This document shows, one piece after another, positions 1-61,563 of a DNA stretch of 61,563 bases. Within the stretch, counting starts at the first letter, position 1. Every line of letters begins with the position of its first letter. The translations under genes and the position numbers were made by a program. Origin of the DNA: Arenibacter latericius DSM 15913. GTDB taxonomy: Bacteria; Bacteroidota; Bacteroidia; Flavobacteriales; Flavobacteriaceae. Below the pieces are notes generated by a model that saw nothing but the letters and a program-made list of their open reading frames with translations, ran no database searches and was not told the origin of the DNA. The stretch covers positions 1 to 61,563 of the forward strand of contig NZ_AUKX01000034.1 of the NCBI RefSeq assembly GCF_000424985.1, given 5' to 3'.

Positions 1-961
1 ATTGAGTTAGTCACTTAAATGCTGTATCTTGTCACCAATAAAACTAAGCATTATGGAACAATTTACAGGGCAAAGTATACTGAACTTTATAAAGGAATTA
101 CCTGATGACGATGCTTGTAAGGCCTATTTGGCAAAAATAAAATGGCAGGACGGCTTTACCTGCATGAAATGTGGACATACAAAAGGCTGTGAGAAATCTG
201 GATACAAATATCAATGTTATGGGTGCCAACATGTTGAAAGTTCAACCGCCAACACGTTGTTCCATAAGGTTAAATTTGGATTGCAAAAGGCATTTTGTGT
301 CGTATTTGAAATGAGTACAAGCAGTAAGAGTGTTTCGAGCATACAAATGGGAAAACGATTTGACATTCGACAGGGCACAGCTTGGTATTTTATGCAAAAA
401 GTTAGAAATGCTATGAAAAGTAGTCAAAACTATCCTCTGTCAGAGTTGATCCATGTCGATGAATTTACTGTTGGCGGAAAAGAACAGGGCAAACAGGGAA
501 GGAGCTACGATTCAAAAAAGAAAAAGGCTGTTATAGCAGTAGAATTGAGTAAAAAGCAACAGGTCAAGCGGGTCTATGTCAGGTCCATTGACGATTACTC
601 CGCAAAATCGTTAACGCCAATATTCGAGGAACACATCAGTACTACGGCCCAGATCGTCACTGATAAATGGAGAGGTTACGAACCTTTAAAAAAGCGGTAC
701 AATATTGAACAGAAATTTAGTGACAACGGTAAAAACTTTAAAGAACTCCATATTATAATCATGCAATTAAAATCTTGGCTAAGAGCAATACCGACCCATG
801 TTACCAAATGGCATATACAAGCTTACTTTGATGAATTTTGTTTTAGGATTAATCGCTCTCAGTTTAAACAGAGTATTTTCCATAAAACAATAGAAAGAAT
901 GGTCATAGCAAAACCTATCTACCATAAAGATATAAAGCAGACGCTAAGTGTATAACTCAAT
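1..961 (+). mobile_element. IS1595-family (ISXO2-like) insertion sequence, apparently complete
   Basis: Positions 1-23 and the reverse complement of 939-961 are imperfect terminal inverted repeats: both begin ATTGAGTTA and share CACTTA further in. They flank a single intact transposase gene, whose stop codon lies inside the right repeat. The family normally makes 8-bp target duplications. The right-flank candidate is ACATAAAA (962-969), but the left flank is outside the window, so this cannot be confirmed and the true left tip could lie before base 1. Confidence 0.8.
53..955 (+). CDS. IS1595-family DDE transposase
   Basis: About 300 residues, intact. The N-terminal part carries a zinc-ribbon with two Cys pairs (CMKCGH and CYGCQH). 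The ISXO2-like DDE domain follows, with acidic residues in IHVDEFTVGG and QIVTDKWRGY and the conserved end block YFDEFCFRINR. The ATG at 53 is preferred over an in-frame TTG at 29 because the reading then begins MEQFTGQSIL, a natural start. It would move the element by cut- or copy-and-paste using the terminal repeats around it. The frame is unbroken, so the copy may be active. It reads towards the ceramidase-like gene that starts 41 bases past the right repeat. Confidence 0.92.
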   Translation: MEQFTGQSILNFIKELPDDDACKAYLAKIKWQDGFTCMKCGHTKGCEKSGYKYQCYGCQHVESSTANTLFHKVKFGLQKAFCVVFEMSTSSKSVSSIQMGKRFDIRQGTAWYFMQKVRNAMKSSQNYPLSELIHVDEFTVGGKEQGKQGRSYDSKKKKAVIAVELSKKQQVKRVYVRSIDDYSAKSLTPIFEEHISTTAQIVTDKWRGYEPLKKRYNIEQKFSDNGKNFKELHIIIMQLKSWLRAIPTHVTKWHIQAYFDEFCFRINRSQFKQSIFHKTIERMVIAKPIYHKDIKQTLSV

Positions 962-1001
962 ACATAAAATTAGATCCTACAAAGCTTAAATAAAAAGGAT
1001 A

Positions 1002-2402
1002 ATGAAAAAATGGGGAAAGGTATCACTGAAAATTATGGTTGGGCTTCTATTATTATTAGCCTTAATATTCCTTTTTGCTACTGCCACTATTGATACCACT
1101 CCCTATTTTGAAACGACGTATTACCATAATACCATTGCAAAAATGGAGGTGGCAGCAAAAAACAAGATAGAATCTAAGGGTCCGCTTCTTGCCGGCTTTG
1201 CCAAAGTAAATATTACCCCCACGATAGTTGAGAAAAATCCAAATTCTGAAAAAGGAGAATTTAGCGGAATTAAACTAGCAGGGTATGGAGATGGTAAGCT
1301 TGCCAAAGGAGTGCACGATTCTATTTATGCGAAGGCCATTGCTTTAGAGGTGAGACAAAAAGAAGTGGTTATAATTAGTGCCGACCTCCTCCTAATGCCA
1401 GAACCTATAGTATTGGCAGTTGCAGAAAAACTAAAAGGGATAATTGCAAGGGATCAACTATTATTTGGAGCAACCCATACCCATTCTAGCATTGGCAACT
1501 GCCTTCCTAGTTATGTTGGGGAAAGTTTTGGGGGAGAATACCAACCAGAGATGGTTGCATGGCTGAGTGATAAGATAGTCACACTTATAAAAAAAGCCTT
1601 AGCAGATAAACAACCCGCTCAGTTTTCATCGGGGGATATTAGAGTTCCTAATTTGGTGAAAAATAGAATCATCGGAGAATCAGGAAGGTTAAATGACAGG
1701 TTAGATGTGTTATCCTTTAAGCAAGACTCAGGAAAAAGCGCAACTATAGGAGTCTATTCTGCACATGCCACTGTGATAGGAACATTTAATGACGAATTCA
1801 GCGGGGATTACCCAGGTTATTTTCAGCGACATTTAGAGGCGAACGGAACTGACTATGCCCTTTTCTTTGCTGGTACAGTAGGAAGTCATTCTAACAAAGG
1901 AGAAGGCGAAAAGTTTGAGAAAGCCAAATATATAGGGGAAGCCTTGGCAGATTCTGCTCAAGTAATTTTACATGGATTAGAATACCATGCAGTCCTTCAG
2001 TTATCAACCATCAATACAGAATTAGAGATTCCAAAACTACAGTTCTTTAAGATTTCTGACCGATTGAGGTTGTCTCCTTTTTTGGGGAAACAATTGATGC
2101 CTAAAATAGCATCTATCCCTTTGCAAGGATTAAAATTAAACCAACTTGTTTGGATTACCCTACCCTATGAATTAAGTGGTGAGTATGGATTAGACCTTAA
2201 AAATGCTATGAAAACTGCAAATCATCAATTGGTCTTAAGTAGTTTTAACGGACAATATTTAGGCTATATCATTCCTACCAAATACTATTATTTTGACACC
2301 TATGAAGCGGCTCTTATGGGATGGTACGGTCCTAGCATGGGAGATTACCTTATGGAACTTAATTTTAAAATGGCCAATGCACTTATCCATACCAATTTGT
2401 AA
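1002..2402 (+). CDS. Membrane-anchored neutral/alkaline ceramidase-like hydrolase (PF04734-type N domain)
   Basis: 466 residues: one N-terminal transmembrane anchor (about 9-30), then an exported domain with the family opening AGFAKVNITP (65-74) and zinc-ligand motif GATHTHSS (156-163), plus SAHAT (253-257). Neutral ceramidases cleave the amide bond of ceramide, and related Bacteroidota proteins are often annotated only by this domain. The stretch aligning by eye with the ceramidase nucleophile motif (AGDVSPN in known enzymes) reads AGTVGSHS here, so the usual Ser seems replaced by Gly. The C-terminal domain of full-length ceramidases is absent. The stop lies 12 bases before the start of the paralogue at 2415, which suggests an operon. 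The substrate is unknown and may not be ceramide. Confidence 0.75.
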   Translation: MKKWGKVSLKIMVGLLLLLALIFLFATATIDTTPYFETTYYHNTIAKMEVAAKNKIESKGPLLAGFAKVNITPTIVEKNPNSEKGEFSGIKLAGYGDGKLAKGVHDSIYAKAIALEVRQKEVVIISADLLLMPEPIVLAVAEKLKGIIARDQLLFGATHTHSSIGNCLPSYVGESFGGEYQPEMVAWLSDKIVTLIKKALADKQPAQFSSGDIRVPNLVKNRIIGESGRLNDRLDVLSFKQDSGKSATIGVYSAHATVIGTFNDEFSGDYPGYFQRHLEANGTDYALFFAGTVGSHSNKGEGEKFEKAKYIGEALADSAQVILHGLEYHAVLQLSTINTELEIPKLQFFKISDRLRLSPFLGKQLMPKIASIPLQGLKLNQLVWITLPYELSGEYGLDLKNAMKTANHQLVLSSFNGQYLGYIIPTKYYYFDTYEAALMGWYGPSMGDYLMELNFKMANALIHTNL

Positions 2403-2414
2403 AGCAGCAGAATT

Positions 2415-3980
2415 ATGAAGACGCTTAAGAAAATTTTAAAAATAACGGGAGTCGTTCTCCTCCTCATCATGATTGCGGCTGTTTCCATAGCCATGTATAA
2501 TTGGCGCGACCGAAACCCAGGGTATGCTCTTGATCTAAAAATTAAGAACCAATCAATGAATCCCATTAGAGCAGGATTTGCGAAACGCCCTATTACCCCT
2601 ACCATCATAGACACCTGGAACGATGCTAATGGCAATCATAAATACAATAAGAAGGAGGGCGACACTTATAACGACAACAACAATAACGGAAAGTTTGATG
2701 CCTATTGGATTGCTGGCATGAGCAATGCCAAGCCTGCTCAGGGGGTACATGACGATGTTTGGTCTAGAGTAATGGTCATAGAGGATAATAATACAAGAAT
2801 TGCTATGATATCGTTGGATGCTATAGGCTTTTTGCATGGCGATGTGATAGATATACGGAACCGAATTCCCAAGGAGCTAGGGATCGACTACACGCTTATA
2901 TCCTCTACCCATACTCATGAAAGCAATGACCTAATTGGAATATGGGGCGAGAATATCTTTACCACAGGGGTAAACCCTGAAATGATGGAATATGTAAAGA
3001 CACAGACCGTAGCGGCCATTAGCGAAGCAGTAGGAAATATGCGTAATGCCAAACTGGTGTTTGCTGAAGACCTTTCGGGAGCGGATGGAGCATTTATAAA
3101 AGATACTAGAGAGCCTATTGTAAAAGCAACGGGCATACATCTTATGCAGGTGTTAGATGCCGAAAGCGAAACTACCATGGGCACTTTAATCAATTGGTCC
3201 AACCACCCAGAAACGCTTTGGTCCCAGAACCTTTTAATTAGCTCAGATTTCCCTCATTTTTTAAGAGAAGCCATAGAGAATGGGGTATACCATAACGAAC
3301 AATTAATGGAAGAAGGCCTTGGCGGAATGGCCATATATTTTACAGGGGTAATTGGTGGACTTATGGCACCGCATCCCTCTTTGCCTATTCCAGACCCTTA
3401 CACAGGAGAGGAGTATTTGGAACCAACCTTTAAGAAAACAAAGGCATTAGGAGATCAAATTGCCTTATTATCCTTAGCGGCTCTAAAACATAAAGGGGAC
3501 ACTATCGCAGAAAGTAATATTTCCTTAAGAGCAAAGACCCTCTTGGCTCCTGTTGAAAACAACACCTTTAAACTTGCCAGTGCCATTGGGCTAATTCAGA
3601 TGGGCATGCCCGAATATTTTAAGCTCAGGACCGAAGTAGGTGCTATCCGTATTGGCCCTAGCCTTTGGCTAAGCATTCCAGGAGAAATCTATCCTGAAAT
3701 TGTATTTGGGGGCATTGAAGCGCCTGAAGGGAGAGATTTTGATATTGAACCCCAAGAAGTCCCACCTATAGAAGAATTTATAAAAGACCAATACAAATTC
3801 TACCTTGGTCTATCTAATGACGAAATTGGTTATATTATCCCTAAAAGCCAATGGGATGTAGAAAAACCCTATCTCTATAATCGGGAAAGAGCCACTTATG
3901 GGGAAAGCAACTCCTTAGGCTCCGAAACTGGCCCACTAATTTATAAAGCTCTAACAGAAGTGATTCAAGATTTGGAATAA
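2415..3980 (+). CDS. Second ceramidase-like hydrolase, with Asp/Asn-rich Ca-binding-like insert
   Basis: 521 residues and a paralogue of the preceding gene: N-terminal transmembrane anchor (about 10-29), AGFAKRPITP (53-62), SSTHTHES (163-170) with the probable zinc ligands, and NHPE (263-266). Between the first motif and the core sits an insert with two EF-hand-loop-like runs, NDANGNHKYNKKEG (69-82) and NDNNNNGKFDAYW (86-98), which suggests calcium binding. The nucleophile position reads TGVIGGLMAP (310-319), even further from AGDVSPN than in the first gene, so ceramidase activity is doubtful. Co-transcription with 1002-2402 is likely. I infer an exported metal-dependent hydrolase acting on an amide- or ester-linked substrate at the cell surface. 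Confidence 0.72.
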   Translation: MKTLKKILKITGVVLLLIMIAAVSIAMYNWRDRNPGYALDLKIKNQSMNPIRAGFAKRPITPTIIDTWNDANGNHKYNKKEGDTYNDNNNNGKFDAYWIAGMSNAKPAQGVHDDVWSRVMVIEDNNTRIAMISLDAIGFLHGDVIDIRNRIPKELGIDYTLISSTHTHESNDLIGIWGENIFTTGVNPEMMEYVKTQTVAAISEAVGNMRNAKLVFAEDLSGADGAFIKDTREPIVKATGIHLMQVLDAESETTMGTLINWSNHPETLWSQNLLISSDFPHFLREAIENGVYHNEQLMEEGLGGMAIYFTGVIGGLMAPHPSLPIPDPYTGEEYLEPTFKKTKALGDQIALLSLAALKHKGDTIAESNISLRAKTLLAPVENNTFKLASAIGLIQMGMPEYFKLRTEVGAIRIGPSLWLSIPGEIYPEIVFGGIEAPEGRDFDIEPQEVPPIEEFIKDQYKFYLGLSNDEIGYIIPKSQWDVEKPYLYNRERATYGESNSLGSETGPLIYKALTEVIQDLE

Positions 3981-4293
3981 GACAGCCTATTAAGTTTATA
4001 TTTTATAGCTTGTAGGAGTACATGGTTTACAGTGTACAAAAATTGAAGGGCTATTATCCAAAATAACAATCCCAGGGACAAAAAACTTCCATCAGAATGC
4101 AATTAATATTGATATATTTCTAGATTGGTGCTTTCCTGATTAGGGTTTATTAACTTGTATAGATTTGTATAAAACGATAAGAATTATAACTAAACCAAGA
4201 CTTTGACACTAATGTCGTAAGAATGACATAGTAAAGACGCTATCAATTAGGGGGATCTAGTATACATTTACTCCGAATTGAAAACCCATAAAG
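3981..4293. other. Intergenic region, 313 bases, no gene seen
   Basis: No reading frame with protein-like composition on either strand and no RNA gene fold recognised. The only structure noted is the imperfect palindrome at 4208-4232 ahead of the XRE regulator. Confidence 0.6.
4208..4232. promoter_or_regulatory. Possible operator palindrome upstream of the XRE regulator
   Basis: ACTAATGTC (4208-4216) and GACATAGT (4225-4232) pair as an imperfect inverted repeat with one bulged A, 62 bases before the regulator's ATG. XRE regulators often bind such sites near their own gene. This is inference from position and symmetry only. Confidence 0.25.
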
Positions 4294-4896
4294 ATGAACA
4301 GTTTGAATTTAGGTCAACGAGTAAAAGATTTAAGAAATAAAAAAGGAATGTCCCAAGAAGTTTTGGCAGAAGAATCTGGCTTAAGCTTACGAACCATCCA
4401 AAGAATTGAGAATAATGAGACCGCGCCTAGAGGAGATAGCTTAAAAAAATTAGCTATTGCTTTAGGCACGTCTCCTGATGAACTAATAAACTGGAAAATA
4501 CAGGAAGATCAAAACTATTTAATTATAATGAGCCTATCTGCCTTTGGATTTCTATTTTTTCCAATCCTTGGTATTATTATTCCTTTAATACTCTGGATTT
4601 TTAAAAAGGACAAATTAAAACATGTTAATGAGCTGGGGAAATCAATGCTGAACTTTCAAATATCATGGACACTATTACTGTTCCTGTGTTACACATTAAC
4701 ATTCTTAATGATTTTCCCTTTATCTAGACAGATTTTAGGGGGAATAATTCCAAATTTCAGAATTGGAGTACTAACCATGTTAACTCCTTCCCTATTGCTA
4801 TATTCTTATAATATTATTGTTACCTTATATAATACTTTAAGGATATATAAAAAGAAACCAGTGAGGTACGGACCAGCACTATCCATTTTAAAGTAG
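4294..4896 (+). CDS. XRE-type helix-turn-helix regulator fused to a membrane domain
   Basis: 200 residues. Residues about 7-61 form a classic XRE HTH (QRVKDLRNKKGMSQEVLAEE, then SGLSLRTIQRIENNETAP). After a short linker (NWKIQEDQN) come three or four hydrophobic segments (about 76-104, 122-145 and 158-182), resembling the DUF4870-type membrane domain found with XRE heads in Bacteroidota. The protein is therefore a membrane-tethered DNA-binding protein, perhaps responding to membrane state. It stands alone in its direction with gaps on both sides. The target is unknown; the palindrome at 4208-4232 is a candidate. Confidence 0.8.
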   Translation: MNSLNLGQRVKDLRNKKGMSQEVLAEESGLSLRTIQRIENNETAPRGDSLKKLAIALGTSPDELINWKIQEDQNYLIIMSLSAFGFLFFPILGIIIPLILWIFKKDKLKHVNELGKSMLNFQISWTLLLFLCYTLTFLMIFPLSRQILGGIIPNFRIGVLTMLTPSLLLYSYNIIVTLYNTLRIYKKKPVRYGPALSILK

Positions 4897-5051
4897 TTCA
4901 TTGTCAGTACAAACACCTTCAATATTAATGTGCTATTTCTATTATTCTATGAAAACATCCACAAGTGGCAATTAGAATTAGTATACAATACTCCAGTTAT
5001 CTGATCAATTTCTCATAACTTTATTGTCCTCCAAAAATTGGGAATCAGTAG

Positions 5052-6431
5052 ATGTACAGTATTATAGATATAGAAACTACCGGAAACGGTATTAAGGGAA
5101 ATAAAATTACGGAGATTTCTATCTTCAATTTTGATGGCAAAGAGATTGTGGACGAATTTACCTCCTTGGTTAATCCGGAATGCGAGATTCCCTATTTTAT
5201 TACGGGCTTAACCGGAATAGATGATACTATGGTTAGAGATGCTCCAAAGTGGGAGGAAATAGCAGACAAGGTTTTGGAGATGACTCAAGACACTATTTTT
5301 GTGGCCCATAGTGTAAACTTCGACTATAATGTAATTAAAAATGAATTTCTAAATATAGGCATTACCTATACTCGAAAGAAACTCTGCACAGTTAGACTTT
5401 CCCGAAAATTAATTCCTGGCTTTAACTCCTATAGTTTGGGAAAACTATGTTCTTCCTTAAACATTCCTTTAACCGATAGACACCGAGCAAGAGGAGATGC
5501 ACATGCTACCGTATTGTTATTTAAGAGATTAATAACTACCGAAGGAGCTGAAGCTGTATTTAAAACCTTTCTTAATTCCCGATCTCAAGAAGCTACCCTT
5601 CCCCCTGGGCTACCTAAAGAAGATTTTGAGAAACTCCCCAACTCGGCAGGCATCTATTACTTTAGAGACAAAAATGGTGCTATAATATATATTGGTAAAG
5701 CTATAAATATTAAAAAGCGAGTACTTGGCCATTTCTATAATAAATCTAATAAGGAAAATTTATTATGCAAAGCTACACACCAAATAGATTACGAACTGTC
5801 GGGTAGTGAATTAGTAGCACTGTTAATGGAGTCCGATGCCATAAAACAACACTATCCCAAGTTTAATATCAGCCAAAAAAGAAACTCAAAAGAGTATGCT
5901 ATTTTCACATATAAGGACAGAAATAACATCACCCACATAGCTTACAACAATGTAAAAATGGTAGCTGATCCCATTTGTACCTTCAATAACATTACGGAAT
6001 GTAGGTCTTTTTTAGAAGAACTATGCCAATCCCATAAGCTATGCCCCAAATTCTGTCATTTACAAGAAAACACCCTCAGTTGTTCTCACTATAGTATAAG
6101 CAGCTGCCAAGGGATATGTAGGGAAAAAGAAACAAATATCATTTATAATAAAAGAGTAGAAGAAGCTATTAAAGAAGTAAAAGAAAAGAACCTAAATATT
6201 ATAATTACCGAAGAGGGGAGGCAACCTAACGAAAAGGCTTTTGTTTTAATAAATGACGGTCAGTACAAGGGATTTGGTTTTATAGAAAAAAGCGAACAGA
6301 TTACTAGCTTAGAAGACTTAGAAATCTATTTAGAACGCAAGAAAGAGAATTTAGATACGAAACGAATTATTGCTGGTTACCTTAAAAAATTCCCACAAAA
6401 AAGTATACCACTATCACAAGTATCCATATAG
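5052..6431 (+). CDS. DEDDh exonuclease / GIY-YIG nuclease fusion with UvrC-like Cys-rich region
   Basis: 459 residues in three parts. 1-165 is a DNA polymerase III epsilon-like 3'-5' exonuclease: DIETTG (6-11), AHSVNFDYN (85-93) and HRARGDAHAT (144-153) supply the DEDDh residues. 196-276 is a GIY-YIG nuclease (AGIYYFRDK, IYIGKAINIKKRV, and a catalytic Glu in LLMESDAI), as in UvrC and Cho. The C-terminal third contains eight Cys (309, 317, 325, 331, 335, 344, 352, 356), including LCPKFC and CQGIC, which recall the Fe-S-binding region of UvrC. The UvrB-binding and RNase H-like C half of UvrC is missing. A DNA-repair role, making and then trimming an incision, is the likely inference. It stands as a single gene. 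Confidence 0.82.
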   Translation: MYSIIDIETTGNGIKGNKITEISIFNFDGKEIVDEFTSLVNPECEIPYFITGLTGIDDTMVRDAPKWEEIADKVLEMTQDTIFVAHSVNFDYNVIKNEFLNIGITYTRKKLCTVRLSRKLIPGFNSYSLGKLCSSLNIPLTDRHRARGDAHATVLLFKRLITTEGAEAVFKTFLNSRSQEATLPPGLPKEDFEKLPNSAGIYYFRDKNGAIIYIGKAINIKKRVLGHFYNKSNKENLLCKATHQIDYELSGSELVALLMESDAIKQHYPKFNISQKRNSKEYAIFTYKDRNNITHIAYNNVKMVADPICTFNNITECRSFLEELCQSHKLCPKFCHLQENTLSCSHYSISSCQGICREKETNIIYNKRVEEAIKEVKEKNLNIIITEEGRQPNEKAFVLINDGQYKGFGFIEKSEQITSLEDLEIYLERKKENLDTKRIIAGYLKKFPQKSIPLSQVSI

Positions 6432-6478
6432 GGAAATACAAAAAGTATAATTAAGCTACATTTCTTTAAAAATTTCAA

Positions 6479-6607
6479 CTATTTTTTTTTGCCACTACTT
6501 AGAAACACTAGCACTATACCAACTAATGCTACACATACCATAGCAAAGATAGCTATCATCACAATGCCATTATTCCAATTAACCAAGGGTAGAAATCTCA
6601 TCATCAT
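6479..6607 (-). CDS. Small single-span membrane protein, 42 residues
   Basis: Too short for most gene callers. It starts at the outermost of three consecutive ATG codons, with a short head RFLPLVNWNNG, one hydrophobic helix (about residues 15-36) and a terminal SSGKKK before TAG. The Lys tail should stay inside the cell. Upstream on the same strand, TATTTTTG (6639-6632) matches the Bacteroidota -7 box TAnnTTTG, about 25 bases ahead of the start. I have an impression of similar short proteins in other flavobacteria but cannot search. The function is unknown; it sits 303 bases downstream of the MBL-rhodanese gene on the same strand, beyond that gene's terminator. Confidence 0.6.
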   Translation of the reverse strand: MMMRFLPLVNWNNGIVMIAIFAMVCVALVGIVLVFLSSGKKK

Positions 6608-6909
6608 CTAAGTAATTATAATTTACAAATACAAAAATAGCAACTCGTAGTTTTCAAATTGATGACAAAAGTCAGTCTCTAGAAAATAAATCATCTGTTA
6701 ACCTTGTGCCACTATTTATAACCAAAACGAATCTAACATACAAAAACTATCGCATTTGGTCAAACATAACGCTATAAATCAAATGTTTTAAATCGATATC
6801 TAATTTTTGAAAAACAGATCATCTTATTTAAAAAATATGCCCAAATAGTAATACAATAAAGTCTACTATTTGGGCATACCTACTTATTAAAACTACTTCT
6901 AATATATTT
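6608..6909. other. Intergenic region, about 300 bases
   Basis: It holds the putative promoter of the small membrane protein near 6632-6658 and the strong hairpin terminator at 6836-6878. I see nothing else in it. Confidence 0.6.
6836..6878 (-). terminator. Rho-independent terminator of the MBL-rhodanese gene
   Basis: A perfect 15-bp stem pairs TATGCCCAAATAGTA (6836-6850) with TACTATTTGGGCATA (6864-6878) around a 13-base loop. Read on the minus strand it is followed by TTTTTT, 32 bases after the stop codon. Confidence 0.85.
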
Positions 6910-8319
6910 CTACAGTGTAGATGGGCACACAAAATCGGTTACTGGTATTCCACTCTTCTTTATCCCGGCAAATCCTCCTGCTATATCTACAAGATTGTGG
7001 ATTCCCCTACTTTTTAGGATTGATGCTGCGATAACAGATCTATATCCTCCGGCACAGTGCACATAGAAAGGCTCCTCTTTAGGGAAATCTGCCATGTACT
7101 GATTTAAATAATCCAAAGGCGTATTTAGGGCGTCCTTAACATGTTCTGCCTGAAATTCCGATTCTTTTCTTACATCAAAAACCGGAACATTTTCTTCCTC
7201 CAATATGGTTTTAAATTCATTTGCTGGAATAGATGTTAAGGTATCATAGTCCATACCTGCGTCTTTCCAAGCTGAGAAACTTCCTTTTAAGTATCCGATT
7301 GTTGCATCAAAACCAACTCTAGATAATCGGATAATAGCCTCTTCTTCTCTACCTTCATCCGTCACCAACAAAATAGGCTGTTCCACATCTGCTATTAAAG
7401 CCCCTACCCAAGGTGCAAATCCGCCATCTAAACCTATAAAGATAGATCTAGGGATATGCCCTTTAACAAAATCGTTTTGATGACGCACATCTAAGATTAT
7501 TGCATTGGTGGCATTGGCCGCCTTCTCAAACTCTTTAGGTGAAAATGCAGTAGTTCCTTTTTCTAGAATTTCTCCGATATCTGTATAACCTTCTTTATTC
7601 ATTTTTACATTCAAAGGAAAATACTGTGGAGGAGGAAGAAGCCCTTCTGTGACTTCTTTAATAAATTCTTCCTTAGACATATCTGCTCTTAAGGCATAAT
7701 TCATTTTCTTCTGATTTCCCAAAGTATCTACGGTTTCCTTCATCATATTTTTTCCACAAGCAGATCCTGCTCCGTGGGCTGGATAAACAATTACCTCATC
7801 ATTCAAGGGCATTATTTTATTTCTAAGGCTATCGAACAAAATTCCTGCAAGATCTTCTTGAGTCATACTTGCAGCTTTTTGCGCTAGGTCTGGTCTACCT
7901 ACATCTCCCAAAAACAAAGTGTCTCCAGAGAAAATAGCATGGTCTTTTCCATTTTTATCTTTTAACAGGTAGGTAGTACTCTCCATGGTATGCCCAGGGG
8001 TATGAAGTACTTTTATAGTAACTTCCCCTAAAGGAAACTCCTGCCCGTCTTCAGCTATAATAGCGTCATAGGAAGGATTGGCCAAAGGACCAAATACAAT
8101 TGGGGCACCAGTCTCCTTAGATAGGGTAATATGCCCACTTACAAAGTCGGCATGAAAATGGGTTTCAAAGATATATTTCACTTTGGCATTATCCTCTTTT
8201 GCTCGCTTCAAATAAGGCTCCACTTCTCGTAGAGGGTCTATTATAGCCACTTCCCCTTTACTTTCTATATAGTAAGCACCTTGTGACAAACATCCCGTAT
8301 ATATCTGTTCTATTTTCAT
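6910..8319 (-). CDS. MBL-fold hydrolase with two rhodanese domains (persulfide dioxygenase/CstB-like)
   Basis: About 469 residues from the ATG at 8319 (an in-frame TTG lies three codons upstream). The N-terminal half is a metallo-beta-lactamase fold with THFHADFVSGH, HTPGHT, SGDTLFLGDVGRPD and PAHGAGS, as in ETHE1-type persulfide dioxygenases. Two rhodanese domains follow. In the first the catalytic loop reads LVTDEGREEE, with Thr where Cys is expected, so it is probably inactive. The second has the intact loop HCAGGYRS. Such proteins oxidise or transfer sulfane sulfur from persulfides in the cytoplasm. The SulP permease gene lies upstream on the same strand with a 189-base gap, consistent with a sulfur-handling pair. 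Confidence 0.88.
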   Translation of the reverse strand: MKIEQIYTGCLSQGAYYIESKGEVAIIDPLREVEPYLKRAKEDNAKVKYIFETHFHADFVSGHITLSKETGAPIVFGPLANPSYDAIIAEDGQEFPLGEVTIKVLHTPGHTMESTTYLLKDKNGKDHAIFSGDTLFLGDVGRPDLAQKAASMTQEDLAGILFDSLRNKIMPLNDEVIVYPAHGAGSACGKNMMKETVDTLGNQKKMNYALRADMSKEEFIKEVTEGLLPPPQYFPLNVKMNKEGYTDIGEILEKGTTAFSPKEFEKAANATNAIILDVRHQNDFVKGHIPRSIFIGLDGGFAPWVGALIADVEQPILLVTDEGREEEAIIRLSRVGFDATIGYLKGSFSAWKDAGMDYDTLTSIPANEFKTILEEENVPVFDVRKESEFQAEHVKDALNTPLDYLNQYMADFPKEEPFYVHCAGGYRSVIAASILKSRGIHNLVDIAGGFAGIKKSGIPVTDFVCPSTL

Positions 8320-8508
8320 CTCTCTCAATTTTATAATTTTATTTAATCGGCATTAACTATTGCCCAAATAGGCAAGTTTACAAAGCTTCAAGCCAATTAT
8401 TTTTACTCCGAAACTCAGAGTAAATACTATTGTTTACACCAATTTTAATAAGCCAAAATTTAGCGAACCTTGCAAAAATAATGGATTCCTTTCACTTGAT
8501 TAGCACTA

Positions 8509-10233
8509 TTATTCAACTAGGTTCTGGTACGCCACTCTTTCCCGTAATGCGGGGATATTTTTTGGATCATCAAAATAATCAACGGCTTCCTTAATTTTTA
8601 CAAAAAGGTATGCCTTATCCAAAGAATTGACAATCCCACTCCTAAAAATAATATCTCTTGTTGGCCCAATTGCCCCAGCGATAAAGAATTGTATATCCCT
8701 TTTATGGATTTCTCCAATAACTTGGATAAGCACATTAGAGGCACTTGCATCTATATAATTAATAGCTTCTGCATTCAAAATCACTGCTTTTAACTTAGGA
8801 CCTTTAGCATTGATAAATTTAAAAAGCTGACTTTTAAAATAGGCGGTATTCCCAAAATAGAGTTGGGAGTCGAACCTAACTATTAATAGGTCATCACGAA
8901 CCTCTACCTCATTACCAAAACGATTGACATTCTTATAATAGTCTGATCCTTTTATTTTACCCAAAACCACAAAATGAGGCTTAGAAGTCCTGTACACCAA
9001 TAATAACAAGGACAACAATACCCCTATTAAAATTCCCTGTACAATTCCTATTGAAAGAGTTATTAAAAAGGTGAGTCCAAGCACCAGAAATTCGTCCTTA
9101 TGTTGCTTCCATAAATACTTAGGATAAGATAAATCTATTAACCTAAACACCGAAACCATAATTATAGAAGCAAGCGCTGCTTTTGGCAAGTTATAAAACA
9201 AAGGGGTTAAAAACAGCAGTGTTAATATCACCATCATTACACTAATCACAGAGGCAATGGTACTTTTTGCTCCTGCTTCAAAATTAATGGCTGATCTAGA
9301 AAAACTAGAGGTTACGGGATAAGCTTGAAAAAAAGAACCTATCATATTAGCACTCCCTAAGGCTACAAGTTCCTGACTGGGGTCTATGGTTTCTACTTTG
9401 TTCTTCTCTTCAAACGCTTTACCTATAGAGATAGCCTCTAGGTACCCTAACAACGCCAAGGCTAGTGCAATTGGCCATATCTGCGTTATCTTTTCCCAGG
9501 TGATATTGTGCATTTGAAAACTGGGTAATCCTGCAGGCACATGCCCCACAACCTGCACATCATAGGCTTCCAGGTTAAAAAAATAGACTACTAAGGTGCT
9601 GAGCACAACAACCACTAAGATTGCTGGAAACTTTTTAAACCATTTCTTAAAGGATACAATAATTAGAATTCCAACAAGGCCAATACTAAAATCATAGATA
9701 TTAGTATCACCGAGGTTTTGAATAGTATTAACAACAAGAATATGAAACTTATTACTATTAGCAATGTCGGCACCCAATAAATGTTTTATCTGACTAAAAA
9801 TAATAATTAGGGCAGCAGCAGAGGTAAACCCACTGATAACCGGTTTGGACATAAAGTTCACCAGAAACCCCATCTTCATTAGCCCCAAAGTCAATTGAAA
9901 AAGTCCCACCATAAAGGAGAGAAAAAGTGCCATTAAGATATAATTTTCCACGCCAGTAATGGCCAAAGTCCCTAATCCAGCTGCTACAAGCAGCGAATCC
10001 ATAGCCACAGGCCCAACTGCTATTTGCCTAGAAGTTCCCAGAACGGCATATATAAGCACGGGAAAAATGGAAGCATAGAGTCCATATACGGGCGGCAAGC
10101 CTGCAATCATCGCGTAAGCCATCCCTTGTGGAATCAAAATTATCCCAACTGTAAGTCCGGCTACAACATCTTTTCCAAAATATGATTTATTATATTTTGG
10201 CAGCCAATCCAAGAAAGGGAAAAATTTTCTCAT
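8509..10233 (-). CDS. SulP/SLC26-family anion permease with STAS domain
   Basis: 574 residues. The permease core has the family signature near the N terminus (IPQGMAYAMIAGLPPVYGLY, then GTSRQIAVGPVA) and about a dozen hydrophobic segments to residue 420. A C-terminal STAS domain (about 435-550) contains the hallmark IDASASN after ILNAEAINY. The family carries sulfate, bicarbonate or other anions across the inner membrane. Its place just upstream of the MBL-rhodanese gene, same strand, favours a sulfur oxyanion such as sulfate or sulfite. The start ATG gives MRKFFPFLDWLPKY, a normal SulP beginning. Confidence 0.9.
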   Translation of the reverse strand: MRKFFPFLDWLPKYNKSYFGKDVVAGLTVGIILIPQGMAYAMIAGLPPVYGLYASIFPVLIYAVLGTSRQIAVGPVAMDSLLVAAGLGTLAITGVENYILMALFLSFMVGLFQLTLGLMKMGFLVNFMSKPVISGFTSAAALIIIFSQIKHLLGADIANSNKFHILVVNTIQNLGDTNIYDFSIGLVGILIIVSFKKWFKKFPAILVVVVLSTLVVYFFNLEAYDVQVVGHVPAGLPSFQMHNITWEKITQIWPIALALALLGYLEAISIGKAFEEKNKVETIDPSQELVALGSANMIGSFFQAYPVTSSFSRSAINFEAGAKSTIASVISVMMVILTLLFLTPLFYNLPKAALASIIMVSVFRLIDLSYPKYLWKQHKDEFLVLGLTFLITLSIGIVQGILIGVLLSLLLLVYRTSKPHFVVLGKIKGSDYYKNVNRFGNEVEVRDDLLIVRFDSQLYFGNTAYFKSQLFKFINAKGPKLKAVILNAEAINYIDASASNVLIQVIGEIHKRDIQFFIAGAIGPTRDIIFRSGIVNSLDKAYLFVKIKEAVDYFDDPKNIPALRERVAYQNLVE

Positions 10234-10345
10234 TTGTCAAAATTAGTATTAAATACTTAAATCGAATATAAACACCCTTATTCAATTCAATTTCCGTTTA
10301 ATCCTAAGCAATATATACACAGATAAACAAACCAACGGCATACCA

Positions 10346-10378
10346 TTTGGAAATATTTAGATTAAATCTCCTATCTTG
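10346..10378 (+). promoter_or_regulatory. Putative Bacteroidota promoter of the DUF1080 lipoprotein
   Basis: TTTG (10346-10349) lies 22 bases before TATCTTG (10372-10378), a near match to the TTTG / TAnnTTTG pair. The predicted transcript would begin about 20 bases before the ATG at 10407, which also argues against the in-frame TTG at 10347 as a start. Confidence 0.4.
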
Positions 10379-10406
10379 TCCCCTTAATTTTTCAAATCAA
10401 TTAAAA

Positions 10407-11282
10407 ATGCGAAAATATTCCACTCTTGTACTCTGCTGTCTATTAGGTTTACTATTTACTCAGTGTAGCACTGTGAAATCTGTTTCTCAGCAAGAAGATG
10501 ACGGCTGGGTAGATATGTTTAACGGAAAGGACATAGAAGACTGGACCGCCAAGATTCACCATTATGAGACAGGTGACAATTATGGTGATACCTTTAGGGT
10601 TGAAGATGGCATTATAAAAGTGCGATATGATAAATATGAAGGCGACTTTAATGAACGTTATGGTCACCTATTTTACAATACACCATATTCTTATTACCAC
10701 TTAGTTATTGAATATAGGTTTGTAGGGGAGTTACATCCCGGTGCTCCCGGCTATACTATAAAGAACAGTGGAGTTATGTTCCATTCCCAAGACCCAAAAA
10801 CCATCCTAAAAGAGCAAGATTGGCCCATTTCTGTAGAAATGCAATTTTTAGCAGGACTAGAGGAAGGAAAATCTCGTCCTACTGGGAATATGTGTTCGCC
10901 AGGCACGGATGTGGTCTACGAGGGAAAAATAGACCCTCGCCATTGTATAAATTCAACTTCTAACACCTATTACGGGGATCAATGGGTTCGCGCTGAGGCT
11001 ATTGTTCTCGGAAGTTCCTTGGTGACGCACATTGTTAATGGTGAAAAAGTATTAGAATATTCTAACCCGCAAATTGGTGGTGGAGTAGCTAACGGGTACG
11101 ATCCTGCTATAAAAATAGATGGCAAATTGCTGGAAGAGGGATTTATTGGTCTACAGTCTGAAGGTCAGCCCATAGACTTTAGAAAAGTATCCATTAAAAA
11201 CCTTAAAGGTTGTATGGATCCAAAAGCTAAAAATTATAAGAGTTACTATTTAGAGCCCGATCCAGAGAGTTGTAAGTACTAA
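10407..11282 (+). CDS. DUF1080 (3-keto-glycoside hydrolase-like) lipoprotein
   Basis: 291 residues. The N terminus MRKYSTLVLCCLLGLLFTQC ends in a lipobox with Cys20, so it is an exported lipoprotein. The DUF1080 jelly-roll follows: WVDMFNGKDIEDWTAKI, then GVMFHSQDP, MQFLAG, and the closing IGLQSEGQPIDFRKVSIKNL. Some DUF1080 proteins cleave 3-keto-glycosides or 3-keto-disaccharides. The last 25 residues contain a Cys-bracketed motif (GCMDPKAKNYKS to ESC), a degenerate form of the GCTDP...DGSC module common at the end of secreted Bacteroidota proteins. It stands alone on the plus strand, convergent with the cytochrome c peroxidase gene. Confidence 0.85.
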   Translation: MRKYSTLVLCCLLGLLFTQCSTVKSVSQQEDDGWVDMFNGKDIEDWTAKIHHYETGDNYGDTFRVEDGIIKVRYDKYEGDFNERYGHLFYNTPYSYYHLVIEYRFVGELHPGAPGYTIKNSGVMFHSQDPKTILKEQDWPISVEMQFLAGLEEGKSRPTGNMCSPGTDVVYEGKIDPRHCINSTSNTYYGDQWVRAEAIVLGSSLVTHIVNGEKVLEYSNPQIGGGVANGYDPAIKIDGKLLEEGFIGLQSEGQPIDFRKVSIKNLKGCMDPKAKNYKSYYLEPDPESCKY

Positions 11283-11304
11283 TAAATGATTAGATCCCTA
11301 TTAA

Positions 11305-11342
11305 TTATCATTACTCTTACTGTTAAGTGGGAGTAATGATAA
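11305..11342. terminator. Bidirectional hairpin between convergent genes
   Basis: A perfect 12-bp stem, TTATCATTACTC (11305-11316) with GAGTAATGATAA (11331-11342), fills the 62-base gap between the DUF1080 and cytochrome c peroxidase stops. There is no long T run, so termination efficiency is uncertain. Confidence 0.6.
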
Positions 11343-11344
11343 CA

Positions 11345-12523
11345 CTAGTGGATATTGCCTCCTACAGGCAGTCCACTTGGTACTTTTTCCGGAATATCTG
11401 TATCAAAATCAGGATCGTTCAGCGTGTTTAAAAAGGAAATTATTCTAGACATATCCTTTACACTAAGCTGTAGTTCCCTTACTAACGGATCAAACATTTC
11501 TTTTGATACATTGGGGTTTCTGGTTTTTCCAAATGAGATATCCTCATAGAACTCCAACACTTGCCTTAGGTCTCGGAAACTACCATTGTGCACATAGGGT
11601 GCTGTAAACCTTAAATTTCTCAAGGTGGGTGTTCTAAAGGCATAACTACTATCCACACCGCTATCTGGCGTATCTAACTTGCTATTCTCTGGCACTCCCA
11701 AAACATGTAATTTATAATCCGAGAACATAGGACCATTATGACAATTGATACAGCCAACGGATTTAAAAAGCGCAAATCCTTCCTTTTCCGATCTAGAAAT
11801 AGCATCTAAATCCCCATTCATATATTGATCAAATCGGGAATTATTGGCTATCAATGTTCTTTCAAATGCAGCAATAGCTTTAGCAATATGGATGCTATCT
11901 ATAGAAACATGGTCACCAAATGCTTTATTAAAAAGATCCCTATACTCCGGAATATTTTTAAGTCTTTGTGTGACTTCCTGTAATATCTCGGATTTATCAA
12001 AATGATTCCCTCTCATTTCTTCCAGGGTTTTTATAGGTTCCAAAGCTTGGTCCTCAAGGCTCTTTACCCGATCGTCCCAGAACATGGGCGCTTTCACAGG
12101 ATCATACTCGTATTTATCGGTAATTCCGTTAAAAGCCGTATTTAGGATAGTTGGGGAGTTACGTTTCATCAAGGGAATGGTATTGGGCGTATTAAACACC
12201 CTTTTACTACCCAACCCCTTACCATTAGCACCTATAGAAAGATCTAAAAATTCTGCATATCCAGTAGAAGGGTGGTGGCAACTTGCACAGGAAACATCCA
12301 TCCCTCCCGAAAGAATGGGATCATAAAATAAGACTTTCCCTAAATCTTCCTTATCTACGGAATTGGGATTATCGGCAGGGAATTTAATTTCTGTTGGCAA
12401 TGCGGCTACAGTAGGAATTTGCCTAACAGGCTCAGGATTATTAATTTTCTCAACTTTAGGATTCCCACAGCTTATCCAAAGCATAGGCAAACACAACATA
12501 TAATTTAAGGTGGCACATTTCAT
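11345..12523 (-). CDS. Di-haem cytochrome c peroxidase family lipoprotein
   Basis: 392 residues with a lipobox (LPMLWISC, Cys19) placing it outside the inner membrane. Two c-type haem sites are present: CASCH (79-83) and CINCH (258-262). Other family blocks are GKVLFYDPILS, NTAFN, MFWDDR, ALEPI, AFERTL, TPTLRNL and YVHNGSF. The family reduces hydrogen peroxide (CCP) or modifies other substrates (MauG). It is the last of a co-directional series after the aldose epimerase and the Crp/Fnr regulator, 63 bases from the latter, which could control it. Confidence 0.92.
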   Translation of the reverse strand: MKCATLNYMLCLPMLWISCGNPKVEKINNPEPVRQIPTVAALPTEIKFPADNPNSVDKEDLGKVLFYDPILSGGMDVSCASCHHPSTGYAEFLDLSIGANGKGLGSKRVFNTPNTIPLMKRNSPTILNTAFNGITDKYEYDPVKAPMFWDDRVKSLEDQALEPIKTLEEMRGNHFDKSEILQEVTQRLKNIPEYRDLFNKAFGDHVSIDSIHIAKAIAAFERTLIANNSRFDQYMNGDLDAISRSEKEGFALFKSVGCINCHNGPMFSDYKLHVLGVPENSKLDTPDSGVDSSYAFRTPTLRNLRFTAPYVHNGSFRDLRQVLEFYEDISFGKTRNPNVSKEMFDPLVRELQLSVKDMSRIISFLNTLNDPDFDTDIPEKVPSGLPVGGNIH

Positions 12524-12586
12524 TTATGTGAAACTTTTCATAAAAAAACATATCCTTCGCCATGTAAAACTTAAGAAAAAAATGGA

Positions 12587-13219
12587 CTAAAGTTTTAAAA
12601 TTTTAATATGGTTCCGGTTTAGTTCTATCTCCCCGTCTCTTTCCATCTTCTTTAGTAGTCTTGATACCACTACCCTAGAAGTATGCAAGTCATACGCAAT
12701 TTCTTGATGGGTGGTATACACAATATCATCTTGGGTTACCTTGGCTTTATCGTGAAGATACTTCAATAGGCGTTCATCCATTTTTAAAAATGCCAAAGAG
12801 TCTACCGTTTCCATTAATTCCATCATTCTAGAGTGGTAGCTATCCAATATAAAACGCTGCCATGTTTTATATTTCCCCATCCAGCTTTCCATATATTCAA
12901 CGGGAATCATCAGCAATTCGGTATCCATTTCGGCCATTGCCCTTATTTCGCTCTTTTTACCTCCAAAACAGCAAGAAAACGTCATAGCACAGGTATCACC
13001 TCGCTCAATAAAATAAAGAAGCAGTTCGTTTCCATCGTCATCTTCTCGCATTACTTTTACAGCGCCTTGTAATAAGAGTGGCATTGTTTGGACATTATCA
13101 CCAATATCCATTAATTTCTCCCCTTGTTCTATTTTTTTATAAATACCAACATCCCTAATTTCTTTGAGCAACTCCTTTTCAAAAAGATAGCCGTAATAAC
13201 GATCTAATGCCTCTTTCAT
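12587..13219 (-). CDS. Crp/Fnr-family transcription regulator
   Basis: 210 residues: an N-terminal cyclic-nucleotide-binding-like beta-barrel (about 15-125; QGEKLMDIGDNVQTMPLLLQ, then GAVKVM) and a C-terminal winged helix (about 145-205; QEIAYDLHTSRVVVSRLLKK, then MERDGEI). No N-terminal Cys cluster of the FNR type is seen. Adjacent Cys in FSCCFGG lie in the sensor barrel and might be redox-sensitive, which is speculation. It follows the aldose epimerase with only 10 bases between them and precedes the cytochrome c peroxidase gene. Confidence 0.9.
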   Translation of the reverse strand: MKEALDRYYGYLFEKELLKEIRDVGIYKKIEQGEKLMDIGDNVQTMPLLLQGAVKVMREDDDGNELLLYFIERGDTCAMTFSCCFGGKKSEIRAMAEMDTELLMIPVEYMESWMGKYKTWQRFILDSYHSRMMELMETVDSLAFLKMDERLLKYLHDKAKVTQDDIVYTTHQEIAYDLHTSRVVVSRLLKKMERDGEIELNRNHIKILKL

Positions 13220-13229
13220 AATTCTCCCA

Positions 13230-14009
13230 TTAATTATTGACCTCCAATGTCACTCTAAACACTTCCCCAGATTTTTTCAGTTTCTGAAAACCAGTATGTA
13301 ATTGAGGCTGCTGAACATTATACGGATAAAAGGAGATAGGTTCTAAACATACCATATTAGATACCTCTGTCCACAACATAAAATGCCCAAACCCTTCGGT
13401 CGTAATCTTTAGTTTCTTACCGTCGGACAGCGTTAAGGAATCACAATCCAAAACAGGAAGCGCTCTATTCCCCACTTCCAATATTTGATCTAATGATACT
13501 GTTTTCTCCCCAGTAATGACTACTGGATTAGCGGTATGCAATTTAAAAGCCGGATGATATCCTAACATAAACGGCATGCCCTCCTCCCCTTTAATCTCAA
13601 ATTGAATTGTTAAACCTCGCTCATTAAGATTATACGATTTTAAGAATTCAAAACTATAAGGCCACGATAAATATTCCTCGGTAGACTTATCGGGAAACTT
13701 ACTATTTTTCACTTTGGTGCCAGTAACATATTGTTTCATAAAACTGGCACTATTTTCCGTTTGCTGAATAAGCTTATAATTTAACTCCCTAAGCAAACCA
13801 TGTTGGTCTTGTACTGCTACTCCTTTGACAGTTTCCACCCTAAAATTAGCTTCTTGCGTAGGTCCAATTATAGGAAACATCTCCGTATCCGAATTTCTCC
13901 ATCCCGGACTCCCTTTTTGGTGAATATATTCATGACCATCCACATTAAATCCTACCAACTCTCCGGCGTCTATAGTAACTCTTTTTCCGTTTTGTATTAA
14001 ATTCAGCAT
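13230..14009 (-). CDS. Aldose 1-epimerase family protein (LacX-like)
   Basis: 259 residues of the galactose-mutarotase beta-sandwich fold. Recognisable blocks are MFPIIGP, DQHGLLRELNY, FMLGYHPAFKL with the probable catalytic His, and CLEPISFYPYN with the probable catalytic Glu. Family members interconvert alpha and beta anomers of hexoses in the cytoplasm. The stop lies 10 bases before the Crp/Fnr start, so the two are probably co-transcribed. Confidence 0.85.
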   Translation of the reverse strand: MLNLIQNGKRVTIDAGELVGFNVDGHEYIHQKGSPGWRNSDTEMFPIIGPTQEANFRVETVKGVAVQDQHGLLRELNYKLIQQTENSASFMKQYVTGTKVKNSKFPDKSTEEYLSWPYSFEFLKSYNLNERGLTIQFEIKGEEGMPFMLGYHPAFKLHTANPVVITGEKTVSLDQILEVGNRALPVLDCDSLTLSDGKKLKITTEGFGHFMLWTEVSNMVCLEPISFYPYNVQQPQLHTGFQKLKKSGEVFRVTLEVNN

Positions 14010-14131
14010 CTGTTCTTTTCTTGTATTAATCTATATTTTATAAAACAAATCTATTACAATTACAGTTAACGTTATAGTAATTGTGGTAGTATATAATTCT
14101 TGAGATAGAGGCTTTTGCTCCTATAAAATTC

Positions 14132-15112
14132 CTAATCCATAAACCCATTTTCTTTCATCCATTCATCGTTAAATATTTTACCTACATATCTACTTCCGTG
14201 ATCGTGAAATAAAACTACCACAAGGTCATCTTTAATAAAGTGATCTGCTAATTGCAATACCCCTTTTATAGCTGCCCCAGCAGAATTACCTAAAAACATG
14301 GCTTCTTCCTTGGCTAACCGCCGCGTATAAACCGCAGCATCTTTATCAGTAACCTTTGTAAACCCGTCTATAATATTAAAATGGACGTTTTCTGGTAAAA
14401 TATCTTCACCTATGCCTTCCGTAGTATAGGGATAGATTTCTTTTTCGTCAAAAATACCCGTTTCATGATATTTCTTAAAAACAGACCCGTAAGTATCTAC
14501 ACCCCAAATCTTAATATCCGAATTCTTTTCTTTTAAATAGGTACCTACTCCAGAAATGGTGCCTCCTGTTCCCACCCCAACTACAAAATGAGTAATCTTC
14601 CCCTTAGTCTGTCTCCAAATTTCAGGCCCCGTACTTAAGTAATGGGCTTTGCAATTGGAGGGGTTGTCATATTGGTTTACGTACCATGAATTGGGAATTT
14701 CCTTAGCCAATCTTTTTGCGGTTGAATAATAACTTTTAGGATCTTCTGGAGCAACGTTAGTAGGACATACATGAACCTCACTACCCATGGCTCTAAGAAT
14801 ATCTACCTTTTCTTTGGACTGTTTATCACTAATAACACACACCATTTTATACCCTTTTATAATCGCTACCAAAGCAAGTCCCATTCCTGTGTTTCCTGAT
14901 GTACTCTCTATAATGGTTCCTCCAGGTTTTAATAAACCTGAAGCTTCGGCATCCTCAATCATCTGAAGTGCCATCCGGTCCTTCACAGAATTTCCGGGAT
15001 TAAAAGTCTCATATTTAGCGAGTACTAAGCAGGGTAAATCTGCCGTTATACGGTTCAATTTTATCAGTGGTGTGTTCCCTATGGTTCCTAGTATATTTTC
15101 CGAGTACTCCAT
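14132..15112 (-). CDS. PLP-dependent cystathionine beta-synthase / cysteine synthase family enzyme
   Basis: 326 residues from the ATG at 15112 (MEYSENILGTIGNTPLIKLN), preferred over an ATG 16 codons upstream that adds an unrelated MLVNCCS head. The PLP lysine is in NPGNSVKDRM, the phosphate-binding loop is VGTGGTISGVGTYL, and STSGNTGMGLAL is the substrate loop. The late motif HDHGSRYVGKIFNDEWM resembles cystathionine beta-synthases more than CysK. No CBS regulatory pair is attached. The reaction is condensation of serine or O-acetylserine with homocysteine or sulfide. A nested palindrome lies just upstream (15183-15224). Confidence 0.88.
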   Translation of the reverse strand: MEYSENILGTIGNTPLIKLNRITADLPCLVLAKYETFNPGNSVKDRMALQMIEDAEASGLLKPGGTIIESTSGNTGMGLALVAIIKGYKMVCVISDKQSKEKVDILRAMGSEVHVCPTNVAPEDPKSYYSTAKRLAKEIPNSWYVNQYDNPSNCKAHYLSTGPEIWRQTKGKITHFVVGVGTGGTISGVGTYLKEKNSDIKIWGVDTYGSVFKKYHETGIFDEKEIYPYTTEGIGEDILPENVHFNIIDGFTKVTDKDAAVYTRRLAKEEAMFLGNSAGAAIKGVLQLADHFIKDDLVVVLFHDHGSRYVGKIFNDEWMKENGFMD

Positions 15113-15182
15113 ATGATATAAAGATAACGGATTCTTAAGGGAACAACAATTAACTAGCAATCCGAATCACAAATAATAAATA

Positions 15183-15224
15183 GTTCTCGCATTTCTGCAA
15201 CTAGTTGCGTAGCTAAGCGAGAAC
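15183..15224. repeat. Nested palindrome upstream of the CBS-like gene
   Basis: GTTCTCGC (15183-15190) and GCGAGAAC (15217-15224) form a perfect outer 8-bp stem. Inside is a perfect 12-bp palindrome, GCAACTAGTTGC (15197-15208). The element lies in the 205-base minus-strand leader between the LolC/E-like gene and the CBS-like gene. It could be a terminator for the former, an attenuator for the latter, or part of a degraded mobile repeat; no T run follows on either strand. Confidence 0.5.
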
Positions 15225-15365
15225 AAATGAAGAATGAATTTTCATCAGACTGTATTGCTTTAATAAAAAAGGGATGTGATTTTGATGGACTATCACTTAA
15301 ATTCTAGCGAGGGCAAAACACCTGCAGCTCCATTTCTTTGAGAATATCATGAAAACCTATTAGGT

Positions 15366-16607
15366 CTATTCAAACTTAATAGCCTTTACCGGAGAAATTT
15401 TAGTGATTACATAGGATGGAATTAAAAGCATCAACAAACACAAAAACAAGACTCCTATATTTAACGCCAATACCATCCAAACATCAATATACACGGGAAC
15501 ATAGTCTATATAATACTCCTTGGGATTGGGGAATTTCAACAATCTAAACTTATACTGTAGGCCAATAAACCCTAATCCAATAACATTCCCCAAGAGTAGA
15601 CCAACTCCGATAAGATAACTTGCGTTGTACAGAAATATTTTTCTAATACTCCAATTAGAGGAACCCAAGGCTTTTAATATTCCAATCATCTGCGTACGCT
15701 CCAAGATTAAAACCAAAAGTGCAGTAATCATATTAAAACCTCCGACTATTATCATAATCCCTATGATAATAGCGATATTTAAATCGAAGAGGCCAATCCA
15801 TTCAAATATTCTAAAATATTTCCCTTGAATGGTTTGGGTATCTAAATCTGACAAGGTTTTCCCATAAATCTCTTTCGCTTTGATTTCCATATCATCAAAA
15901 TTATCGAGAAAGATTTCAAAATTTCCCACCTCATTATCGGCCCATTTATTCATATGGCGAATGTGACGAATATCGATAAAAATGTAGGAAGCATCCAGTT
16001 CTTCAAATCCACTATCATAGATCCCTGTGATAGTAAACTTTCTTTGATTGGGCATTTTAGATTCATCGTCCTCCTTAAAAAAGATAGATATAAAAGTATC
16101 TCCCGTTTTAAAGTTAAGCCTGTTAGCCAAAACCTGGGATATTAAAACCTCATCATTTAAGTCCTCTGTATAATCGGGTAGCCTACCATCGATTAAAAAT
16201 TCTTTAAAAACCTCCCAATTAAAATCATTGCCCACGCCTTTAGCAATTATCCCCTCGAAGGTTTCCTCTGTCCTAATTATACCCGCTTTAGTAGCCACAC
16301 CCTGAATGTGCTGTATACCACTGATATCTTTAAACTCTGGGTAAAATTCTTGCTCTAGAGAAACGGGGACTACGGATACGTCCGAATTATTATTGTCGTA
16401 GTTGTAAATCTGGATATGCCCATTAAATGCAGCTATTTTCTCCCTTATCTTATGTTTTAATCCAACGCCTGTTGCTATGGCCACCAACATCATTATAACC
16501 CCTAATGCAATTGCAGCAATTGCAATTTTTATTATTGGAGCAGATATACTAATTTTATGCTCTTTGGCAGTAACCAGCCGCTTGGCAATAAAAAATTCTA
16601 AATTCAA
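15366..16607 (-). CDS. LolC/LolE-like ABC transporter permease
   Basis: 413 residues. One transmembrane helix near the N terminus (about 24-48) is followed by a large periplasmic domain and a C-terminal FtsX-type block of three helices (about 275-405). The family start MNLEFFIAKRL requires TTG as the initiation codon at 16607. LolC/E-type permeases extract lipoproteins from the inner membrane with LolD; no ATPase gene is nearby. The start codon is only 3 bases from the divergent start of the NamZ gene, so each promoter must lie inside the other gene or its leader. Confidence 0.85.
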   Translation of the reverse strand: MNLEFFIAKRLVTAKEHKISISAPIIKIAIAAIALGVIMMLVAIATGVGLKHKIREKIAAFNGHIQIYNYDNNNSDVSVVPVSLEQEFYPEFKDISGIQHIQGVATKAGIIRTEETFEGIIAKGVGNDFNWEVFKEFLIDGRLPDYTEDLNDEVLISQVLANRLNFKTGDTFISIFFKEDDESKMPNQRKFTITGIYDSGFEELDASYIFIDIRHIRHMNKWADNEVGNFEIFLDNFDDMEIKAKEIYGKTLSDLDTQTIQGKYFRIFEWIGLFDLNIAIIIGIMIIVGGFNMITALLVLILERTQMIGILKALGSSNWSIRKIFLYNASYLIGVGLLLGNVIGLGFIGLQYKFRLLKFPNPKEYYIDYVPVYIDVWMVLALNIGVLFLCLLMLLIPSYVITKISPVKAIKFE

Positions 16608-16610
16608 ATT

Positions 16611-17858
16611 ATGGCAGTTTTTTCCGTTTTCAAAAATACAGTTTTATTATTGGTTTTTATAGCTTCTTCTTGTGGAAACCCAAACAAGTCTAACAACAAG
16701 GATCAAGGTACAAAATTGGGCACAGCTGCCATGGAAACCGAATCGCCCATAATTGTAGGCGCTAATAGGACCGAAAAGTATCTTCCACTGTTAAAAGGAA
16801 AAAAGGTAGCCATTGTAGCTAACCAGACTAGTGTGATCTTTAAAGATCCAGAGCATTTGACACATACGCACTTAGTGGACTCCTTAAAAACGCTAGATAT
16901 AGACTTAAAACTTGTATTTGCACCAGAACACGGATTTCGTGGTGAGGCAGATGCCGGAGAAAAGGTAACTGATGGCAAAGATGAAAAGACAGGCCTTCCC
17001 TTGATCTCACTATATGGAAGTAATAGAAAACCAACAAAAGAACAGTTAAAGGATATAGACGTGGTGCTTTTCGACATACAGGATGTAGGTGTTCGCTTCT
17101 ATACCTATATAGCCACCATGCAATTGGTAATGGAAGCATGTGCCGCAGAAAACATTCCCGTGATTGTATTAGACAGGCCTAACCCTAATGGGCACTATGT
17201 AGACGGACCCACCATGGAAACAGAACACAGAGGATTTTTGGGGTTAACCAATATTCCACTAGTATACGGGATGACTATTGGAGAATATGCCAATATGATT
17301 AACAAAGAGGGCATGATGGAGAACCAAGTAAAGGCAGATCTTACCGTAATCCCTTTAGAAAACTACAATCATTTTAAAGATTATAATTTACCCATTAGGC
17401 CGTCACCAAACTTACCTAACAACACTTCTATTTATCTATACCCTAGCTTAGGATTCTTTGAAGGCACCAATATAAATGCAGGAAGAGGTACGGAATTTCA
17501 GTTTCAAAGGTACGGGGCTCCTTTTCTAGATAGTACCCAATACAGCTTTAAATATACCCCTGCCCCCAATTTTGGCTCTAAAAGCCCCAAACATAATGGC
17601 AAGGTATGTTATGGGAAAGACCTTTCTGAAATGCCAAAAATGAACTCAGTAGATTTAAACTTTTTATTGGACGCTTATCAAAATAGTACCGATAAGGAGT
17701 TATTCTTTCTCACTAGTGGCTTTACTAGGCATGCTGGAACAGAAAAACTACAAAAGCAGATAGAGGCCGGACTCTTACAAGATGAGATAAAAGCGACTTG
17801 GCAGGAAGACATCAACAACTTTAAAAAAATTAGAGAAAAGCACCTCCTTTATAATTGA
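16611..17858 (+). CDS. namZ: Exo-beta-N-acetylmuramidase NamZ-like lipoprotein (DUF1343)
   Basis: 415 residues. The N terminus ends in the lipobox FIASSC (Cys about 22), so it is a lipoprotein. DUF1343 motifs are clear: VAIVANQTS, FAPEHGFRGEADAGEKV, SLYG, DIQDVGVRFYTYIATM, DRPNPNGHYVDGP, PSPNLPN and FEGTNINAGRGTE. NamZ of Tannerella releases MurNAc from peptidoglycan fragments, and DUF1343 is its family (GH171), so a role in muropeptide recycling outside the inner membrane is likely. The 3' end overlaps the convergent desaturase-type gene by 10 bases. Confidence 0.85.
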   Translation: MAVFSVFKNTVLLLVFIASSCGNPNKSNNKDQGTKLGTAAMETESPIIVGANRTEKYLPLLKGKKVAIVANQTSVIFKDPEHLTHTHLVDSLKTLDIDLKLVFAPEHGFRGEADAGEKVTDGKDEKTGLPLISLYGSNRKPTKEQLKDIDVVLFDIQDVGVRFYTYIATMQLVMEACAAENIPVIVLDRPNPNGHYVDGPTMETEHRGFLGLTNIPLVYGMTIGEYANMINKEGMMENQVKADLTVIPLENYNHFKDYNLPIRPSPNLPNNTSIYLYPSLGFFEGTNINAGRGTEFQFQRYGAPFLDSTQYSFKYTPAPNFGSKSPKHNGKVCYGKDLSEMPKMNSVDLNFLLDAYQNSTDKELFFLTSGFTRHAGTEKLQKQIEAGLLQDEIKATWQEDINNFKKIREKHLLYN

Positions 17859-18700
17859 GAAGGAGATTTTATCTCTACTTCTTCAGGAGACTTGTAAGAT
17901 TTAAAAGGGATTTTCATCAGTAACCCAATATTCGAATTTTCTTTTTCATTAAAATAAGTATCCACTCCATATACAATATCTTCATTGGAAAGCTTTAGGA
18001 AGGTTCCAAAAAGCCTGTCCCAAAGGGAGAAGATATTGCCATAATTGCTATCTGTATATGGCAATTTATAGTGGTGATGCACCTTATGCATATCTGGAGA
18101 AACGATAACCCAGCTTAATGCATTATCTAACTTTTTCGGCAATGAAATATTGGCATGGTTAAATTGAGAGAAAATTACTGAAAGTGCCTGATATATCATG
18201 ATGATTGCCACCGGAGCTCCTACGATAAAGGTTCCAAAGCAAGTAAAGACAAAACGCACTACACTTTCTCCTGGATGATGCCTATTAGCGGTAGTAGTAT
18301 CTACTTGGTGGTCCGTATGATGTATTATATGAAACCCCCACAGCAATTTAATCTTGTGCTCTACCCAATGTGCTAGCCAAGCAGCAAGGAAGTCTAGCAA
18401 CATCACTCCAATTAGTATTTTAACCCAAAGAGGCATTGTAGGTAGCCACTGTAGCACTCCGAAATTATTAGCGATGGTCCAATCACTAGTTTTCAACAGT
18501 AAAAATGCTAATGGAAAATTCACTAAAATCGTGGTCAGAGTAAAAAAGATATTCACTCCTGCATGCTTTATTTTCTTGTATTTAAGCTGAAATAGCGGAA
18601 TGATATATTCTAATATCCAAAATAATGCAATTCCCGAAACTAAAATTAAGCTCCGATGAGCAGGTGGGATGGTTTCAAAATAGGTATAAATACTTTCCAT
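17849..18700 (-). CDS. Sterol desaturase / fatty acid hydroxylase family membrane protein
   Basis: 283 residues with four or more hydrophobic segments and the His-box set of the di-iron membrane hydroxylases: HWVEH (H-x3-H), HIIHHTDH, and MHKVHHHY near the C terminus. Such enzymes hydroxylate or desaturate lipids using oxygen at the inner membrane. The substrate in flavobacteria is not established. It is convergent with NamZ and overlaps its end by 10 bases, so neither can be extended. Confidence 0.88.
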   Translation of the reverse strand: MESIYTYFETIPPAHRSLILVSGIALFWILEYIIPLFQLKYKKIKHAGVNIFFTLTTILVNFPLAFLLLKTSDWTIANNFGVLQWLPTMPLWVKILIGVMLLDFLAAWLAHWVEHKIKLLWGFHIIHHTDHQVDTTTANRHHPGESVVRFVFTCFGTFIVGAPVAIIMIYQALSVIFSQFNHANISLPKKLDNALSWVIVSPDMHKVHHHYKLPYTDSNYGNIFSLWDRLFGTFLKLSNEDIVYGVDTYFNEKENSNIGLLMKIPFKSYKSPEEVEIKSPSQL

Positions 18701-18871
18701 ATTTTAAAAATACAAAAATTTTACCCTGAAATCATAAAATGATAACATCCCTATTCTAGCACTTATAAATTCTTACAATTAAGAAGATGATAACAAGATA
18801 TTCGCAATCTATTTAGACTTAGAATCTGCTTAAGGTTATAATACCCACCAAAGAGCGCTAAACAGCTAAGA

Positions 18872-19369
18872 TTATTTATTGGCTAGTCGTTTTTTCATCT
18901 CTTCCACAATATTGAAAGCTGCTGGACATATAGCTACATTTTTCATGGTAAGATTACTAATCTGCTGAAACTTTTTTCTATCGGTATGTGGAAATTCTCT
19001 ACATGCTTTTGGTCTTACATCATAGATAGAACAGTAATTATCTGCTCCTAAAAAGGTACAGGGAACACTTTGCAAAACATAATCTTGGTCCTCGTCTATT
19101 CGTAAATAAGTCTCCACAAATTTCTGAGGTTTCATTCTAAAATGTTTAGCAATACGCACCACATCATTATTGGTAAACAATGGCCCTGTAGTTTTACAGC
19201 AATTGGCACATTTTAGACAATCGGTTCGTTGAAATTCGGCCTCATGCAACTCTTGCATCATATAGTCTAAATCCTTTGGCGGCTTTTTACGTAGCTTGGC
19301 AAAGAACTTCTTATTCTCATTCTGTTTTTCCTTAGCAAATTCGGGAAGTTGCGCTATAGTATTATCCAT
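18872..19369 (-). CDS. YkgJ-family Cys-cluster protein
   Basis: 165 residues with eight Cys. They include CLKCANCCKTTGPLFT early on, VPCTFLGADNYCSIYDVRPKAC in the centre split over two blocks, and a later Cys in NVAICPAAF. This is the pattern of the putative zinc- or iron-chelating UPF0153/YkgJ family, found in all kingdoms but with no settled function. The N-terminal 45 residues are charged (KEKQNENKKFFAKLRKKPPK). It is a single gene, back to back with the methyltransferase. Confidence 0.85.
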   Translation of the reverse strand: MDNTIAQLPEFAKEKQNENKKFFAKLRKKPPKDLDYMMQELHEAEFQRTDCLKCANCCKTTGPLFTNNDVVRIAKHFRMKPQKFVETYLRIDEDQDYVLQSVPCTFLGADNYCSIYDVRPKACREFPHTDRKKFQQISNLTMKNVAICPAAFNIVEEMKKRLANK

Positions 19370-19561
19370 TCTGGATTTATTTTAGGCATTAGATTAACTT
19401 AAATAGTATGGTTGAATTAGCTGGTTATAGAAATACGTCATTTTTTAAGCTTCCTTTATCGAAAAACTTAGGGATTAAAAAATAAACTCCTCAAAATTAT
19501 TAAAAGTCGACCCGAAATACACATAAAAATCTCACTTTTGTATATAAATGCTAAATTTAGA

Positions 19562-20278
19562 ATGGACAAAGACATCTTAGGAAGGGCAGTATTAGATTAT
19601 CAAACGGGGAACTATTCCGAGGACATAAAAACATACTCCTCCCTTGAAGAAGAGGATAGTATTCCCGTACCCTACCTATTTAGAAATTATAAAAATATGC
19701 CAGCGTTGGAAAGAGAGGCACTAAAGCTCTGCAAAGGCAGCATATTAGATATAGGGTGCGGCGCTGGTAGCCACAGCCTATACTTACAAAAAAAAGGACA
19801 TACAGTTACAGCTTTAGACAACTCTCCGGGGGCCATTGAAACCTGTAAATTAAGAGGAGTTGATCAGGTAATACAGGCGGACATCCTAGAGCTAGAAAAT
19901 AAAAAATTTGACACACTATTGATGCTCATGAACGGTATTGGTATAGTAGGAAAATTAAATAAAATCGATGCTTTCTTCCGTCACCTAAAATCTATTTTAA
20001 AGCCAAATGGACAAATACTTTTAGACTCTAGCGATATAATTTATATGTTTGATGAGGATGAAGATGGTGGTTATTGGATTCCAGAAGACATGGATTATTA
20101 TGGAGAGGTAAACTTTATTATGGAATACAAGGGGCAGAAAAGCGATCGGCTACCTTGGTTATATATCGATTATAATACTTTACAACGAGCGGCAAATTCA
20201 AATAACTTATCTTGTGAGTTAGTTTATGAGGGTGAACATTATGATTATTTGGCAAAACTTACCCTATTAGAGGAATAA
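19562..20278 (+). CDS. Class I SAM-dependent methyltransferase
   Basis: 238 residues from the ATG at 19562; an in-frame TTG eight codons earlier overlaps a plausible -7 box (CACTTTTG, 19533-19540), so the ATG is preferred. Motif I reads ILDIGCGAGSHSLYLQKKGH, followed by TALDNSPGAI (the acidic residue that binds the ribose) and QADILELENKKFDTLLMLMN. The C-terminal part is rich in Tyr and acidic residues. The substrate cannot be told from sequence. A metalloprotease lipoprotein gene follows 54 bases later on the same strand. Confidence 0.85.
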   Translation: MDKDILGRAVLDYQTGNYSEDIKTYSSLEEEDSIPVPYLFRNYKNMPALEREALKLCKGSILDIGCGAGSHSLYLQKKGHTVTALDNSPGAIETCKLRGVDQVIQADILELENKKFDTLLMLMNGIGIVGKLNKIDAFFRHLKSILKPNGQILLDSSDIIYMFDEDEDGGYWIPEDMDYYGEVNFIMEYKGQKSDRLPWLYIDYNTLQRAANSNNLSCELVYEGEHYDYLAKLTLLEE

Positions 20279-20332
20279 ACCAGGATTCCAATTTTATTAA
20301 AGGGACTATGTCCATTATCAAATTACATTATT

Positions 20333-21112
20333 ATGAGAAAGATTTCCTTATTGATAACGCTACTATTTATTTGCCTCCTAAGCTGCTCTAAAGACAGTGG
20401 TGAAGATCCAATTAAGGCCATAGACAGGAGTGCTAATTTAAAAGGACCGGGTGAATCTGCTAATGAAATACTTTCCGATTCAAAATATAAAAATATGATA
20501 ATTGAAATAGCATATGTTGCCGGTTATGCCCCTACCGAATCTGCCATTTCAGAACTAAAATCATTATTAGAAGAGCGAACACATAAGGAGAAAATAAGCG
20601 TGATTAAAAAAGAACTCGCCTCCCCTGGAAAGGATAGTATAAGTATCAATGAAGTTTTTGAACTAGAAAAAGAGAATAGAACAGTATACAACGATGGCGA
20701 TACATTAGGAATGTATATTTACTTTTCCGATGCCTCTTCTGATAGTGACAAACCTGAAGAAGACTTGGTTACTCTAGGTGCTGTTTATAAGAACACCTCA
20801 ATGGTTATTTACGAGGCAACTATAAGAAGATTAGCCAAGAATAGCCTACTAATTTCTACTGCAGATGTAGAGGCTGCTACCCTTTCCCATGAAGCAGGAC
20901 ACTTATTAGGACTAGTAGATTTGGGGTCTCCTTCTGTAAATCCACATCAAGACCCCGATGCCCCGAGCCACTGCAATGAAGGAAACTGCCTAATGAGAGC
21001 AGAATTACAATTTGGGAGTGGAATGGCTAAAATGCTAGCTGCCAAAAGAGGAAGCAGTCCAGGATTTGGGGTGGAGTGTATAAAAGACCTGCGTGCTAAC
21101 GGGGGCAAGTAG
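20333..21112 (+). CDS. Metzincin-type metalloprotease lipoprotein
   Basis: 259 residues. Signal peptide with lipobox LLSC (Cys18), then an acidic linker. The zinc site SHEAGHLLGLVD (185-196) matches HExxHxxGxxD of metzincins, and NCLMRA (about 218-223) supplies the Met-turn. The molecule is short, so the catalytic domain makes up most of it. It should act in the periplasm or at the outer membrane. Downstream lies the repeat block at 21141-21435 with no further gene in this direction. Confidence 0.8.
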   Translation: MRKISLLITLLFICLLSCSKDSGEDPIKAIDRSANLKGPGESANEILSDSKYKNMIIEIAYVAGYAPTESAISELKSLLEERTHKEKISVIKKELASPGKDSISINEVFELEKENRTVYNDGDTLGMYIYFSDASSDSDKPEEDLVTLGAVYKNTSMVIYEATIRRLAKNSLLISTADVEAATLSHEAGHLLGLVDLGSPSVNPHQDPDAPSHCNEGNCLMRAELQFGSGMAKMLAAKRGSSPGFGVECIKDLRANGGK

Positions 21113-21140
21113 TTTTGTGGTATTAAGTAGGTTAGTACTA

Positions 21141-21178
21141 AGTATTTAGTAGTGAGTATTTAGTAGTGAGTATTGAGT
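21141..21178. repeat. 14-bp direct repeats
   Basis: AGTATTTAGTAGTG occurs at 21141-21154 and 21155-21168, followed by a partial copy AGTATTGAGT (21169-21178) that runs into the larger tandem repeat. Confidence 0.85.
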
Positions 21179-21435
21179 CTCTCCCTCGGGCAGGCCCGCG
21201 AACACGAACTTTAGCTAACGTAAGTTTTGGATAGTTTTATGGTAAAGCTACTTCATTGGCGAAGCATATAAAGCTCCTCGCTTTCGCTAGTATTGAGTCA
21301 CTCCCTCGGGCAGGCCCGCGAACACGAACTTTAGCTAACGTAAGTTTTGGGTAGTTTTTTAATAAAAAGCTACTTCATTGGCGAAGCATATAAAGCTCCT
21401 CGCTTTCGCTAGTATTGAGTCCCTCCCTCGGGCAG
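21171..21435. repeat. Tandem REP-like units of 120 and 122 bp plus a partial third copy
   Basis: TATTGAGT starts unit 1 (21171), unit 2 (21291) and a truncated unit 3 (21413). Units 1 and 2 are nearly identical, differing near GATAGTTTTATGG / GGTAGTTTTTTAA. Each holds small hairpins such as CGGGC-AG-GCCCG and AACTT...AAGTT, and the shared segment CTTCATTGGCGAAGC. The third copy stops after CCTCGGGCAG. This looks like a multicopy intergenic element rather than a gene. Confidence 0.85.
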
Positions 21436-21523
21436 CCCAATATTAAGCACTTTTTCTAACGCTTATCCTAGATATGGTGAGTAACCAACAATCTGCCCAT
21501 TATTTTACTGAAAGCTTATTAAA

Positions 21524-21566
21524 CAAAAAGGGCAGAATTAGCTAATTCTACCCTTTGTATCGTTTT
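21524..21566. terminator. Bidirectional terminator downstream of queE
   Basis: AAAGGG-C-AGAATTAG (21527-21541) pairs with CTAATTCT-A-CCCTTT (21542-21556) in a long stem with one internal mismatch. TTTTT (21562-21566) follows on the plus strand and CTTTTTGTTT on the minus strand. The main client is queE, whose stop is 26 bases away on the minus strand. Confidence 0.8.
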
Positions 21567-21581
21567 TAATAGGGCTTTACC

Positions 21582-22214
21582 CTAAGGAATATTAAGATAT
21601 TTATGTGTTTGCAAGGAAACTTTCCATTTAGGATTTTTCATCACATAATCTACAATCATTGGAGTAACTTTATCTCTTACACTCCACTCTGGCTGTAGAT
21701 ATAAAATACAATCCTTATTTGTTTTGGCAGCCTCTTGCTCTGCAAAAATTAAATCGTGCTTATTATAAACAATCACCTTTAATTCATGCGCTTTATCGTA
21801 AATAACCTCCTCAGGTAATTTGTTCTTTTTTGGAGAGAGACAAATCCAGTCCCAAGTTCCCGATAGTGGATATGCCCCAGAGGTTTCTATATGCGTCTTT
21901 AGGTTTTTGGCTTTTAATGCCTCTGTAATAGGACCCATATCCCAAGTTAGCGGCTCTCCTCCGGTAATAACAATAGTATCAGAATATTTTTCGGCATTAG
22001 CCACAATTTGATCTATCCTTGTTGGTGGATGGGTCTCCGCATTCCAGCTTTCCTTTACATCACACCAGTGACAACCAACGTCACATCCTCCCACACGAAT
22101 AAAGTAAGCAGCGGTTCCCTTATGAAACCCCTCTCCTTGTATCGTATAAAACTCCTCCATTAACGGGAGCATAAGCCCCTGATCTACTAGCGCTAAAACT
22201 TCTTCTTGTACCAT
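21582..22214 (-). CDS. queE: 7-carboxy-7-deazaguanine synthase QueE (radical SAM)
   Basis: 210 residues from the ATG at 22214 (MVQEEVLALVDQGLMLPLME), preferred over an ATG six codons upstream. The substrate/cluster segment reads YTIQGEGFHKGTAAYFIRVG, then GCDVGCHWCDVKESW, whose Cys residues hold the 4Fe-4S cluster in a short-spaced QueE-type arrangement. VITGGEPLTWD is the SAM-binding glycine motif. QueE converts carboxytetrahydropterin to 7-carboxy-7-deazaguanine for queuosine. No other que genes are near. Confidence 0.9.
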   Translation of the reverse strand: MVQEEVLALVDQGLMLPLMEEFYTIQGEGFHKGTAAYFIRVGGCDVGCHWCDVKESWNAETHPPTRIDQIVANAEKYSDTIVITGGEPLTWDMGPITEALKAKNLKTHIETSGAYPLSGTWDWICLSPKKNKLPEEVIYDKAHELKVIVYNKHDLIFAEQEAAKTNKDCILYLQPEWSVRDKVTPMIVDYVMKNPKWKVSLQTHKYLNIP

Positions 22215-22396
22215 GCGGCAAAGATAGAACATAGACTACTCTAGCCCTACTATTTTATTAAAAGAAATCTCACCACACATCTAACCGGATTAAAAACACC
22301 CGATAAACTTTCAAAAAAGATTCAATTTTAACACATTTAGTTAGGATTCCTTACTATATTTAATAGCAATATTGCATTAATTCTAATTGAACAAAG

Positions 22397-22630
22397 ATGA
22401 AAAAGTCGATTTTTTACCACGCAGGATGCCCTGTATGTATTAGCGCAGAACACGACATCCTAGAACTAATAGGTACGGACAATGTGGAAGTTGTACATTT
22501 TGGCGAGAACAAATCCCGAATTACCGAAGCAGAAAAAGCTGGAGTAAAATCCGTTCCCGCCCTAGTAACCCCTAATGGAAATGTTCTTCATATTAATTAT
22601 GGTGCTTCCATGGCAGACGTAAAGGCATAG
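22397..22630 (+). CDS. Mini thioredoxin/glutaredoxin-like protein with CPVC motif
   Basis: 77 residues. It starts MKKSIFYHAGCPVCISAEHD, placing a CxxC redox site (CPVC) after the first strand as in glutaredoxins, and has the cis-Pro loop VKSVPALVTPNG. It lacks a signal peptide, so it acts in the cytoplasm as a small dithiol protein. At 77 residues it is a minimal fold. GCAATATTGC, a perfect 10-bp palindrome at 22366-22375, lies 21 bases before the ATG and may be an operator. A strong terminator follows, so it is monocistronic. Confidence 0.8.
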   Translation: MKKSIFYHAGCPVCISAEHDILELIGTDNVEVVHFGENKSRITEAEKAGVKSVPALVTPNGNVLHINYGASMADVKA

Positions 22631-22950
22631 CTGAAACTTTATTCAACTTTAAAAGATAGGGCCCTTTACCCCCTAGCGCCCTAACTTTTAAAGTTATTGT
22701 TTAATGATTAAACTAATCTTTTTAAGCTTTATCAATCCCAACCTTAAAGTTTAATAGAAGTCAGGGTGCAAACTATTAATCGAAAGTCATATCCATATCG
22801 GGAAATAGCAATAACCTTTTACCCTAAGCACCACAACAGCTTTATCTTGTCCAATAAATCAAATACCTAAAAATCAAAAACTCCACTATAAGGGGTGATA
22901 TTCTAGTAGTATCATTATTTTTACCTGCCGGGCAAATCCCAATAGATCTT
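22631..22950. other. Intergenic region, 320 bases, terminator then nothing recognised
   Basis: After the terminator at 22645-22702, no gene, RNA fold or repeat was recognised before the MarR gene. Confidence 0.6.
22645..22702 (+). terminator. Terminator of the mini-thioredoxin gene
   Basis: AACTTTAAAAG (22645-22655) pairs perfectly with CTTTTAAAGTT (22685-22695). Above one A-A mismatch the stem continues with TAGGGC (22657-22662) and GCCCTA (22678-22683). ATTGTTT follows. The stop codon is 15 bases upstream. Confidence 0.8.
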
Positions 22951-23562
22951 ATGAAAGAACAAAGCATTTTTAACCCAGACCATCAAAACTCCGATGTTTC
23001 TAGCAAAATTGTAGCAGGACTATCGCGCATATCGGAAGTTTTTAAGGTACTTCTATGGGAAAAAGCTAAGCTTTTAGGATTAAGTCCAATACAAATACAA
23101 CTTCTTATTTTTATTGCTTATCACAAACCAGAGCTATCTAATGTAAGTCATCTTGCTAAAGAATTTAACCTCACCAAACCTACTATTAGCGATGCAATAA
23201 AAGTCCTTCATAAAAAGGGTATGGTTGTCAGGAAAAAATCTACAACAGACAATCGGAGTTATATAATTAAATTAACGGAGACAGGAAAGAACATCATTCA
23301 GGAAACCGATGATTTTGCTAACCCAATAAAAAAAGGAATACAGGATATAGATGAGGCTAAATTGGAACATCTCTTCGCAACTCTTAGCAAGGTCATCTAT
23401 CAATTAAATCGTACAGGGATTCTCACAGTACAGCGCACCTGCTACGGATGTAAGTTTTATAGTAAGAAGAAAGATCATCACTATTGTAACCTACTAGAAT
23501 CAACCCTTCATAATACCGATATAAGGATTGACTGCCCAGAGTTTGAACCGAGGTCCAATTAG
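22951..23562 (+). CDS. MarR-family regulator with C-terminal four-Cys module
   Basis: 203 residues. Residues about 20-155 are a MarR winged helix: LLGLSPIQIQLLIFIAYH, HLAKEFNLTKPTISDAIKVL and the wing VVRKKSTTDNRSYIIKLT. The unusual part is the tail (about 160-197) with CYGC (164-167), HHYCNLL (Cys179) and IDCPEFE (Cys195). The four Cys could bind zinc or an Fe-S cluster and make the regulator respond to metal or redox state. No obvious target operon adjoins it: the S9 peptidase starts 173 bases downstream and the mini-thioredoxin lies upstream behind a terminator. Confidence 0.82.
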   Translation: MKEQSIFNPDHQNSDVSSKIVAGLSRISEVFKVLLWEKAKLLGLSPIQIQLLIFIAYHKPELSNVSHLAKEFNLTKPTISDAIKVLHKKGMVVRKKSTTDNRSYIIKLTETGKNIIQETDDFANPIKKGIQDIDEAKLEHLFATLSKVIYQLNRTGILTVQRTCYGCKFYSKKKDHHYCNLLESTLHNTDIRIDCPEFEPRSN

Positions 23563-23735
23563 AAAACATACTATCCTCATTAGAAAAGCACCCATACTCT
23601 ACAGAAGTCAGCACATAATAAATCATTACATCTTTGTGTAAATTCCCAATAATTAGGATATTTACCATTTCTAGCTATCCCCAAATACAGGGAAGTAAAA
23701 TCCGAATTTATTACAGCGTAATTGATACAACAAAC

Positions 23736-26114
23736 ATGAAAAACTTTTGGCTACTGAGCGGCATATTCCTATTGTCCCTCACCTCAACTTTTGCTCAAAT
23801 TGAGAATTTATCATCCCTATCCATCAAAGAAATTATGCAAGGGGACAATTTTATAGGTCACCTCCCTTCTAGCCCTCAATGGTCTATAGATGGGCAAACC
23901 ATATATTTTAGATGGAACAGAGAACAAGCCCCTAGCGACTCTCTTTATGCACATCATTTAAAATCGTCTAAAACCGTAAAAACAGATTTTGAAACAGAAT
24001 ATGCCCTACCTAGTGCCTATGGCACCTTTAATGAAGATAAATCTCTAAAGGTGTACTCCAAAAGAGGAGATGTTTTTCTACTAAACCTAAAGACTCAACT
24101 TATAACCCAAATAACCAATACTGAAGAATATGAGAGCAACCCTCATTTTACAAACCACGGTAGTAAGGTTGCATACGTAAAGGATAATAATTTATACAGC
24201 TGGGATATTTCTACCGGTACAACAACTCAACTAACTAATTTTAAATCTGAAAAAAAAGAAGCTAAGAAAAGTGAAAAGGACGAGTGGTTATATAATGATC
24301 AATTAGCTTTATTTGATGTGCTCCGCAGCAGAAAGGAAAAAAAAGATCGAGCAGAAGAATTAAACAAGCGACTAGAAGCAAAAGGACCCCTACCTATTGA
24401 CCCTAAAGGCAAATCGGTTTCCAATATAAAAATTAGCCCTAATGGTAATTTCATTACTTATTTAACCTTTAAGTCGCCAACGGATAGAAAAGGAACTATT
24501 GTCCCTCATTTTGTAACAGAATCGGGTTATACAGAAAATCAGAATACAAGAACTAAGGTAGGCGATGAACCCACCGAATATGAACTTTTTGTATATGACA
24601 TACAAAACAGAAAGGTTTACCCTGTAGTTCTAGACAATTTGGAAGGACTAGATTATGTGCCAGAGTATACCAAAGATTACCCAGACAAACCATACAAGAA
24701 CGAAAATAGAATTGGCTATATCTCTGGTCCGATTTGGAACAACGACGGAAAATATGCGGTACTCGATATTAACACCAACGACTATAAAGATAGATGGATT
24801 GTTCTACTAGATGCTGAGAAAGGCACTGTTTCCAACTTAGACCATCAGCATGATGAAGCCTGGATAGCAGGCCCAGGCATTGGTGGATATCGTGGAGGAG
24901 CAATAGGATGGATGCCCGACGATAAAAGCATATGGTTTCAGTCAGAAAAAACAGGCTACTCCCACCTATATGTAATGGAGGTAACGTCTAAAAAAGCTAA
25001 GGCCCTAACTTCTGGTGAATTTGAAATTTACGACCCTCAAATCTCTAAGGATAAAAAGCGATGGTATTTTACTGCCAATAAAAATCATCCTGGAGATAGG
25101 CAGTTCTATAGTATGCCCCTTAGAGGTGGAAAATTTCAACAATTAACCCAGATGACGGGAGGTAATGAAGTTGTACTATCACCAGATGAGCGAAAAATGG
25201 CCATACTTCATTCTTACACCAATAAGCCAACAGAACTATTCCTACAAGACAATCCTATTTATGGAAAATCTAAAGCCGTAGCTAAACAAATCACTTTTTC
25301 TACTACCCAGGAATTTAAGGAATATCCATGGCGAGATCCAGAGGTAATCACTTTTAAGGCTGAAGATGGTGCAGACGTACACGCGCGACTCTATAAGCCT
25401 AAAGCTGATGTGAAAAATAAGGCAGCCGTTATCTTTGTGCATGGCGCAGGTTATTTACAAAACGCTCACAAATGGTGGAGTAGTTATTTTAGAGAATATA
25501 TGTTCCATAACCTCCTAGTAGACAATGGTTATACTGTATTAGACATAGATTATAGAGGAAGTGCTGGGTATGGAAGAGACTGGCGAACAGGCATCTACCG
25601 ACATATGGGCGGAAAAGACTTGTCTGATCAGGTAGACGGAGCTAAATTCTTAGTAAACGAATTAGGAGTAGACCAAGATAAAATAGGTATTTATGGTGGC
25701 TCTTACGGTGGATTTATCACCTTAATGGGAATGTTTACTGCCCCAGAAACTTTTAAAGCTGGAGCTGCAATTAGATCAGTAGGTGATTGGGCGGCATACA
25801 ACCACGGTTATACCGCTCGTATTTTAAACACCCCCGTTACCGATAGTCTAGCCTACCGCAGAAGCTCCCCAATTTATTTCGCAGATGGATTGCAGGGCGA
25901 CTTACTAATACTACACGGTATGGTAGATGACAATGTACACTTCCAGGATATGGTACGTCTCTCACAACGGTTGATAGAACTGGAAAAACACAATTGGGAA
26001 ATGGCTCTATATCCAGTAGAACGCCATGGTTTTGTAGAACCAAGCAGCTGGACTGATGAATACACCCGTATTTATAAGCTATTCCAAAAAAGTTTACTCA
26101 ACAAAAAGAACTAG
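23736..26114 (+). CDS. Secreted S9-family (prolyl oligopeptidase/DPP-IV-like) peptidase
   Basis: 792 residues from the ATG at 23736, chosen because MKNFWLLSGIFLLSLTSTFA is a clean signal peptide; the frame extends upstream without one. A beta-propeller region (about 40-520) precedes the alpha/beta hydrolase domain. The catalytic Ser656 is in GGSYGG, Asp731 or 732 in HGMVDDNVHF and His764 in VERHGF. FVHGAGYLQNAHKWW forms the oxyanion region. It should cut short peptides in the periplasm or outside. The stop shares CTAG with the stop of the convergent RidA gene. Confidence 0.9.
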   Translation: MKNFWLLSGIFLLSLTSTFAQIENLSSLSIKEIMQGDNFIGHLPSSPQWSIDGQTIYFRWNREQAPSDSLYAHHLKSSKTVKTDFETEYALPSAYGTFNEDKSLKVYSKRGDVFLLNLKTQLITQITNTEEYESNPHFTNHGSKVAYVKDNNLYSWDISTGTTTQLTNFKSEKKEAKKSEKDEWLYNDQLALFDVLRSRKEKKDRAEELNKRLEAKGPLPIDPKGKSVSNIKISPNGNFITYLTFKSPTDRKGTIVPHFVTESGYTENQNTRTKVGDEPTEYELFVYDIQNRKVYPVVLDNLEGLDYVPEYTKDYPDKPYKNENRIGYISGPIWNNDGKYAVLDINTNDYKDRWIVLLDAEKGTVSNLDHQHDEAWIAGPGIGGYRGGAIGWMPDDKSIWFQSEKTGYSHLYVMEVTSKKAKALTSGEFEIYDPQISKDKKRWYFTANKNHPGDRQFYSMPLRGGKFQQLTQMTGGNEVVLSPDERKMAILHSYTNKPTELFLQDNPIYGKSKAVAKQITFSTTQEFKEYPWRDPEVITFKAEDGADVHARLYKPKADVKNKAAVIFVHGAGYLQNAHKWWSSYFREYMFHNLLVDNGYTVLDIDYRGSAGYGRDWRTGIYRHMGGKDLSDQVDGAKFLVNELGVDQDKIGIYGGSYGGFITLMGMFTAPETFKAGAAIRSVGDWAAYNHGYTARILNTPVTDSLAYRRSSPIYFADGLQGDLLILHGMVDDNVHFQDMVRLSQRLIELEKHNWEMALYPVERHGFVEPSSWTDEYTRIYKLFQKSLLNKKN

Positions 26115-26566
26115 TCGTTTTTAACGGCAACCACCTCGATTTCTATTTTCGCATCCATGGCTAGTCCACTGGCTGCGAAAGTAGTTCGGGCGGGTTTTTG
26201 AGGAAAGTAATTTGAGTACACCTCATTAAACGTTGCAAAATCTGCCATCGAATTTAGAATTACGGTACACTTAACCACATTATTGAGGTTCATTCCATGA
26301 TGTAGCAATACCTCTTGGATATTTTTTATCGTCTGTTTTGTTTCGGCAACTATACCACCGCTTACTATAGTTCTGGTTTTATTATCTATTCCAATCTGAC
26401 CAGACAAGTAAAAGAGATTCCCCACTTGTACCGCATCACTAAACGGAGCGTCCTTTTTACGCTCTACATGACTCTCATGAAATATCGGAGCTTGTTCTTG
26501 CTGCGCCATTAATTCGGCCACAAAGGTTAGGAAACAAATAAATATGATTATCTTATAATTTCTCAT
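26111..26566 (-). CDS. Exported RidA-family protein
   Basis: 151 residues: a signal peptide (about 1-21, ending ELMAQ) and a RidA/YjgF domain with AVQVGNLFYLSGQIG, VVKCTVILNSMADFATFN and FPQKPARTTFAASGL, including the Arg that anchors the substrate carboxylate. Cytoplasmic RidA hydrolyses reactive enamines and imines. Exported versions occur in Bacteroidota with unknown substrates. The stop overlaps the convergent S9 peptidase stop by four bases (CTAG). Confidence 0.88.
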   Translation of the reverse strand: MRNYKIIIFICFLTFVAELMAQQEQAPIFHESHVERKKDAPFSDAVQVGNLFYLSGQIGIDNKTRTIVSGGIVAETKQTIKNIQEVLLHHGMNLNNVVKCTVILNSMADFATFNEVYSNYFPQKPARTTFAASGLAMDAKIEIEVVAVKND

Positions 26567-26587
26567 GATTAAAGTATTTTAGGATAT

Positions 26588-26604
26588 GCACAAATATAAT
26601 GTGC
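26588..26604. promoter_or_regulatory. Possible operator palindrome between RidA and HerA-like genes
   Basis: GCACA (26588-26592) and TGTGC (26600-26604) are inverted around a 7-base AT spacer, inside the 85-base divergent intergenic region. The symmetry and position fit a regulator site, but the regulator is unknown. Confidence 0.25.
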
Positions 26605-26651
26605 TTTTCTGTTGACTAAAATTACCCTATTTTTATCAAAAATTTTAAAAA

Positions 26652-28169
26652 ATGGATGCTAAGGAACAGTTCTTTGCACATATAGAGGAAGGATATACTA
26701 CCAAAGGTGATTATATAACCATGGGAGCAGCCATGCTTAATGAGGAAACTTTAACCGATGCCTTTGTAAAAATTCCACTAAAAACACTAAATAGACACGG
26801 ACTTATTGCGGGGGCTACGGGTACGGGAAAAACCAAAACCCTTCAGGTAATGGCCGAAAACTTATCCGCAAAAGGAATTCCCGTTCTTTGTATGGACCTT
26901 AAAGGTGACCTTAGTGGGCTAGCACAACCTAGCCCAGGACATCCCAAAATAAATGAGCGGCATGCTAAAATTGGATTACCCTTTACTGCTTCTGGATTCC
27001 CGGTAGAAATTCTTTCCCTATCTGAGCAAGGAGGGGTTAGATTAAGAGCTACGGTATCCGAATTTGGCCCTACACTCCTATCTAGAATTCTAGACCTATC
27101 TGTTACCCAAGAAGGAATTGTAGCAGTAATTTTTAAATATTGTGATGATAACCATTACCCTTTATTGGACCTAAAAGACTTTAAAAAAGTATTGCATTAT
27201 GCCACCAATGAAGGTAAAGAAGAGTTTACTGAAAGTTATGGAAGCATTTCTACCCGGTCTACAGGTACCATCCTTAGAAAAGTAATAGAATTAGAACAGC
27301 AGGGAGCTGACCTATTTTTTGGTGAAAAATCTTTTGAAGTGGACGATCTTACCCGTATTGATGATCAGGGTCGAGGTTACATCAATATTATAAGACTAAC
27401 AGATATTCAAGACCGACCTAAACTGTTCTCTACTTTTATGTTGAGTCTATTAGCAGAAATTTATGATACCTTCCCAGAACAAGGAGATAGCGATAGACCA
27501 GAATTGATACTCTTTATAGACGAGGCGCATTTATTGTTCAAAGAAGCCTCTAAAGCATTATTGAATCAAATAGAAAACATTGTAAAACTAATTCGCTCTA
27601 AAGGTATCGGACTATATTTTGTAACTCAAAATCCTACTGATGTTCCCGATGCTGTGTTAGCCCAATTAGGATTAAAAATTCAACATGCACTAAGAGCTTT
27701 TACAGCGAAGGATAGAAAAGCAATAAAACTTACAGCACAAAATTATCCTATATCCGAATTTTACGATACTACAAAGGTACTAACCTCCCTTGGAACTGGT
27801 GAAGCCCTAATTTCTGCCTTAGACGAAAAGGGTAGACCAACCCCCTTGGCCGCAACACTGGTAAGGGCTCCTATGAGTCGTATGGATGTGCTTACGGATA
27901 GTGAACTAAAATCACTGATAAACAATTCTAGTCTAGTTGATAAATACAGTGAAACTATAGACCGAGAAAGCGCCTATGAAATGCTTAATGCGAAAATTGA
28001 TCGTGCAGAAGAACTAGCAGAGAAAGAAAGTGTTAACACTACCTCCAAAAGAACCACTAGGACTAGTAGCCGAAGAACCAGCACCCGCCAGAACCCTGTT
28101 GTAAAGGTGCTTACCAGCGCTACCTTTATCAGAGGTGTTATGGGCATATTAAAGAAAGTAATGCGCTAG
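26652..28169 (+). CDS. HerA-like ATPase (DUF853/YjgR family)
   Basis: 505 residues. Walker A GATGTGKT (54-61) follows the family head LKTLNRHGLIAGATGTGKTK, and Walker B is LILFIDEAHLLF. Other DUF853 blocks are CMDLKGDLSGLAQP, LLDLKDF, YFVTQNPTDVPDAVLAQLG and RAFTAKDRKAIK. The C-terminal 60 residues are Ser/Thr/Arg-rich and basic. DUF853 proteins are cytoplasmic HerA/FtsK-type ATPases of unknown role. No NurA-type nuclease or defence partner is adjacent, so a defence role is not supported here. It may be co-transcribed with the lipoprotein and hydrolase that follow. Confidence 0.9.
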   Translation: MDAKEQFFAHIEEGYTTKGDYITMGAAMLNEETLTDAFVKIPLKTLNRHGLIAGATGTGKTKTLQVMAENLSAKGIPVLCMDLKGDLSGLAQPSPGHPKINERHAKIGLPFTASGFPVEILSLSEQGGVRLRATVSEFGPTLLSRILDLSVTQEGIVAVIFKYCDDNHYPLLDLKDFKKVLHYATNEGKEEFTESYGSISTRSTGTILRKVIELEQQGADLFFGEKSFEVDDLTRIDDQGRGYINIIRLTDIQDRPKLFSTFMLSLLAEIYDTFPEQGDSDRPELILFIDEAHLLFKEASKALLNQIENIVKLIRSKGIGLYFVTQNPTDVPDAVLAQLGLKIQHALRAFTAKDRKAIKLTAQNYPISEFYDTTKVLTSLGTGEALISALDEKGRPTPLAATLVRAPMSRMDVLTDSELKSLINNSSLVDKYSETIDRESAYEMLNAKIDRAEELAEKESVNTTSKRTTRTSSRRTSTRQNPVVKVLTSATFIRGVMGILKKVMR

Positions 28170-28231
28170 AACAGCCCCTATTGAAGAACAACAATTATTT
28201 AAACTAACTCACAAAACCCTATATTCTAAAA

Positions 28232-28780
28232 ATGACAAGACTCCCTATTTATGCAATAGTACTTTTATCTCTTTTATTTATTCAATGTAACACTAACAAC
28301 GATTTCTTAATTACAAAAGGCCAAGTAGGTAAACTGGACAAATCTACCCCTATAGACCAATTGGAAACCATATTTGCAACAGATTCTATAGTAAGAGACA
28401 CGGTGTTTACTAATATTGGAGAACGGGTAAAAAAAATAGATATTTTTGAAAAAGGGGGTGCACATCTTATGACCCTTACTCCTACTTTAGACAGCGTACC
28501 CAAGGTAGATATAATCCGAATTTACGACCCTAGGTTTGTAACAGACAAAGGTGTGGGATTAAATAGCACTTTTAAAGATATTAGAGAGAAACACAACGTT
28601 GGTAAAATTGTTACTGCCTTAAACAATATTGTAGTTTTCTTAAAAGATTCTGACGCTTATTTCACCATTGCAAAATCTGAACTACCTAGTAGCCTACAGT
28701 ATAATTCTAGCACCAATATTGAAGCAGTCCAAATCCCCGACGCTGCTAAAATAAAGTATATCATGGTTGGTTGGGAATAA
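28232..28780 (+). CDS. Uncharacterised lipoprotein
   Basis: 182 residues. The N terminus MTRLPIYAIVLLSLLFIQC gives a lipobox with Cys19. The rest is a soluble domain with no motif I recognise; it includes the segments GVGLNSTFKDIREKHNVGKI and VVFLKDSDAYFTIAKSELP, suggesting a conserved small fold. It begins 62 bases after the HerA-like gene, and its stop lies 8 bases before the start of the alpha/beta hydrolase, so it is probably translated together with that enzyme. Confidence 0.75.
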   Translation: MTRLPIYAIVLLSLLFIQCNTNNDFLITKGQVGKLDKSTPIDQLETIFATDSIVRDTVFTNIGERVKKIDIFEKGGAHLMTLTPTLDSVPKVDIIRIYDPRFVTDKGVGLNSTFKDIREKHNVGKIVTALNNIVVFLKDSDAYFTIAKSELPSSLQYNSSTNIEAVQIPDAAKIKYIMVGWE

Positions 28781-28788
28781 TACAGCGC

Positions 28789-29628
28789 ATGAAAAAAATC
28801 CTTTACCATACCTTGGCATTATCCTATGGGGCGTACTTTAATAGCCTTGCTCTTTTTTCGCCAACTTCAGCAGCAAAAAAGGCATTTCAACTATTTAGCA
28901 CCCCTAGAAAGGGTGGCGTATTGCCCCACCAGGAAGAATTTCTAAACAATGCCAAGGACAAAAAGGTTTTAATCAATGGATTAAATATACAAACGTATCA
29001 TTGGCCCGGAGATAATGAAACGGTATTACTTATGCATGGTTGGGAAAGCAATGCCTTTAGATGGCGTAATTTAATTGAAAAGTTACAAGAAAAAGATTTT
29101 AATATACTTGCTTTTGACGCACCCGGACATGGTTACTCTAATGGCACAATGCTAAACTTGCCCATTTATACAAATAGCGCCAAAGAAATAATTAAGATGC
29201 ATCATCCCAAATATATTATTGGGCATTCCATGGGCGGCCTAGCAACCATTCATCATCAATATGAGAATCCAAATACCTCAATCCAAAAAATTGTTTCCCT
29301 AGGAGCTCCAGCTGAACTTTCTCAGCTTATGGAACACTATCAAAATCTTCTTAAATTTAACGATAGGGTTTTACAGGGATTAGACAAATATCTTTACGAG
29401 CATTATAGCTTTAGAATTAACGATATATCTACCCCTTACTATGCTCGGTCTATCTCTAAACCTGGATTAATAATCCATGACAAAGAAGATACTATCACTC
29501 CTTTTAGCGCCTCAGAAGCTTTACATAAAAGCTGGGAAAACAGCCAACTAATCGCTACCACAGGTTTAGGACATTCCCTTCACCAGGATGAAGTAAATCG
29601 TAAAATCGCAGAATTCTTAAACTCCTAG
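28789..29628 (+). CDS. Alpha/beta hydrolase
   Basis: 279 residues from the ATG at 28789; a TTG six codons earlier would overlap the upstream gene. The fold is marked by VLLMHGWESNAFRW (oxyanion turn), FDAPGHGYS, the nucleophile elbow IGHSMGGLA, an Asp in IHDKEDTITPF and a His in GLGHSLHQD. The N terminus has a weak hydrophobic stretch (TLALSYGAYFNSLALF) that may associate with the membrane. The substrate is unknown. Confidence 0.88.
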   Translation: MKKILYHTLALSYGAYFNSLALFSPTSAAKKAFQLFSTPRKGGVLPHQEEFLNNAKDKKVLINGLNIQTYHWPGDNETVLLMHGWESNAFRWRNLIEKLQEKDFNILAFDAPGHGYSNGTMLNLPIYTNSAKEIIKMHHPKYIIGHSMGGLATIHHQYENPNTSIQKIVSLGAPAELSQLMEHYQNLLKFNDRVLQGLDKYLYEHYSFRINDISTPYYARSISKPGLIIHDKEDTITPFSASEALHKSWENSQLIATTGLGHSLHQDEVNRKIAEFLNS

Positions 29629-29637
29629 AAATCAACA

Positions 29638-29659
29638 CCCCTGATTGACCTAATAGGGG
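29638..29659. terminator. Weak hairpin between convergent genes
   Basis: CCCCT-G-ATT (29638-29646) pairs with AATAGGGG (29652-29659) with one bulge, in the 33-base gap between the hydrolase and sugar isomerase-like stops. Stability is modest. Confidence 0.4.
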
Positions 29660-29661
29660 AA

Positions 29662-30498
29662 TTAAAATCTTTTCATATACTTCATATTGTGCGCCATACT
29701 CTCGAAAGGTGAGCTTGCATATTCTTCTTGTTCTATAAATATATATTCTAGGCCTGAATCTTTCTTATGCGCCAACATTTGTGAAATATTAAGTCCGCCC
29801 TTACCAAACTCGGTACTTTCTTTTTTCTCCATGTCCATATCCTTTAAGTGCCATAATGGAAACCTCCCTTTATATCTTCTAAAATAATCCAAGGGGTCTT
29901 TTCCAGCAACCACCACCCAACCTAGATCTAGTTCCATATGCACTAGATCTGCTTGGGAATTATCTAGAAGTACATCATATAATACTTCCCCATTATGCGA
30001 CTCAAATTCATACTCATGGTTATGGTAACCAAATTTTATTCCTCTTTTCTTACAATCCTCACCAGCTTTATTGAACGCTTCCGCAACTGCCTTATAATTA
30101 TCCACTGTCTGACCATTACTAGGGAGGGATGAGCAAATTAGATACTCCTGGCCCGACTCAGAAGCTTGGTCTAGGGTATCTGCCCAATTATCATCTAAGG
30201 CAACATGCCCACTTCTAAGTGTCATTCCCAAGGATTTACACACCTCTTTCATTTCTTTTGGCCCAAGCCCGTAGTACAGTCCTTTAGCACTCCTAGCAGT
30301 TTCTATTTGCTTTATACCAAGTGCGGCGATCTTTTCCAAAGTACCTCTAGCATCCGCCAACATTTCATCGCGGAAAGTATATAATTGAACCCCTAAATTC
30401 TTCTCCGCCTTTTTCTGCGCAAAAGTAAATGAAGGAAGCAATACAGCTCCTGTGGCCAATAAGCCAGATTTAAATAAAAACTCTTTTCTCGTTGTCAT
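29662..30498 (-). CDS. Exported sugar phosphate isomerase/epimerase-like TIM-barrel protein
   Basis: 278 residues from the ATG at 30498 (MTTRKEFLFKSGLLATGAVL), which gives a Tat-like or Sec signal ending SFTFAQ. The AP endonuclease 2/xylose isomerase-like barrel shows LGVQLYTFRDEML, GIKQIETAR, GYHNHEYEF and MELDLGWVVVAGKDP, with metal-binding His, Glu and Asp. Family members isomerise sugars or keto-sugars and often occur with Gfo/Idh/MocA and DUF1080 proteins. It follows the aldo/keto reductase by 17 bases on the same strand. Confidence 0.85.
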   Translation of the reverse strand: MTTRKEFLFKSGLLATGAVLLPSFTFAQKKAEKNLGVQLYTFRDEMLADARGTLEKIAALGIKQIETARSAKGLYYGLGPKEMKEVCKSLGMTLRSGHVALDDNWADTLDQASESGQEYLICSSLPSNGQTVDNYKAVAEAFNKAGEDCKKRGIKFGYHNHEYEFESHNGEVLYDVLLDNSQADLVHMELDLGWVVVAGKDPLDYFRRYKGRFPLWHLKDMDMEKKESTEFGKGGLNISQMLAHKKDSGLEYIFIEQEEYASSPFESMAHNMKYMKRF

Positions 30499-30515
30499 AG
30501 TTATTGTTATTAAAA

Positions 30516-31487
30516 TTATTGAGACCAAGAAGTTGGTTTTCTATCCCAACGATGTTCTTTTATTTGTTGATAGAGTTCCTCAGAAAGGCCTTTCCCATCA
30601 CTCACTGCAGTATTCATCAATACATTTCGTTCCTTCCTCATGCCTGGTATAACAGTACTTACTGTCCTATTCATTGTAATAAAACGCAGGGCCATCTCGG
30701 CCATTGTCATCTCAGTAGGCACTAAAGGTCTAAGTCTATCGGCCCTTTCTGCGCTAGCAAGCAAATTCTCTGGCACAAAATAACTTGCACTCCAACTGTC
30801 CTCAGGAAAAACAGTATCCTTAGTAATATTACCTGTAAGTGTACCCTCGTCAAAAGGCACTCTCGCAATTACCCCTATATTTAAATCTTCACATAACGAA
30901 AAGAGTTTATCTTCTGGAGCTTGATCAAAAATGTTATAAATCACCTGCACCGATTCAAACATCCCGGTTTGTAATGCTTCTATTCCATTTTCGGGCTCCC
31001 AGCGATTAACACTAATTCCCATTGCAGCTATTTTTCCCGAAGCTTTTAAATCCTCTACCGCACGCCTCCACTCTTCCTGATGAGACCAACTATCATCCCA
31101 AGTATGAAACTGCAAAAGATCAATCTGCTCTACCCCTAAATTTTTCAAGGACTTCTCGGTATACTCAATAATATGGTCATTGGGATAAGACTCCTCCAAC
31201 GTATATTCGGGTTTTGCCGGCCATTTAAAATTCTTTGCCGGAATTTTAGTTGCCGCATATAATTTCTTGTCAGGATGCCTCTTCAACAATTCCCCTAATA
31301 ACTTTTCACTATGTCCGTGACCATACGCCCATGCGGTATCAAAGAAATTAACTCCCCGTTCTACAGCGAGATCCAAAGCCTTAACAGAAAGTAGGTCGTC
31401 TTCCTCTGTCCACTCCCCCATCCCCCACATTCCATATCCTATCTCACTAACATCCCACTGCGGTATTCCAAATTTTCTATTTATCAT
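30516..31487 (-). CDS. Aldo/keto reductase
   Basis: 323 residues with the AKR barrel motifs: FFDTAWAYGHGHSEKLLGEL (catalytic Asp and Tyr), AATKIP (catalytic Lys), LLQFHTWDDSW (the His), and a C-terminal cofactor segment VIPGMRKERNVLMN. It reduces aldehydes or ketones with NAD(P)H in the cytoplasm. The 17-base gap to the TIM-barrel gene and the 54-base gap from the esterase gene downstream of it in coordinate suggest a small sugar-processing operon (esterase, reductase, isomerase in transcription order). Confidence 0.9.
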   Translation of the reverse strand: MINRKFGIPQWDVSEIGYGMWGMGEWTEEDDLLSVKALDLAVERGVNFFDTAWAYGHGHSEKLLGELLKRHPDKKLYAATKIPAKNFKWPAKPEYTLEESYPNDHIIEYTEKSLKNLGVEQIDLLQFHTWDDSWSHQEEWRRAVEDLKASGKIAAMGISVNRWEPENGIEALQTGMFESVQVIYNIFDQAPEDKLFSLCEDLNIGVIARVPFDEGTLTGNITKDTVFPEDSWSASYFVPENLLASAERADRLRPLVPTEMTMAEMALRFITMNRTVSTVIPGMRKERNVLMNTAVSDGKGLSEELYQQIKEHRWDRKPTSWSQ

Positions 31488-31541
31488 ATTCCGTATTTAA
31501 CTATTTCTGAAGTTCTAAAAACCCTCCAATTTCTTTATGCC

Positions 31542-32402
31542 TTAATGTTGATGAAAGGCATCGGAGACAAACTCTAATACCTTTGGTAAAGATGCTCTCC
31601 AATACGTCCAGCTATGACCACCATCCCTTACGCGATATTCATGAGGAATTTCTCTTTTTTTCATAGCAATATGCACTAAGCTATTACCTTCATACAGAAA
31701 ATCATCATCCCCACAATCAATATACCATCGTACCGATTTTATATCCTCTACCGGCATATTCTGTATTAAAGAAATTGCATTATGCCTATTAAAATAAGCC
31801 GCAACGTCCTTTTTAGGATATCTTTCATTTTTTCTACTTAATCCTGCTTCCATCTCTTCAACACTTAATGGACCTACATACGCGCTTAGTGGACATGCGG
31901 AGGAAAATAGATCGGGGCGATGTAGTGCATACATAAACGAGCCTCCCCCACCCATAGAAAGTCCGGCAACCGCCCTATATCGCTTCTCTGATTTTATGCG
32001 ATATTGTTTTTCCACATGTGGCATTAGTTCTTCAAAAAAGAAATCTTCATATCGCCAATCCCCACTAATAGAGTTAAAATAACCACGAACCCCAGAATTT
32101 GCATCGGGCATAATAATAATCATAGGGGTAGCTTTTCCTTCCTTAATGGCTAAATCCGTAATACGTAAGACCTCACCAAATTGTATCCATCCGGTTTGAT
32201 CGTCCCCTGCCCCATGCAGTAAATATAAAATGGGATAACTCCTTTGTGAAGTTTCATAATCTGGCGGTAGATAAACAGCATATTTCCGCTCACTATCTAA
32301 GATAGTACTCTTCATGGTTAGTTCATCATAAACTTTTCCTGATTGTGCATTAGCTGCTAACAACCCAACTATAAAAAACAACAAAAGGAACTGACTTTTC
32401 AT
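31542..32402 (-). CDS. Secreted esterase (esterase D / feruloyl esterase-like)
   Basis: 286 residues with a signal peptide (about 1-19, ending LLAANAQ). The hydrolase fold shows YPILYLLHGAGDDQTGWIQF, a nucleophile Ser in AGLSMGGGGSFMYALHRPDL, an Asp in DCGDDDFLY and a His in RDGGHSWTYW. The closest general types are the esterases attached to or near xylanases, so it may remove acyl groups from carbohydrates outside the inner membrane. It is first in a minus-strand run with the aldo/keto reductase and isomerase-like genes. Confidence 0.87.
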   Translation of the reverse strand: MKSQFLLLFFIVGLLAANAQSGKVYDELTMKSTILDSERKYAVYLPPDYETSQRSYPILYLLHGAGDDQTGWIQFGEVLRITDLAIKEGKATPMIIIMPDANSGVRGYFNSISGDWRYEDFFFEELMPHVEKQYRIKSEKRYRAVAGLSMGGGGSFMYALHRPDLFSSACPLSAYVGPLSVEEMEAGLSRKNERYPKKDVAAYFNRHNAISLIQNMPVEDIKSVRWYIDCGDDDFLYEGNSLVHIAMKKREIPHEYRVRDGGHSWTYWRASLPKVLEFVSDAFHQH

Positions 32403-32567
32403 ATATAGATCTTAATTTTATGAGACCGGGAGCCTTCCTTAACAGAATCACTTCCAAGCAGATTCATTAAATTTAAAAATATTCCTGCTATATAACCATT
32501 AATGAACAGATTAAAGTTTTAAAACCGCATTATTAAAAGGGAATAAAAAATATAAAACAGTACCAAT

Positions 32568-32641
32568 AAAAAAATCCGTTAAAGACCAGTAAAACCTCAG
32601 CATTTAATTGCCGATATTTCACTGCCCTTAACGGACTTTTT
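32568..32641 (-). terminator. Terminator of fabV
   Basis: CCGTTAA (32576-32582) pairs with TTAACGG (32628-32634), with an inner stem CAGT/ACTG around a long loop. On the minus strand the hairpin is followed by ATTTTTTT. The fabV stop is about 40 bases upstream. Confidence 0.7.
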
Positions 32642-32679
32642 AAACTATATAAGTAGAGAAAATTCTAATTAGGCATCAC

Positions 32680-33867
32680 CTATTGTAAGCCTGGGATTTC
32701 TACTATCTCATTTACATCTTTATCATAATCTACACCAGGCACCATAAATCCAAATAGATTAAAGAAGTCTTTTTTATACCCTTCTAGATCTCCAATGTTA
32801 GATAAGTTTTCTGTTGTAGCCTTCTCCCAAAGTTCAGTCACCTGAGCCTGTACATCGTCGCGCATTTCCCAATCATCAATTCTAATCCTACCTTGATCAT
32901 CTGTTGGAGTATTAGCTGAATATAATCGGTCTTCAAACAAACGTTGAATCTGCTCTATACAACCTTCATGAATTCCCTTTTCCTTCATCACCTTATAAAG
33001 TAGAGATATATAAAGAGGAATTACCGGAATAGCAGAACTTGCTTGGGTAACCAAGGCTTTATTTACAGAAACATAAGCCTCTCCGCTAATAGATTTTAGG
33101 CTATCTCCAATTTCAAAAGCTGTAGCTTCTAAATGATCCTTAGCTCTACCAATAGTACCTTTCCTATAAACTGATTCAGTTAGCGCTGGCCCTATGTAAG
33201 AATAGGCAACCGTTTTACAACCGTCTGCTAACAATCCCTCTTCTTGCAAGGCATCCATCCACATTTTCCAGTCTTCTCCACCCATAACGGCTATAGTGTT
33301 TTCTATATCATCTCCAACTGCAGGCTCTATAGAGATATCTGAAACAACCCCTGTATGGAAGTCAACCGTTTTATTTTTATAGCTAGATCCAATTGGTTTT
33401 AGCACAGATTTATATCTAACCCCTGTTTCTGGATGTGTTCTAACTGGAGAAGCCAAACTATAGATAACAAGATCAACCTGACCTAAATCTGCCTTTATTA
33501 AATCTAAGGTTTGTCTTTTAATCTCTTTAGAAAATGCATCCCCATTTATACTTTTCGCATAGAGTCCGGCTTTATGAGCTTCCTCCTCAAAAAAGGCGCT
33601 ATTATACCATCCTGGTGAAGCTGGTCTACCTGCGGAAGGCGGCTTTTCAAAAAACACTCCAATTGTAGCTGCTTCTGACCCAAAGGCGCTAGTTATTCTA
33701 GAAGCTAGTCCAAACCCTGTAGACGCCCCAATAACCAACACTTTTTTAGCCCCATTAATGGCGCCTTTTGATTTTACGTATTTAATTTGCTCAATAACAT
33801 TTTGTTGACATCCAGTAGGATGTGAAGTGAGGCATATAAACCCTCTTGTTCTAGGTTCTATAATCAT
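32680..33867 (-). CDS. fabV: Trans-2-enoyl-ACP/CoA reductase FabV
   Basis: 395 residues from the ATG at 33867, which yields the typical FabV start MIIEPRTRGFICLTSHPTGC; an upstream frame extension adds MGFEKKQN. The NADH-binding loop is VLVIGASTGFGLASRI and the active site is YSYIGPALTESVYRKGTIGR, with the Tyr-x8-Lys spacing of FabV. It catalyses the last reduction of fatty acid elongation and is usually insensitive to triclosan. It is a single gene with its own terminator. Confidence 0.95.
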   Translation of the reverse strand: MIIEPRTRGFICLTSHPTGCQQNVIEQIKYVKSKGAINGAKKVLVIGASTGFGLASRITSAFGSEAATIGVFFEKPPSAGRPASPGWYNSAFFEEEAHKAGLYAKSINGDAFSKEIKRQTLDLIKADLGQVDLVIYSLASPVRTHPETGVRYKSVLKPIGSSYKNKTVDFHTGVVSDISIEPAVGDDIENTIAVMGGEDWKMWMDALQEEGLLADGCKTVAYSYIGPALTESVYRKGTIGRAKDHLEATAFEIGDSLKSISGEAYVSVNKALVTQASSAIPVIPLYISLLYKVMKEKGIHEGCIEQIQRLFEDRLYSANTPTDDQGRIRIDDWEMRDDVQAQVTELWEKATTENLSNIGDLEGYKKDFFNLFGFMVPGVDYDKDVNEIVEIPGLQ

Positions 33868-34250
33868 GTTCTGTTTCTTTTCAAAGCCCAATGCTCCTAC
33901 ATTAAGCGAAGTAGTTAATGTGTTTAAAATTTACCAATTATCGAAGATATAGAAAAGATTTCTAAGACACCCCTAACGATCATAAAATTGAATATAAAAA
34001 ATTCTACCAACCCTCATCCAAAGACAGCTATAAGACTGAGGATCAAACTTTAAATCGACTTATCATCTATGGATTAAAAAAACTAAAATTGCACTCCCCA
34101 CCCATAATAAATAAGGTCAGAAGGGGATACCAACTATTAAACACTTAACTCCTTAGATGCTAATACGCTACTCATTTAATATAAGAAAAGGGATGATTTG
34201 CCGTTATAGCATAAAACCGACTTTGCATAACATTTACTAAATTCTAAACC
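33868..34250. other. Intergenic region, 383 bases
   Basis: It holds the fabV leader and, at 34197-34225, a probable promoter for the small lipoprotein. Otherwise nothing was recognised. Confidence 0.6.
34197..34225 (+). promoter_or_regulatory. Putative promoter of the 49-residue lipoprotein
   Basis: TTTG (34197-34200) and a second TTTG at the end of CGACTTTG (34218-34225) have 21 bases between them, close to the Bacteroidota -33/-7 arrangement. The start codon is 25 bases downstream. Confidence 0.4.
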
Positions 34251-34400
34251 GTGAAAAAAATAACTCTTATTCTGATTATTCTTTTTAGTTTCATTGCCAT
34301 GGGCAGTTGTACAAATGACGAAAATGATGAGAAAATTGACATAATAATCCCTACAGATAGCACTAAAATCAAGCAATCCGTTAGGATTATAGCCATTTAA
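34251..34400 (+). CDS. Small lipoprotein, 49 residues, GTG start
   Basis: The reading from GTG 34251 begins MKKITLILIILFSFIAMGSC, a classic lipoprotein signal with Cys20, followed by an acidic tether (TNDENDEKIDIII) and a 16-residue tail ending VRIIAI. The mature peptide is only 30 residues. A plausible promoter lies at the right distance upstream. No homologue is known to me; it could be the stub of a decayed longer lipoprotein, but the signal peptide is intact. The histidine kinase gene is convergent, 76 bases on. Confidence 0.5.
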   Translation: MKKITLILIILFSFIAMGSCTNDENDEKIDIIIPTDSTKIKQSVRIIAI

Positions 34401-34476
34401 GGGAATAATAAATCGTCTTAATAGTTGTTCCTTTTAATGAGCACTATTTATAATCACCTAAATTGAGAAATGTTAT

Positions 34477-35544
34477 TTATTGAAAAGTAATTACAAAGGT
34501 AGTTCCCTCATTAATTTTACTATCTACAGTAATAGAACCTCCTAGGCTTGTTATATGGTTATACACCAAATACAATCCAACCCCCTTACTGTCACTATTT
34601 CCATGGAATTTCTGGTTCAGGCCAAATATTTTATCCCCTACTGCATCTAAATCGAAGCCAAGACCATTATCGGTATAAATAAGTTGTTTCTTCCCGTTAA
34701 CTATAACTGTAGCAACATGAATTACCGGATGAACCTCTGGTTTAGTATATTTTATGGAATTGGTTAATAGGTTTAAAAAAATGCTTTCTAGATAACTCCT
34801 ATTGAAAACCACTGTAGGCAATTCAGAAAAATCTAGATTTATTTTCACCATTGAACTTTCCAAGAGTGATCCTATTGATTGCTGAACATGCTTAAAGGTT
34901 GCTTCAAATTCTACCTCTTCCAGCGCTATCTTTAACGACTCATGCGTACTTAAAAGATCCACATATTTATCCATAGACTTATGTAGCCCCTCCGTAGCCA
35001 TCCTCATATAGTTCAGGGTTTCTAACACTTCAGGATCAGTAATTTTAGATAAGTCAAGAAAACTAAATAAAGATAATAAGTTATTAACGGGAGACCTTAG
35101 ATCGTGCGCAGTAGTATAGTTAAGTTGTTTTAAGTCTTTATTTATCTTTTCTAATTGAGCCATATGCCCATTGCGTTCTTCTTCTAACTTTTTTTTGTAC
35201 GTAATATTTTTAGCAATGGCATAAATCAACTGTTCATCTGGCAATGGAATAGAGGTCCAATGCAACCATACTATATCTCCAGAGGCTGTTAAAAATCGGT
35301 TTTCAAAATTGATTAGGGGAACTTCTTTTTTTAAATTCTCTCGATAGCCTGCCGTTCGGGTTTGGTCTTCCTCATAAATAAATTCAGAGATATATCTGGA
35401 AAAAAGCACTTCTTCAGAATAGCCTAAAAGCTTCTGGAAAGCTGGATTTACTTTTTTAAAGTAGCCATCATAACCAGCAATACATAGCAAGTCCATAGAC
35501 AATTCAAAGAAAGGCTCAAGACTGAGTTCAACGGTTTTCTCCAT
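34477..35544 (-). CDS. PAS-domain sensor histidine kinase
   Basis: 355 residues with no transmembrane segment. A PAS domain covers about 12-120 (SMDLLCIAGYDGYFKKVNPA, then FQKLLGYSEE). A short coiled linker follows, then HisKA with the phosphoacceptor His147 in TTAHDLRSPVNNLL, and HATPase from about 230 (NLLTNSIKYTKP, YTDNGLGFDL, SDSKGVGLYLVYNHI). It is an orphan kinase: no response regulator gene lies next to it. It probably senses a cytoplasmic ligand or redox state through PAS. Confidence 0.9.
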   Translation of the reverse strand: MEKTVELSLEPFFELSMDLLCIAGYDGYFKKVNPAFQKLLGYSEEVLFSRYISEFIYEEDQTRTAGYRENLKKEVPLINFENRFLTASGDIVWLHWTSIPLPDEQLIYAIAKNITYKKKLEEERNGHMAQLEKINKDLKQLNYTTAHDLRSPVNNLLSLFSFLDLSKITDPEVLETLNYMRMATEGLHKSMDKYVDLLSTHESLKIALEEVEFEATFKHVQQSIGSLLESSMVKINLDFSELPTVVFNRSYLESIFLNLLTNSIKYTKPEVHPVIHVATVIVNGKKQLIYTDNGLGFDLDAVGDKIFGLNQKFHGNSDSKGVGLYLVYNHITSLGGSITVDSKINEGTTFVITFQ

Positions 35545-35633
35545 AAATGACTCTAAAAATCGAAATATTATTTTAATATTTCCGTATAAAATAGAAAATA
35601 ATAAGGACCTGAATAATTATTTTCAAGAGAGCT

Positions 35634-35671
35634 AATAAAAAAAGCCCGCATCCAAATTTGTCTGCGGGCTT
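35634..35671 (-). terminator. Terminator of folD
   Basis: AAGCCCGCA (35642-35650) pairs perfectly with TGCGGGCTT (35663-35671) around a 12-base loop. On the minus strand it is followed by TTTTT, six bases after the folD stop. Confidence 0.85.
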
Positions 35672-35677
35672 AATACT

Positions 35678-36562
35678 TTATTTTCTACTTCTGTGTCTCT
35701 CTCTTGCTAACAACGTATTTTTCAATAACATTGCAATAGTCATAGGACCAACCCCACCAGGAACAGGGGTAATAAAAGAAGCCTTTTTACTTACATTCTC
35801 AAAATCTACATCCCCAGTAATATAGTATCCTTTTTCTTTAGTTTCGTCCGGTACTCTTGTAATACCAACATCTATTATAACAGCATCATCTTTCACCATC
35901 TCTGCCTTAAGGAAATTAGGCACTCCTAGGGCCGATATAATAATATCTGCTTGTGAGGTGATCTGAGTAATATTTTTAGTGTGACTATGGGTTAAGGTTA
36001 CCGTTGAGTTTCCAGGCCATCCTTTTCTACCCATCAAAATACTCATAGGTCTCCCTACAATATGGCTTCTACCTATTACAACGGTATGCTTTCCCTGTGT
36101 ATCTACCTTGTAACGCTCTAAGAGTTCCAAAATACCGAAAGGAGTGGCAGGAATGAAGGTACTCATATCCAAGGCCATTTTTCCAAAATTGGTTGGATGA
36201 AATCCGTCTACATCCTTATCGGGATCTACTGCCAGCAGCACACGCTGAGTGTCTATCTGATCAGGCAATGGCAATTGGACGATAAACCCATCTATATCCT
36301 CATCCTTGTTTAACTCTTCAATTTTATTTAACAACTCTAATTCTGAAGTAGTACTAGGCAATTGAACCAATGTAGATTCGAAACCTACGCGCTTACAAGA
36401 CTTAACTTTACTACCTACATAGGTAAGACTTGCTCCATCGTTACCAACGATTACTGCAGCTAAATGAGGTACTTTTTCTCCTCGCTCTCGCATTTTAGCT
36501 ACCTCAGCAGCAATTTCCTCCTTAATTTGATTCGATACTTTTTTACCGTCTAGTATTTCCAT
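35678..36562 (-). CDS. folD: Bifunctional methylenetetrahydrofolate dehydrogenase/cyclohydrolase FolD
   Basis: 294 residues. Conserved blocks are present: AAVIVGNDGASLTYVGSKVK (with the catalytic Tyr and Lys), DGFIVQLPLPDQID, DPDKDVDGFHPTN, TPFGILELLERY, VVIGRSHIVGRPMSILM, ISALGVPNFL and ITPVPGGVGPMTIAMLL. It interconverts 5,10-methylene-, methenyl- and 10-formyl-tetrahydrofolate in one-carbon metabolism. It is the gene following ffh on the minus strand, with a 472-base gap between them. Confidence 0.96.
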   Translation of the reverse strand: MEILDGKKVSNQIKEEIAAEVAKMRERGEKVPHLAAVIVGNDGASLTYVGSKVKSCKRVGFESTLVQLPSTTSELELLNKIEELNKDEDIDGFIVQLPLPDQIDTQRVLLAVDPDKDVDGFHPTNFGKMALDMSTFIPATPFGILELLERYKVDTQGKHTVVIGRSHIVGRPMSILMGRKGWPGNSTVTLTHSHTKNITQITSQADIIISALGVPNFLKAEMVKDDAVIIDVGITRVPDETKEKGYYITGDVDFENVSKKASFITPVPGGVGPMTIAMLLKNTLLARERHRSRK

Positions 36563-37034
36563 TTGTTAGTATTCAGTTCTCAGTGACAGTTGGCAGTACT
36601 AAACACCAAACTCCCCTGGGTTATTAATCGTATATTATATAATCTACCTTTTTTTCAAGATCTAATTGATAAGATCTTGCTCGTTTTCAGCCGACAGAAA
36701 GCAACCCATCTCTGCAAAATTTAGCTAAACTTGAGTTTCAGCATTCTCTCTATCTACATCAATCAGCCTACTTATAAAGTATTTTCCCTGCCGCTCAAAT
36801 CTATCTGTAACGTAATATTAGCACAAACAAAACCAGAATTTCTTCTTATTTGGTCGGTCAATGCAAAGTTCCTCTTTTGTAAAGGATAAAGACACTATAA
36901 ACATCTTAATCGCCATATAGAATCCTTTTTAGTCTGTCTACATTATTTTCTGCATCCCATACTATCCTTGTTATACTTAAAGGTTTAATATGCAAACTAC
37001 CTGCTGCTACTGAACACTGCCAACTAACAGAAAG
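36563..37034. other. Intergenic region, 472 bases, bracketed by inverted AGTTGGCAGT motifs
   Basis: AGTTGGCAGT (36588-36597), within a run of four CAGT words (36574-36597), recurs inverted as ACTGCCAACT (37016-37025) at the far end. A small hairpin CAAGATC/GATCTTG sits at 36656-36679. No coding frame or RNA gene, including a 4.5S-like RNA, was recognised. It may be a decayed short mobile repeat between folD and ffh. Confidence 0.55.
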
Positions 37035-38372
37035 CTATTTCATCCCTTTCATAGCTCCCATCATCTGCATCATTTTCTTACCGCCGCCGCCTTGCATCAT
37101 CTTCATCATCTTACTCATTTGATCAAATTGCTTTAAGAGCTGGTTTACTTCTTGTACTGATGTTCCACTCCCCTTAGCAATTCGTTTTTTACGACTAGCA
37201 TTTAATTTAGACGGTGTAGCTCTTTCGTCTGGGGTCATAGAGTGGATAATAGCTTCAATATGTTTAAAGGCATCATCGTCTATATCCAATCCTTTTAAAG
37301 CCTTACCTGCACCTGGGATCATTCCCATTAGGTCCTTAAGGCTTCCCATTTTTTTAATTTGCTGTATTTGACTTAAAAAGTCGTCAAAACCAAACTTATT
37401 TTTGGCAATTTTCTTTTGGATCTTTCTTGCTTCCTCCTCATCAAACTGCTCTTGGGCACGTTCTACTAAGGAGACTACATCTCCCATTCCTAAGATCCTT
37501 TCGGCCATACGAGAAGGGTAGAATACATCTATAGCATCCATTTTCTCTCCCGTTCCAATGAACTTAATAGGCTTATCTACTACAGATTTAATGGATATGG
37601 CCGCACCTCCACGAGTATCTCCATCTAATTTGGTCAATATAACCCCGTCAAAATTAAGTACATCGTTAAATGCTTTTGCCGTGTTTACCGCATCCTGACC
37701 TGTCATGGAATCTACCACAAAAAGCGTTTCCTGAGGCGCAACAGCTTTATGGATAGCAGCAATTTCATCCATCATCTGCTCATCTACCGCCAATCTACCC
37801 GCGGTATCTATAATCACTACGTTAAATCCATTTGCCTTGGCGTGAGCAATTGCTGCCTTAGAAATAGCTACAGGATCGGTGTTGCCACGATCGGAAAACA
37901 CCTCTACTCCTATCTGTTCCCCTACAACATGCAACTGATCTATTGCTGCCGGTCTATAAACATCACAAGCAACCAATAAAGGATTCTTAGTTTTCTTGGT
38001 CTTTAGGAAGTTCGCCAACTTTCCTGAAAAAGTGGTTTTACCAGACCCCTGTAATCCAGACATCAAAATGACCGATGGCGTTCCGGAAAGGTTAATTCCC
38101 TCTGCGTCGCCCCCCATCAGTTCGGTAAGTTCGTCTTTAACTAACTTAACCATTAATTGACTTGGCTGCAGGGAGGTCAATACATTCTGGCCCAAGGCCT
38201 TTTCCTTGACCGTATTGGTAAACTCCTTGGCAATTTTAAAATTGACATCGGCATCCAATAGTGCTCTCCTAACCTCCTTTAAGGTTTCCGCAACATTGAT
38301 TTCTGTAATTTGTCCATGTCCTTTTAGAACATGTAACGCCTTATCTAACTTATCACTTAAATTATCGAACAT
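37035..38372 (-). CDS. ffh: Signal recognition particle protein Ffh
   Basis: 445 residues. N domain (about 1-90), then the SRP GTPase with G1 GLQGSGKTTFSGKLA, DVYRPAAIDQL, G3 DTAGRLAVDEQ, G4 TKLDGDTRGGAA and G5 GTGEKMD. The Met-rich M domain ends MMKMM, GGGGKKMMQMMGAMKG. With SRP RNA it binds signal sequences of nascent proteins and hands ribosomes to FtsY. The RNA gene was not seen in this window. Confidence 0.97.
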   Translation of the reverse strand: MFDNLSDKLDKALHVLKGHGQITEINVAETLKEVRRALLDADVNFKIAKEFTNTVKEKALGQNVLTSLQPSQLMVKLVKDELTELMGGDAEGINLSGTPSVILMSGLQGSGKTTFSGKLANFLKTKKTKNPLLVACDVYRPAAIDQLHVVGEQIGVEVFSDRGNTDPVAISKAAIAHAKANGFNVVIIDTAGRLAVDEQMMDEIAAIHKAVAPQETLFVVDSMTGQDAVNTAKAFNDVLNFDGVILTKLDGDTRGGAAISIKSVVDKPIKFIGTGEKMDAIDVFYPSRMAERILGMGDVVSLVERAQEQFDEEEARKIQKKIAKNKFGFDDFLSQIQQIKKMGSLKDLMGMIPGAGKALKGLDIDDDAFKHIEAIIHSMTPDERATPSKLNASRKKRIAKGSGTSVQEVNQLLKQFDQMSKMMKMMQGGGGKKMMQMMGAMKGMK

Positions 38373-38454
38373 AGTCTTACCGTTTTTACAGGAAAGCGCA
38401 AATTTAAGAATAAGTAAGAGAAGTGTGAAGTTTGAACTACAAAATATAAATGTA

Positions 38455-38487
38455 AAAAGGGTAATCCCATTAAGAGACTACCCTTTT
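38455..38487 (-). terminator. Terminator of the lipocalin-repeat lipoprotein gene
   Basis: AAAAGGGTA (38455-38463) pairs with TACCCTTTT (38479-38487). On the minus strand the second arm runs into a short T-rich tract. It lies 26 bases after the lipoprotein stop. Confidence 0.7.
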
Positions 38488-38512
38488 CTAATAAAACTTG
38501 GGGCAAATTCGA

Positions 38513-40243
38513 TTATTTTCTTTCAAAAATCAAAGTATTCGTACCGCCATCGTCATCTTTATCCCTCAACTCTAATCTATTGGCAGTGGAGGAAATCACC
38601 CTCCAATTATTCGTTAGCTCTTCTAAGGAACCTATGACTCCAAAATTGAGATAGCACTTTAACTGACCATCGCTACTTTTTATTACTTTCCATATTCCTA
38701 AGTGCACAGGTAAAGAATTGGCCGATACGGTTACTAGAGCAAGGGAAGAGAAAGTAAAATCAAAATTAGCATAATCTTCAGTTTCATCATCACCATCATC
38801 CAAGTATTTGGTTACCTCCCATTTTCCTGTTTTCAAAATATCTCTAATCTCAACGGCATCTACATCTGCAATATTATCAACACAGATTTTCTCTAAAACT
38901 AGTTCGTAATCATCATCACCCATACTAAACTCTAAGTTATTATCCTCAAGATCAGACAGCAACCAATCAAAACTAACATCGGGTTCGTCTGTAATTTCTA
39001 TGGACATAACTAATCTACCTTGAGTATTATTAGCAACTTCCCATGTGCCATTTTTAATATCAGCACCGTTAACTAAAGTCACCTCTCCATTAGCCAAAAA
39101 AGTAAATTCATAACCCAACAATCTTTTTAACACCTCATCATCTACCGTAACCTTATTAATAGCCCAACTACATTCTTGTAAAACATTCCTTAAGACCTCG
39201 GGATCATTATTAACAAAATCACAACCCTCTTTCAAAATGATCTTATTCCCATCTTTGGCAATTAGTTTTAACATCTCATCATCTATATCATAAACAAACC
39301 ATTCTAAGGATATCCCTGATAATTCATTAAAATTCAACCTCAATTTTACTTTAGAGCCTACTTTAACCGTATTCCAAGTTCCATTTACGGTATTCCCTAC
39401 ACTATTATTTACAGTAACAGTGCCATCTGCTTGGAACTTCATCAGGCTTTCTAGGTATTGATTGGTTTGGTTAGTACCATTAGTAACTACTTCTTCAATT
39501 AACCAAGGACAACCTACTAGATAATCACTTAACTCTTCTTGTGTAAAATCATTATCGTCATCATCACAATTATCCTTTACGCTCTCAATAATATCGACCA
39601 ATTCTGCATTGTCATTAACTGTATGCTCAATATCGTTATATAGTTTCAGGGAAATTGGAAATTGAAAACTAACAAGGGCATCATCATCCAAATCATCAAA
39701 ATAACGTCTTAGTTGCATATCGCTTTCTAAGGTTACACTCCCAGTTTGCTGAAAAGCAATATCGAAAGAGTACACTTTTATAGGATATACAAAACTCACA
39801 CATTCTATATCATCATCGTCTTCCAATACCTGACACGCTTCTACAAGATCTTCCAACTCATCTTCATCATTAAGAGTCATTTCAGTAAAATCTGCCAAAG
39901 TAACGGTTATTGGAAATTGAATTTCAAGGTCATCTTCACCATCCGTTAGCAAGTCCTGGACCAATTCTAATGTACTAACTGCGTTTACATTAACATTTAG
40001 ACCATTTATATTTACTACGTACGGAAAATTGATAGAAAAGCAACTTGCTCCATCCACTATATTATCATAGGAGCCATCATTAGAAGATGCACTTTTAATA
40101 AGTTGCGCTGTATTGGAACTAGCTTTAATAGCTTCCGAATTATTTTGCTCAGGTAGGTCTTCAAATTCCTTTTGACACGCCCCAAGACTAATAAATAACA
40201 TCAGAATACTTGAGTACAATAAATATGAAATTAGCTTTTTCAT
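38513..40243 (-). CDS. Acidic lipoprotein with internal repeats and three lipocalin-like domains
   Basis: 576 residues. Signal peptide with lipobox LGAC (Cys23). Two related modules follow, at about 68-140 and 148-226. Each contains paired strands of the type FPYVVNI/FPITVTL and YPIKVYS/FPISLKLY with Asp/Glu-rich loops. Then come three lipocalin-like repeats (about 236-341, 351-454 and 465-576), each beginning with a CPWLIEEV / CSWAINKV / GKWEVTKY strand and containing GTW or GIW. No family name is known to me. The gene is divergent from the ECF sigma gene with about 100 bases between, so it probably belongs to that FecR/TonB receptor unit as its surface ligand-binding partner. Confidence 0.78.
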   Translation of the reverse strand: MKKLISYLLYSSILMLFISLGACQKEFEDLPEQNNSEAIKASSNTAQLIKSASSNDGSYDNIVDGASCFSINFPYVVNINGLNVNVNAVSTLELVQDLLTDGEDDLEIQFPITVTLADFTEMTLNDEDELEDLVEACQVLEDDDDIECVSFVYPIKVYSFDIAFQQTGSVTLESDMQLRRYFDDLDDDALVSFQFPISLKLYNDIEHTVNDNAELVDIIESVKDNCDDDDNDFTQEELSDYLVGCPWLIEEVVTNGTNQTNQYLESLMKFQADGTVTVNNSVGNTVNGTWNTVKVGSKVKLRLNFNELSGISLEWFVYDIDDEMLKLIAKDGNKIILKEGCDFVNNDPEVLRNVLQECSWAINKVTVDDEVLKRLLGYEFTFLANGEVTLVNGADIKNGTWEVANNTQGRLVMSIEITDEPDVSFDWLLSDLEDNNLEFSMGDDDYELVLEKICVDNIADVDAVEIRDILKTGKWEVTKYLDDGDDETEDYANFDFTFSSLALVTVSANSLPVHLGIWKVIKSSDGQLKCYLNFGVIGSLEELTNNWRVISSTANRLELRDKDDDGGTNTLIFERK

Positions 40244-40322
40244 TTGTAGTTGGTTTTCTGTTTACACCTATTTAACAATCACCTTTTAAAATACCCTACC
40301 AACAATTTAAATTATTTTAAAA

Positions 40323-40330
40323 TATCTTTG
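40323..40330 (+). promoter_or_regulatory. Putative -7 box of the ECF sigma gene
   Basis: TATCTTTG matches TAnnTTTG exactly, 15 bases before the TTG proposed as start of the sigma gene. A convincing -33 element is not seen, so an alternative sigma may be involved. Confidence 0.35.
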
Positions 40331-40345
40331 CACAAAACTAAGAGA

Positions 40346-40858
40346 TTGAAAGAAGAGAATATAACCAATGTTTGCGAAGAGGAAGTTTACGCCTCTATCT
40401 TTAGTTCTCATTCCAAAACGATATTTAATTATATATATTATAAATTTGGTAATGAAGAAAAAGCCTACGATGCAGTACAGGAGGCTTTTATAAAACTTTG
40501 GGAAAACTGCTCCAAGGTTGCACCTCACAAAGCTAAATCATTTGTTTATACCGTAGCCAATAACCTTTACCTCAATGTAATAAAAGCTGAAAAGGTACGC
40601 TTAAAACACAGAGAAAAGGCCCTGAACACAGAATACGAGTCTCCAGAATTTATAATGGAGCAACAGGAGTTTAAGGAAAAACTAGATAAAGCCCTTCAGG
40701 ATCTACCTGAAAACCAACGCACTACCTTTTTACTAAACCGTATAGATGGTAAAAAATATGCAGAGATCGCTGAAATGGAAGGTGTAAGCGTAAAAGCAAT
40801 TGAAAAAAGAATGCACCTGGCCTTAAAATCGCTAAGGGAAAAGATAGATGGCATATAA
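40346..40858 (+). CDS. ECF RNA polymerase sigma factor (FecI-like)
   Basis: 170 residues if translation starts at TTG 40346 (KEENITNVCEEEVYAS). An upstream in-frame ATG at 40250 would add an unrelated 32-residue head and lies before the -7 box, so it is disfavoured. Sigma region 2 reads FNYIYYKFGNEEKAYDAVQE, then AFIKLWEN. Region 4 reads DLPENQRTTFLLNRIDGKKY, then AEIAEMEGVSVKAIEKRM. It is followed by an anti-sigma fecR and a TonB receptor with an STN signalling domain, the standard surface-signalling trio. It should transcribe the receptor genes, and perhaps the divergent lipoprotein, on ligand binding. Confidence 0.9.
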   Translation: MKEENITNVCEEEVYASIFSSHSKTIFNYIYYKFGNEEKAYDAVQEAFIKLWENCSKVAPHKAKSFVYTVANNLYLNVIKAEKVRLKHREKALNTEYESPEFIMEQQEFKEKLDKALQDLPENQRTTFLLNRIDGKKYAEIAEMEGVSVKAIEKRMHLALKSLREKIDGI

Positions 40859-41050
40859 TTAATTATCCGTTTTAAGTATTGTGTACATTGTACGTTTCTA
40901 AAATAAATTTCCCCTTAACAATGGGAAATAATAATCTAAATGTCGGTAAATTCAGTTCCATACAGCCCCTTCCTTTTATAAGAGGTTGTGCTGAATGGGA
41001 GTTAGGGAGTGAAAAAATTAACTGTTACTACAAATTTTTTATTACTAGTG

Positions 41051-41087
41051 GTAGGGTTTTCGTTAATTAAGTTGTTATACCGATATA
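41051..41087 (+). promoter_or_regulatory. Candidate ECF-type promoter region upstream of fecR
   Basis: The 3' part of the 229-base sigma-fecR gap has GTAGGGTTTTCG (41051-41062) followed about 15 bases later by GTTATACCG (41075-41083). I recall similar TAGGGTTTT blocks ahead of fecR genes in other Bacteroidota, but cannot verify it here. A 63-codon frame at 40879-41070 in this gap lacks protein-like features and is not called. Confidence 0.3.
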
Positions 41088-41099
41088 ATGTTGAATAAC

Positions 41100-42008
41100 A
41101 TGGAAGAAAATTATCTAGCAAAATGGCTCAACAACGAGCTTTCCGAAGAGGAAGTCTCCAAATTTAAGTTGACCAAGGAGTATACGACCTATAAAAAAAT
41201 TGTGGACGCAACCAATAATATGGAAGCCCCAGAATTTGATATGGATAAAGCCAAAAGAGATCTATACCAAAGAAAAGAAGAAAACAAGGGGAAGGTAGTC
41301 CGCCTTAATCCTTATAAGAAATATTTGCGTATTGCTGCAGTTATTGCTCTTATAGTAGGCATCTCTTACTTCTATAATTTTACCGGAGATGAAGTGGTAA
41401 GCACCCAATATGCAGAACGGACTGCTGTTACCCTTCCTGATAATTCCGAAGTGCAGTTAAATGCAGATTCCCAGATTACTTACCAAAAGAAGAATTGGAA
41501 AGACAATAGAAATATCGACCTAAAAGGTGAGGCTTTCTTTAAGGTAGCCAAAGGAGAGCGATTTACAGTATCTACCGATATGGGTATGGTAACCGTACTA
41601 GGAACTCAATTTAATGTAGAAAACAGAAAAGATATTTTTGAGGTAAGCTGCTATGAAGGCTTAGTGAGTGTACGCTACAATAACAAAGAAACAAAGCTTT
41701 CTGCCGGACAAGCCTTGGTAGTTATAAATGGAGAACTAAGAACCTCTGAAATAGCCAACGCCCAACAACCATCATGGCTACAAGATGAAAGTACTTTTAA
41801 AAGTATTCCTCTAAAATATGTTTTGGATGAATTTGAAAGACAGTTTAATATAAAAGTAGAAACCAAAAATATAGACTTAGAACAATTATTTTCAGGGTCA
41901 TTCAGCAATACTGATAAAAATCTAGCGTTGCAGAGTATAAGTGCTCCTTCTAGCCTAAAATACAAGATAGAAGAGGGAAAAGTGCTAATCTATGCGGAAA
42001 CACCATAA
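41100..42008 (+). CDS. FecR-family anti-sigma factor
   Basis: 302 residues from ATG 41100 (MEENYLAKWLNNELSEEE); an ATG four codons earlier is also possible. The cytoplasmic N-terminal part (about 1-75) binds the sigma factor. A transmembrane helix follows (about 81-97, LRIAAVIALIVGISYFY). The FecR core shows ERTAVTLPDNSEVQLNADSQ, LKGEAFFKVAKGERFTV, MVTVLGTQFNVENR and VSCYEGLVSVRYN. The C-terminal STN-like part (LKYVLDEFERQFNIKVE) contacts the receptor. It overlaps the TonB receptor start by 17 bases. Confidence 0.92.
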   Translation: MEENYLAKWLNNELSEEEVSKFKLTKEYTTYKKIVDATNNMEAPEFDMDKAKRDLYQRKEENKGKVVRLNPYKKYLRIAAVIALIVGISYFYNFTGDEVVSTQYAERTAVTLPDNSEVQLNADSQITYQKKNWKDNRNIDLKGEAFFKVAKGERFTVSTDMGMVTVLGTQFNVENRKDIFEVSCYEGLVSVRYNNKETKLSAGQALVVINGELRTSEIANAQQPSWLQDESTFKSIPLKYVLDEFERQFNIKVETKNIDLEQLFSGSFSNTDKNLALQSISAPSSLKYKIEEGKVLIYAETP

Positions 42009-44553
42009 CTACGCTGTAATACTTATTTATCTTACCCTATTCCTTTCCTCTTTTTTGGGAAGGGCTCAGAACGATACTATCCAAATTGTACCATTAATTA
42101 CTTATATAGGACAGTTAGAACAAGAGAACAACGTTAAGTTTTCCTATCTAGATTCCGATCTACGTCCCATTAAAATCACTACACCCACAGCAATACTATT
42201 AAATGAAATACTTGCTGATATTGAGAGGCAGACCAACCTTAATGTTTCAAAGCTCAACGACCGGTATTATACCATTGTCAAGAATCCATTAGTAGAACTC
42301 TGTGGCATTCTTATCGATAATTTTGAAAACAGCACAATTCCTAGTGCTACGATAGAGGTTTTAGGCACTAATAAAAATATAATTACAGACGGCAATGGGC
42401 AATTTAAATTAACTGACATCCCCAGAGATGCTCATCTTGTTATAAACCACATTGGGTATAAAACTAAATATATATCGGTTGAAAAACTCTTAACTTCTAC
42501 CCCATGCCCAGTAATTCCAATGACTACTAATTACGAGCAATTAAATGAAGTAGTAGTTTACCAATTTTTTACCACAGGTATTAACAAAGAGCAAGATGCC
42601 AGCATTTCTTTAAACACTGGTAAAATTGGAATATTGCCAGGGCTTATAGAACCAGATGTTTTACAGACCATTCAAGCGCTACCTGGAATTAAAAGTGTGG
42701 ACGAAACCGTCTCTGATATTAATGTGAGAGGGGGAACAAATGATCAAAATCTAATTTTATGGGACGGCATAAAAATGCACCAATCTGGACATTTTTTCGG
42801 GCTAATTTCAGCTTTTAATCCGTATTTAATAGAGGAGGTTACACTTATAAAAAATGGTACTAGTGCCGAATATGGGGATGGAGTAAGTAGTGTAATCAAT
42901 ATTCAAACTGAGAATAAGGTAAGACAAAATTTTGTTGGGGGTACTGGTTTTAATTTATTGAGTGGTGACATATTTGGCCATTTACCACTATCAGAAAAGG
43001 TTTCCTTTCAATTTTCCGGGAGACGATCTATGACAGATTTTATAAAAACCCCTACCTATAATCGGTTTTTTGATAAGGCATTCCAGGATAGTGAGGTAGC
43101 CGAAAACAATAGTACAGAAGACACCAGTATATTAACCCGAAACGAAGATTTCTACTTCTATGATGTAAGTGGTAAAATCCTTTATGACATCAACAATAAG
43201 CATAAAGCACGCCTCAGCTTTATCCATATAAACAATCATCTAAACTATAACGAAACCACTGAGAATGAAAACCAAAATAGCATCCTAAAACAAAGTAATT
43301 TATCATTTGGAGGGAGCTTGGAAAGCAATTGGACTTCACGGTTCAATACCCATTTAAACCTATACTACACCAAATACGACTTGGATGCGCAGAATATATC
43401 CTCCGAGGCACAACAGCTATTCCAAAACAACCAAGTACTAGAAACAGCTCTTAAACTAACAACCCACTACAAGCTTCATAACACCCTACAATGGCTAAAC
43501 GGTTATCAATTAAATGAAACAGGTATTACCAATCACACCTTGGTAACACAACCTGCATTTAAAAGCTCTGTGAAAAGAGTAGGCCTTACCCATTCCCTAT
43601 TCTCCGAACTAACTTTTAACTCCTCTAACAACAAATGGTTTGCCAGGGGAGGAATGCGATTAAATTACATTACAGATTTAAAAACATTTGACACTTTTAG
43701 TGCTATTTCATTAGAGCCTAGATTAAATGTTAACTATGCTATTACGCGCAATTTAAAAGTAGAAATGTTAGGCGAATTTAAAAGCCAGACCACCAACCAG
43801 ATAATAGATTTAGAACAGAATTTTTTAGGCATAGAAAAAAGAAGGTGGATTTTATCTAATGAAGAAACTTTACCTATTACAAAAAGCAAACAAGCTTCTT
43901 TAGGGCTCAACTACGAGAGAAACAGCCTTTACCTTGGCTTAGAAGGCTTCTATAAAAAGGTAGATGGCGTAAGTACTACAACCCAAGGTTTCCAAAACAA
44001 AGATCAATTTAACGGAGAAATAGGAAGCTATGATGTTTCTGGGCTAGAGTTTCTTATCAATAAAAAAACCAAAATGTATAGCACCTGGTTAAGCTATACT
44101 TATAACTACAATAATTATTATTTTCAGGATCTTGTTCCCCATAAATTTCCAAACAACCTAGACATAAGACATACTTTTACCTTTGCTGGCACTTACACTT
44201 ATAAAGATTTTAAAGTTGGATTAGGGGCTAATTACCGTACAGGAAAACCGTATACACAACCATTGGAGGGAGAAGACGCAATAGACAACAGCACTTTCCC
44301 AAATAAGATTAATTATGCAGAACCTAATAGCAGTCGGCTTTCTGACTACCTAAGGGCAGATGCCTCTTTTATCTATCATTTTACCTTAGGGAAACAGATG
44401 AAAGCCTCCGTAGGCGCATCTGTATTAAATATTTTGAACAAAAAAAATATTCTAAACACGTACTATCGCCTAAACGATAATAATGAAATAGAAACCATAA
44501 AACAGGTTTCTCTTGGTGTGACGCCCAACTTTAGTTTCAGGATGAATTTTTAA
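41992..44553 (+). CDS. TonB-dependent receptor with STN signalling domain
   Basis: 853 residues. Signal peptide (to about 26, LGRAQ), STN domain (about 30-100; LEQENNVKFSYLDSDL, then LNEILADIERQTNLNVSKL), a carboxypeptidase-regulatory-like domain (about 103-180; NGQFKLTDIPRDAHLVINHI), a plug with LQTIQALPGIKSVDETVSDI, VRGGTNDQNLILWDGI and NGTSAEYGDGVSSVINIQT, and a beta-barrel ending in Phe (FSFRMNF). It is a transducer-type outer-membrane receptor that signals through the FecR gene it overlaps. No SusD gene is seen next to it, so the ligand may be an iron carrier, a peptide or another small molecule rather than a glycan. Confidence 0.93.
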   Translation: MRKHHNYAVILIYLTLFLSSFLGRAQNDTIQIVPLITYIGQLEQENNVKFSYLDSDLRPIKITTPTAILLNEILADIERQTNLNVSKLNDRYYTIVKNPLVELCGILIDNFENSTIPSATIEVLGTNKNIITDGNGQFKLTDIPRDAHLVINHIGYKTKYISVEKLLTSTPCPVIPMTTNYEQLNEVVVYQFFTTGINKEQDASISLNTGKIGILPGLIEPDVLQTIQALPGIKSVDETVSDINVRGGTNDQNLILWDGIKMHQSGHFFGLISAFNPYLIEEVTLIKNGTSAEYGDGVSSVINIQTENKVRQNFVGGTGFNLLSGDIFGHLPLSEKVSFQFSGRRSMTDFIKTPTYNRFFDKAFQDSEVAENNSTEDTSILTRNEDFYFYDVSGKILYDINNKHKARLSFIHINNHLNYNETTENENQNSILKQSNLSFGGSLESNWTSRFNTHLNLYYTKYDLDAQNISSEAQQLFQNNQVLETALKLTTHYKLHNTLQWLNGYQLNETGITNHTLVTQPAFKSSVKRVGLTHSLFSELTFNSSNNKWFARGGMRLNYITDLKTFDTFSAISLEPRLNVNYAITRNLKVEMLGEFKSQTTNQIIDLEQNFLGIEKRRWILSNEETLPITKSKQASLGLNYERNSLYLGLEGFYKKVDGVSTTTQGFQNKDQFNGEIGSYDVSGLEFLINKKTKMYSTWLSYTYNYNNYYFQDLVPHKFPNNLDIRHTFTFAGTYTYKDFKVGLGANYRTGKPYTQPLEGEDAIDNSTFPNKINYAEPNSSRLSDYLRADASFIYHFTLGKQMKASVGASVLNILNKKNILNTYYRLNDNNEIETIKQVSLGVTPNFSFRMNF

Positions 44554-44627
44554 ATCTGAATTTCTTTAATTTTCAATAGATCACACCTTACCTGGATAAT
44601 ACCCTGAAACACATCACAAAAAAAACA

Positions 44628-44678
44628 AAAAAAAAAAATCGGAAGCCTTGAGAACATCATTCCCAAGACTTCCGATTT
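44628..44678 (-). terminator. Terminator of the HEAT/DUF1080 gene
   Basis: AAATCGGAAG (44636-44645) pairs perfectly with CTTCCGATTT (44669-44678), with a short inner CTTG/CAAG stem. On the minus strand a very long T-rich tract follows. It lies 18 bases after the stop. Confidence 0.85.
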
Positions 44679-44696
44679 AAACTAGTTTGATTATAA

Positions 44697-47600
44697 CTAT
44701 TTAGTTAAATCCTTGATTCTAATATTTCTAAATGAAAGTTCGGATCCATGACCAAGGAAAGCGATATGCCCTTTCTTTCTTAACAACCCTGGATGATCTT
44801 TTTTATCTAAGGTACCGTTCTTGGTAGCCTCTTTAATATTACCATCCAAAATCACCTGTCCGTTTAGGGTAATCTTTATGTGATCTCCTTTCACGAAAAC
44901 TTCTTGGGAGTTCCATTCCCCAACAGGATTAAGTGCCCCTTGCTTAGCCGCCATGATTCCATAAACAGAACCATGATATTGGTAAGGTTTTAAATTAGCA
45001 TAAATTTCAGCGGTATCATCTAGGATCTGCAACTCCTTACCTACGTATGCTACATCACCAGTTAGAGGAGCGTGAATCCCCAAACCGTTATTAGCTCCTG
45101 GGGTCAGTTTAAAGTCGAACCTGAAAACAAAATCAGAATACTCCTCAACGGTGTATAAATTACCATGTCCTCCTTGTTTTGGACGTACAACCAATTCATT
45201 ATTTTCAACAAAGTAATCTGTCTTATTCCCAGTCCAATGATCTAGTTCTTTTCCATTCAACAAAGATTTAAACCCTTCATTCTTTTCAGCATCGGTCAAT
45301 TGATCATCGCCAGAATTTATTTCCCTTACATAGATATTTCTAAATCCAAGATCTTCACCATGGGCTTGAAGTTCTATAGCCTCCTTAGCAAAGATAGCCT
45401 GCTTACGATCCCAATAGTTTTCTAAGACCACGTTATCTGTTACCAGTACTCCATTTAAATAAACGGTAACACGCTCTCCTACCATTTTAATTCTAAAAGT
45501 ATTCCATTCATCCACAGGATTATCAGCAACAACTAATGGTTTACTCTCATGCTTCTGGTTGTTATATAATCCACCAGAACCAACTTGAGCCCCTACTTTT
45601 ACCAAAGCGGTATCCCAAATCTGAACTTGTGGAGTACCTCTTAGATAAATTCCGGAATCTCCTCCGTTGGTAATCTTCCAATCTACAAGCATTTCAAAAT
45701 CCCCATAGTCTTTAATGGTACAGATATTATTATATCCTTCTCCTTTAAATCCAATTACACCATCTTCTATATACCAGTCTCTCATCATCTGCTCATTAGC
45801 TTTAGCCTGCGCCTCTGCTAATTGTTTCTTAGACATTTTAGAACGGGCAATTGGGTTTTGCACCAAACCTTCCCATCCTGTAAAGTCTTTTCCATTAAAA
45901 ATGGAAACAAAACCTTTTTCATTCGGCATTTTATCTAAAAACTCCTTCACATCAATTTTGATGTACTGGCTATCTGGACCTGTAAGGTTATCTACACTTC
46001 TAGAAACGATATCCCTTACCACTTCTCCACTTAGACCATTCTTGGCTCCAGGAGTTGGTAGTGCAATGGCTATTGCAGCATTAGACGCTGTAGTCAATAA
46101 AGCCTCATCGTCTAGATATTCTGAAACAAAAACTAAAGAAAGGAAGGTCTTAACGTTTTGAGCCGCTCTTAATACCTGCTGTTTTTCCGAAGTACTTTTT
46201 GCCTCGGGCATCAACTTTCTTATTAAAAGTAGTTTTTGATCTGCTGGAACATTAGAACGCACCACTTTAGTAAGGTAATTTGAAAAAGATTTTTTTCTAA
46301 TCTCTCCGTCCTGAGTATTCTTTACAGACTCGTATAAGTATGGAATAGCATCATTATTTTTCCAATTAGATAAAGCATTCAATGCTATTATTCTTTCCTC
46401 ATCATTTCCATTAGACAACTGATCCGAAACCAATTTCAATGCTTTATCACTACTTAACGAAGCCAACACTGGTAACAATTTGGATTTATCAGATGCTGAT
46501 TCGTAAGCTCCGTACAATTCATTAGAATACTTTCCATTCCCGCTATTCACAATATTCAATAGCGCTCTTTGGGTACTCTCAATATGATCGTTATTTTCAG
46601 TTTTATCTATTAGCTCTAATAAAACAGAAAAATCTTTTTCTGAAGCTACAGAGGATAGTGCTTTGTACACAGCACTATTCACTTTGTCACTCTCGTTATC
46701 TAATAGCCCCAAAAGCGTATTAAACTGCCCTTTGGCATCTCTTGCAGCCAAAACATCTACTAACACTACCTTAGCATCATCACCAACAGTTGCCAACTGA
46801 TCTGCCAACAACTTATTATCCTCGGCACTTGCCAATCTCAATAACGTTTCCTCAATTGCTTTATACTCGGAGGAAGAGTTGGCAGTTTTCAAACTATTAA
46901 ATAAAACAGGAAATGCTTTAGCCTTATCTTGATAAGACAATGCTTTAATTCCTGCGGTACGTACCTCGCCATCTTTATCCTTTACTGCTCTTAAAATAAC
47001 TGATTGAAACACGGTTTCATCGTTGTTCTTCTCAAGCATTCTAATAATTAGCGGCTTAGTATCTGTAGAAGCTCTTCTATATTGCTTTGCCCATCTTGCC
47101 AATTCTGCAGAAGAAAGATCTTCACCTGCAGCATCTAAAACAGCGCCTACATAAGCGTTGTCCTTATTTTTAGATTCTTTAAGCAACATTTTAGTAGCAT
47201 TACCACCTTCATTTTCACTCAAAATATGAACTCCTGCAGATCTAAAATGCAGCTGATCTTCGCTTTTACATTTTTTAAGCAACCTTTTAGCCACCAAATT
47301 ACTCATGGTTTTATTCCTCTTTTCTTGCAATTTGTTTCCAAAGTGAATAAAAGCCAAGATACTCTTAGTATCATCTAAATTGTAATTGGATTTAGCAGCC
47401 CAATCCTCTAACAAAGGATAAGAAGCAGGGCTAGCAATATTAGCCAAAGCCATTAATGCTTGCTCTTGTACAATTAAAGACGAAGAGGCTAATGAAGCTT
47501 TTATAACTCCTTCAGCAGGAACATGTTTTAATTCTCCTAAAGTATATGTGAAGTCGGCCAATTTCTCTCCGTCCGCGGTCTTAGCGGCTTCCAAAATAAC

Positions 47601-48098
47601 ATTAGCTGCATTGGTACTTCCTATAGAAGTTAAAGCTGCTAGGGCAGGCTTATACAACTCATCATTTTGAAGGTAGGTGCTTAAAGCCGATACGGATGCA
47701 TCTGTTCCGGTAAAGATAAGTCGATCTATAAGAAAAGTTTTTACCTCTTTATCTGATGCTTTATCCAAAGCTTTTAATATGGCATTCTCCACCACTCCAT
47801 TTTGGATTGTTGGCTGTACTCCTCCATTATAAATTGCCAAACTGTTTACGGCATATCTAGCTTTGGTGTCGTTTCCTGTACCTAAAGGAATCAACATATC
47901 AGTAAATTTCAAAATTCCCTCTTCCCCTAAGCCAATTATCTCTTGCATTAGACGATCGGAATGCCCCAAGTCTTCTGCTGGCAATTGAGCCAAAATATCG
48001 GCTACTTTAGTATCTAGGGTTCTGTTGTCCTGTGCATTAACAACTTGTGTGCTTATAAATAGTAATAGCACACCTATGATCTTATATAAATTATTCAT
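44697..48098 (-). CDS. Exported HEAT-repeat protein with two DUF1080 domains
   Basis: 1133 residues. Signal peptide (1-22, VVNAQ). Residues about 30-700 are an alpha-helical HEAT/ARM solenoid (repeats such as ALSTYLQNDELYKPALAALT and VRTAGIKALSYQDKAKAFPV). Two DUF1080 jelly-rolls follow: about 729-926 (FVSIFNGKDFTGWEG, SGIYLRGTPQVQIWD) and about 941-1130 (FKSLLNGKELDHWTG, NNGLGIHAPLTG). DUF1080 proteins include 3-keto-glycoside hydrolases. The solenoid could be a scaffold for binding substrate or partners. The gene is 21 bases downstream of the Gfo/Idh/MocA gene, so the pair is probably one transcript: oxidation of a sugar followed by cleavage. Confidence 0.88.
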   Translation of the reverse strand: MNNLYKIIGVLLLFISTQVVNAQDNRTLDTKVADILAQLPAEDLGHSDRLMQEIIGLGEEGILKFTDMLIPLGTGNDTKARYAVNSLAIYNGGVQPTIQNGVVENAILKALDKASDKEVKTFLIDRLIFTGTDASVSALSTYLQNDELYKPALAALTSIGSTNAANVILEAAKTADGEKLADFTYTLGELKHVPAEGVIKASLASSSLIVQEQALMALANIASPASYPLLEDWAAKSNYNLDDTKSILAFIHFGNKLQEKRNKTMSNLVAKRLLKKCKSEDQLHFRSAGVHILSENEGGNATKMLLKESKNKDNAYVGAVLDAAGEDLSSAELARWAKQYRRASTDTKPLIIRMLEKNNDETVFQSVILRAVKDKDGEVRTAGIKALSYQDKAKAFPVLFNSLKTANSSSEYKAIEETLLRLASAEDNKLLADQLATVGDDAKVVLVDVLAARDAKGQFNTLLGLLDNESDKVNSAVYKALSSVASEKDFSVLLELIDKTENNDHIESTQRALLNIVNSGNGKYSNELYGAYESASDKSKLLPVLASLSSDKALKLVSDQLSNGNDEERIIALNALSNWKNNDAIPYLYESVKNTQDGEIRKKSFSNYLTKVVRSNVPADQKLLLIRKLMPEAKSTSEKQQVLRAAQNVKTFLSLVFVSEYLDDEALLTTASNAAIAIALPTPGAKNGLSGEVVRDIVSRSVDNLTGPDSQYIKIDVKEFLDKMPNEKGFVSIFNGKDFTGWEGLVQNPIARSKMSKKQLAEAQAKANEQMMRDWYIEDGVIGFKGEGYNNICTIKDYGDFEMLVDWKITNGGDSGIYLRGTPQVQIWDTALVKVGAQVGSGGLYNNQKHESKPLVVADNPVDEWNTFRIKMVGERVTVYLNGVLVTDNVVLENYWDRKQAIFAKEAIELQAHGEDLGFRNIYVREINSGDDQLTDAEKNEGFKSLLNGKELDHWTGNKTDYFVENNELVVRPKQGGHGNLYTVEEYSDFVFRFDFKLTPGANNGLGIHAPLTGDVAYVGKELQILDDTAEIYANLKPYQYHGSVYGIMAAKQGALNPVGEWNSQEVFVKGDHIKITLNGQVILDGNIKEATKNGTLDKKDHPGLLRKKGHIAFLGHGSELSFRNIRIKDLTK

Positions 48099-48119
48099 CG
48101 TAAAAATTCTTAGTATTGA

Positions 48120-49388
48120 TTAATAAGCCCAAGAGGTTCTCATTGGTTGATTGATCAGTCTATTTGCTTCCTCATCATTTATAAACTCCTGTTTAACAGG
48201 ATCAAATTCTAAGGTTCTTCCTAAACGGAGTGCAACAAGTCCCATGTTTACAACGGTACAAGACCTATGTCCATTCTCCTCATTTAAGGCAAATTTCTTT
48301 CTAGTTTTTACTGATTCAGAAAAAACGGTAATCTGCTCCTCTGGGTCGGGGATACTATTGATTAAGCCCTCGATATTTGGGATAGTGGATTTAAAGCCAT
48401 TATATATCTTTCCATTTGGACCTTCAATATAAGCTGCATCCTTATCCTTGTTTTCACCGTCTAAGATAATCTGACATCCATCGGCATAGGTATAAACTAC
48501 TTTTCTCCAAGTACCAATAGCATCATGGTGTTGCTCTGGAGCATCTACCTCAACCTTTACTGGACTAGTATTATCTTTTCCTAGGAAGTATTGTACTGGA
48601 TCTATATAGTGCTGCCCCATATCTCCTAATCCTCCTCCATCATAATCCCAATACCCTCTAAAGGTACCGTGAACTCTATGTGGGTGATAAGGCTTTTCAG
48701 GAGCTGGCCCTAACCACATATTATAATCAAGCTCCGATGGTACCGGTTGTGGTGTTAAGTTTTCCTTTCCTACCCAGTAAAATTTCCAGTTAAAACCAGT
48801 AACCCCACTAATAGTAACTTTTAAAGGCCATCCTAACGCCCCACTATCTACTACTTTCTTTAATTTTCTAACAGGAGTTCCCATTCCGTAAAAGTTATCC
48901 TTAAAACGGAACCAGGTATTTAAACGGAACATTCTTCCGTGTTGCTGCATTGCTTCAACCACCTTTTTCCCTTCACCAATGGTTCTGGTCATAGGCTTCT
49001 CACACCAAACATCTTTACCGGCTTCGGCAGCCATAATAGACATTAATCCATGCCAATGTGGTGGTGTAGCAATATGGACAATATCAATATCTGGTCTTTG
49101 TAACACTTCTCGGAAATCACGATAACCTGTTACACCACTTCCCACTTTTTTAAGGGTATTTGCCAAGTGATTTGCATCAGCATCACAAATTGCTAAGAGT
49201 TTTGTACCCTCATAAGTTAAATGGCCTTGTCCCATTCCACCTACTCCAATAACGGCTTTAGTTAATTGGTCACTGGGAGCAATAAAATTAGTTCCCCCCA
49301 TCACATGTCTTGGAATAATACTGATCCCTGCAGCTGCCACAATGGATTTTCTTACGAAATCCCTACGGCTTGTTGAATTTTTCTTCAT
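48120..49388 (-). CDS. Tat-exported Gfo/Idh/MocA-family oxidoreductase
   Basis: 422 residues with a twin-arginine signal (TSRRDFVRKSIVAAAGISII). The NAD-binding fold follows (AVIGVGGMGQGHL, LAICDADANHL, DIVHIATPPHWHGLMSIMAA, DVWCEKPMTRTIGEGKKV). EKP with its Lys is the catalytic motif. The C-terminal domain is rich in aromatic residues (GTFRGYWDYDGGGLGDMGQH). Exported, tightly cofactor-bound relatives oxidise glycosides, commonly at C3. It directly precedes the HEAT/DUF1080 gene and follows the LamG regulator gene (158-base gap) on the same strand. Confidence 0.92.
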   Translation of the reverse strand: MKKNSTSRRDFVRKSIVAAAGISIIPRHVMGGTNFIAPSDQLTKAVIGVGGMGQGHLTYEGTKLLAICDADANHLANTLKKVGSGVTGYRDFREVLQRPDIDIVHIATPPHWHGLMSIMAAEAGKDVWCEKPMTRTIGEGKKVVEAMQQHGRMFRLNTWFRFKDNFYGMGTPVRKLKKVVDSGALGWPLKVTISGVTGFNWKFYWVGKENLTPQPVPSELDYNMWLGPAPEKPYHPHRVHGTFRGYWDYDGGGLGDMGQHYIDPVQYFLGKDNTSPVKVEVDAPEQHHDAIGTWRKVVYTYADGCQIILDGENKDKDAAYIEGPNGKIYNGFKSTIPNIEGLINSIPDPEEQITVFSESVKTRKKFALNEENGHRSCTVVNMGLVALRLGRTLEFDPVKQEFINDEEANRLINQPMRTSWAY

Positions 49389-49546
49389 CGATTCCTATAC
49401 TATTTCTATTAATTATATGAATAAGTGCTATTTACTTGCTCAAAGAAACAGCACAGTGCGTAAAAATAGGGGTAATGTTTGGGGTAATATTCTTGAAATA
49501 TGCAAAATACCTGTTAAAGTTATCCTCTAAATCAAGTTTAGTAATT

Positions 49547-51853
49547 TCAACTACCAATTATTTCCTCAAATTTTATGGGGTACTCTTCTCCATAAAGTTT
49601 ATGGTATAGCTTGATGAATTTGTCATAGGAAGCATGAGCTGTACTTAGGTTTCCTTGCTTTATCAATATTTTTAATCTTAGTTGCAAGGCGGTTTCGTTA
49701 AGATCATCATAGATGTACATTACCGAAACAAGATCTTGAAGTAGAGAAAGATGCTCCTCGAGATTTAGGGTTGATGCTACTTTCTGACAGAGCTCCAATA
49801 TATCATTACTCAGTTTTTCTACAAATGGATCTAACCAAGCGTCCTCTATATTTGCCAAAAATCGCTCTTCTTTAAGTATACCAAATAAGATAGGTAATCC
49901 TTTTTCCATCTGTTCTACCCCAATGTTTACTTTACCGAAGCGATCCAAGTACTGCAAAACCACTTGATACTCACAATAACAATCATCCGTAATTTCTAGA
50001 AACCACAGTTTATCTCTAAAAACCAACTGAATTGTATTAGATGCCGATAAAATAGATCTAAGATTTTGAATATTGGTACCTCTTGTGTTTTTTGCACCGC
50101 TAGGAGTCATGCCAGGCCAGAGAAATTCGGTTAGTTTTTTACTACTAATCCCTTTCTTATCCCCTACACTATGCAATAACATTACAAGGAACAGCTGTTT
50201 TAGTTTAGGGGAGAGCTTCTTAGATAGATCGGTTCCATCCGCAACAATTATTGAAAGCGAGCCAAAGCATAGAATTTTCTCTTGATAACTAGCCTCTTCT
50301 TGTTCTAAAATAGCGCTCTCCTCCTCTAAAGTCTTGGTAACCCCTATAGTAGCAAGGTCATTTGGTTCTCTTTCCCTTCTAAAATACAGGAACAATAAAA
50401 ATCCTCCCACCGCCAATATTGTCGGGATAATAAAAATAGCCATCCCAAGTGATTCTTCTGGTGAGACATCTAAAAACTCATCTTGTATCTCATCAGAATT
50501 TAGCTCTCTATTCCAAATCTTGATATGATCTATATAGCCCACAAAAAATTCTTGCCATAAATTACTTCCAACCACCAAATTATAATCCGAAGTATCGTAG
50601 TCCTCTATTAATTGGATTTTATCCGTTTGCACCCCGTTAATAAAGAATGAAAGGTCCCCATTCAATTTAGAATGAACCAAAGCCACATGAGTCCATTGAT
50701 TTATAGGAACAGGTGAAGATCGCGATATATAATCTTTAATATCGGCCATGGTAAACGTAAGAAAACCATCGTGTAATTTTAATACAAAGTTTTCACCCTT
50801 TCCTAAAATGCTATTGTTTTTACCAAGAACCGTGGGCTTTATCCAAGCCCCTATTGCAAAACTACTTTGCAAAGCCATTCTACTATCTAACCCCGCATCT
50901 ACATAGGCTCCATCATTAAAATAGCCAACTTTTCCCCGGTTTCTATCCTCAAATAAATCGACCTTATTCACAATTAGCTCCCTATTATTTTTTCGGATGT
51001 TGTTTTTAATAGTTGGATTAAATGAAAAATAATCTGTGAGCCCGTATTCAGGATCTAAGGGAAAACCAACAAACTCCTTTAAGTTCCCCATATTATCACC
51101 TGTAGTACGAATTATATCAGGAGAAAAATAAAATCCAGCCTTATGAGGAATAAACACAGGTAATTCTCCTTTTGAAAGCATTGGAAAACTAAAGTTCCCA
51201 TTTACCTTAAGATTTTTATGATTTTTAAATCCTACCTTACCTAGTAAGCGACTTTTAGATTTTACGGTTCCAAAAACTCGCTTTATCTGGTTAAGCTCTT
51301 GAACTATACTATCTGCAAACAAAAAGTTCTGTGGATCTACTTGAATAAAATTAGGCACTTTCCCTGTTGCCTTCCAGAATTTTACAAAAACACTATCCGG
51401 AACAAACTTCTTATCCTCTAGAGGTACTAAAGTTAACTCCCTTTCTGGTGTAATGTATAAGGAATCCTTTACTGAAGTAATTTTCTCCCTTAAGATGGTA
51501 TCTATCACCTTCAAGGGAACAGTTTGGTTTGAATTTTCAAGAAGGATGCCCCCATTAAGTTCTCCTTCTCCTACAATTAATATAGGATTCTTTTTTGCCC
51601 CCAAGCTTTTAAGTATTGACAGGTATTCCTCCCTGTATTGCGTAATACTAATGGCTAATGGAGCTTCTCCATGGGTTAACGCAGATAAATTAGAAGTGTT
51701 TAGTTTATCGATGTCAACTAAAACATATGACTGCAATCTAATCTTCCATTTATCCTCTTCTGAAAGGTTGGGGAATTCTTGAGCCCATCCCTTTCCCATG
51801 AAGTGAAAGAATAATAGAAAGTAAGTGAATAAAAGTATTGATCTTTTAGACAA
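49547..51853 (-). CDS. Transmembrane one-component regulator: LamG sensor plus SARP/BTAD-like DNA-binding half
   Basis: 768 residues, TTG start at 51853 needed to include the signal peptide (about 1-25, GKGWAQ). 26-300 is an exported region I do not recognise. 310-452 is a LamG/concanavalin-like domain (FAIGAWIKPTVLGKNNSILG, WTHVALVHSKLNGDLSFFIN, VGYIDHIKIWNRELNSDEI). 469-491 is one transmembrane helix (MAIFIIPTILAVGGFLLFLY), followed by Arg-rich RREREP. 527-622 resembles the winged helix of SARP regulators (KLTEFLWPGMTPSGAKNTRG, then IQNLRSIL), and 625-755 a BTAD-like helical region. It probably binds a glycan outside and controls genes inside without a phosphorelay. The Gfo/Idh and DUF1080 genes downstream are the obvious targets. 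Confidence 0.75.
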   Translation of the reverse strand: MSKRSILLFTYFLLFFHFMGKGWAQEFPNLSEEDKWKIRLQSYVLVDIDKLNTSNLSALTHGEAPLAISITQYREEYLSILKSLGAKKNPILIVGEGELNGGILLENSNQTVPLKVIDTILREKITSVKDSLYITPERELTLVPLEDKKFVPDSVFVKFWKATGKVPNFIQVDPQNFLFADSIVQELNQIKRVFGTVKSKSRLLGKVGFKNHKNLKVNGNFSFPMLSKGELPVFIPHKAGFYFSPDIIRTTGDNMGNLKEFVGFPLDPEYGLTDYFSFNPTIKNNIRKNNRELIVNKVDLFEDRNRGKVGYFNDGAYVDAGLDSRMALQSSFAIGAWIKPTVLGKNNSILGKGENFVLKLHDGFLTFTMADIKDYISRSSPVPINQWTHVALVHSKLNGDLSFFINGVQTDKIQLIEDYDTSDYNLVVGSNLWQEFFVGYIDHIKIWNRELNSDEIQDEFLDVSPEESLGMAIFIIPTILAVGGFLLFLYFRREREPNDLATIGVTKTLEEESAILEQEEASYQEKILCFGSLSIIVADGTDLSKKLSPKLKQLFLVMLLHSVGDKKGISSKKLTEFLWPGMTPSGAKNTRGTNIQNLRSILSASNTIQLVFRDKLWFLEITDDCYCEYQVVLQYLDRFGKVNIGVEQMEKGLPILFGILKEERFLANIEDAWLDPFVEKLSNDILELCQKVASTLNLEEHLSLLQDLVSVMYIYDDLNETALQLRLKILIKQGNLSTAHASYDKFIKLYHKLYGEEYPIKFEEIIGS

Positions 51854-52007
51854 AATATACGCAATAACCTATTTTAAGTTCCTTAGATTATTCTCGCAAT
51901 TTAGTAAGAATTAATAGAAAACCCACAAGATGAGCTATACGTTTCAGGAAGATGCTTTACTGTTAAAACACCTTCCTGCAACCTTAAAAATTAGTTTCTA
52001 CCGGCAC

Positions 52008-53792
52008 TTACATTCTTTCTGGAACCTGTATTCCTAAAAGCATAAATGCAGATTTAATGACCTCCCCAACTTTTTTCGCCAATTGAACTCGGAATATCCT
52101 TTTGCTTTCATCCGTTTCACCTAATATAGATACGTTTTGGTAAAAGGAATTAAACTCCTTCACCAGGTCATAGGTATAATTAGCAATTAATGCTGGACTA
52201 AAGTTATCTGCAGCTAACTGTATTGTCTCGGGAAATAGCTGAATCTGTTTTAAAAGTTCCTTTTCTTTTTCGTGCAACTCTGCTAAATCCGTAGCTATAG
52301 AGACATCATAATTTAGCTCCTCTGCTTTTCTTAGTATGGATTGTATTCTTGCATAGGTGTATTGAATAAATGGACCCGTATTCCCTTGAAAGTCTACCGA
52401 TTCTTCTGGATTAAAGAGAATTCGTTTCTTGGGATCCACTTTAAGAATAAAGTACTTAAGCGCACCCATACCTATTATTCTGTAGAGTTCTTGCTTCTCC
52501 TCTTCAGAATAGTCCTCCAGTTTTCCAAGCTCTTCGGATATTTCGGCGGCAGTCTGAGCCATATCATCCATAAGCTCATCAGCATCTACAACAGTCCCCT
52601 CTCTACTTTTCATTTTACCGCTTGGCAAGTCTACCATCCCATAACTTAAATGGTATAGATTTTCTGCCCAATTAAAACCAAGTTTTTTAAGGATTAGGAA
52701 AAGCACTTTAAAATGATAATCCTGCTCATTACCTACGGTATATACCATTCCTCCAACATCTGGGTTATCTTTTACCCTTTGGATAGCAGTACCAATGTCT
52801 TGAGTCATATATACCGCAGTACCGTCTGATCTGAGAACGATTTTTTCATCTAACCCTTCATCAGTAAGATCAATCCATACACTTCCGTCGTCCTTTTTAT
52901 AAAAAACGCCTCTTTTTAGGCCGTCTTCAACAAAATCTTTTCCCAGTAAATAGGTATTACTTTCATAATACAACTGATCAAAATCTACCCCGAGGTTTTT
53001 ATAAGTTACATCGAACCCATCATAGACCCAAGAATTCATGGTTTCCCAAAGTGCTACAACCTCAGAATCACCTGCCTCCCATTTACGCAGCATTTCTTGT
53101 GCTTCTAAAAGTATTGGTGCTTCCTTCTCTGCCACTTTTGGTTCCACCCCTTGAGCTACAAGTGCAGCTATCTCCTCTTTATAGGCCTTATCAAAAGCTA
53201 CATAGTAATTCCCTACCAACTTATCACCTTTCAACCCTGTACTTTTTGGAGTCTCTCCGTTTCCATATCGTTGCCAAGCGAGCATACTTTTACAAATATG
53301 GATTCCTCTATCATTAATAATTTGGGTCTTATACACCTTTTTACCTGAAGCTTTTATAATCTCAGCTACAGAATACCCCAATAAATTATTACGTACATGT
53401 CCCAAATGCAAGGGCTTATTGGTGTTCGGCGAAGAATACTCCACCATAACAGCCTCTTCCTGTTTTTGAGCTACTAGTCCATAATTTGAATCCTTCAATA
53501 TTCCGTTAAAAAATTGAAGATAATAGGAATCACTAATCGTAATATTCAAAAAGCCTTTAACTACATTAAAATCCTCAACCTCATCCACTTGATCCTTTAA
53601 GAACTGACCAATTTGCTCGCCAATTTGCACTGGATTGCCTTTTAACACACGTAGCATTGGAAAAACAACTACGGTTATGTCTCCAGCAAACTCTTTTCTA
53701 GTAGGTTGAAACTCTACCGTAGGTAAAGTTACCTCATATATTGCAGTTACCGCTTCCTTTACCTTCTGGGATAAGACTTCTTGAATGTTCAT
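52008..53792 (-). CDS. argS: Arginyl-tRNA synthetase
   Basis: 594 residues from the ATG at 53792 (a TTG directly precedes it). N-terminal Add-1 domain, class I HIGH-type motif in YSSPNTNKPLHLGHVRNNLL, the arginine-site region VYKTQIINDRGIHICKSMLA, a KMSKS-equivalent in SGKMKSREGTVV, and the DALR anticodon-binding domain at the C terminus ending LLGIQVPERM. It charges tRNA-Arg. A typical promoter is visible upstream. It is a single gene, divergent from an unknown protein gene. Confidence 0.97.
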   Translation of the reverse strand: MNIQEVLSQKVKEAVTAIYEVTLPTVEFQPTRKEFAGDITVVVFPMLRVLKGNPVQIGEQIGQFLKDQVDEVEDFNVVKGFLNITISDSYYLQFFNGILKDSNYGLVAQKQEEAVMVEYSSPNTNKPLHLGHVRNNLLGYSVAEIIKASGKKVYKTQIINDRGIHICKSMLAWQRYGNGETPKSTGLKGDKLVGNYYVAFDKAYKEEIAALVAQGVEPKVAEKEAPILLEAQEMLRKWEAGDSEVVALWETMNSWVYDGFDVTYKNLGVDFDQLYYESNTYLLGKDFVEDGLKRGVFYKKDDGSVWIDLTDEGLDEKIVLRSDGTAVYMTQDIGTAIQRVKDNPDVGGMVYTVGNEQDYHFKVLFLILKKLGFNWAENLYHLSYGMVDLPSGKMKSREGTVVDADELMDDMAQTAAEISEELGKLEDYSEEEKQELYRIIGMGALKYFILKVDPKKRILFNPEESVDFQGNTGPFIQYTYARIQSILRKAEELNYDVSIATDLAELHEKEKELLKQIQLFPETIQLAADNFSPALIANYTYDLVKEFNSFYQNVSILGETDESKRIFRVQLAKKVGEVIKSAFMLLGIQVPERM

Positions 53793-53814
53793 CAAATATT
53801 GGTGTTTAAGGCTG

Positions 53815-53841
53815 CAAAATTAAGCATTTTTATTATTACAA
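53815..53841 (-). promoter_or_regulatory. Promoter of argS
   Basis: On the minus strand TTG (53841-53839) lies 16 bases before TAATTTTG (53822-53815), an exact TAnnTTTG match. The ATG is about 23 bases further on. Confidence 0.5.
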
Positions 53842-53913
53842 CGAGATGTTTAACCTAGACCTCCATTGAAGTAAGAAGATTTATTTAACTTTATAACAAA
53901 TACCATAATTAAA

Positions 53914-54339
53914 ATGCTGCTCAACGTATCATACAACAACAAGGAAGTCTTTAAAAAAATAGAAGAGGAAGTGGGAAAATCTTTTTCAATTAAAGAGCGA
54001 TTTGCTCTAGATGGAATTGGATCTCCCAAATTGTTTATTTTAGATAGTAGCCCACATATTCAAAACCTTCTAATCTTAGATAACAACACCAACTCTTGCA
54101 ATATAGAACTTCGTCCAAAAGGAATAATTATCCGCTTTAGATCCTTATTGGAGACCTTTGGGTTAATTATTCCATACCACAAACTATCACTTAACAAAAC
54201 CGATTTGGGACTTTATACCATTTACAGAGATCAATATTATATTCAGGTAAGGGCAGATACCAAGGCTATTCAAAAATTTTTCACCAAAATGTTAGGTCAC
54301 AGAGCAGATAACAGTCCAACCGCCATTGAGGATCTATAA
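53914..54339 (+). CDS. Uncharacterised cytoplasmic protein, 141 residues
   Basis: No motif or family recognised. The protein is mixed alpha/beta with no signal or membrane helix. A beta-rich centre (LLILDNNTNSCNIELRPKGI, then IRFRSLLETFGLIIPYHKL) recalls a PH-like or bacterial-PH barrel, and it ends with a basic helix (TKAIQKFFTKMLGHR). Coding quality is good and it has an ATG start. It lies alone between argS (divergent) and the BCCT transporter (181 bases on). Confidence 0.7.
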   Translation: MLLNVSYNNKEVFKKIEEEVGKSFSIKERFALDGIGSPKLFILDSSPHIQNLLILDNNTNSCNIELRPKGIIIRFRSLLETFGLIIPYHKLSLNKTDLGLYTIYRDQYYIQVRADTKAIQKFFTKMLGHRADNSPTAIEDL

Positions 54340-54519
54340 GAAAGGCTACCACTAATTTCTTTTATCTCCGTAACTTAAGAAGCAAGAGGAAATTAATATG
54401 CACCACATATCAACAATGAAGAAAGATAATACCAATCAATTGTTTAACTAAAGACAGACATAATTAAAGCGATAGGTCCCATTTTTAAGCATCCGTTACT
54501 TTCAATTTCCCTCGGGATT

Positions 54520-55965
54520 TTGTCCTTTTTAACGCTAGTAGTTTTCATAGCCACAGAGGCCAGTTACAATACCATTGAAAACACTTCTATATGGGTTCGC
54601 AATTACTTTGGACCATTCTATCTTTATCTCGGTTTAGGCTGTGTCCTTTTATTATTGGGCATTGCGATTTCGCCCTTGGGGAAAATTAAATTAGGGAAGC
54701 CCTCAGAAAGACCAGAGCACAGCTTTTGGGCGTGGACGGCGATGCTTTACAGCGCGGGGATGGGAGCAGGTATTTTATTACGGGCGGTACAAGAACCCGT
54801 TTTTATGCAACAAAATCCACCCTATCCATCACAAGCCTCCCCAGATATCTTAGCTTTAGTGTACACCTTTTATCAATGGGGTTTTACAGCCTGGGCATTT
54901 TATGGTTTATTTGCGATGGTAATAGGTTATTTCCTCTTTGTTAAAAAACGAAAGGTTTTGGTAAGCGCAACAATTTCGGACGTAGTTACCAATAAACCAT
55001 CTAAAACGGCCATAGATATTTTAACCGTAATTACTACCGTATTTGGTTTAGTTGCCGCAATAGGATTGGGCACCACCCAAATTAATGGAGGAATAAATTA
55101 TATATTTTCCTCGCAAAACGGGGCATTAACTACGTTATTATTAACCACAATAATTTCCTCCTTGGCGTTCTACTCTGCTTGGAATGGAGTAAACAAGGGC
55201 ATAAAGGTAATCTCAAAAGTAAATATTCTTATCACCATTGCTTTGCTACTATTTACATTCGCCAATAGCGACATGAGTGCTGTAGTCTTTAATTTTTATA
55301 ATGCCACCGTGCAGTATGTAATCGAATTCATTCCGATGAGTTTGGCTGTTGGCGATTACAACCCTGGGGTTGTCTTTCTTACGGATTGGACCTATTATTA
55401 TTGGGCTTTTTGGATTGCTTGGGCACCATTTACCGGAATTTTTATAGCACGAATATCAAAAGGACGATCCTTAAGACAATTATTACTAGGAGTTTTGATT
55501 GTCCCTAGCTTAGGTACTTTTTTCTGGTTTTCCGTGTTTGGAACATCGGCATTTCAGCTTATAGAGGGCTGGGGAAGCTACCAAGGGGAATTTAGTGGTG
55601 TATTTTCATCCCTATTTATTTTCTTCGCCAATTACCCTATGGCTTCCATTTTAAATTTAACCACCATCCTGCTTTTAATTGGGTTCTTAGTCACTTCCGT
55701 TGACTCTGCGGTCTATGTATTAAGTATGTTCTCGGATAAGGGTAAAAAGAACCCGAGTAAGACCCATCGGTTGCTATGGTCGGTAATTATATTCCTTACC
55801 TCCGTTGCACTTATACTCTTGGGAAATGCAAAACCAGAAATAAATGTATTAATTGCAGCTCAAAAGCTACTGATTATAACCTCACTTCCATTTGCTTTTT
55901 TTATGGTAATAATGACCGTAATTTTCTTAAAACAACTTATTAAAAAAAAGAAACTTCCTTCTTAA
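54520..55965 (+). CDS. BCCT-family (betaine/carnitine/choline) transporter, 5' end uncertain
   Basis: 481 residues as given from TTG 54520. About twelve hydrophobic segments and BCCT hallmarks: SAGMGAGILLRAVQEP, YTFYQWGFTAWAFYGLF, SAWNGVNKGIKVISK, WAFWIAWAPFTGIFIARISK and SVDSAVYVLSMFS. It would import betaine-type osmolytes with Na+ or H+. The frame stays open upstream to 54448 and encodes KTDIIKAIGPIFKHPLLSIS, which looks like the real N terminus of TM1, yet it has no ATG, GTG or TTG. Either a rare start (ATA or ATT near 54460) or a frameshift from an ATG in another frame (54398 or 54416) is needed. The last codons form half of the downstream terminator. Confidence 0.85.
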   Translation: MSFLTLVVFIATEASYNTIENTSIWVRNYFGPFYLYLGLGCVLLLLGIAISPLGKIKLGKPSERPEHSFWAWTAMLYSAGMGAGILLRAVQEPVFMQQNPPYPSQASPDILALVYTFYQWGFTAWAFYGLFAMVIGYFLFVKKRKVLVSATISDVVTNKPSKTAIDILTVITTVFGLVAAIGLGTTQINGGINYIFSSQNGALTTLLLTTIISSLAFYSAWNGVNKGIKVISKVNILITIALLLFTFANSDMSAVVFNFYNATVQYVIEFIPMSLAVGDYNPGVVFLTDWTYYYWAFWIAWAPFTGIFIARISKGRSLRQLLLGVLIVPSLGTFFWFSVFGTSAFQLIEGWGSYQGEFSGVFSSLFIFFANYPMASILNLTTILLLIGFLVTSVDSAVYVLSMFSDKGKKNPSKTHRLLWSVIIFLTSVALILLGNAKPEINVLIAAQKLLIITSLPFAFFMVIMTVIFLKQLIKKKKLPS

Positions 55966-55995
55966 GGGGTAAAATCGCCTAAAAGAAGGAAGTTT
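55943..55995. terminator. Terminator shared by the BCCT gene and ctlX, overlapping BCCT codons
   Basis: AAACTTCCTTCTT (55951-55963), including the BCCT stop codon, pairs perfectly over 13 bp with AAGAAGGAAGTTT (55983-55995). For ctlX on the minus strand the hairpin is followed by CTTTTTTTTAA, which is the complement of the BCCT Lys codons. Confidence 0.8.
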
Positions 55996-56017
55996 AAATG
56001 ATCCGTAGGATTTTAGA

Positions 56018-56947
56018 TTATTCTTTTGGCAAGAACACTTCTGCCATCATACATCTTGCGCTACCTCCTCCACAGGTTTCAATAGTTTTTAAAGAACTGT
56101 GAATAATTCCGCAATGCTTTTCTATAGTAGCAATTTGCTCTGGCCTAAGGCTTTCATACGCAGCTGTACTCATCACCAAGAAACGTCTATCTCCCATCCC
56201 TAGCACCTGTAGCATATTTCCTGCAAATTGATGCATTTGAGCCTCTGAAATAGCAATTATTTCCTTCCCGTCTTGCCTTAGATGAGAAACCACATTTTTC
56301 TTTTCCTTTTTATCATCAATAGAATCTAAGCAAATAACAGCAAAGGTTTCTGCTAAACACATCATCACATTAGTGTGATAAATTGGCTTTCTTTGGCCAC
56401 TCACAGACTGATAAGCAGTAAATATTACTGGCGTGTATTCAAAATCTTCGCAAAATTCTATTAAAAGATCTTCATTGGCGCGTTGAGAAAGAGCGCAATA
56501 CGCTTTTTGGTTTACCCGATCTAATATTACACTTCCTGTAGCCTCCAAAAAAATTCCTTCTTCCTCTGCAGAGGTATAATCAATAATATTATGGATAACA
56601 AAACCTTTCTCTTCTAAAACCTCCAAAACATCTTCCCTTCGTTCCTTTCTTCTGTTTTCAGCAAACAAAGGATATAGTCCCACAGTGCCATCTTCATGAA
56701 AAGATATCCAATTGTTAGGGAATAGCGCATCAGGAGCATCCACCTCCTTATTATCGTTCATTACAATCACATTAACTCCCTTTTCTCTAAGTGCAAGAAC
56801 AAAAGCGTCAAATTCTGACTGGGCTCTACTATTGATTTCTTGATTTTTTAAATCAATGTCTTCCTGAAAGTAATTATTGACAGATGTTTGCTCGTTCATC
56901 CGAAAGTTTTCGGGACGAATCATAAGAATGGTATTGGTAATCTGCAT
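56018..56947 (-). CDS. ctlX: Citrulline utilization hydrolase CtlX
   Basis: 309 residues of the guanidino-group-modifying (deiminase/amidinotransferase) superfamily. Family blocks are TNTILMIRPENFRMNEQTSV, DAPDALFPNNWISFHEDGTV, IFLEATGSVILDRVNQKAYC, YHTNVMMCLAETFAVICLDS (with the catalytic His), and the C-terminal Cys in TCGGGSARCMMAEV. The family name CtlX is attached to citrulline hydrolysis to ornithine in Francisella. It is the nearer of two superfamily members encoded in series here, with a 241-base gap between them. Confidence 0.9.
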   Translation of the reverse strand: MQITNTILMIRPENFRMNEQTSVNNYFQEDIDLKNQEINSRAQSEFDAFVLALREKGVNVIVMNDNKEVDAPDALFPNNWISFHEDGTVGLYPLFAENRRKERREDVLEVLEEKGFVIHNIIDYTSAEEEGIFLEATGSVILDRVNQKAYCALSQRANEDLLIEFCEDFEYTPVIFTAYQSVSGQRKPIYHTNVMMCLAETFAVICLDSIDDKKEKKNVVSHLRQDGKEIIAISEAQMHQFAGNMLQVLGMGDRRFLVMSTAAYESLRPEQIATIEKHCGIIHSSLKTIETCGGGSARCMMAEVFLPKE

Positions 56948-57188
56948 TATTTTTATTTTATAATAATTGAAATTTCACCCCCTATTAGATAAGGCAGAAC
57001 AGACGTCGAGATCTACTTGATGTATTACACTTCTCTTCCACATACTAATAACGGCTTGTCAAATTTATACTTTTATTCCCTAATAAGAGTAGTACAAGTA
57101 ACACTTAACATTAACTAAAACCGTCCCCTTTTTCCATGCCGCACTTATTTACTAACCCCATTTATTTACTAGAGTAAAGTCAGCCCTA

Positions 57189-58103
57189 TTACTCTCTTAC
57201 TAACGGCAAGGTACTACACCTTAACAAACCTTCTTGTTTAGCAATTTCTGCATAGGGTATCTCTTCTACAACAAAACCTCGTTCTCGCAACCAGTTGTTC
57301 AATCGGGTAAAATTACGCTCAGACACTACTACGGTAGGCGAAATAGAGAAAATATTACTCATCATATTATACATCTCTTCTTTAGTAATTTCAAAAACTT
57401 TATCCTTCCCAAAGTAATCTACCAACCACTGGTATTCCTCCTCTATTAGGAACCCGTTTTTATGTAAAATTGCCATATCCTTCCCTATAGGCTGAAAACA
57501 ACAATCTAAATGAAGGGCATTTTCCCTAGGATCGGTATTAGATTTTCTAAGCTCAAACGATTTTACAATTTTATTTGGAAATTTCTCTCTAATAAAATCA
57601 ACGGCAGCTTTGTTGGTCCTTGCGGTAATAAAGTTTGAATATTCGGGTCCGGAATAGGTACCTATAAATATATATTCTTTCCAGGGCATAACATCCCCAC
57701 CTTCTATATGAACTTCATTAGGGGGATAAATGATCTGATCATCATCTATTTTTTCTAGCACATATTTTATAGCCTCGAACTCCTCTTCCCTATCTGGTAG
57801 TATATTTGCTTTTATCAGCTTATCCTCAATCACGAATGCAATATCTCTTGCAAATATCTGATTACAATCTTTTATGACTCTGGGTCTAAATACTTGCACC
57901 CCATATTTCTCTAAAACCGTAGCAAAGGCATTTAATTCTTGTACCATATCCGCTTCTTTAGGATAGGTACCAGCCAAAATGTGCTGTAATGACTTAGGAT
58001 CGTATGCCTCCTCTGCTAAAGGAACGGGACCGCTACTTATTGCCGTTCCCAACACCACTGATTTTAGATCTGAAGTCTCATCTTTAACATTCAACTTAAG
58101 CAT
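57189..58103 (-). CDS. DDAH/arginine deiminase-like amidinotransferase-fold enzyme
   Basis: 304 residues. Fold motifs are RPRVIKDCNQIFARDIAFVI, HIEGGDVMPWKEYIFIGT (substrate Asp/Glu), ALHLDCCFQPIG (catalytic His) and RCSTLPLVRE at the very C terminus (nucleophile Cys). It could hydrolyse dimethylarginine, arginine or a related guanidino compound, or transfer an amidino group; sequence alone does not decide. It lies just upstream of ctlX on the same strand, and both could act in arginine or citrulline breakdown. Confidence 0.85.
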   Translation of the reverse strand: MLKLNVKDETSDLKSVVLGTAISSGPVPLAEEAYDPKSLQHILAGTYPKEADMVQELNAFATVLEKYGVQVFRPRVIKDCNQIFARDIAFVIEDKLIKANILPDREEEFEAIKYVLEKIDDDQIIYPPNEVHIEGGDVMPWKEYIFIGTYSGPEYSNFITARTNKAAVDFIREKFPNKIVKSFELRKSNTDPRENALHLDCCFQPIGKDMAILHKNGFLIEEEYQWLVDYFGKDKVFEITKEEMYNMMSNIFSISPTVVVSERNFTRLNNWLRERGFVVEEIPYAEIAKQEGLLRCSTLPLVRE

Positions 58104-58151
58104 AGCTGATTTTTTTAAAATAAATATAGAACTATTTATTATTATAAATTA

Positions 58152-58183
58152 AACAGCCCCAAGTAAAACTACTAGGGGCTGTT
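58152..58183 (-). terminator. Terminator of gltA
   Basis: AACAGCCCC (58152-58160) pairs perfectly with GGGGCTGTT (58175-58183), with an inner AGT/ACT pairing. TTTAATTT follows on the minus strand. The gltA stop lies 20 bases upstream. Confidence 0.7.
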
Positions 58184-58202
58184 AACATGGTACTATGAAT
58201 TA

Positions 58203-59486
58203 TTATCTTTTGTCTAGGGCTACAAACTCTCTAGACGGATGACCAATATACACTTGTCTTGGACGTCCAATAGGTTCATTCCTCAACCTCATTTCTCTCC
58301 ACTGTGCTATCCAACCTGGCAAACGACCTAAAGCAAACATAACGGTAAACATTTCTGTTGGGATTCCCAAAGCCCTATAAATAATACCAGAATAAAAATC
58401 TACGTTAGGATATAACTTTCTATCTACGAAATACTCATCGTTCAAGGCTTCTTTCTCCAAGCCTTTAGCAATCTCTAAGATAGGATCTTCAACACCTAAA
58501 TCTCCCAACACTTCATCAGCAGCTTTTTTGATAATTTTAGCTCTTGGATCAAAGTTTTTATATACTCTATGTCCAAAGCCCATTAATCTAAACGGATCTT
58601 CTTTATCCTTGGCTTTGTTCATATATTTTTTTGTATCACCACCGTCAGCTTCTATAGCTTCTAGCATTTCTAATACGGCCTGATTGGCCCCACCGTGCAA
58701 TGGACCCCATAAAGCAGCAATCCCTGCTGATAACGATGCAAAAAGTCCGGCATGCGACGACCCTACCATACGAACAGTAGAAGTAGAACAGTTTTGCTCG
58801 TGATCTGCATGTAAGATTAATAATTTATCTAAGGCATCTATTACCACCTTGTTCTTTTCGTACTTATGGTTAGGCCTTTTAAACATCATTTTATGAATGT
58901 TCTCTACATAACCTAAGGTATCATCTCCATAATCTAACGGAAGTCCCTTTTTCTTTCTTAAAGTCCAAGATACCAATACTGGGAATTTTGCCAATATTCT
59001 AACGATAGCCCAATACATATCTTTTTCAGAAGTTACGTTTACAGAGCTAGGGTTAAAAGCAATAAGAGCAGAAGTTAAACTGGTAAGTACTCCCATGGGA
59101 TGCGCCGACTTAGGAAATCCATCTAGGATTTTTTTCATCTCCTCATCTACGTGAGACTCCCCTTTAATATCATTATGAAACTTATCTAGTTCCTCTTGAT
59201 TAGGCAACTCCCCAAAAATCAACAAATAGGCCACTTCTAAAAAATCTGCCTTTTCCGCTAGTTCTTCGATAGAATAACCTCGGTACCTTAGAATCCCTTT
59301 TTCTCCATCTAGAAACGTTATAGCACTTTCACAAGAACCCGTATTCTTATACCCAGGATCGATGGTTATCATTCCTGTTGCGGAGCGCATAGTTTTAATA
59401 TCTATGGCTAATTCATTTTCAGTACCTTTTTTAACTGGAAATTCGTAACTCTTCCCAGCATATTCTAATCTTGCGTTATTTGACAT
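58203..59486 (-). CDS. gltA: Citrate synthase
   Basis: 427 residues of the Gram-negative type II (hexameric) length. Conserved blocks are MITIDPGYKNTGSCESAITF, YRGYSIEELAEKADFLEVAY, HADHEQNCSTSTVRMVGSSH (catalytic His), LWGPLHGGANQAVLEML (second His), LMGFGHRVYKNFDPRA (third His and substrate Arg) and NVDFYSGI with the catalytic Asp. It condenses acetyl-CoA with oxaloacetate. It is monocistronic with its own promoter and terminator. Confidence 0.97.
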   Translation of the reverse strand: MSNNARLEYAGKSYEFPVKKGTENELAIDIKTMRSATGMITIDPGYKNTGSCESAITFLDGEKGILRYRGYSIEELAEKADFLEVAYLLIFGELPNQEELDKFHNDIKGESHVDEEMKKILDGFPKSAHPMGVLTSLTSALIAFNPSSVNVTSEKDMYWAIVRILAKFPVLVSWTLRKKKGLPLDYGDDTLGYVENIHKMMFKRPNHKYEKNKVVIDALDKLLILHADHEQNCSTSTVRMVGSSHAGLFASLSAGIAALWGPLHGGANQAVLEMLEAIEADGGDTKKYMNKAKDKEDPFRLMGFGHRVYKNFDPRAKIIKKAADEVLGDLGVEDPILEIAKGLEKEALNDEYFVDRKLYPNVDFYSGIIYRALGIPTEMFTVMFALGRLPGWIAQWREMRLRNEPIGRPRQVYIGHPSREFVALDKR

Positions 59487-59516
59487 TTCTTAGCTTCCTG
59501 TTTTTTTGATTAGTGG

Positions 59517-59547
59517 TAAAATTACTAAAAACAGCTAAGTTTAACAA
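59517..59547 (-). promoter_or_regulatory. Putative promoter of gltA
   Basis: On the minus strand TTG (59547-59545) lies 20 bases before TAATTTTA (59524-59517), one base off TAnnTTTG. The ATG is about 30 bases further on. Confidence 0.35.
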
Positions 59548-59608
59548 TGCTGGATTTCTTATTTTACAAATAATTAAGAAATCCTGCTTATCAAACTTAT
59601 GTTTTTAT

Positions 59609-61150
59609 TTATGGATTTATGGAATACAAATATTTATAATAATCATCTAAGGATTTCTCCCATGTAAATCTCTTTTTTTTAGCATTAGCGCCAATCTTAT
59701 TCCATTTGGGTTTATCGTTCATATAAACATCCAGAGCTTGATCTGTTACCTCCAACATATTCTCTATTTTTTCATCATAGGTTTTACCATCAAAAGTAAA
59801 TCCCGTTTTCATATGCTCTACCGTATCCTTAAGTCCACCCGTATTATGAACTAGACAAGGGTTCCCATTTCGCATGGATAACATTTGACTAATACCACAG
59901 GGTTCAAATAAACTTGGCATAAAATAAAGATCAGTTTCCAAATACATAGAATCTATGAGATCCTCAGACTGTCCATTAGTAAAAATGAAATTATCATGCT
60001 CGTAGCTTAAACTACGAAACAACTGCTCATATTCTGGAGCTCCTGTACCTAATAACATAAAAATTCCATCTACCTTTTTAAGTTTCTCTAAGATAGCAAC
60101 AAAAGCCTCTGGTGATCTTTTAAAAAAATAAAATTTTTGTTCAGTTAACCGCGCCACACTAGATACTATAAATTTAGGCCTATTAGAAACATACCTCATT
60201 ACTTTCTCTCCCGTATGGGCAAGAAAATCAGCTTTATACTTTTTATCCTCGTCCTGCAACCAACCAAAAAGAGCCTTTACTGTGTTTCGATAAATAAGCC
60301 CTTTTTCCGCTTCTCTAATATTTTTATAATTAGCTCCATTTAGAATACCATACAACCTTCCTTCGTTATTCGCCAGCTGTAGGTCGGACTCTAAGCCTTC
60401 CCCTCCTATAAACTCGGGTGGCCTACTAGGTTTAAGCACGTCTTCCTTATAGGACGGTGATACTGTATGTACGGCATCTGCAAGTCTAATCCCTACGGCC
60501 ATTAGGTTTATACAATCCTGATAGCGGTGATCCCTCAACATTTCTACATCAATTGGGATATTTGGAAACCAATTAGACAAGGAGGAATAATTATCATAAA
60601 AAGGCCTTATTCCCTGAATAGCTAAATTGTGAATTGTATACACAAAACGCATTTTTTTCAGCTCCGTATAGTCAGGGTGATATGTTTTTAAAAACAATAA
60701 AAGACTGGAATGCCAGTCGTGTAAATGTATGATGTCTAGTTCTCCAAAGTAACCCGACTTTACGGCTTCTGCCACTGCGGTACAAAAGATTGTATATTTT
60801 ATGTTATCTGTATAAAACGGCTCCTCTGGATCGTCATGATAGATATGTCCTATCTCCCCTGCTTTTATTTCAGGATGATGAATAACGTAATGATGTAAAT
60901 TGTCTAGCTCTCTTTTAGGAGCAACCTTATAAAGTTCTGCTTCATATACAACACCCCTTAAGTTAAAAGACAAATTACCGATGAGCGTTCCATTCTGATG
61001 CAACCTGGAATAGGATGGCACTACGATATGCGCAGAGTCTCCCCGATCAGAGATTTGTCTTGGCACATCCCGGACCACATCCCCCATTCCTCCGGCCTTA
61101 CATTGAGCGATCCCATCATTCTCAGCGGCTACAAATAGAAAATTGATCAT
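59609..61150 (-). CDS. glgA: Glycogen/starch synthase (GT5)
   Basis: 513 residues, GT-B fold. The N-terminal donor-loop motif is CKAGGMGDVVRDVPRQI (KTGGLGDV in the classic enzymes). HLHDWHSSLLLF, TIHNLAIQG, the C-terminal RLTEQKFYFF and the EX7E-type loop LFEPCGISQMLSMRNGNPCL complete the GT5 picture. It extends alpha-1,4-glucan from ADP- or UDP-glucose. No glgB/glgC is nearby, as is usual for Bacteroidota where the genes are dispersed. Its start lies 81 bases from the IS200/IS605 right-end hairpin. Confidence 0.92.
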   Translation of the reverse strand: MINFLFVAAENDGIAQCKAGGMGDVVRDVPRQISDRGDSAHIVVPSYSRLHQNGTLIGNLSFNLRGVVYEAELYKVAPKRELDNLHHYVIHHPEIKAGEIGHIYHDDPEEPFYTDNIKYTIFCTAVAEAVKSGYFGELDIIHLHDWHSSLLLFLKTYHPDYTELKKMRFVYTIHNLAIQGIRPFYDNYSSLSNWFPNIPIDVEMLRDHRYQDCINLMAVGIRLADAVHTVSPSYKEDVLKPSRPPEFIGGEGLESDLQLANNEGRLYGILNGANYKNIREAEKGLIYRNTVKALFGWLQDEDKKYKADFLAHTGEKVMRYVSNRPKFIVSSVARLTEQKFYFFKRSPEAFVAILEKLKKVDGIFMLLGTGAPEYEQLFRSLSYEHDNFIFTNGQSEDLIDSMYLETDLYFMPSLFEPCGISQMLSMRNGNPCLVHNTGGLKDTVEHMKTGFTFDGKTYDEKIENMLEVTDQALDVYMNDKPKWNKIGANAKKKRFTWEKSLDDYYKYLYSINP

Positions 61151-61231
61151 AGGTTTTTTAATTGGTTAGTTAATATAGGATAATATAATTATTTATTTCT
61201 GATATCTATAGATTACCCCATTAAAATTAGT

Positions 61232-61268
61232 AAATAATCCCCGGGGCAAGCCCACGGGGCATTATTTT
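61232..61268. repeat. Imperfect hairpin at the IS200/IS605 right end (also a likely terminator)
   Basis: AAATAAT-CCCCG-GGGC (61232-61247) folds against GCCC-A-CGGGG-C-ATTATTT (61250-61267) around a two-base AA loop with bulged bases. Such small hairpins are where TnpA of this family binds and cleaves single-stranded ends. The flanking A and T runs would also stop transcription in both directions. Confidence 0.7.
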
Positions 61269-61273
61269 ATTTT

Positions 61274-61563
61274 TCAAAACAATCTCATTTGACCATCCTT
61301 ATGTAAGACTTCATATTCCTTTTCCTTTCCCTGATTCTTCACGTATGTCGCAATAGTCTTTTCATTTCCATGCCGACTGACTGAATTGATATAATATCCA
61401 CTGCCCCAAAAAGAACCTCCCCATAATGCCCTTTTTACTCCTGGGTCATGAAAGAAAATCTCACGGGCAGTAAGGCTCTTTACCGTCCTTGCTATTTTGG
61501 TCGGACTATATGTTGGAACACTCTGAATCAAAAAATGAACATGATCCTTATCCGTACCTATCT
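61274..61563 (-). CDS. tnpA: IS200/IS605-family Y1 transposase TnpA (partial, N terminus outside window)
   Basis: The frame is open to the window edge, giving the C-terminal 95 or so residues. The HUH motif is visible just inside the edge (TDKDHVHFLIQSVPTYSPTK), and the catalytic Tyr lies in KTIATYVKNQG near the C terminus. It also has the WGGSFWGSGYYINSV block of the family. This single-strand-specific enzyme excises and inserts the element at hairpin ends. It is intact as far as seen and about 150 residues would be expected in full. Confidence 0.88.
   Translation of the reverse strand, partial: IGTDKDHVHFLIQSVPTYSPTKIARTVKSLTAREIFFHDPGVKRALWGGSFWGSGYYINSVSRHGNEKTIATYVKNQGKEKEYEVLHKDGQMRLF

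Follow-up and report, generated by a model that had tools for sequence, protein, structure and literature searches.

It is quite likely that a minus-strand gene of Arenibacter latericius DSM 15913 (contig NZ_AUKX01000034.1, positions 49547..51853) encodes a one-component transmembrane SARP-like activator, which senses a periplasmic glycoside-related signal and turns on the adjacent Gfo/Idh-DUF1080 (3-keto-glycoside) operon. Positions are those of the window, the whole stretch of 61,563 nucleotides that was analysed. The architecture of the protein, the trend in its topology, its fold, a direct repeat next to its gene, the spacing of that repeat and the co-occurrence of repeat and regulator were computed and are described below.

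Results

Architecture and topology of the regulator

A preliminary description, made from the sequence alone, had read the gene as one polypeptide with a signal peptide, a LamG domain, a single transmembrane helix and a SARP-type cytoplasmic half. The 768-aa ORF, whose first possible start is TTG, is real: orthologues with 50-75% identity were found in each of the 17 further genomes searched within the genus, nearly end to end in 16, while the match in G012 covers residues 137-767 and lies at a contig end. The same search in 42 genomes from outside the genus gave matches in nine, of which eight were confined to LamG and one (G035) took in almost the entire protein. Maribacter arcticus (L041) and an uncultured Flavobacteriaceae bacterium (L045) are among the named orthologues. 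The A. latericius host is a marine bacterium.

All features of the gene are given on the minus strand. The predicted signal peptide (residues 1-25, 51779..51853) is a hydrophobic N-terminus that ends in AQ in most orthologues, and Q25 is present in all 18 aligned sequences. It is followed by an exported region to which no family was assigned (residues 26-312, 50918..51778), with conservation at about residues 195-290. The LamG domain occupies residues 315-457 (50483..50911), slightly to the right of the 310-452 proposed earlier. It belongs to the ConA-like Pfam family Laminin_G_3 (E 7.7e-23; 81.7 bits against a cutoff of 27.6), a whole-genome HMM search placed it at the same position, and a phmmer search of solved structures matched it to the arabinanase chain 5hon (E 4.6e-6). 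Carbohydrate binding has been described for some LamG3 domains (PMC11216935). The transmembrane helix spans residues 471-489 (50387..50443; mean hydropathy 2.54), a little shorter than the 469-491 first suggested, and is followed by RRERE; about 440 exported residues thus lie between signal peptide and helix. At E <= 1, Pfam found in the regulator only Laminin_G_3 and a sub-cutoff BTAD match (665-748), and no kinase, receiver, AraC or DNA-binding family, in agreement with the proposal that no phosphorelay is involved.

The cytoplasmic half resembles SARP proteins in fold

The predicted structure of residues 516-768 (pLDDT 91.2, pTM 0.86) consists of an OmpR/SARP-type winged helix (residues 523-622, 49988..50287), which contains the LWPG...AKNTRGTNIQNLR recognition region, and a BTAD-like all-helical half (residues 623-768, 49550..49987). 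In Foldseek and VIA-align comparisons it matched AfsR and EmbR over both halves, and also OmpR-type proteins, ToxR and TcpP. The model therefore has the arrangement that defines a SARP, in which one unit combines an OmpR-type winged helix with an all-helical BTA(D) domain behind it, and its identity to SARPs over the structural alignment is about 16%. The part of the preliminary description that assigned a SARP-type winged helix and BTAD-like helices is thus borne out by the modelled fold but not by Pfam, in which no DNA-binding family was called and BTAD (PF03704) scored 16.9 bits against a curated cutoff of 22.1 (E 0.0084), with a match at E <= 1 in five of 15 module sequences. Because the BTAD score stays under the curated cutoff, we call the unit SARP-like rather than SARP. 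A profile of the module, run against the sequences of solved structures, reached neither AfsR nor EmbR at E <= 10, so that the relation to SARPs is seen only by comparison of folds.

Residues W579, K588, N589, T590, R591, G592, T593 and R599 do not vary among the 18 aligned orthologues, whereas P584 does, and T593 is not kept in several of the kelch-type modules described below. When the register is anchored on W74/P79 of AfsR, the DNA-contact residues W, P, T88 and R94 are kept and R87, R92 and K95 are not.

A family of regulators with two main head types

A profile of the C-terminal module gave matches in 28 of 397 genomes sampled from Flavobacteriaceae and in 14 of 395 sampled across the phylum, each sample including the A. 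latericius genome itself; three of the latter matches are too weak to trust. Leaving out the weak matches G445, G586 and G689 (E 3.5e-8 to 2.8e-5; loci L086-L088), a 434-aa fragment (G210) and duplicate identical proteins, and with G009 represented by L033, we counted 68 distinct proteins. Clustering of their N-terminal parts by BLAST yielded two main head types, LamG (45 proteins) and kelch (23 proteins). Among 20 proteins searched with Pfam, 12 had Laminin_G_3 above the cutoff and six had kelch-type matches, of which four exceed a cutoff and those of L123 and L131 stay under it; L132 and L134 had no match at E <= 0.01. For 61 of the 68 proteins we detected a transmembrane helix no more than 90 residues ahead of the module, with a linker of 3 to 56 residues between the two. 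In all 61 the side following the helix is the more basic one, a positive-inside trend that would place the module in the cytoplasm. In L132, a 271-aa module without a transmembrane helix adjoins a kelch-type membrane head.

It is reasonably probable that these proteins form a widespread membrane-spanning family of SARP-type one-component regulators in Bacteroidota, in which LamG plus barrel-like heads or kelch-propeller heads are interchangeable on one helix, and in which the SARP-like unit reads 12-bp direct repeats 3' of its own gene, placed 8-9 nt before the -7 box of the target, with a half-site code that depends on the class and from which the glycan target of a regulator could be read.

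Genes next to the regulator

The preliminary description had also noted a co-directional exported sugar oxidoreductase and a protein with two DUF1080 domains, and Pfam confirmed both. The predicted target next to the regulator (48120..49388, minus strand) is a Gfo/Idh-type oxidoreductase (GFO_IDH_MocA_C2, 490.8 bits) with a twin-arginine-like N-terminus. The second predicted target, 21 nt behind it (44697..48098, minus strand), combines HEAT repeats with two 3-keto-disaccharide hydrolase domains (DUF1080; 3keto-disac_hyd). In Bacteroides, BT2158 is a periplasmic glycoside 3-dehydrogenase (PMC11300592) and BT2157 a DUF1080 3-ketotrehalose hydrolase (PMC9007349). The predicted targets are of the same kinds as the genes of this pathway; the hydrolase of the window differs, however, by its HEAT repeats and its two DUF1080 domains, and the Gfo/Idh protein, with 159.8 bits against a cutoff of 750, falls outside the NCBIfam equivalog of BT_2158.

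To the question whether homologues always neighbour Gfo/Idh-DUF1080 genes, the answer is nearly always for LamG-type regulators but no for kelch-type ones. In 40 of the 45 distinct LamG-type loci the next gene on the same strand has a Gfo/Idh fold (33 in cluster c1 and seven in cluster c11, whose single scanned member is GH109-type), and five lack such a neighbour; a Gfo/Idh-fold gene comes next after only three of 442 other genes of these loci, although loci related by descent are not independent trials. Without Arenibacter the count is 22 of 27. The link persists in differing surroundings (L041, L045, L094, L096-L099, L109 and L116), and since these vary from genus to genus, inheritance of a single long block does not account for the adjacency. 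DUF1080 genes follow Gfo/Idh in most c1 loci, and five of these loci add genes of the GMC oxidoreductase type and the gluconate 2-dehydrogenase subunit 3 type. By analogy, the c1 gene set would fit 3-keto-glycoside chemistry. Kelch-type heads occur in other loci, several of them close to putative glycan genes, among them SusC/SusD-type pairs and GH92.

A predicted operator and promoter before the Gfo/Idh gene

Between the regulator and the Gfo/Idh gene lies a predicted site of three copies with a 12-bp period, TTACCCC-N5-TTACCCC-N5-TTACGCA (repeat 1, 49481..49487; repeat 2, 49469..49475; repeat 3, 49457..49463; all minus strand). A predicted -7 box, TTTCTTTG (49441..49448, minus strand), begins 8 nt after repeat 3 and differs by one mismatch from TAnnTTTG, the -7 box of flavobacteria (PMC9723704). 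The exact pair TTACCCC-N5-TTACCCC occurs once in the genome of 4,478,801 bases; with one mismatch allowed there are two sites, against three for a backwards control pattern. The same pair is found between regulator and Gfo/Idh gene in distant species. A matrix built from 14 Arenibacter sites had its best match 18-384 nt 3' of the regulator, on the right strand, in all 15 non-Arenibacter c1 loci scanned whole. In a count that presupposes no motif, 35 of the 45 LamG-type genes (18/18 in Arenibacter, 17/27 in others) have an exact heptamer that recurs at lag 12 within 160 nt 3', and any other lag from 9 to 24 was found in at most three. The 160 nt upstream of the 45 LamG-type genes contain no exact lag-12 repeat, which gives no sign of autoregulation through such a site. 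At 21 of the 23 non-Arenibacter LamG-type loci with a site, an octamer T[AT]NNTTT[GA] starts 8 nt (14 loci) or 9 nt (7 loci) after repeat 3; L112 and L122 have no -7-like octamer there. In SARP promoters, the 3' copy of the direct repeats lies 8 bp from the -10 element and the repeat period is 11 or 22 bp (PMC10936776). The distance of 8 or 9 nt in the predicted promoters is close to this arrangement, but their period is 12 bp.

The half-site differs by class: TTACCCC in c1 loci, TTCACCC or TTCCCCC in GH109-type loci, and TTAACCC in the kelch-type loci L125, L126, L129, L130 and L132. Because the GH109-type repeats have their own half-sites, the TTACCCC matrix mostly misses these loci and has its best match at the expected place in one of seven (L112). 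In a consensus scan the site was absent or weak for the LamG-type genes L101, L120, L122 and L124. The signal is weaker for the 23 kelch-type proteins, with exact heptamer repeats at lag 12 in five, at lag 24 in four and at lag 11 in three; at 6/7 bases or better, lag 12 is found in 10. For about half of the kelch heads (L100, L103, L104, L105, L111, L123, L128, L133 and L136-L138) the consensus scan detected no site within 460 nt 3', and L131, L134 and L135 have weak sites only. The four consensus half-sites were picked after the data had been seen, so these scans are descriptive; the tests are the genome count of the exact pair, the Arenibacter matrix and the motif-free lag count.

Co-occurrence of regulator, repeat and Gfo/Idh gene

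Orthologues of the Gfo/Idh gene (E <= 1e-150) are present in 15 of the 397 family genomes. The module is found in 13 of these 15 genomes, compared with 15 of the other 382, and in all 13 the repeat adjoins the module (10 exactly, three with one mismatch). G367, which has the Gfo/Idh orthologue and the repeat, is partly masked in the upstream stretch where the regulator would be. G169 has the Gfo/Idh orthologue behind SusC/SusD-like genes, with no module match and no TTACCCC-N5-[TG]TACCCC in 18 kb. L095/L192 have no Gfo/Idh gene after the regulator, and there the repeat, with one base changed, precedes a DUF1080 gene. Across the 397 genomes, 28 exact sites were found in 26 genomes, 13 of them beside a module gene. 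Half of the 28 have a Gfo/Idh-type gene within 1.5 kb, and the 14 that do not are probably chance occurrences. Since the backwards control pattern matches more of the 397 genomes than the real pattern does, it is the location of the site, not the raw number of matches, that supports it.

Discussion

The interpretation offered in the preliminary description is partly supported by these results, and the SARP-like direct-repeat site predicted before the next gene strengthens it beyond the evidence that it had. From the features described above we infer DNA binding, activation rather than repression, a ligand and action from the membrane; of these, a glycan as ligand is the least secure. The ectodomain, composed of the N-terminal region and LamG, would be located in the periplasm, where the Gfo/Idh and DUF1080 proteins would also act after export, and may detect a glycoside or a glycoside breakdown product. 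The single helix would relay the signal to the cytoplasmic SARP-like unit, composed of the OmpR-type winged helix and the BTAD-like helices. Side by side, two or three copies of this unit may then occupy the three repeats spaced by 12 bp, at about -51 to -21 when the -7 box is taken at -12 to -5. Once bound, they would bring RNA polymerase to the -7 box, so that the Gfo/Idh-DUF1080 operon is turned on. AfsR binds from -19 to -40 (PMC10936776), and the overlap of the predicted repeats with this region argues for activation.

The same regulator and site could be used in another way if regulated proteolysis after ligand sensing freed the SARP-like half as a soluble activator. That a module can exist unanchored is seen in L132, and the variable length of the linker would also be consistent with release. 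However, no protease was found among the annotated neighbour proteins, which are a subset of the neighbours, and CadC, which has comparable parts, reportedly contacts promoter DNA in its transmembrane form (PMC5430869); release is therefore unlikely. It is more improbable still that the regulator represses the Gfo/Idh operon until a ligand relieves it. The predicted site covers the upstream promoter region, where a bound protein could block the polymerase, but the repeat stops short of the -7 box without overlapping it, and AfsR activates through contacts with region 4 of sigma (PMC10936776).

The binding of the regulator to the repeat is a prediction, and in G367 the repeat is present but the stretch for a regulator is unreadable, so one may ask whether another factor reads the repeat, the LamG-SARP protein does another job and the two are adjacent only as parts of a shared glycan-utilisation locus. 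The repeat nevertheless tracks the regulator, being directly 3' of it in most LamG-type loci; in L095/L192, whose regulator has no Gfo/Idh gene behind it, the repeat stands before a DUF1080 gene, it was missing from the scan of G169, which has the Gfo/Idh orthologue and no module, and its half-site changes with the class of the regulator. We consider an unrelated reader of the repeat very unlikely. The least probable reading is that the cytoplasmic half no longer binds DNA and serves only as a BTAD/TPR-like arm for protein interaction: the Pfam results taken by themselves would allow it, but the fold match includes the winged helix, and the residues listed above, between W579 and R599, are the same in all 18 orthologues. 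We thus prefer a membrane-bound activator of the Gfo/Idh-DUF1080 operon.

In Bacteroidota, control of glycan utilisation has been described mainly in terms of hybrid two-component systems, sigma/anti-sigma pairs and SusR-like proteins. Like the hybrid two-component systems of Bacteroides, in which one membrane protein senses glycans and controls glycan-utilisation genes (PMC11253607; PMC10269533), the regulator would join both functions in one chain; it lies outside that class, since Pfam found no histidine kinase, receiver or AraC domain in it at E <= 1. With an exported sensor, a single helix and an OmpR-type domain in one chain, it has the architecture of a transmembrane one-component regulator. 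The domain order of CadC and ToxR is the reverse of that of the regulator. ToxR-like receptors (CadC, ToxR and TcpP) share with it the periplasmic sensor, the one helix and the OmpR-type domain in one chain without phosphorelay (PMC5430869; PMC10269533), whereas in the regulator the DNA-binding half is C-terminal, behind a signal peptide, and a BTAD-like half and a LamG ectodomain are added. Compared with SARPs such as the SARP unit of AfsR and EmbR, the regulator is found in Bacteroidota, spans the membrane, carries an exported sensor before the SARP-like unit and would use a period of 12 bp.

A survey of transmembrane regulators in 2023 found Bacteroidota to be rich in them, and the words SARP and LamG are absent from its main text (PMC10269533). 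A survey based on profiles could overlook this regulator, since Pfam reports no DNA-binding family for it. The preliminary description had regarded the architecture with LamG as one not known to be characterised, and in agreement with this there was no LamG- or kelch-headed membrane SARP among the matches listed in our literature search, the scope of which left out most subscription papers. Each half is known, and within the literature searched the LamG-membrane-SARP combination and its likely target site are new.

If the proposed activator is confirmed, it would add a phosphorelay-free class to the glycan regulators of Bacteroidota. In the LamG class, the predicted site has a fixed place and a fixed spacing, so that the target of each regulator could be predicted from sequence. 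It would also point to a sensor specific to the 3-keto-glycoside route, and the repeat would be a case of SARP-type promoter geometry in a lineage distant from actinobacteria, combined with the -7 promoter of flavobacteria.

The exported N-terminal region of the regulator has no assigned family. In the regulator homologues of loci L110, L115, L117 and L118, the N-terminal 316-326 residues gave PI-PLC-X matches below the cutoff (E 0.0013-0.045). These matches hint at a phospholipase-C-like barrel as the ancestor of the exported region, with the barrel shortened in the window protein. The earliest possible start codon of the regulator is the TTG at 51851-51853, and TTG is found at the aligned position in 11 of the 12 orthologues printed, the exception being L034 with ATG. 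Since the ORF finder picks the first ATG, GTG or TTG as the start, this conservation is weak evidence that the regulator has a deliberately weak start.

One of the predicted target genes, at 44697-48098, encodes a single protein that combines HEAT repeats with two DUF1080 domains. At its position in the divergent loci L102, L106, L119 and L121, there are two separate short DUF1080-type genes. The predicted operator pair has a single other near match in its own genome, TTACCCCTCAAATTCCCCC, which contains one mismatch and is located on another contig (L193). In locus L191, the 19-mer TTACCCCTATTTTTACCCC is present in two identical copies, at 6507 and 16152, about 9.6 kb apart, and the stretch flanked by them contains a 430-aa ORF, which looks like a tyrosine recombinase when judged by eye. 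The two copies may be the attachment repeats that flank an integrated element, with no relation to the operator.

In L132 (5849-9573), N-terminal clustering assigns a membrane head to the kelch type, and behind this head comes a 271-aa module that has no transmembrane helix. Between the head gene and the module gene there are three exact TTAACCC copies with a 12-bp period, preceded by TTAATCC. In some Arenibacter relatives (L136-L138), a GH92-type gene and a SusC/SusD-type locus are the tail-to-tail neighbours of a paralogue with a kelch head, and a scan up to 460 nt from the paralogue gene revealed no 12-bp repeat. At L134 (8325-12819) and L135 (7363-11857), there are two module-bearing membrane proteins in tandem on one strand, with the called ORFs overlapping. 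This tandem arrangement hints that these proteins may be regulators that pair.
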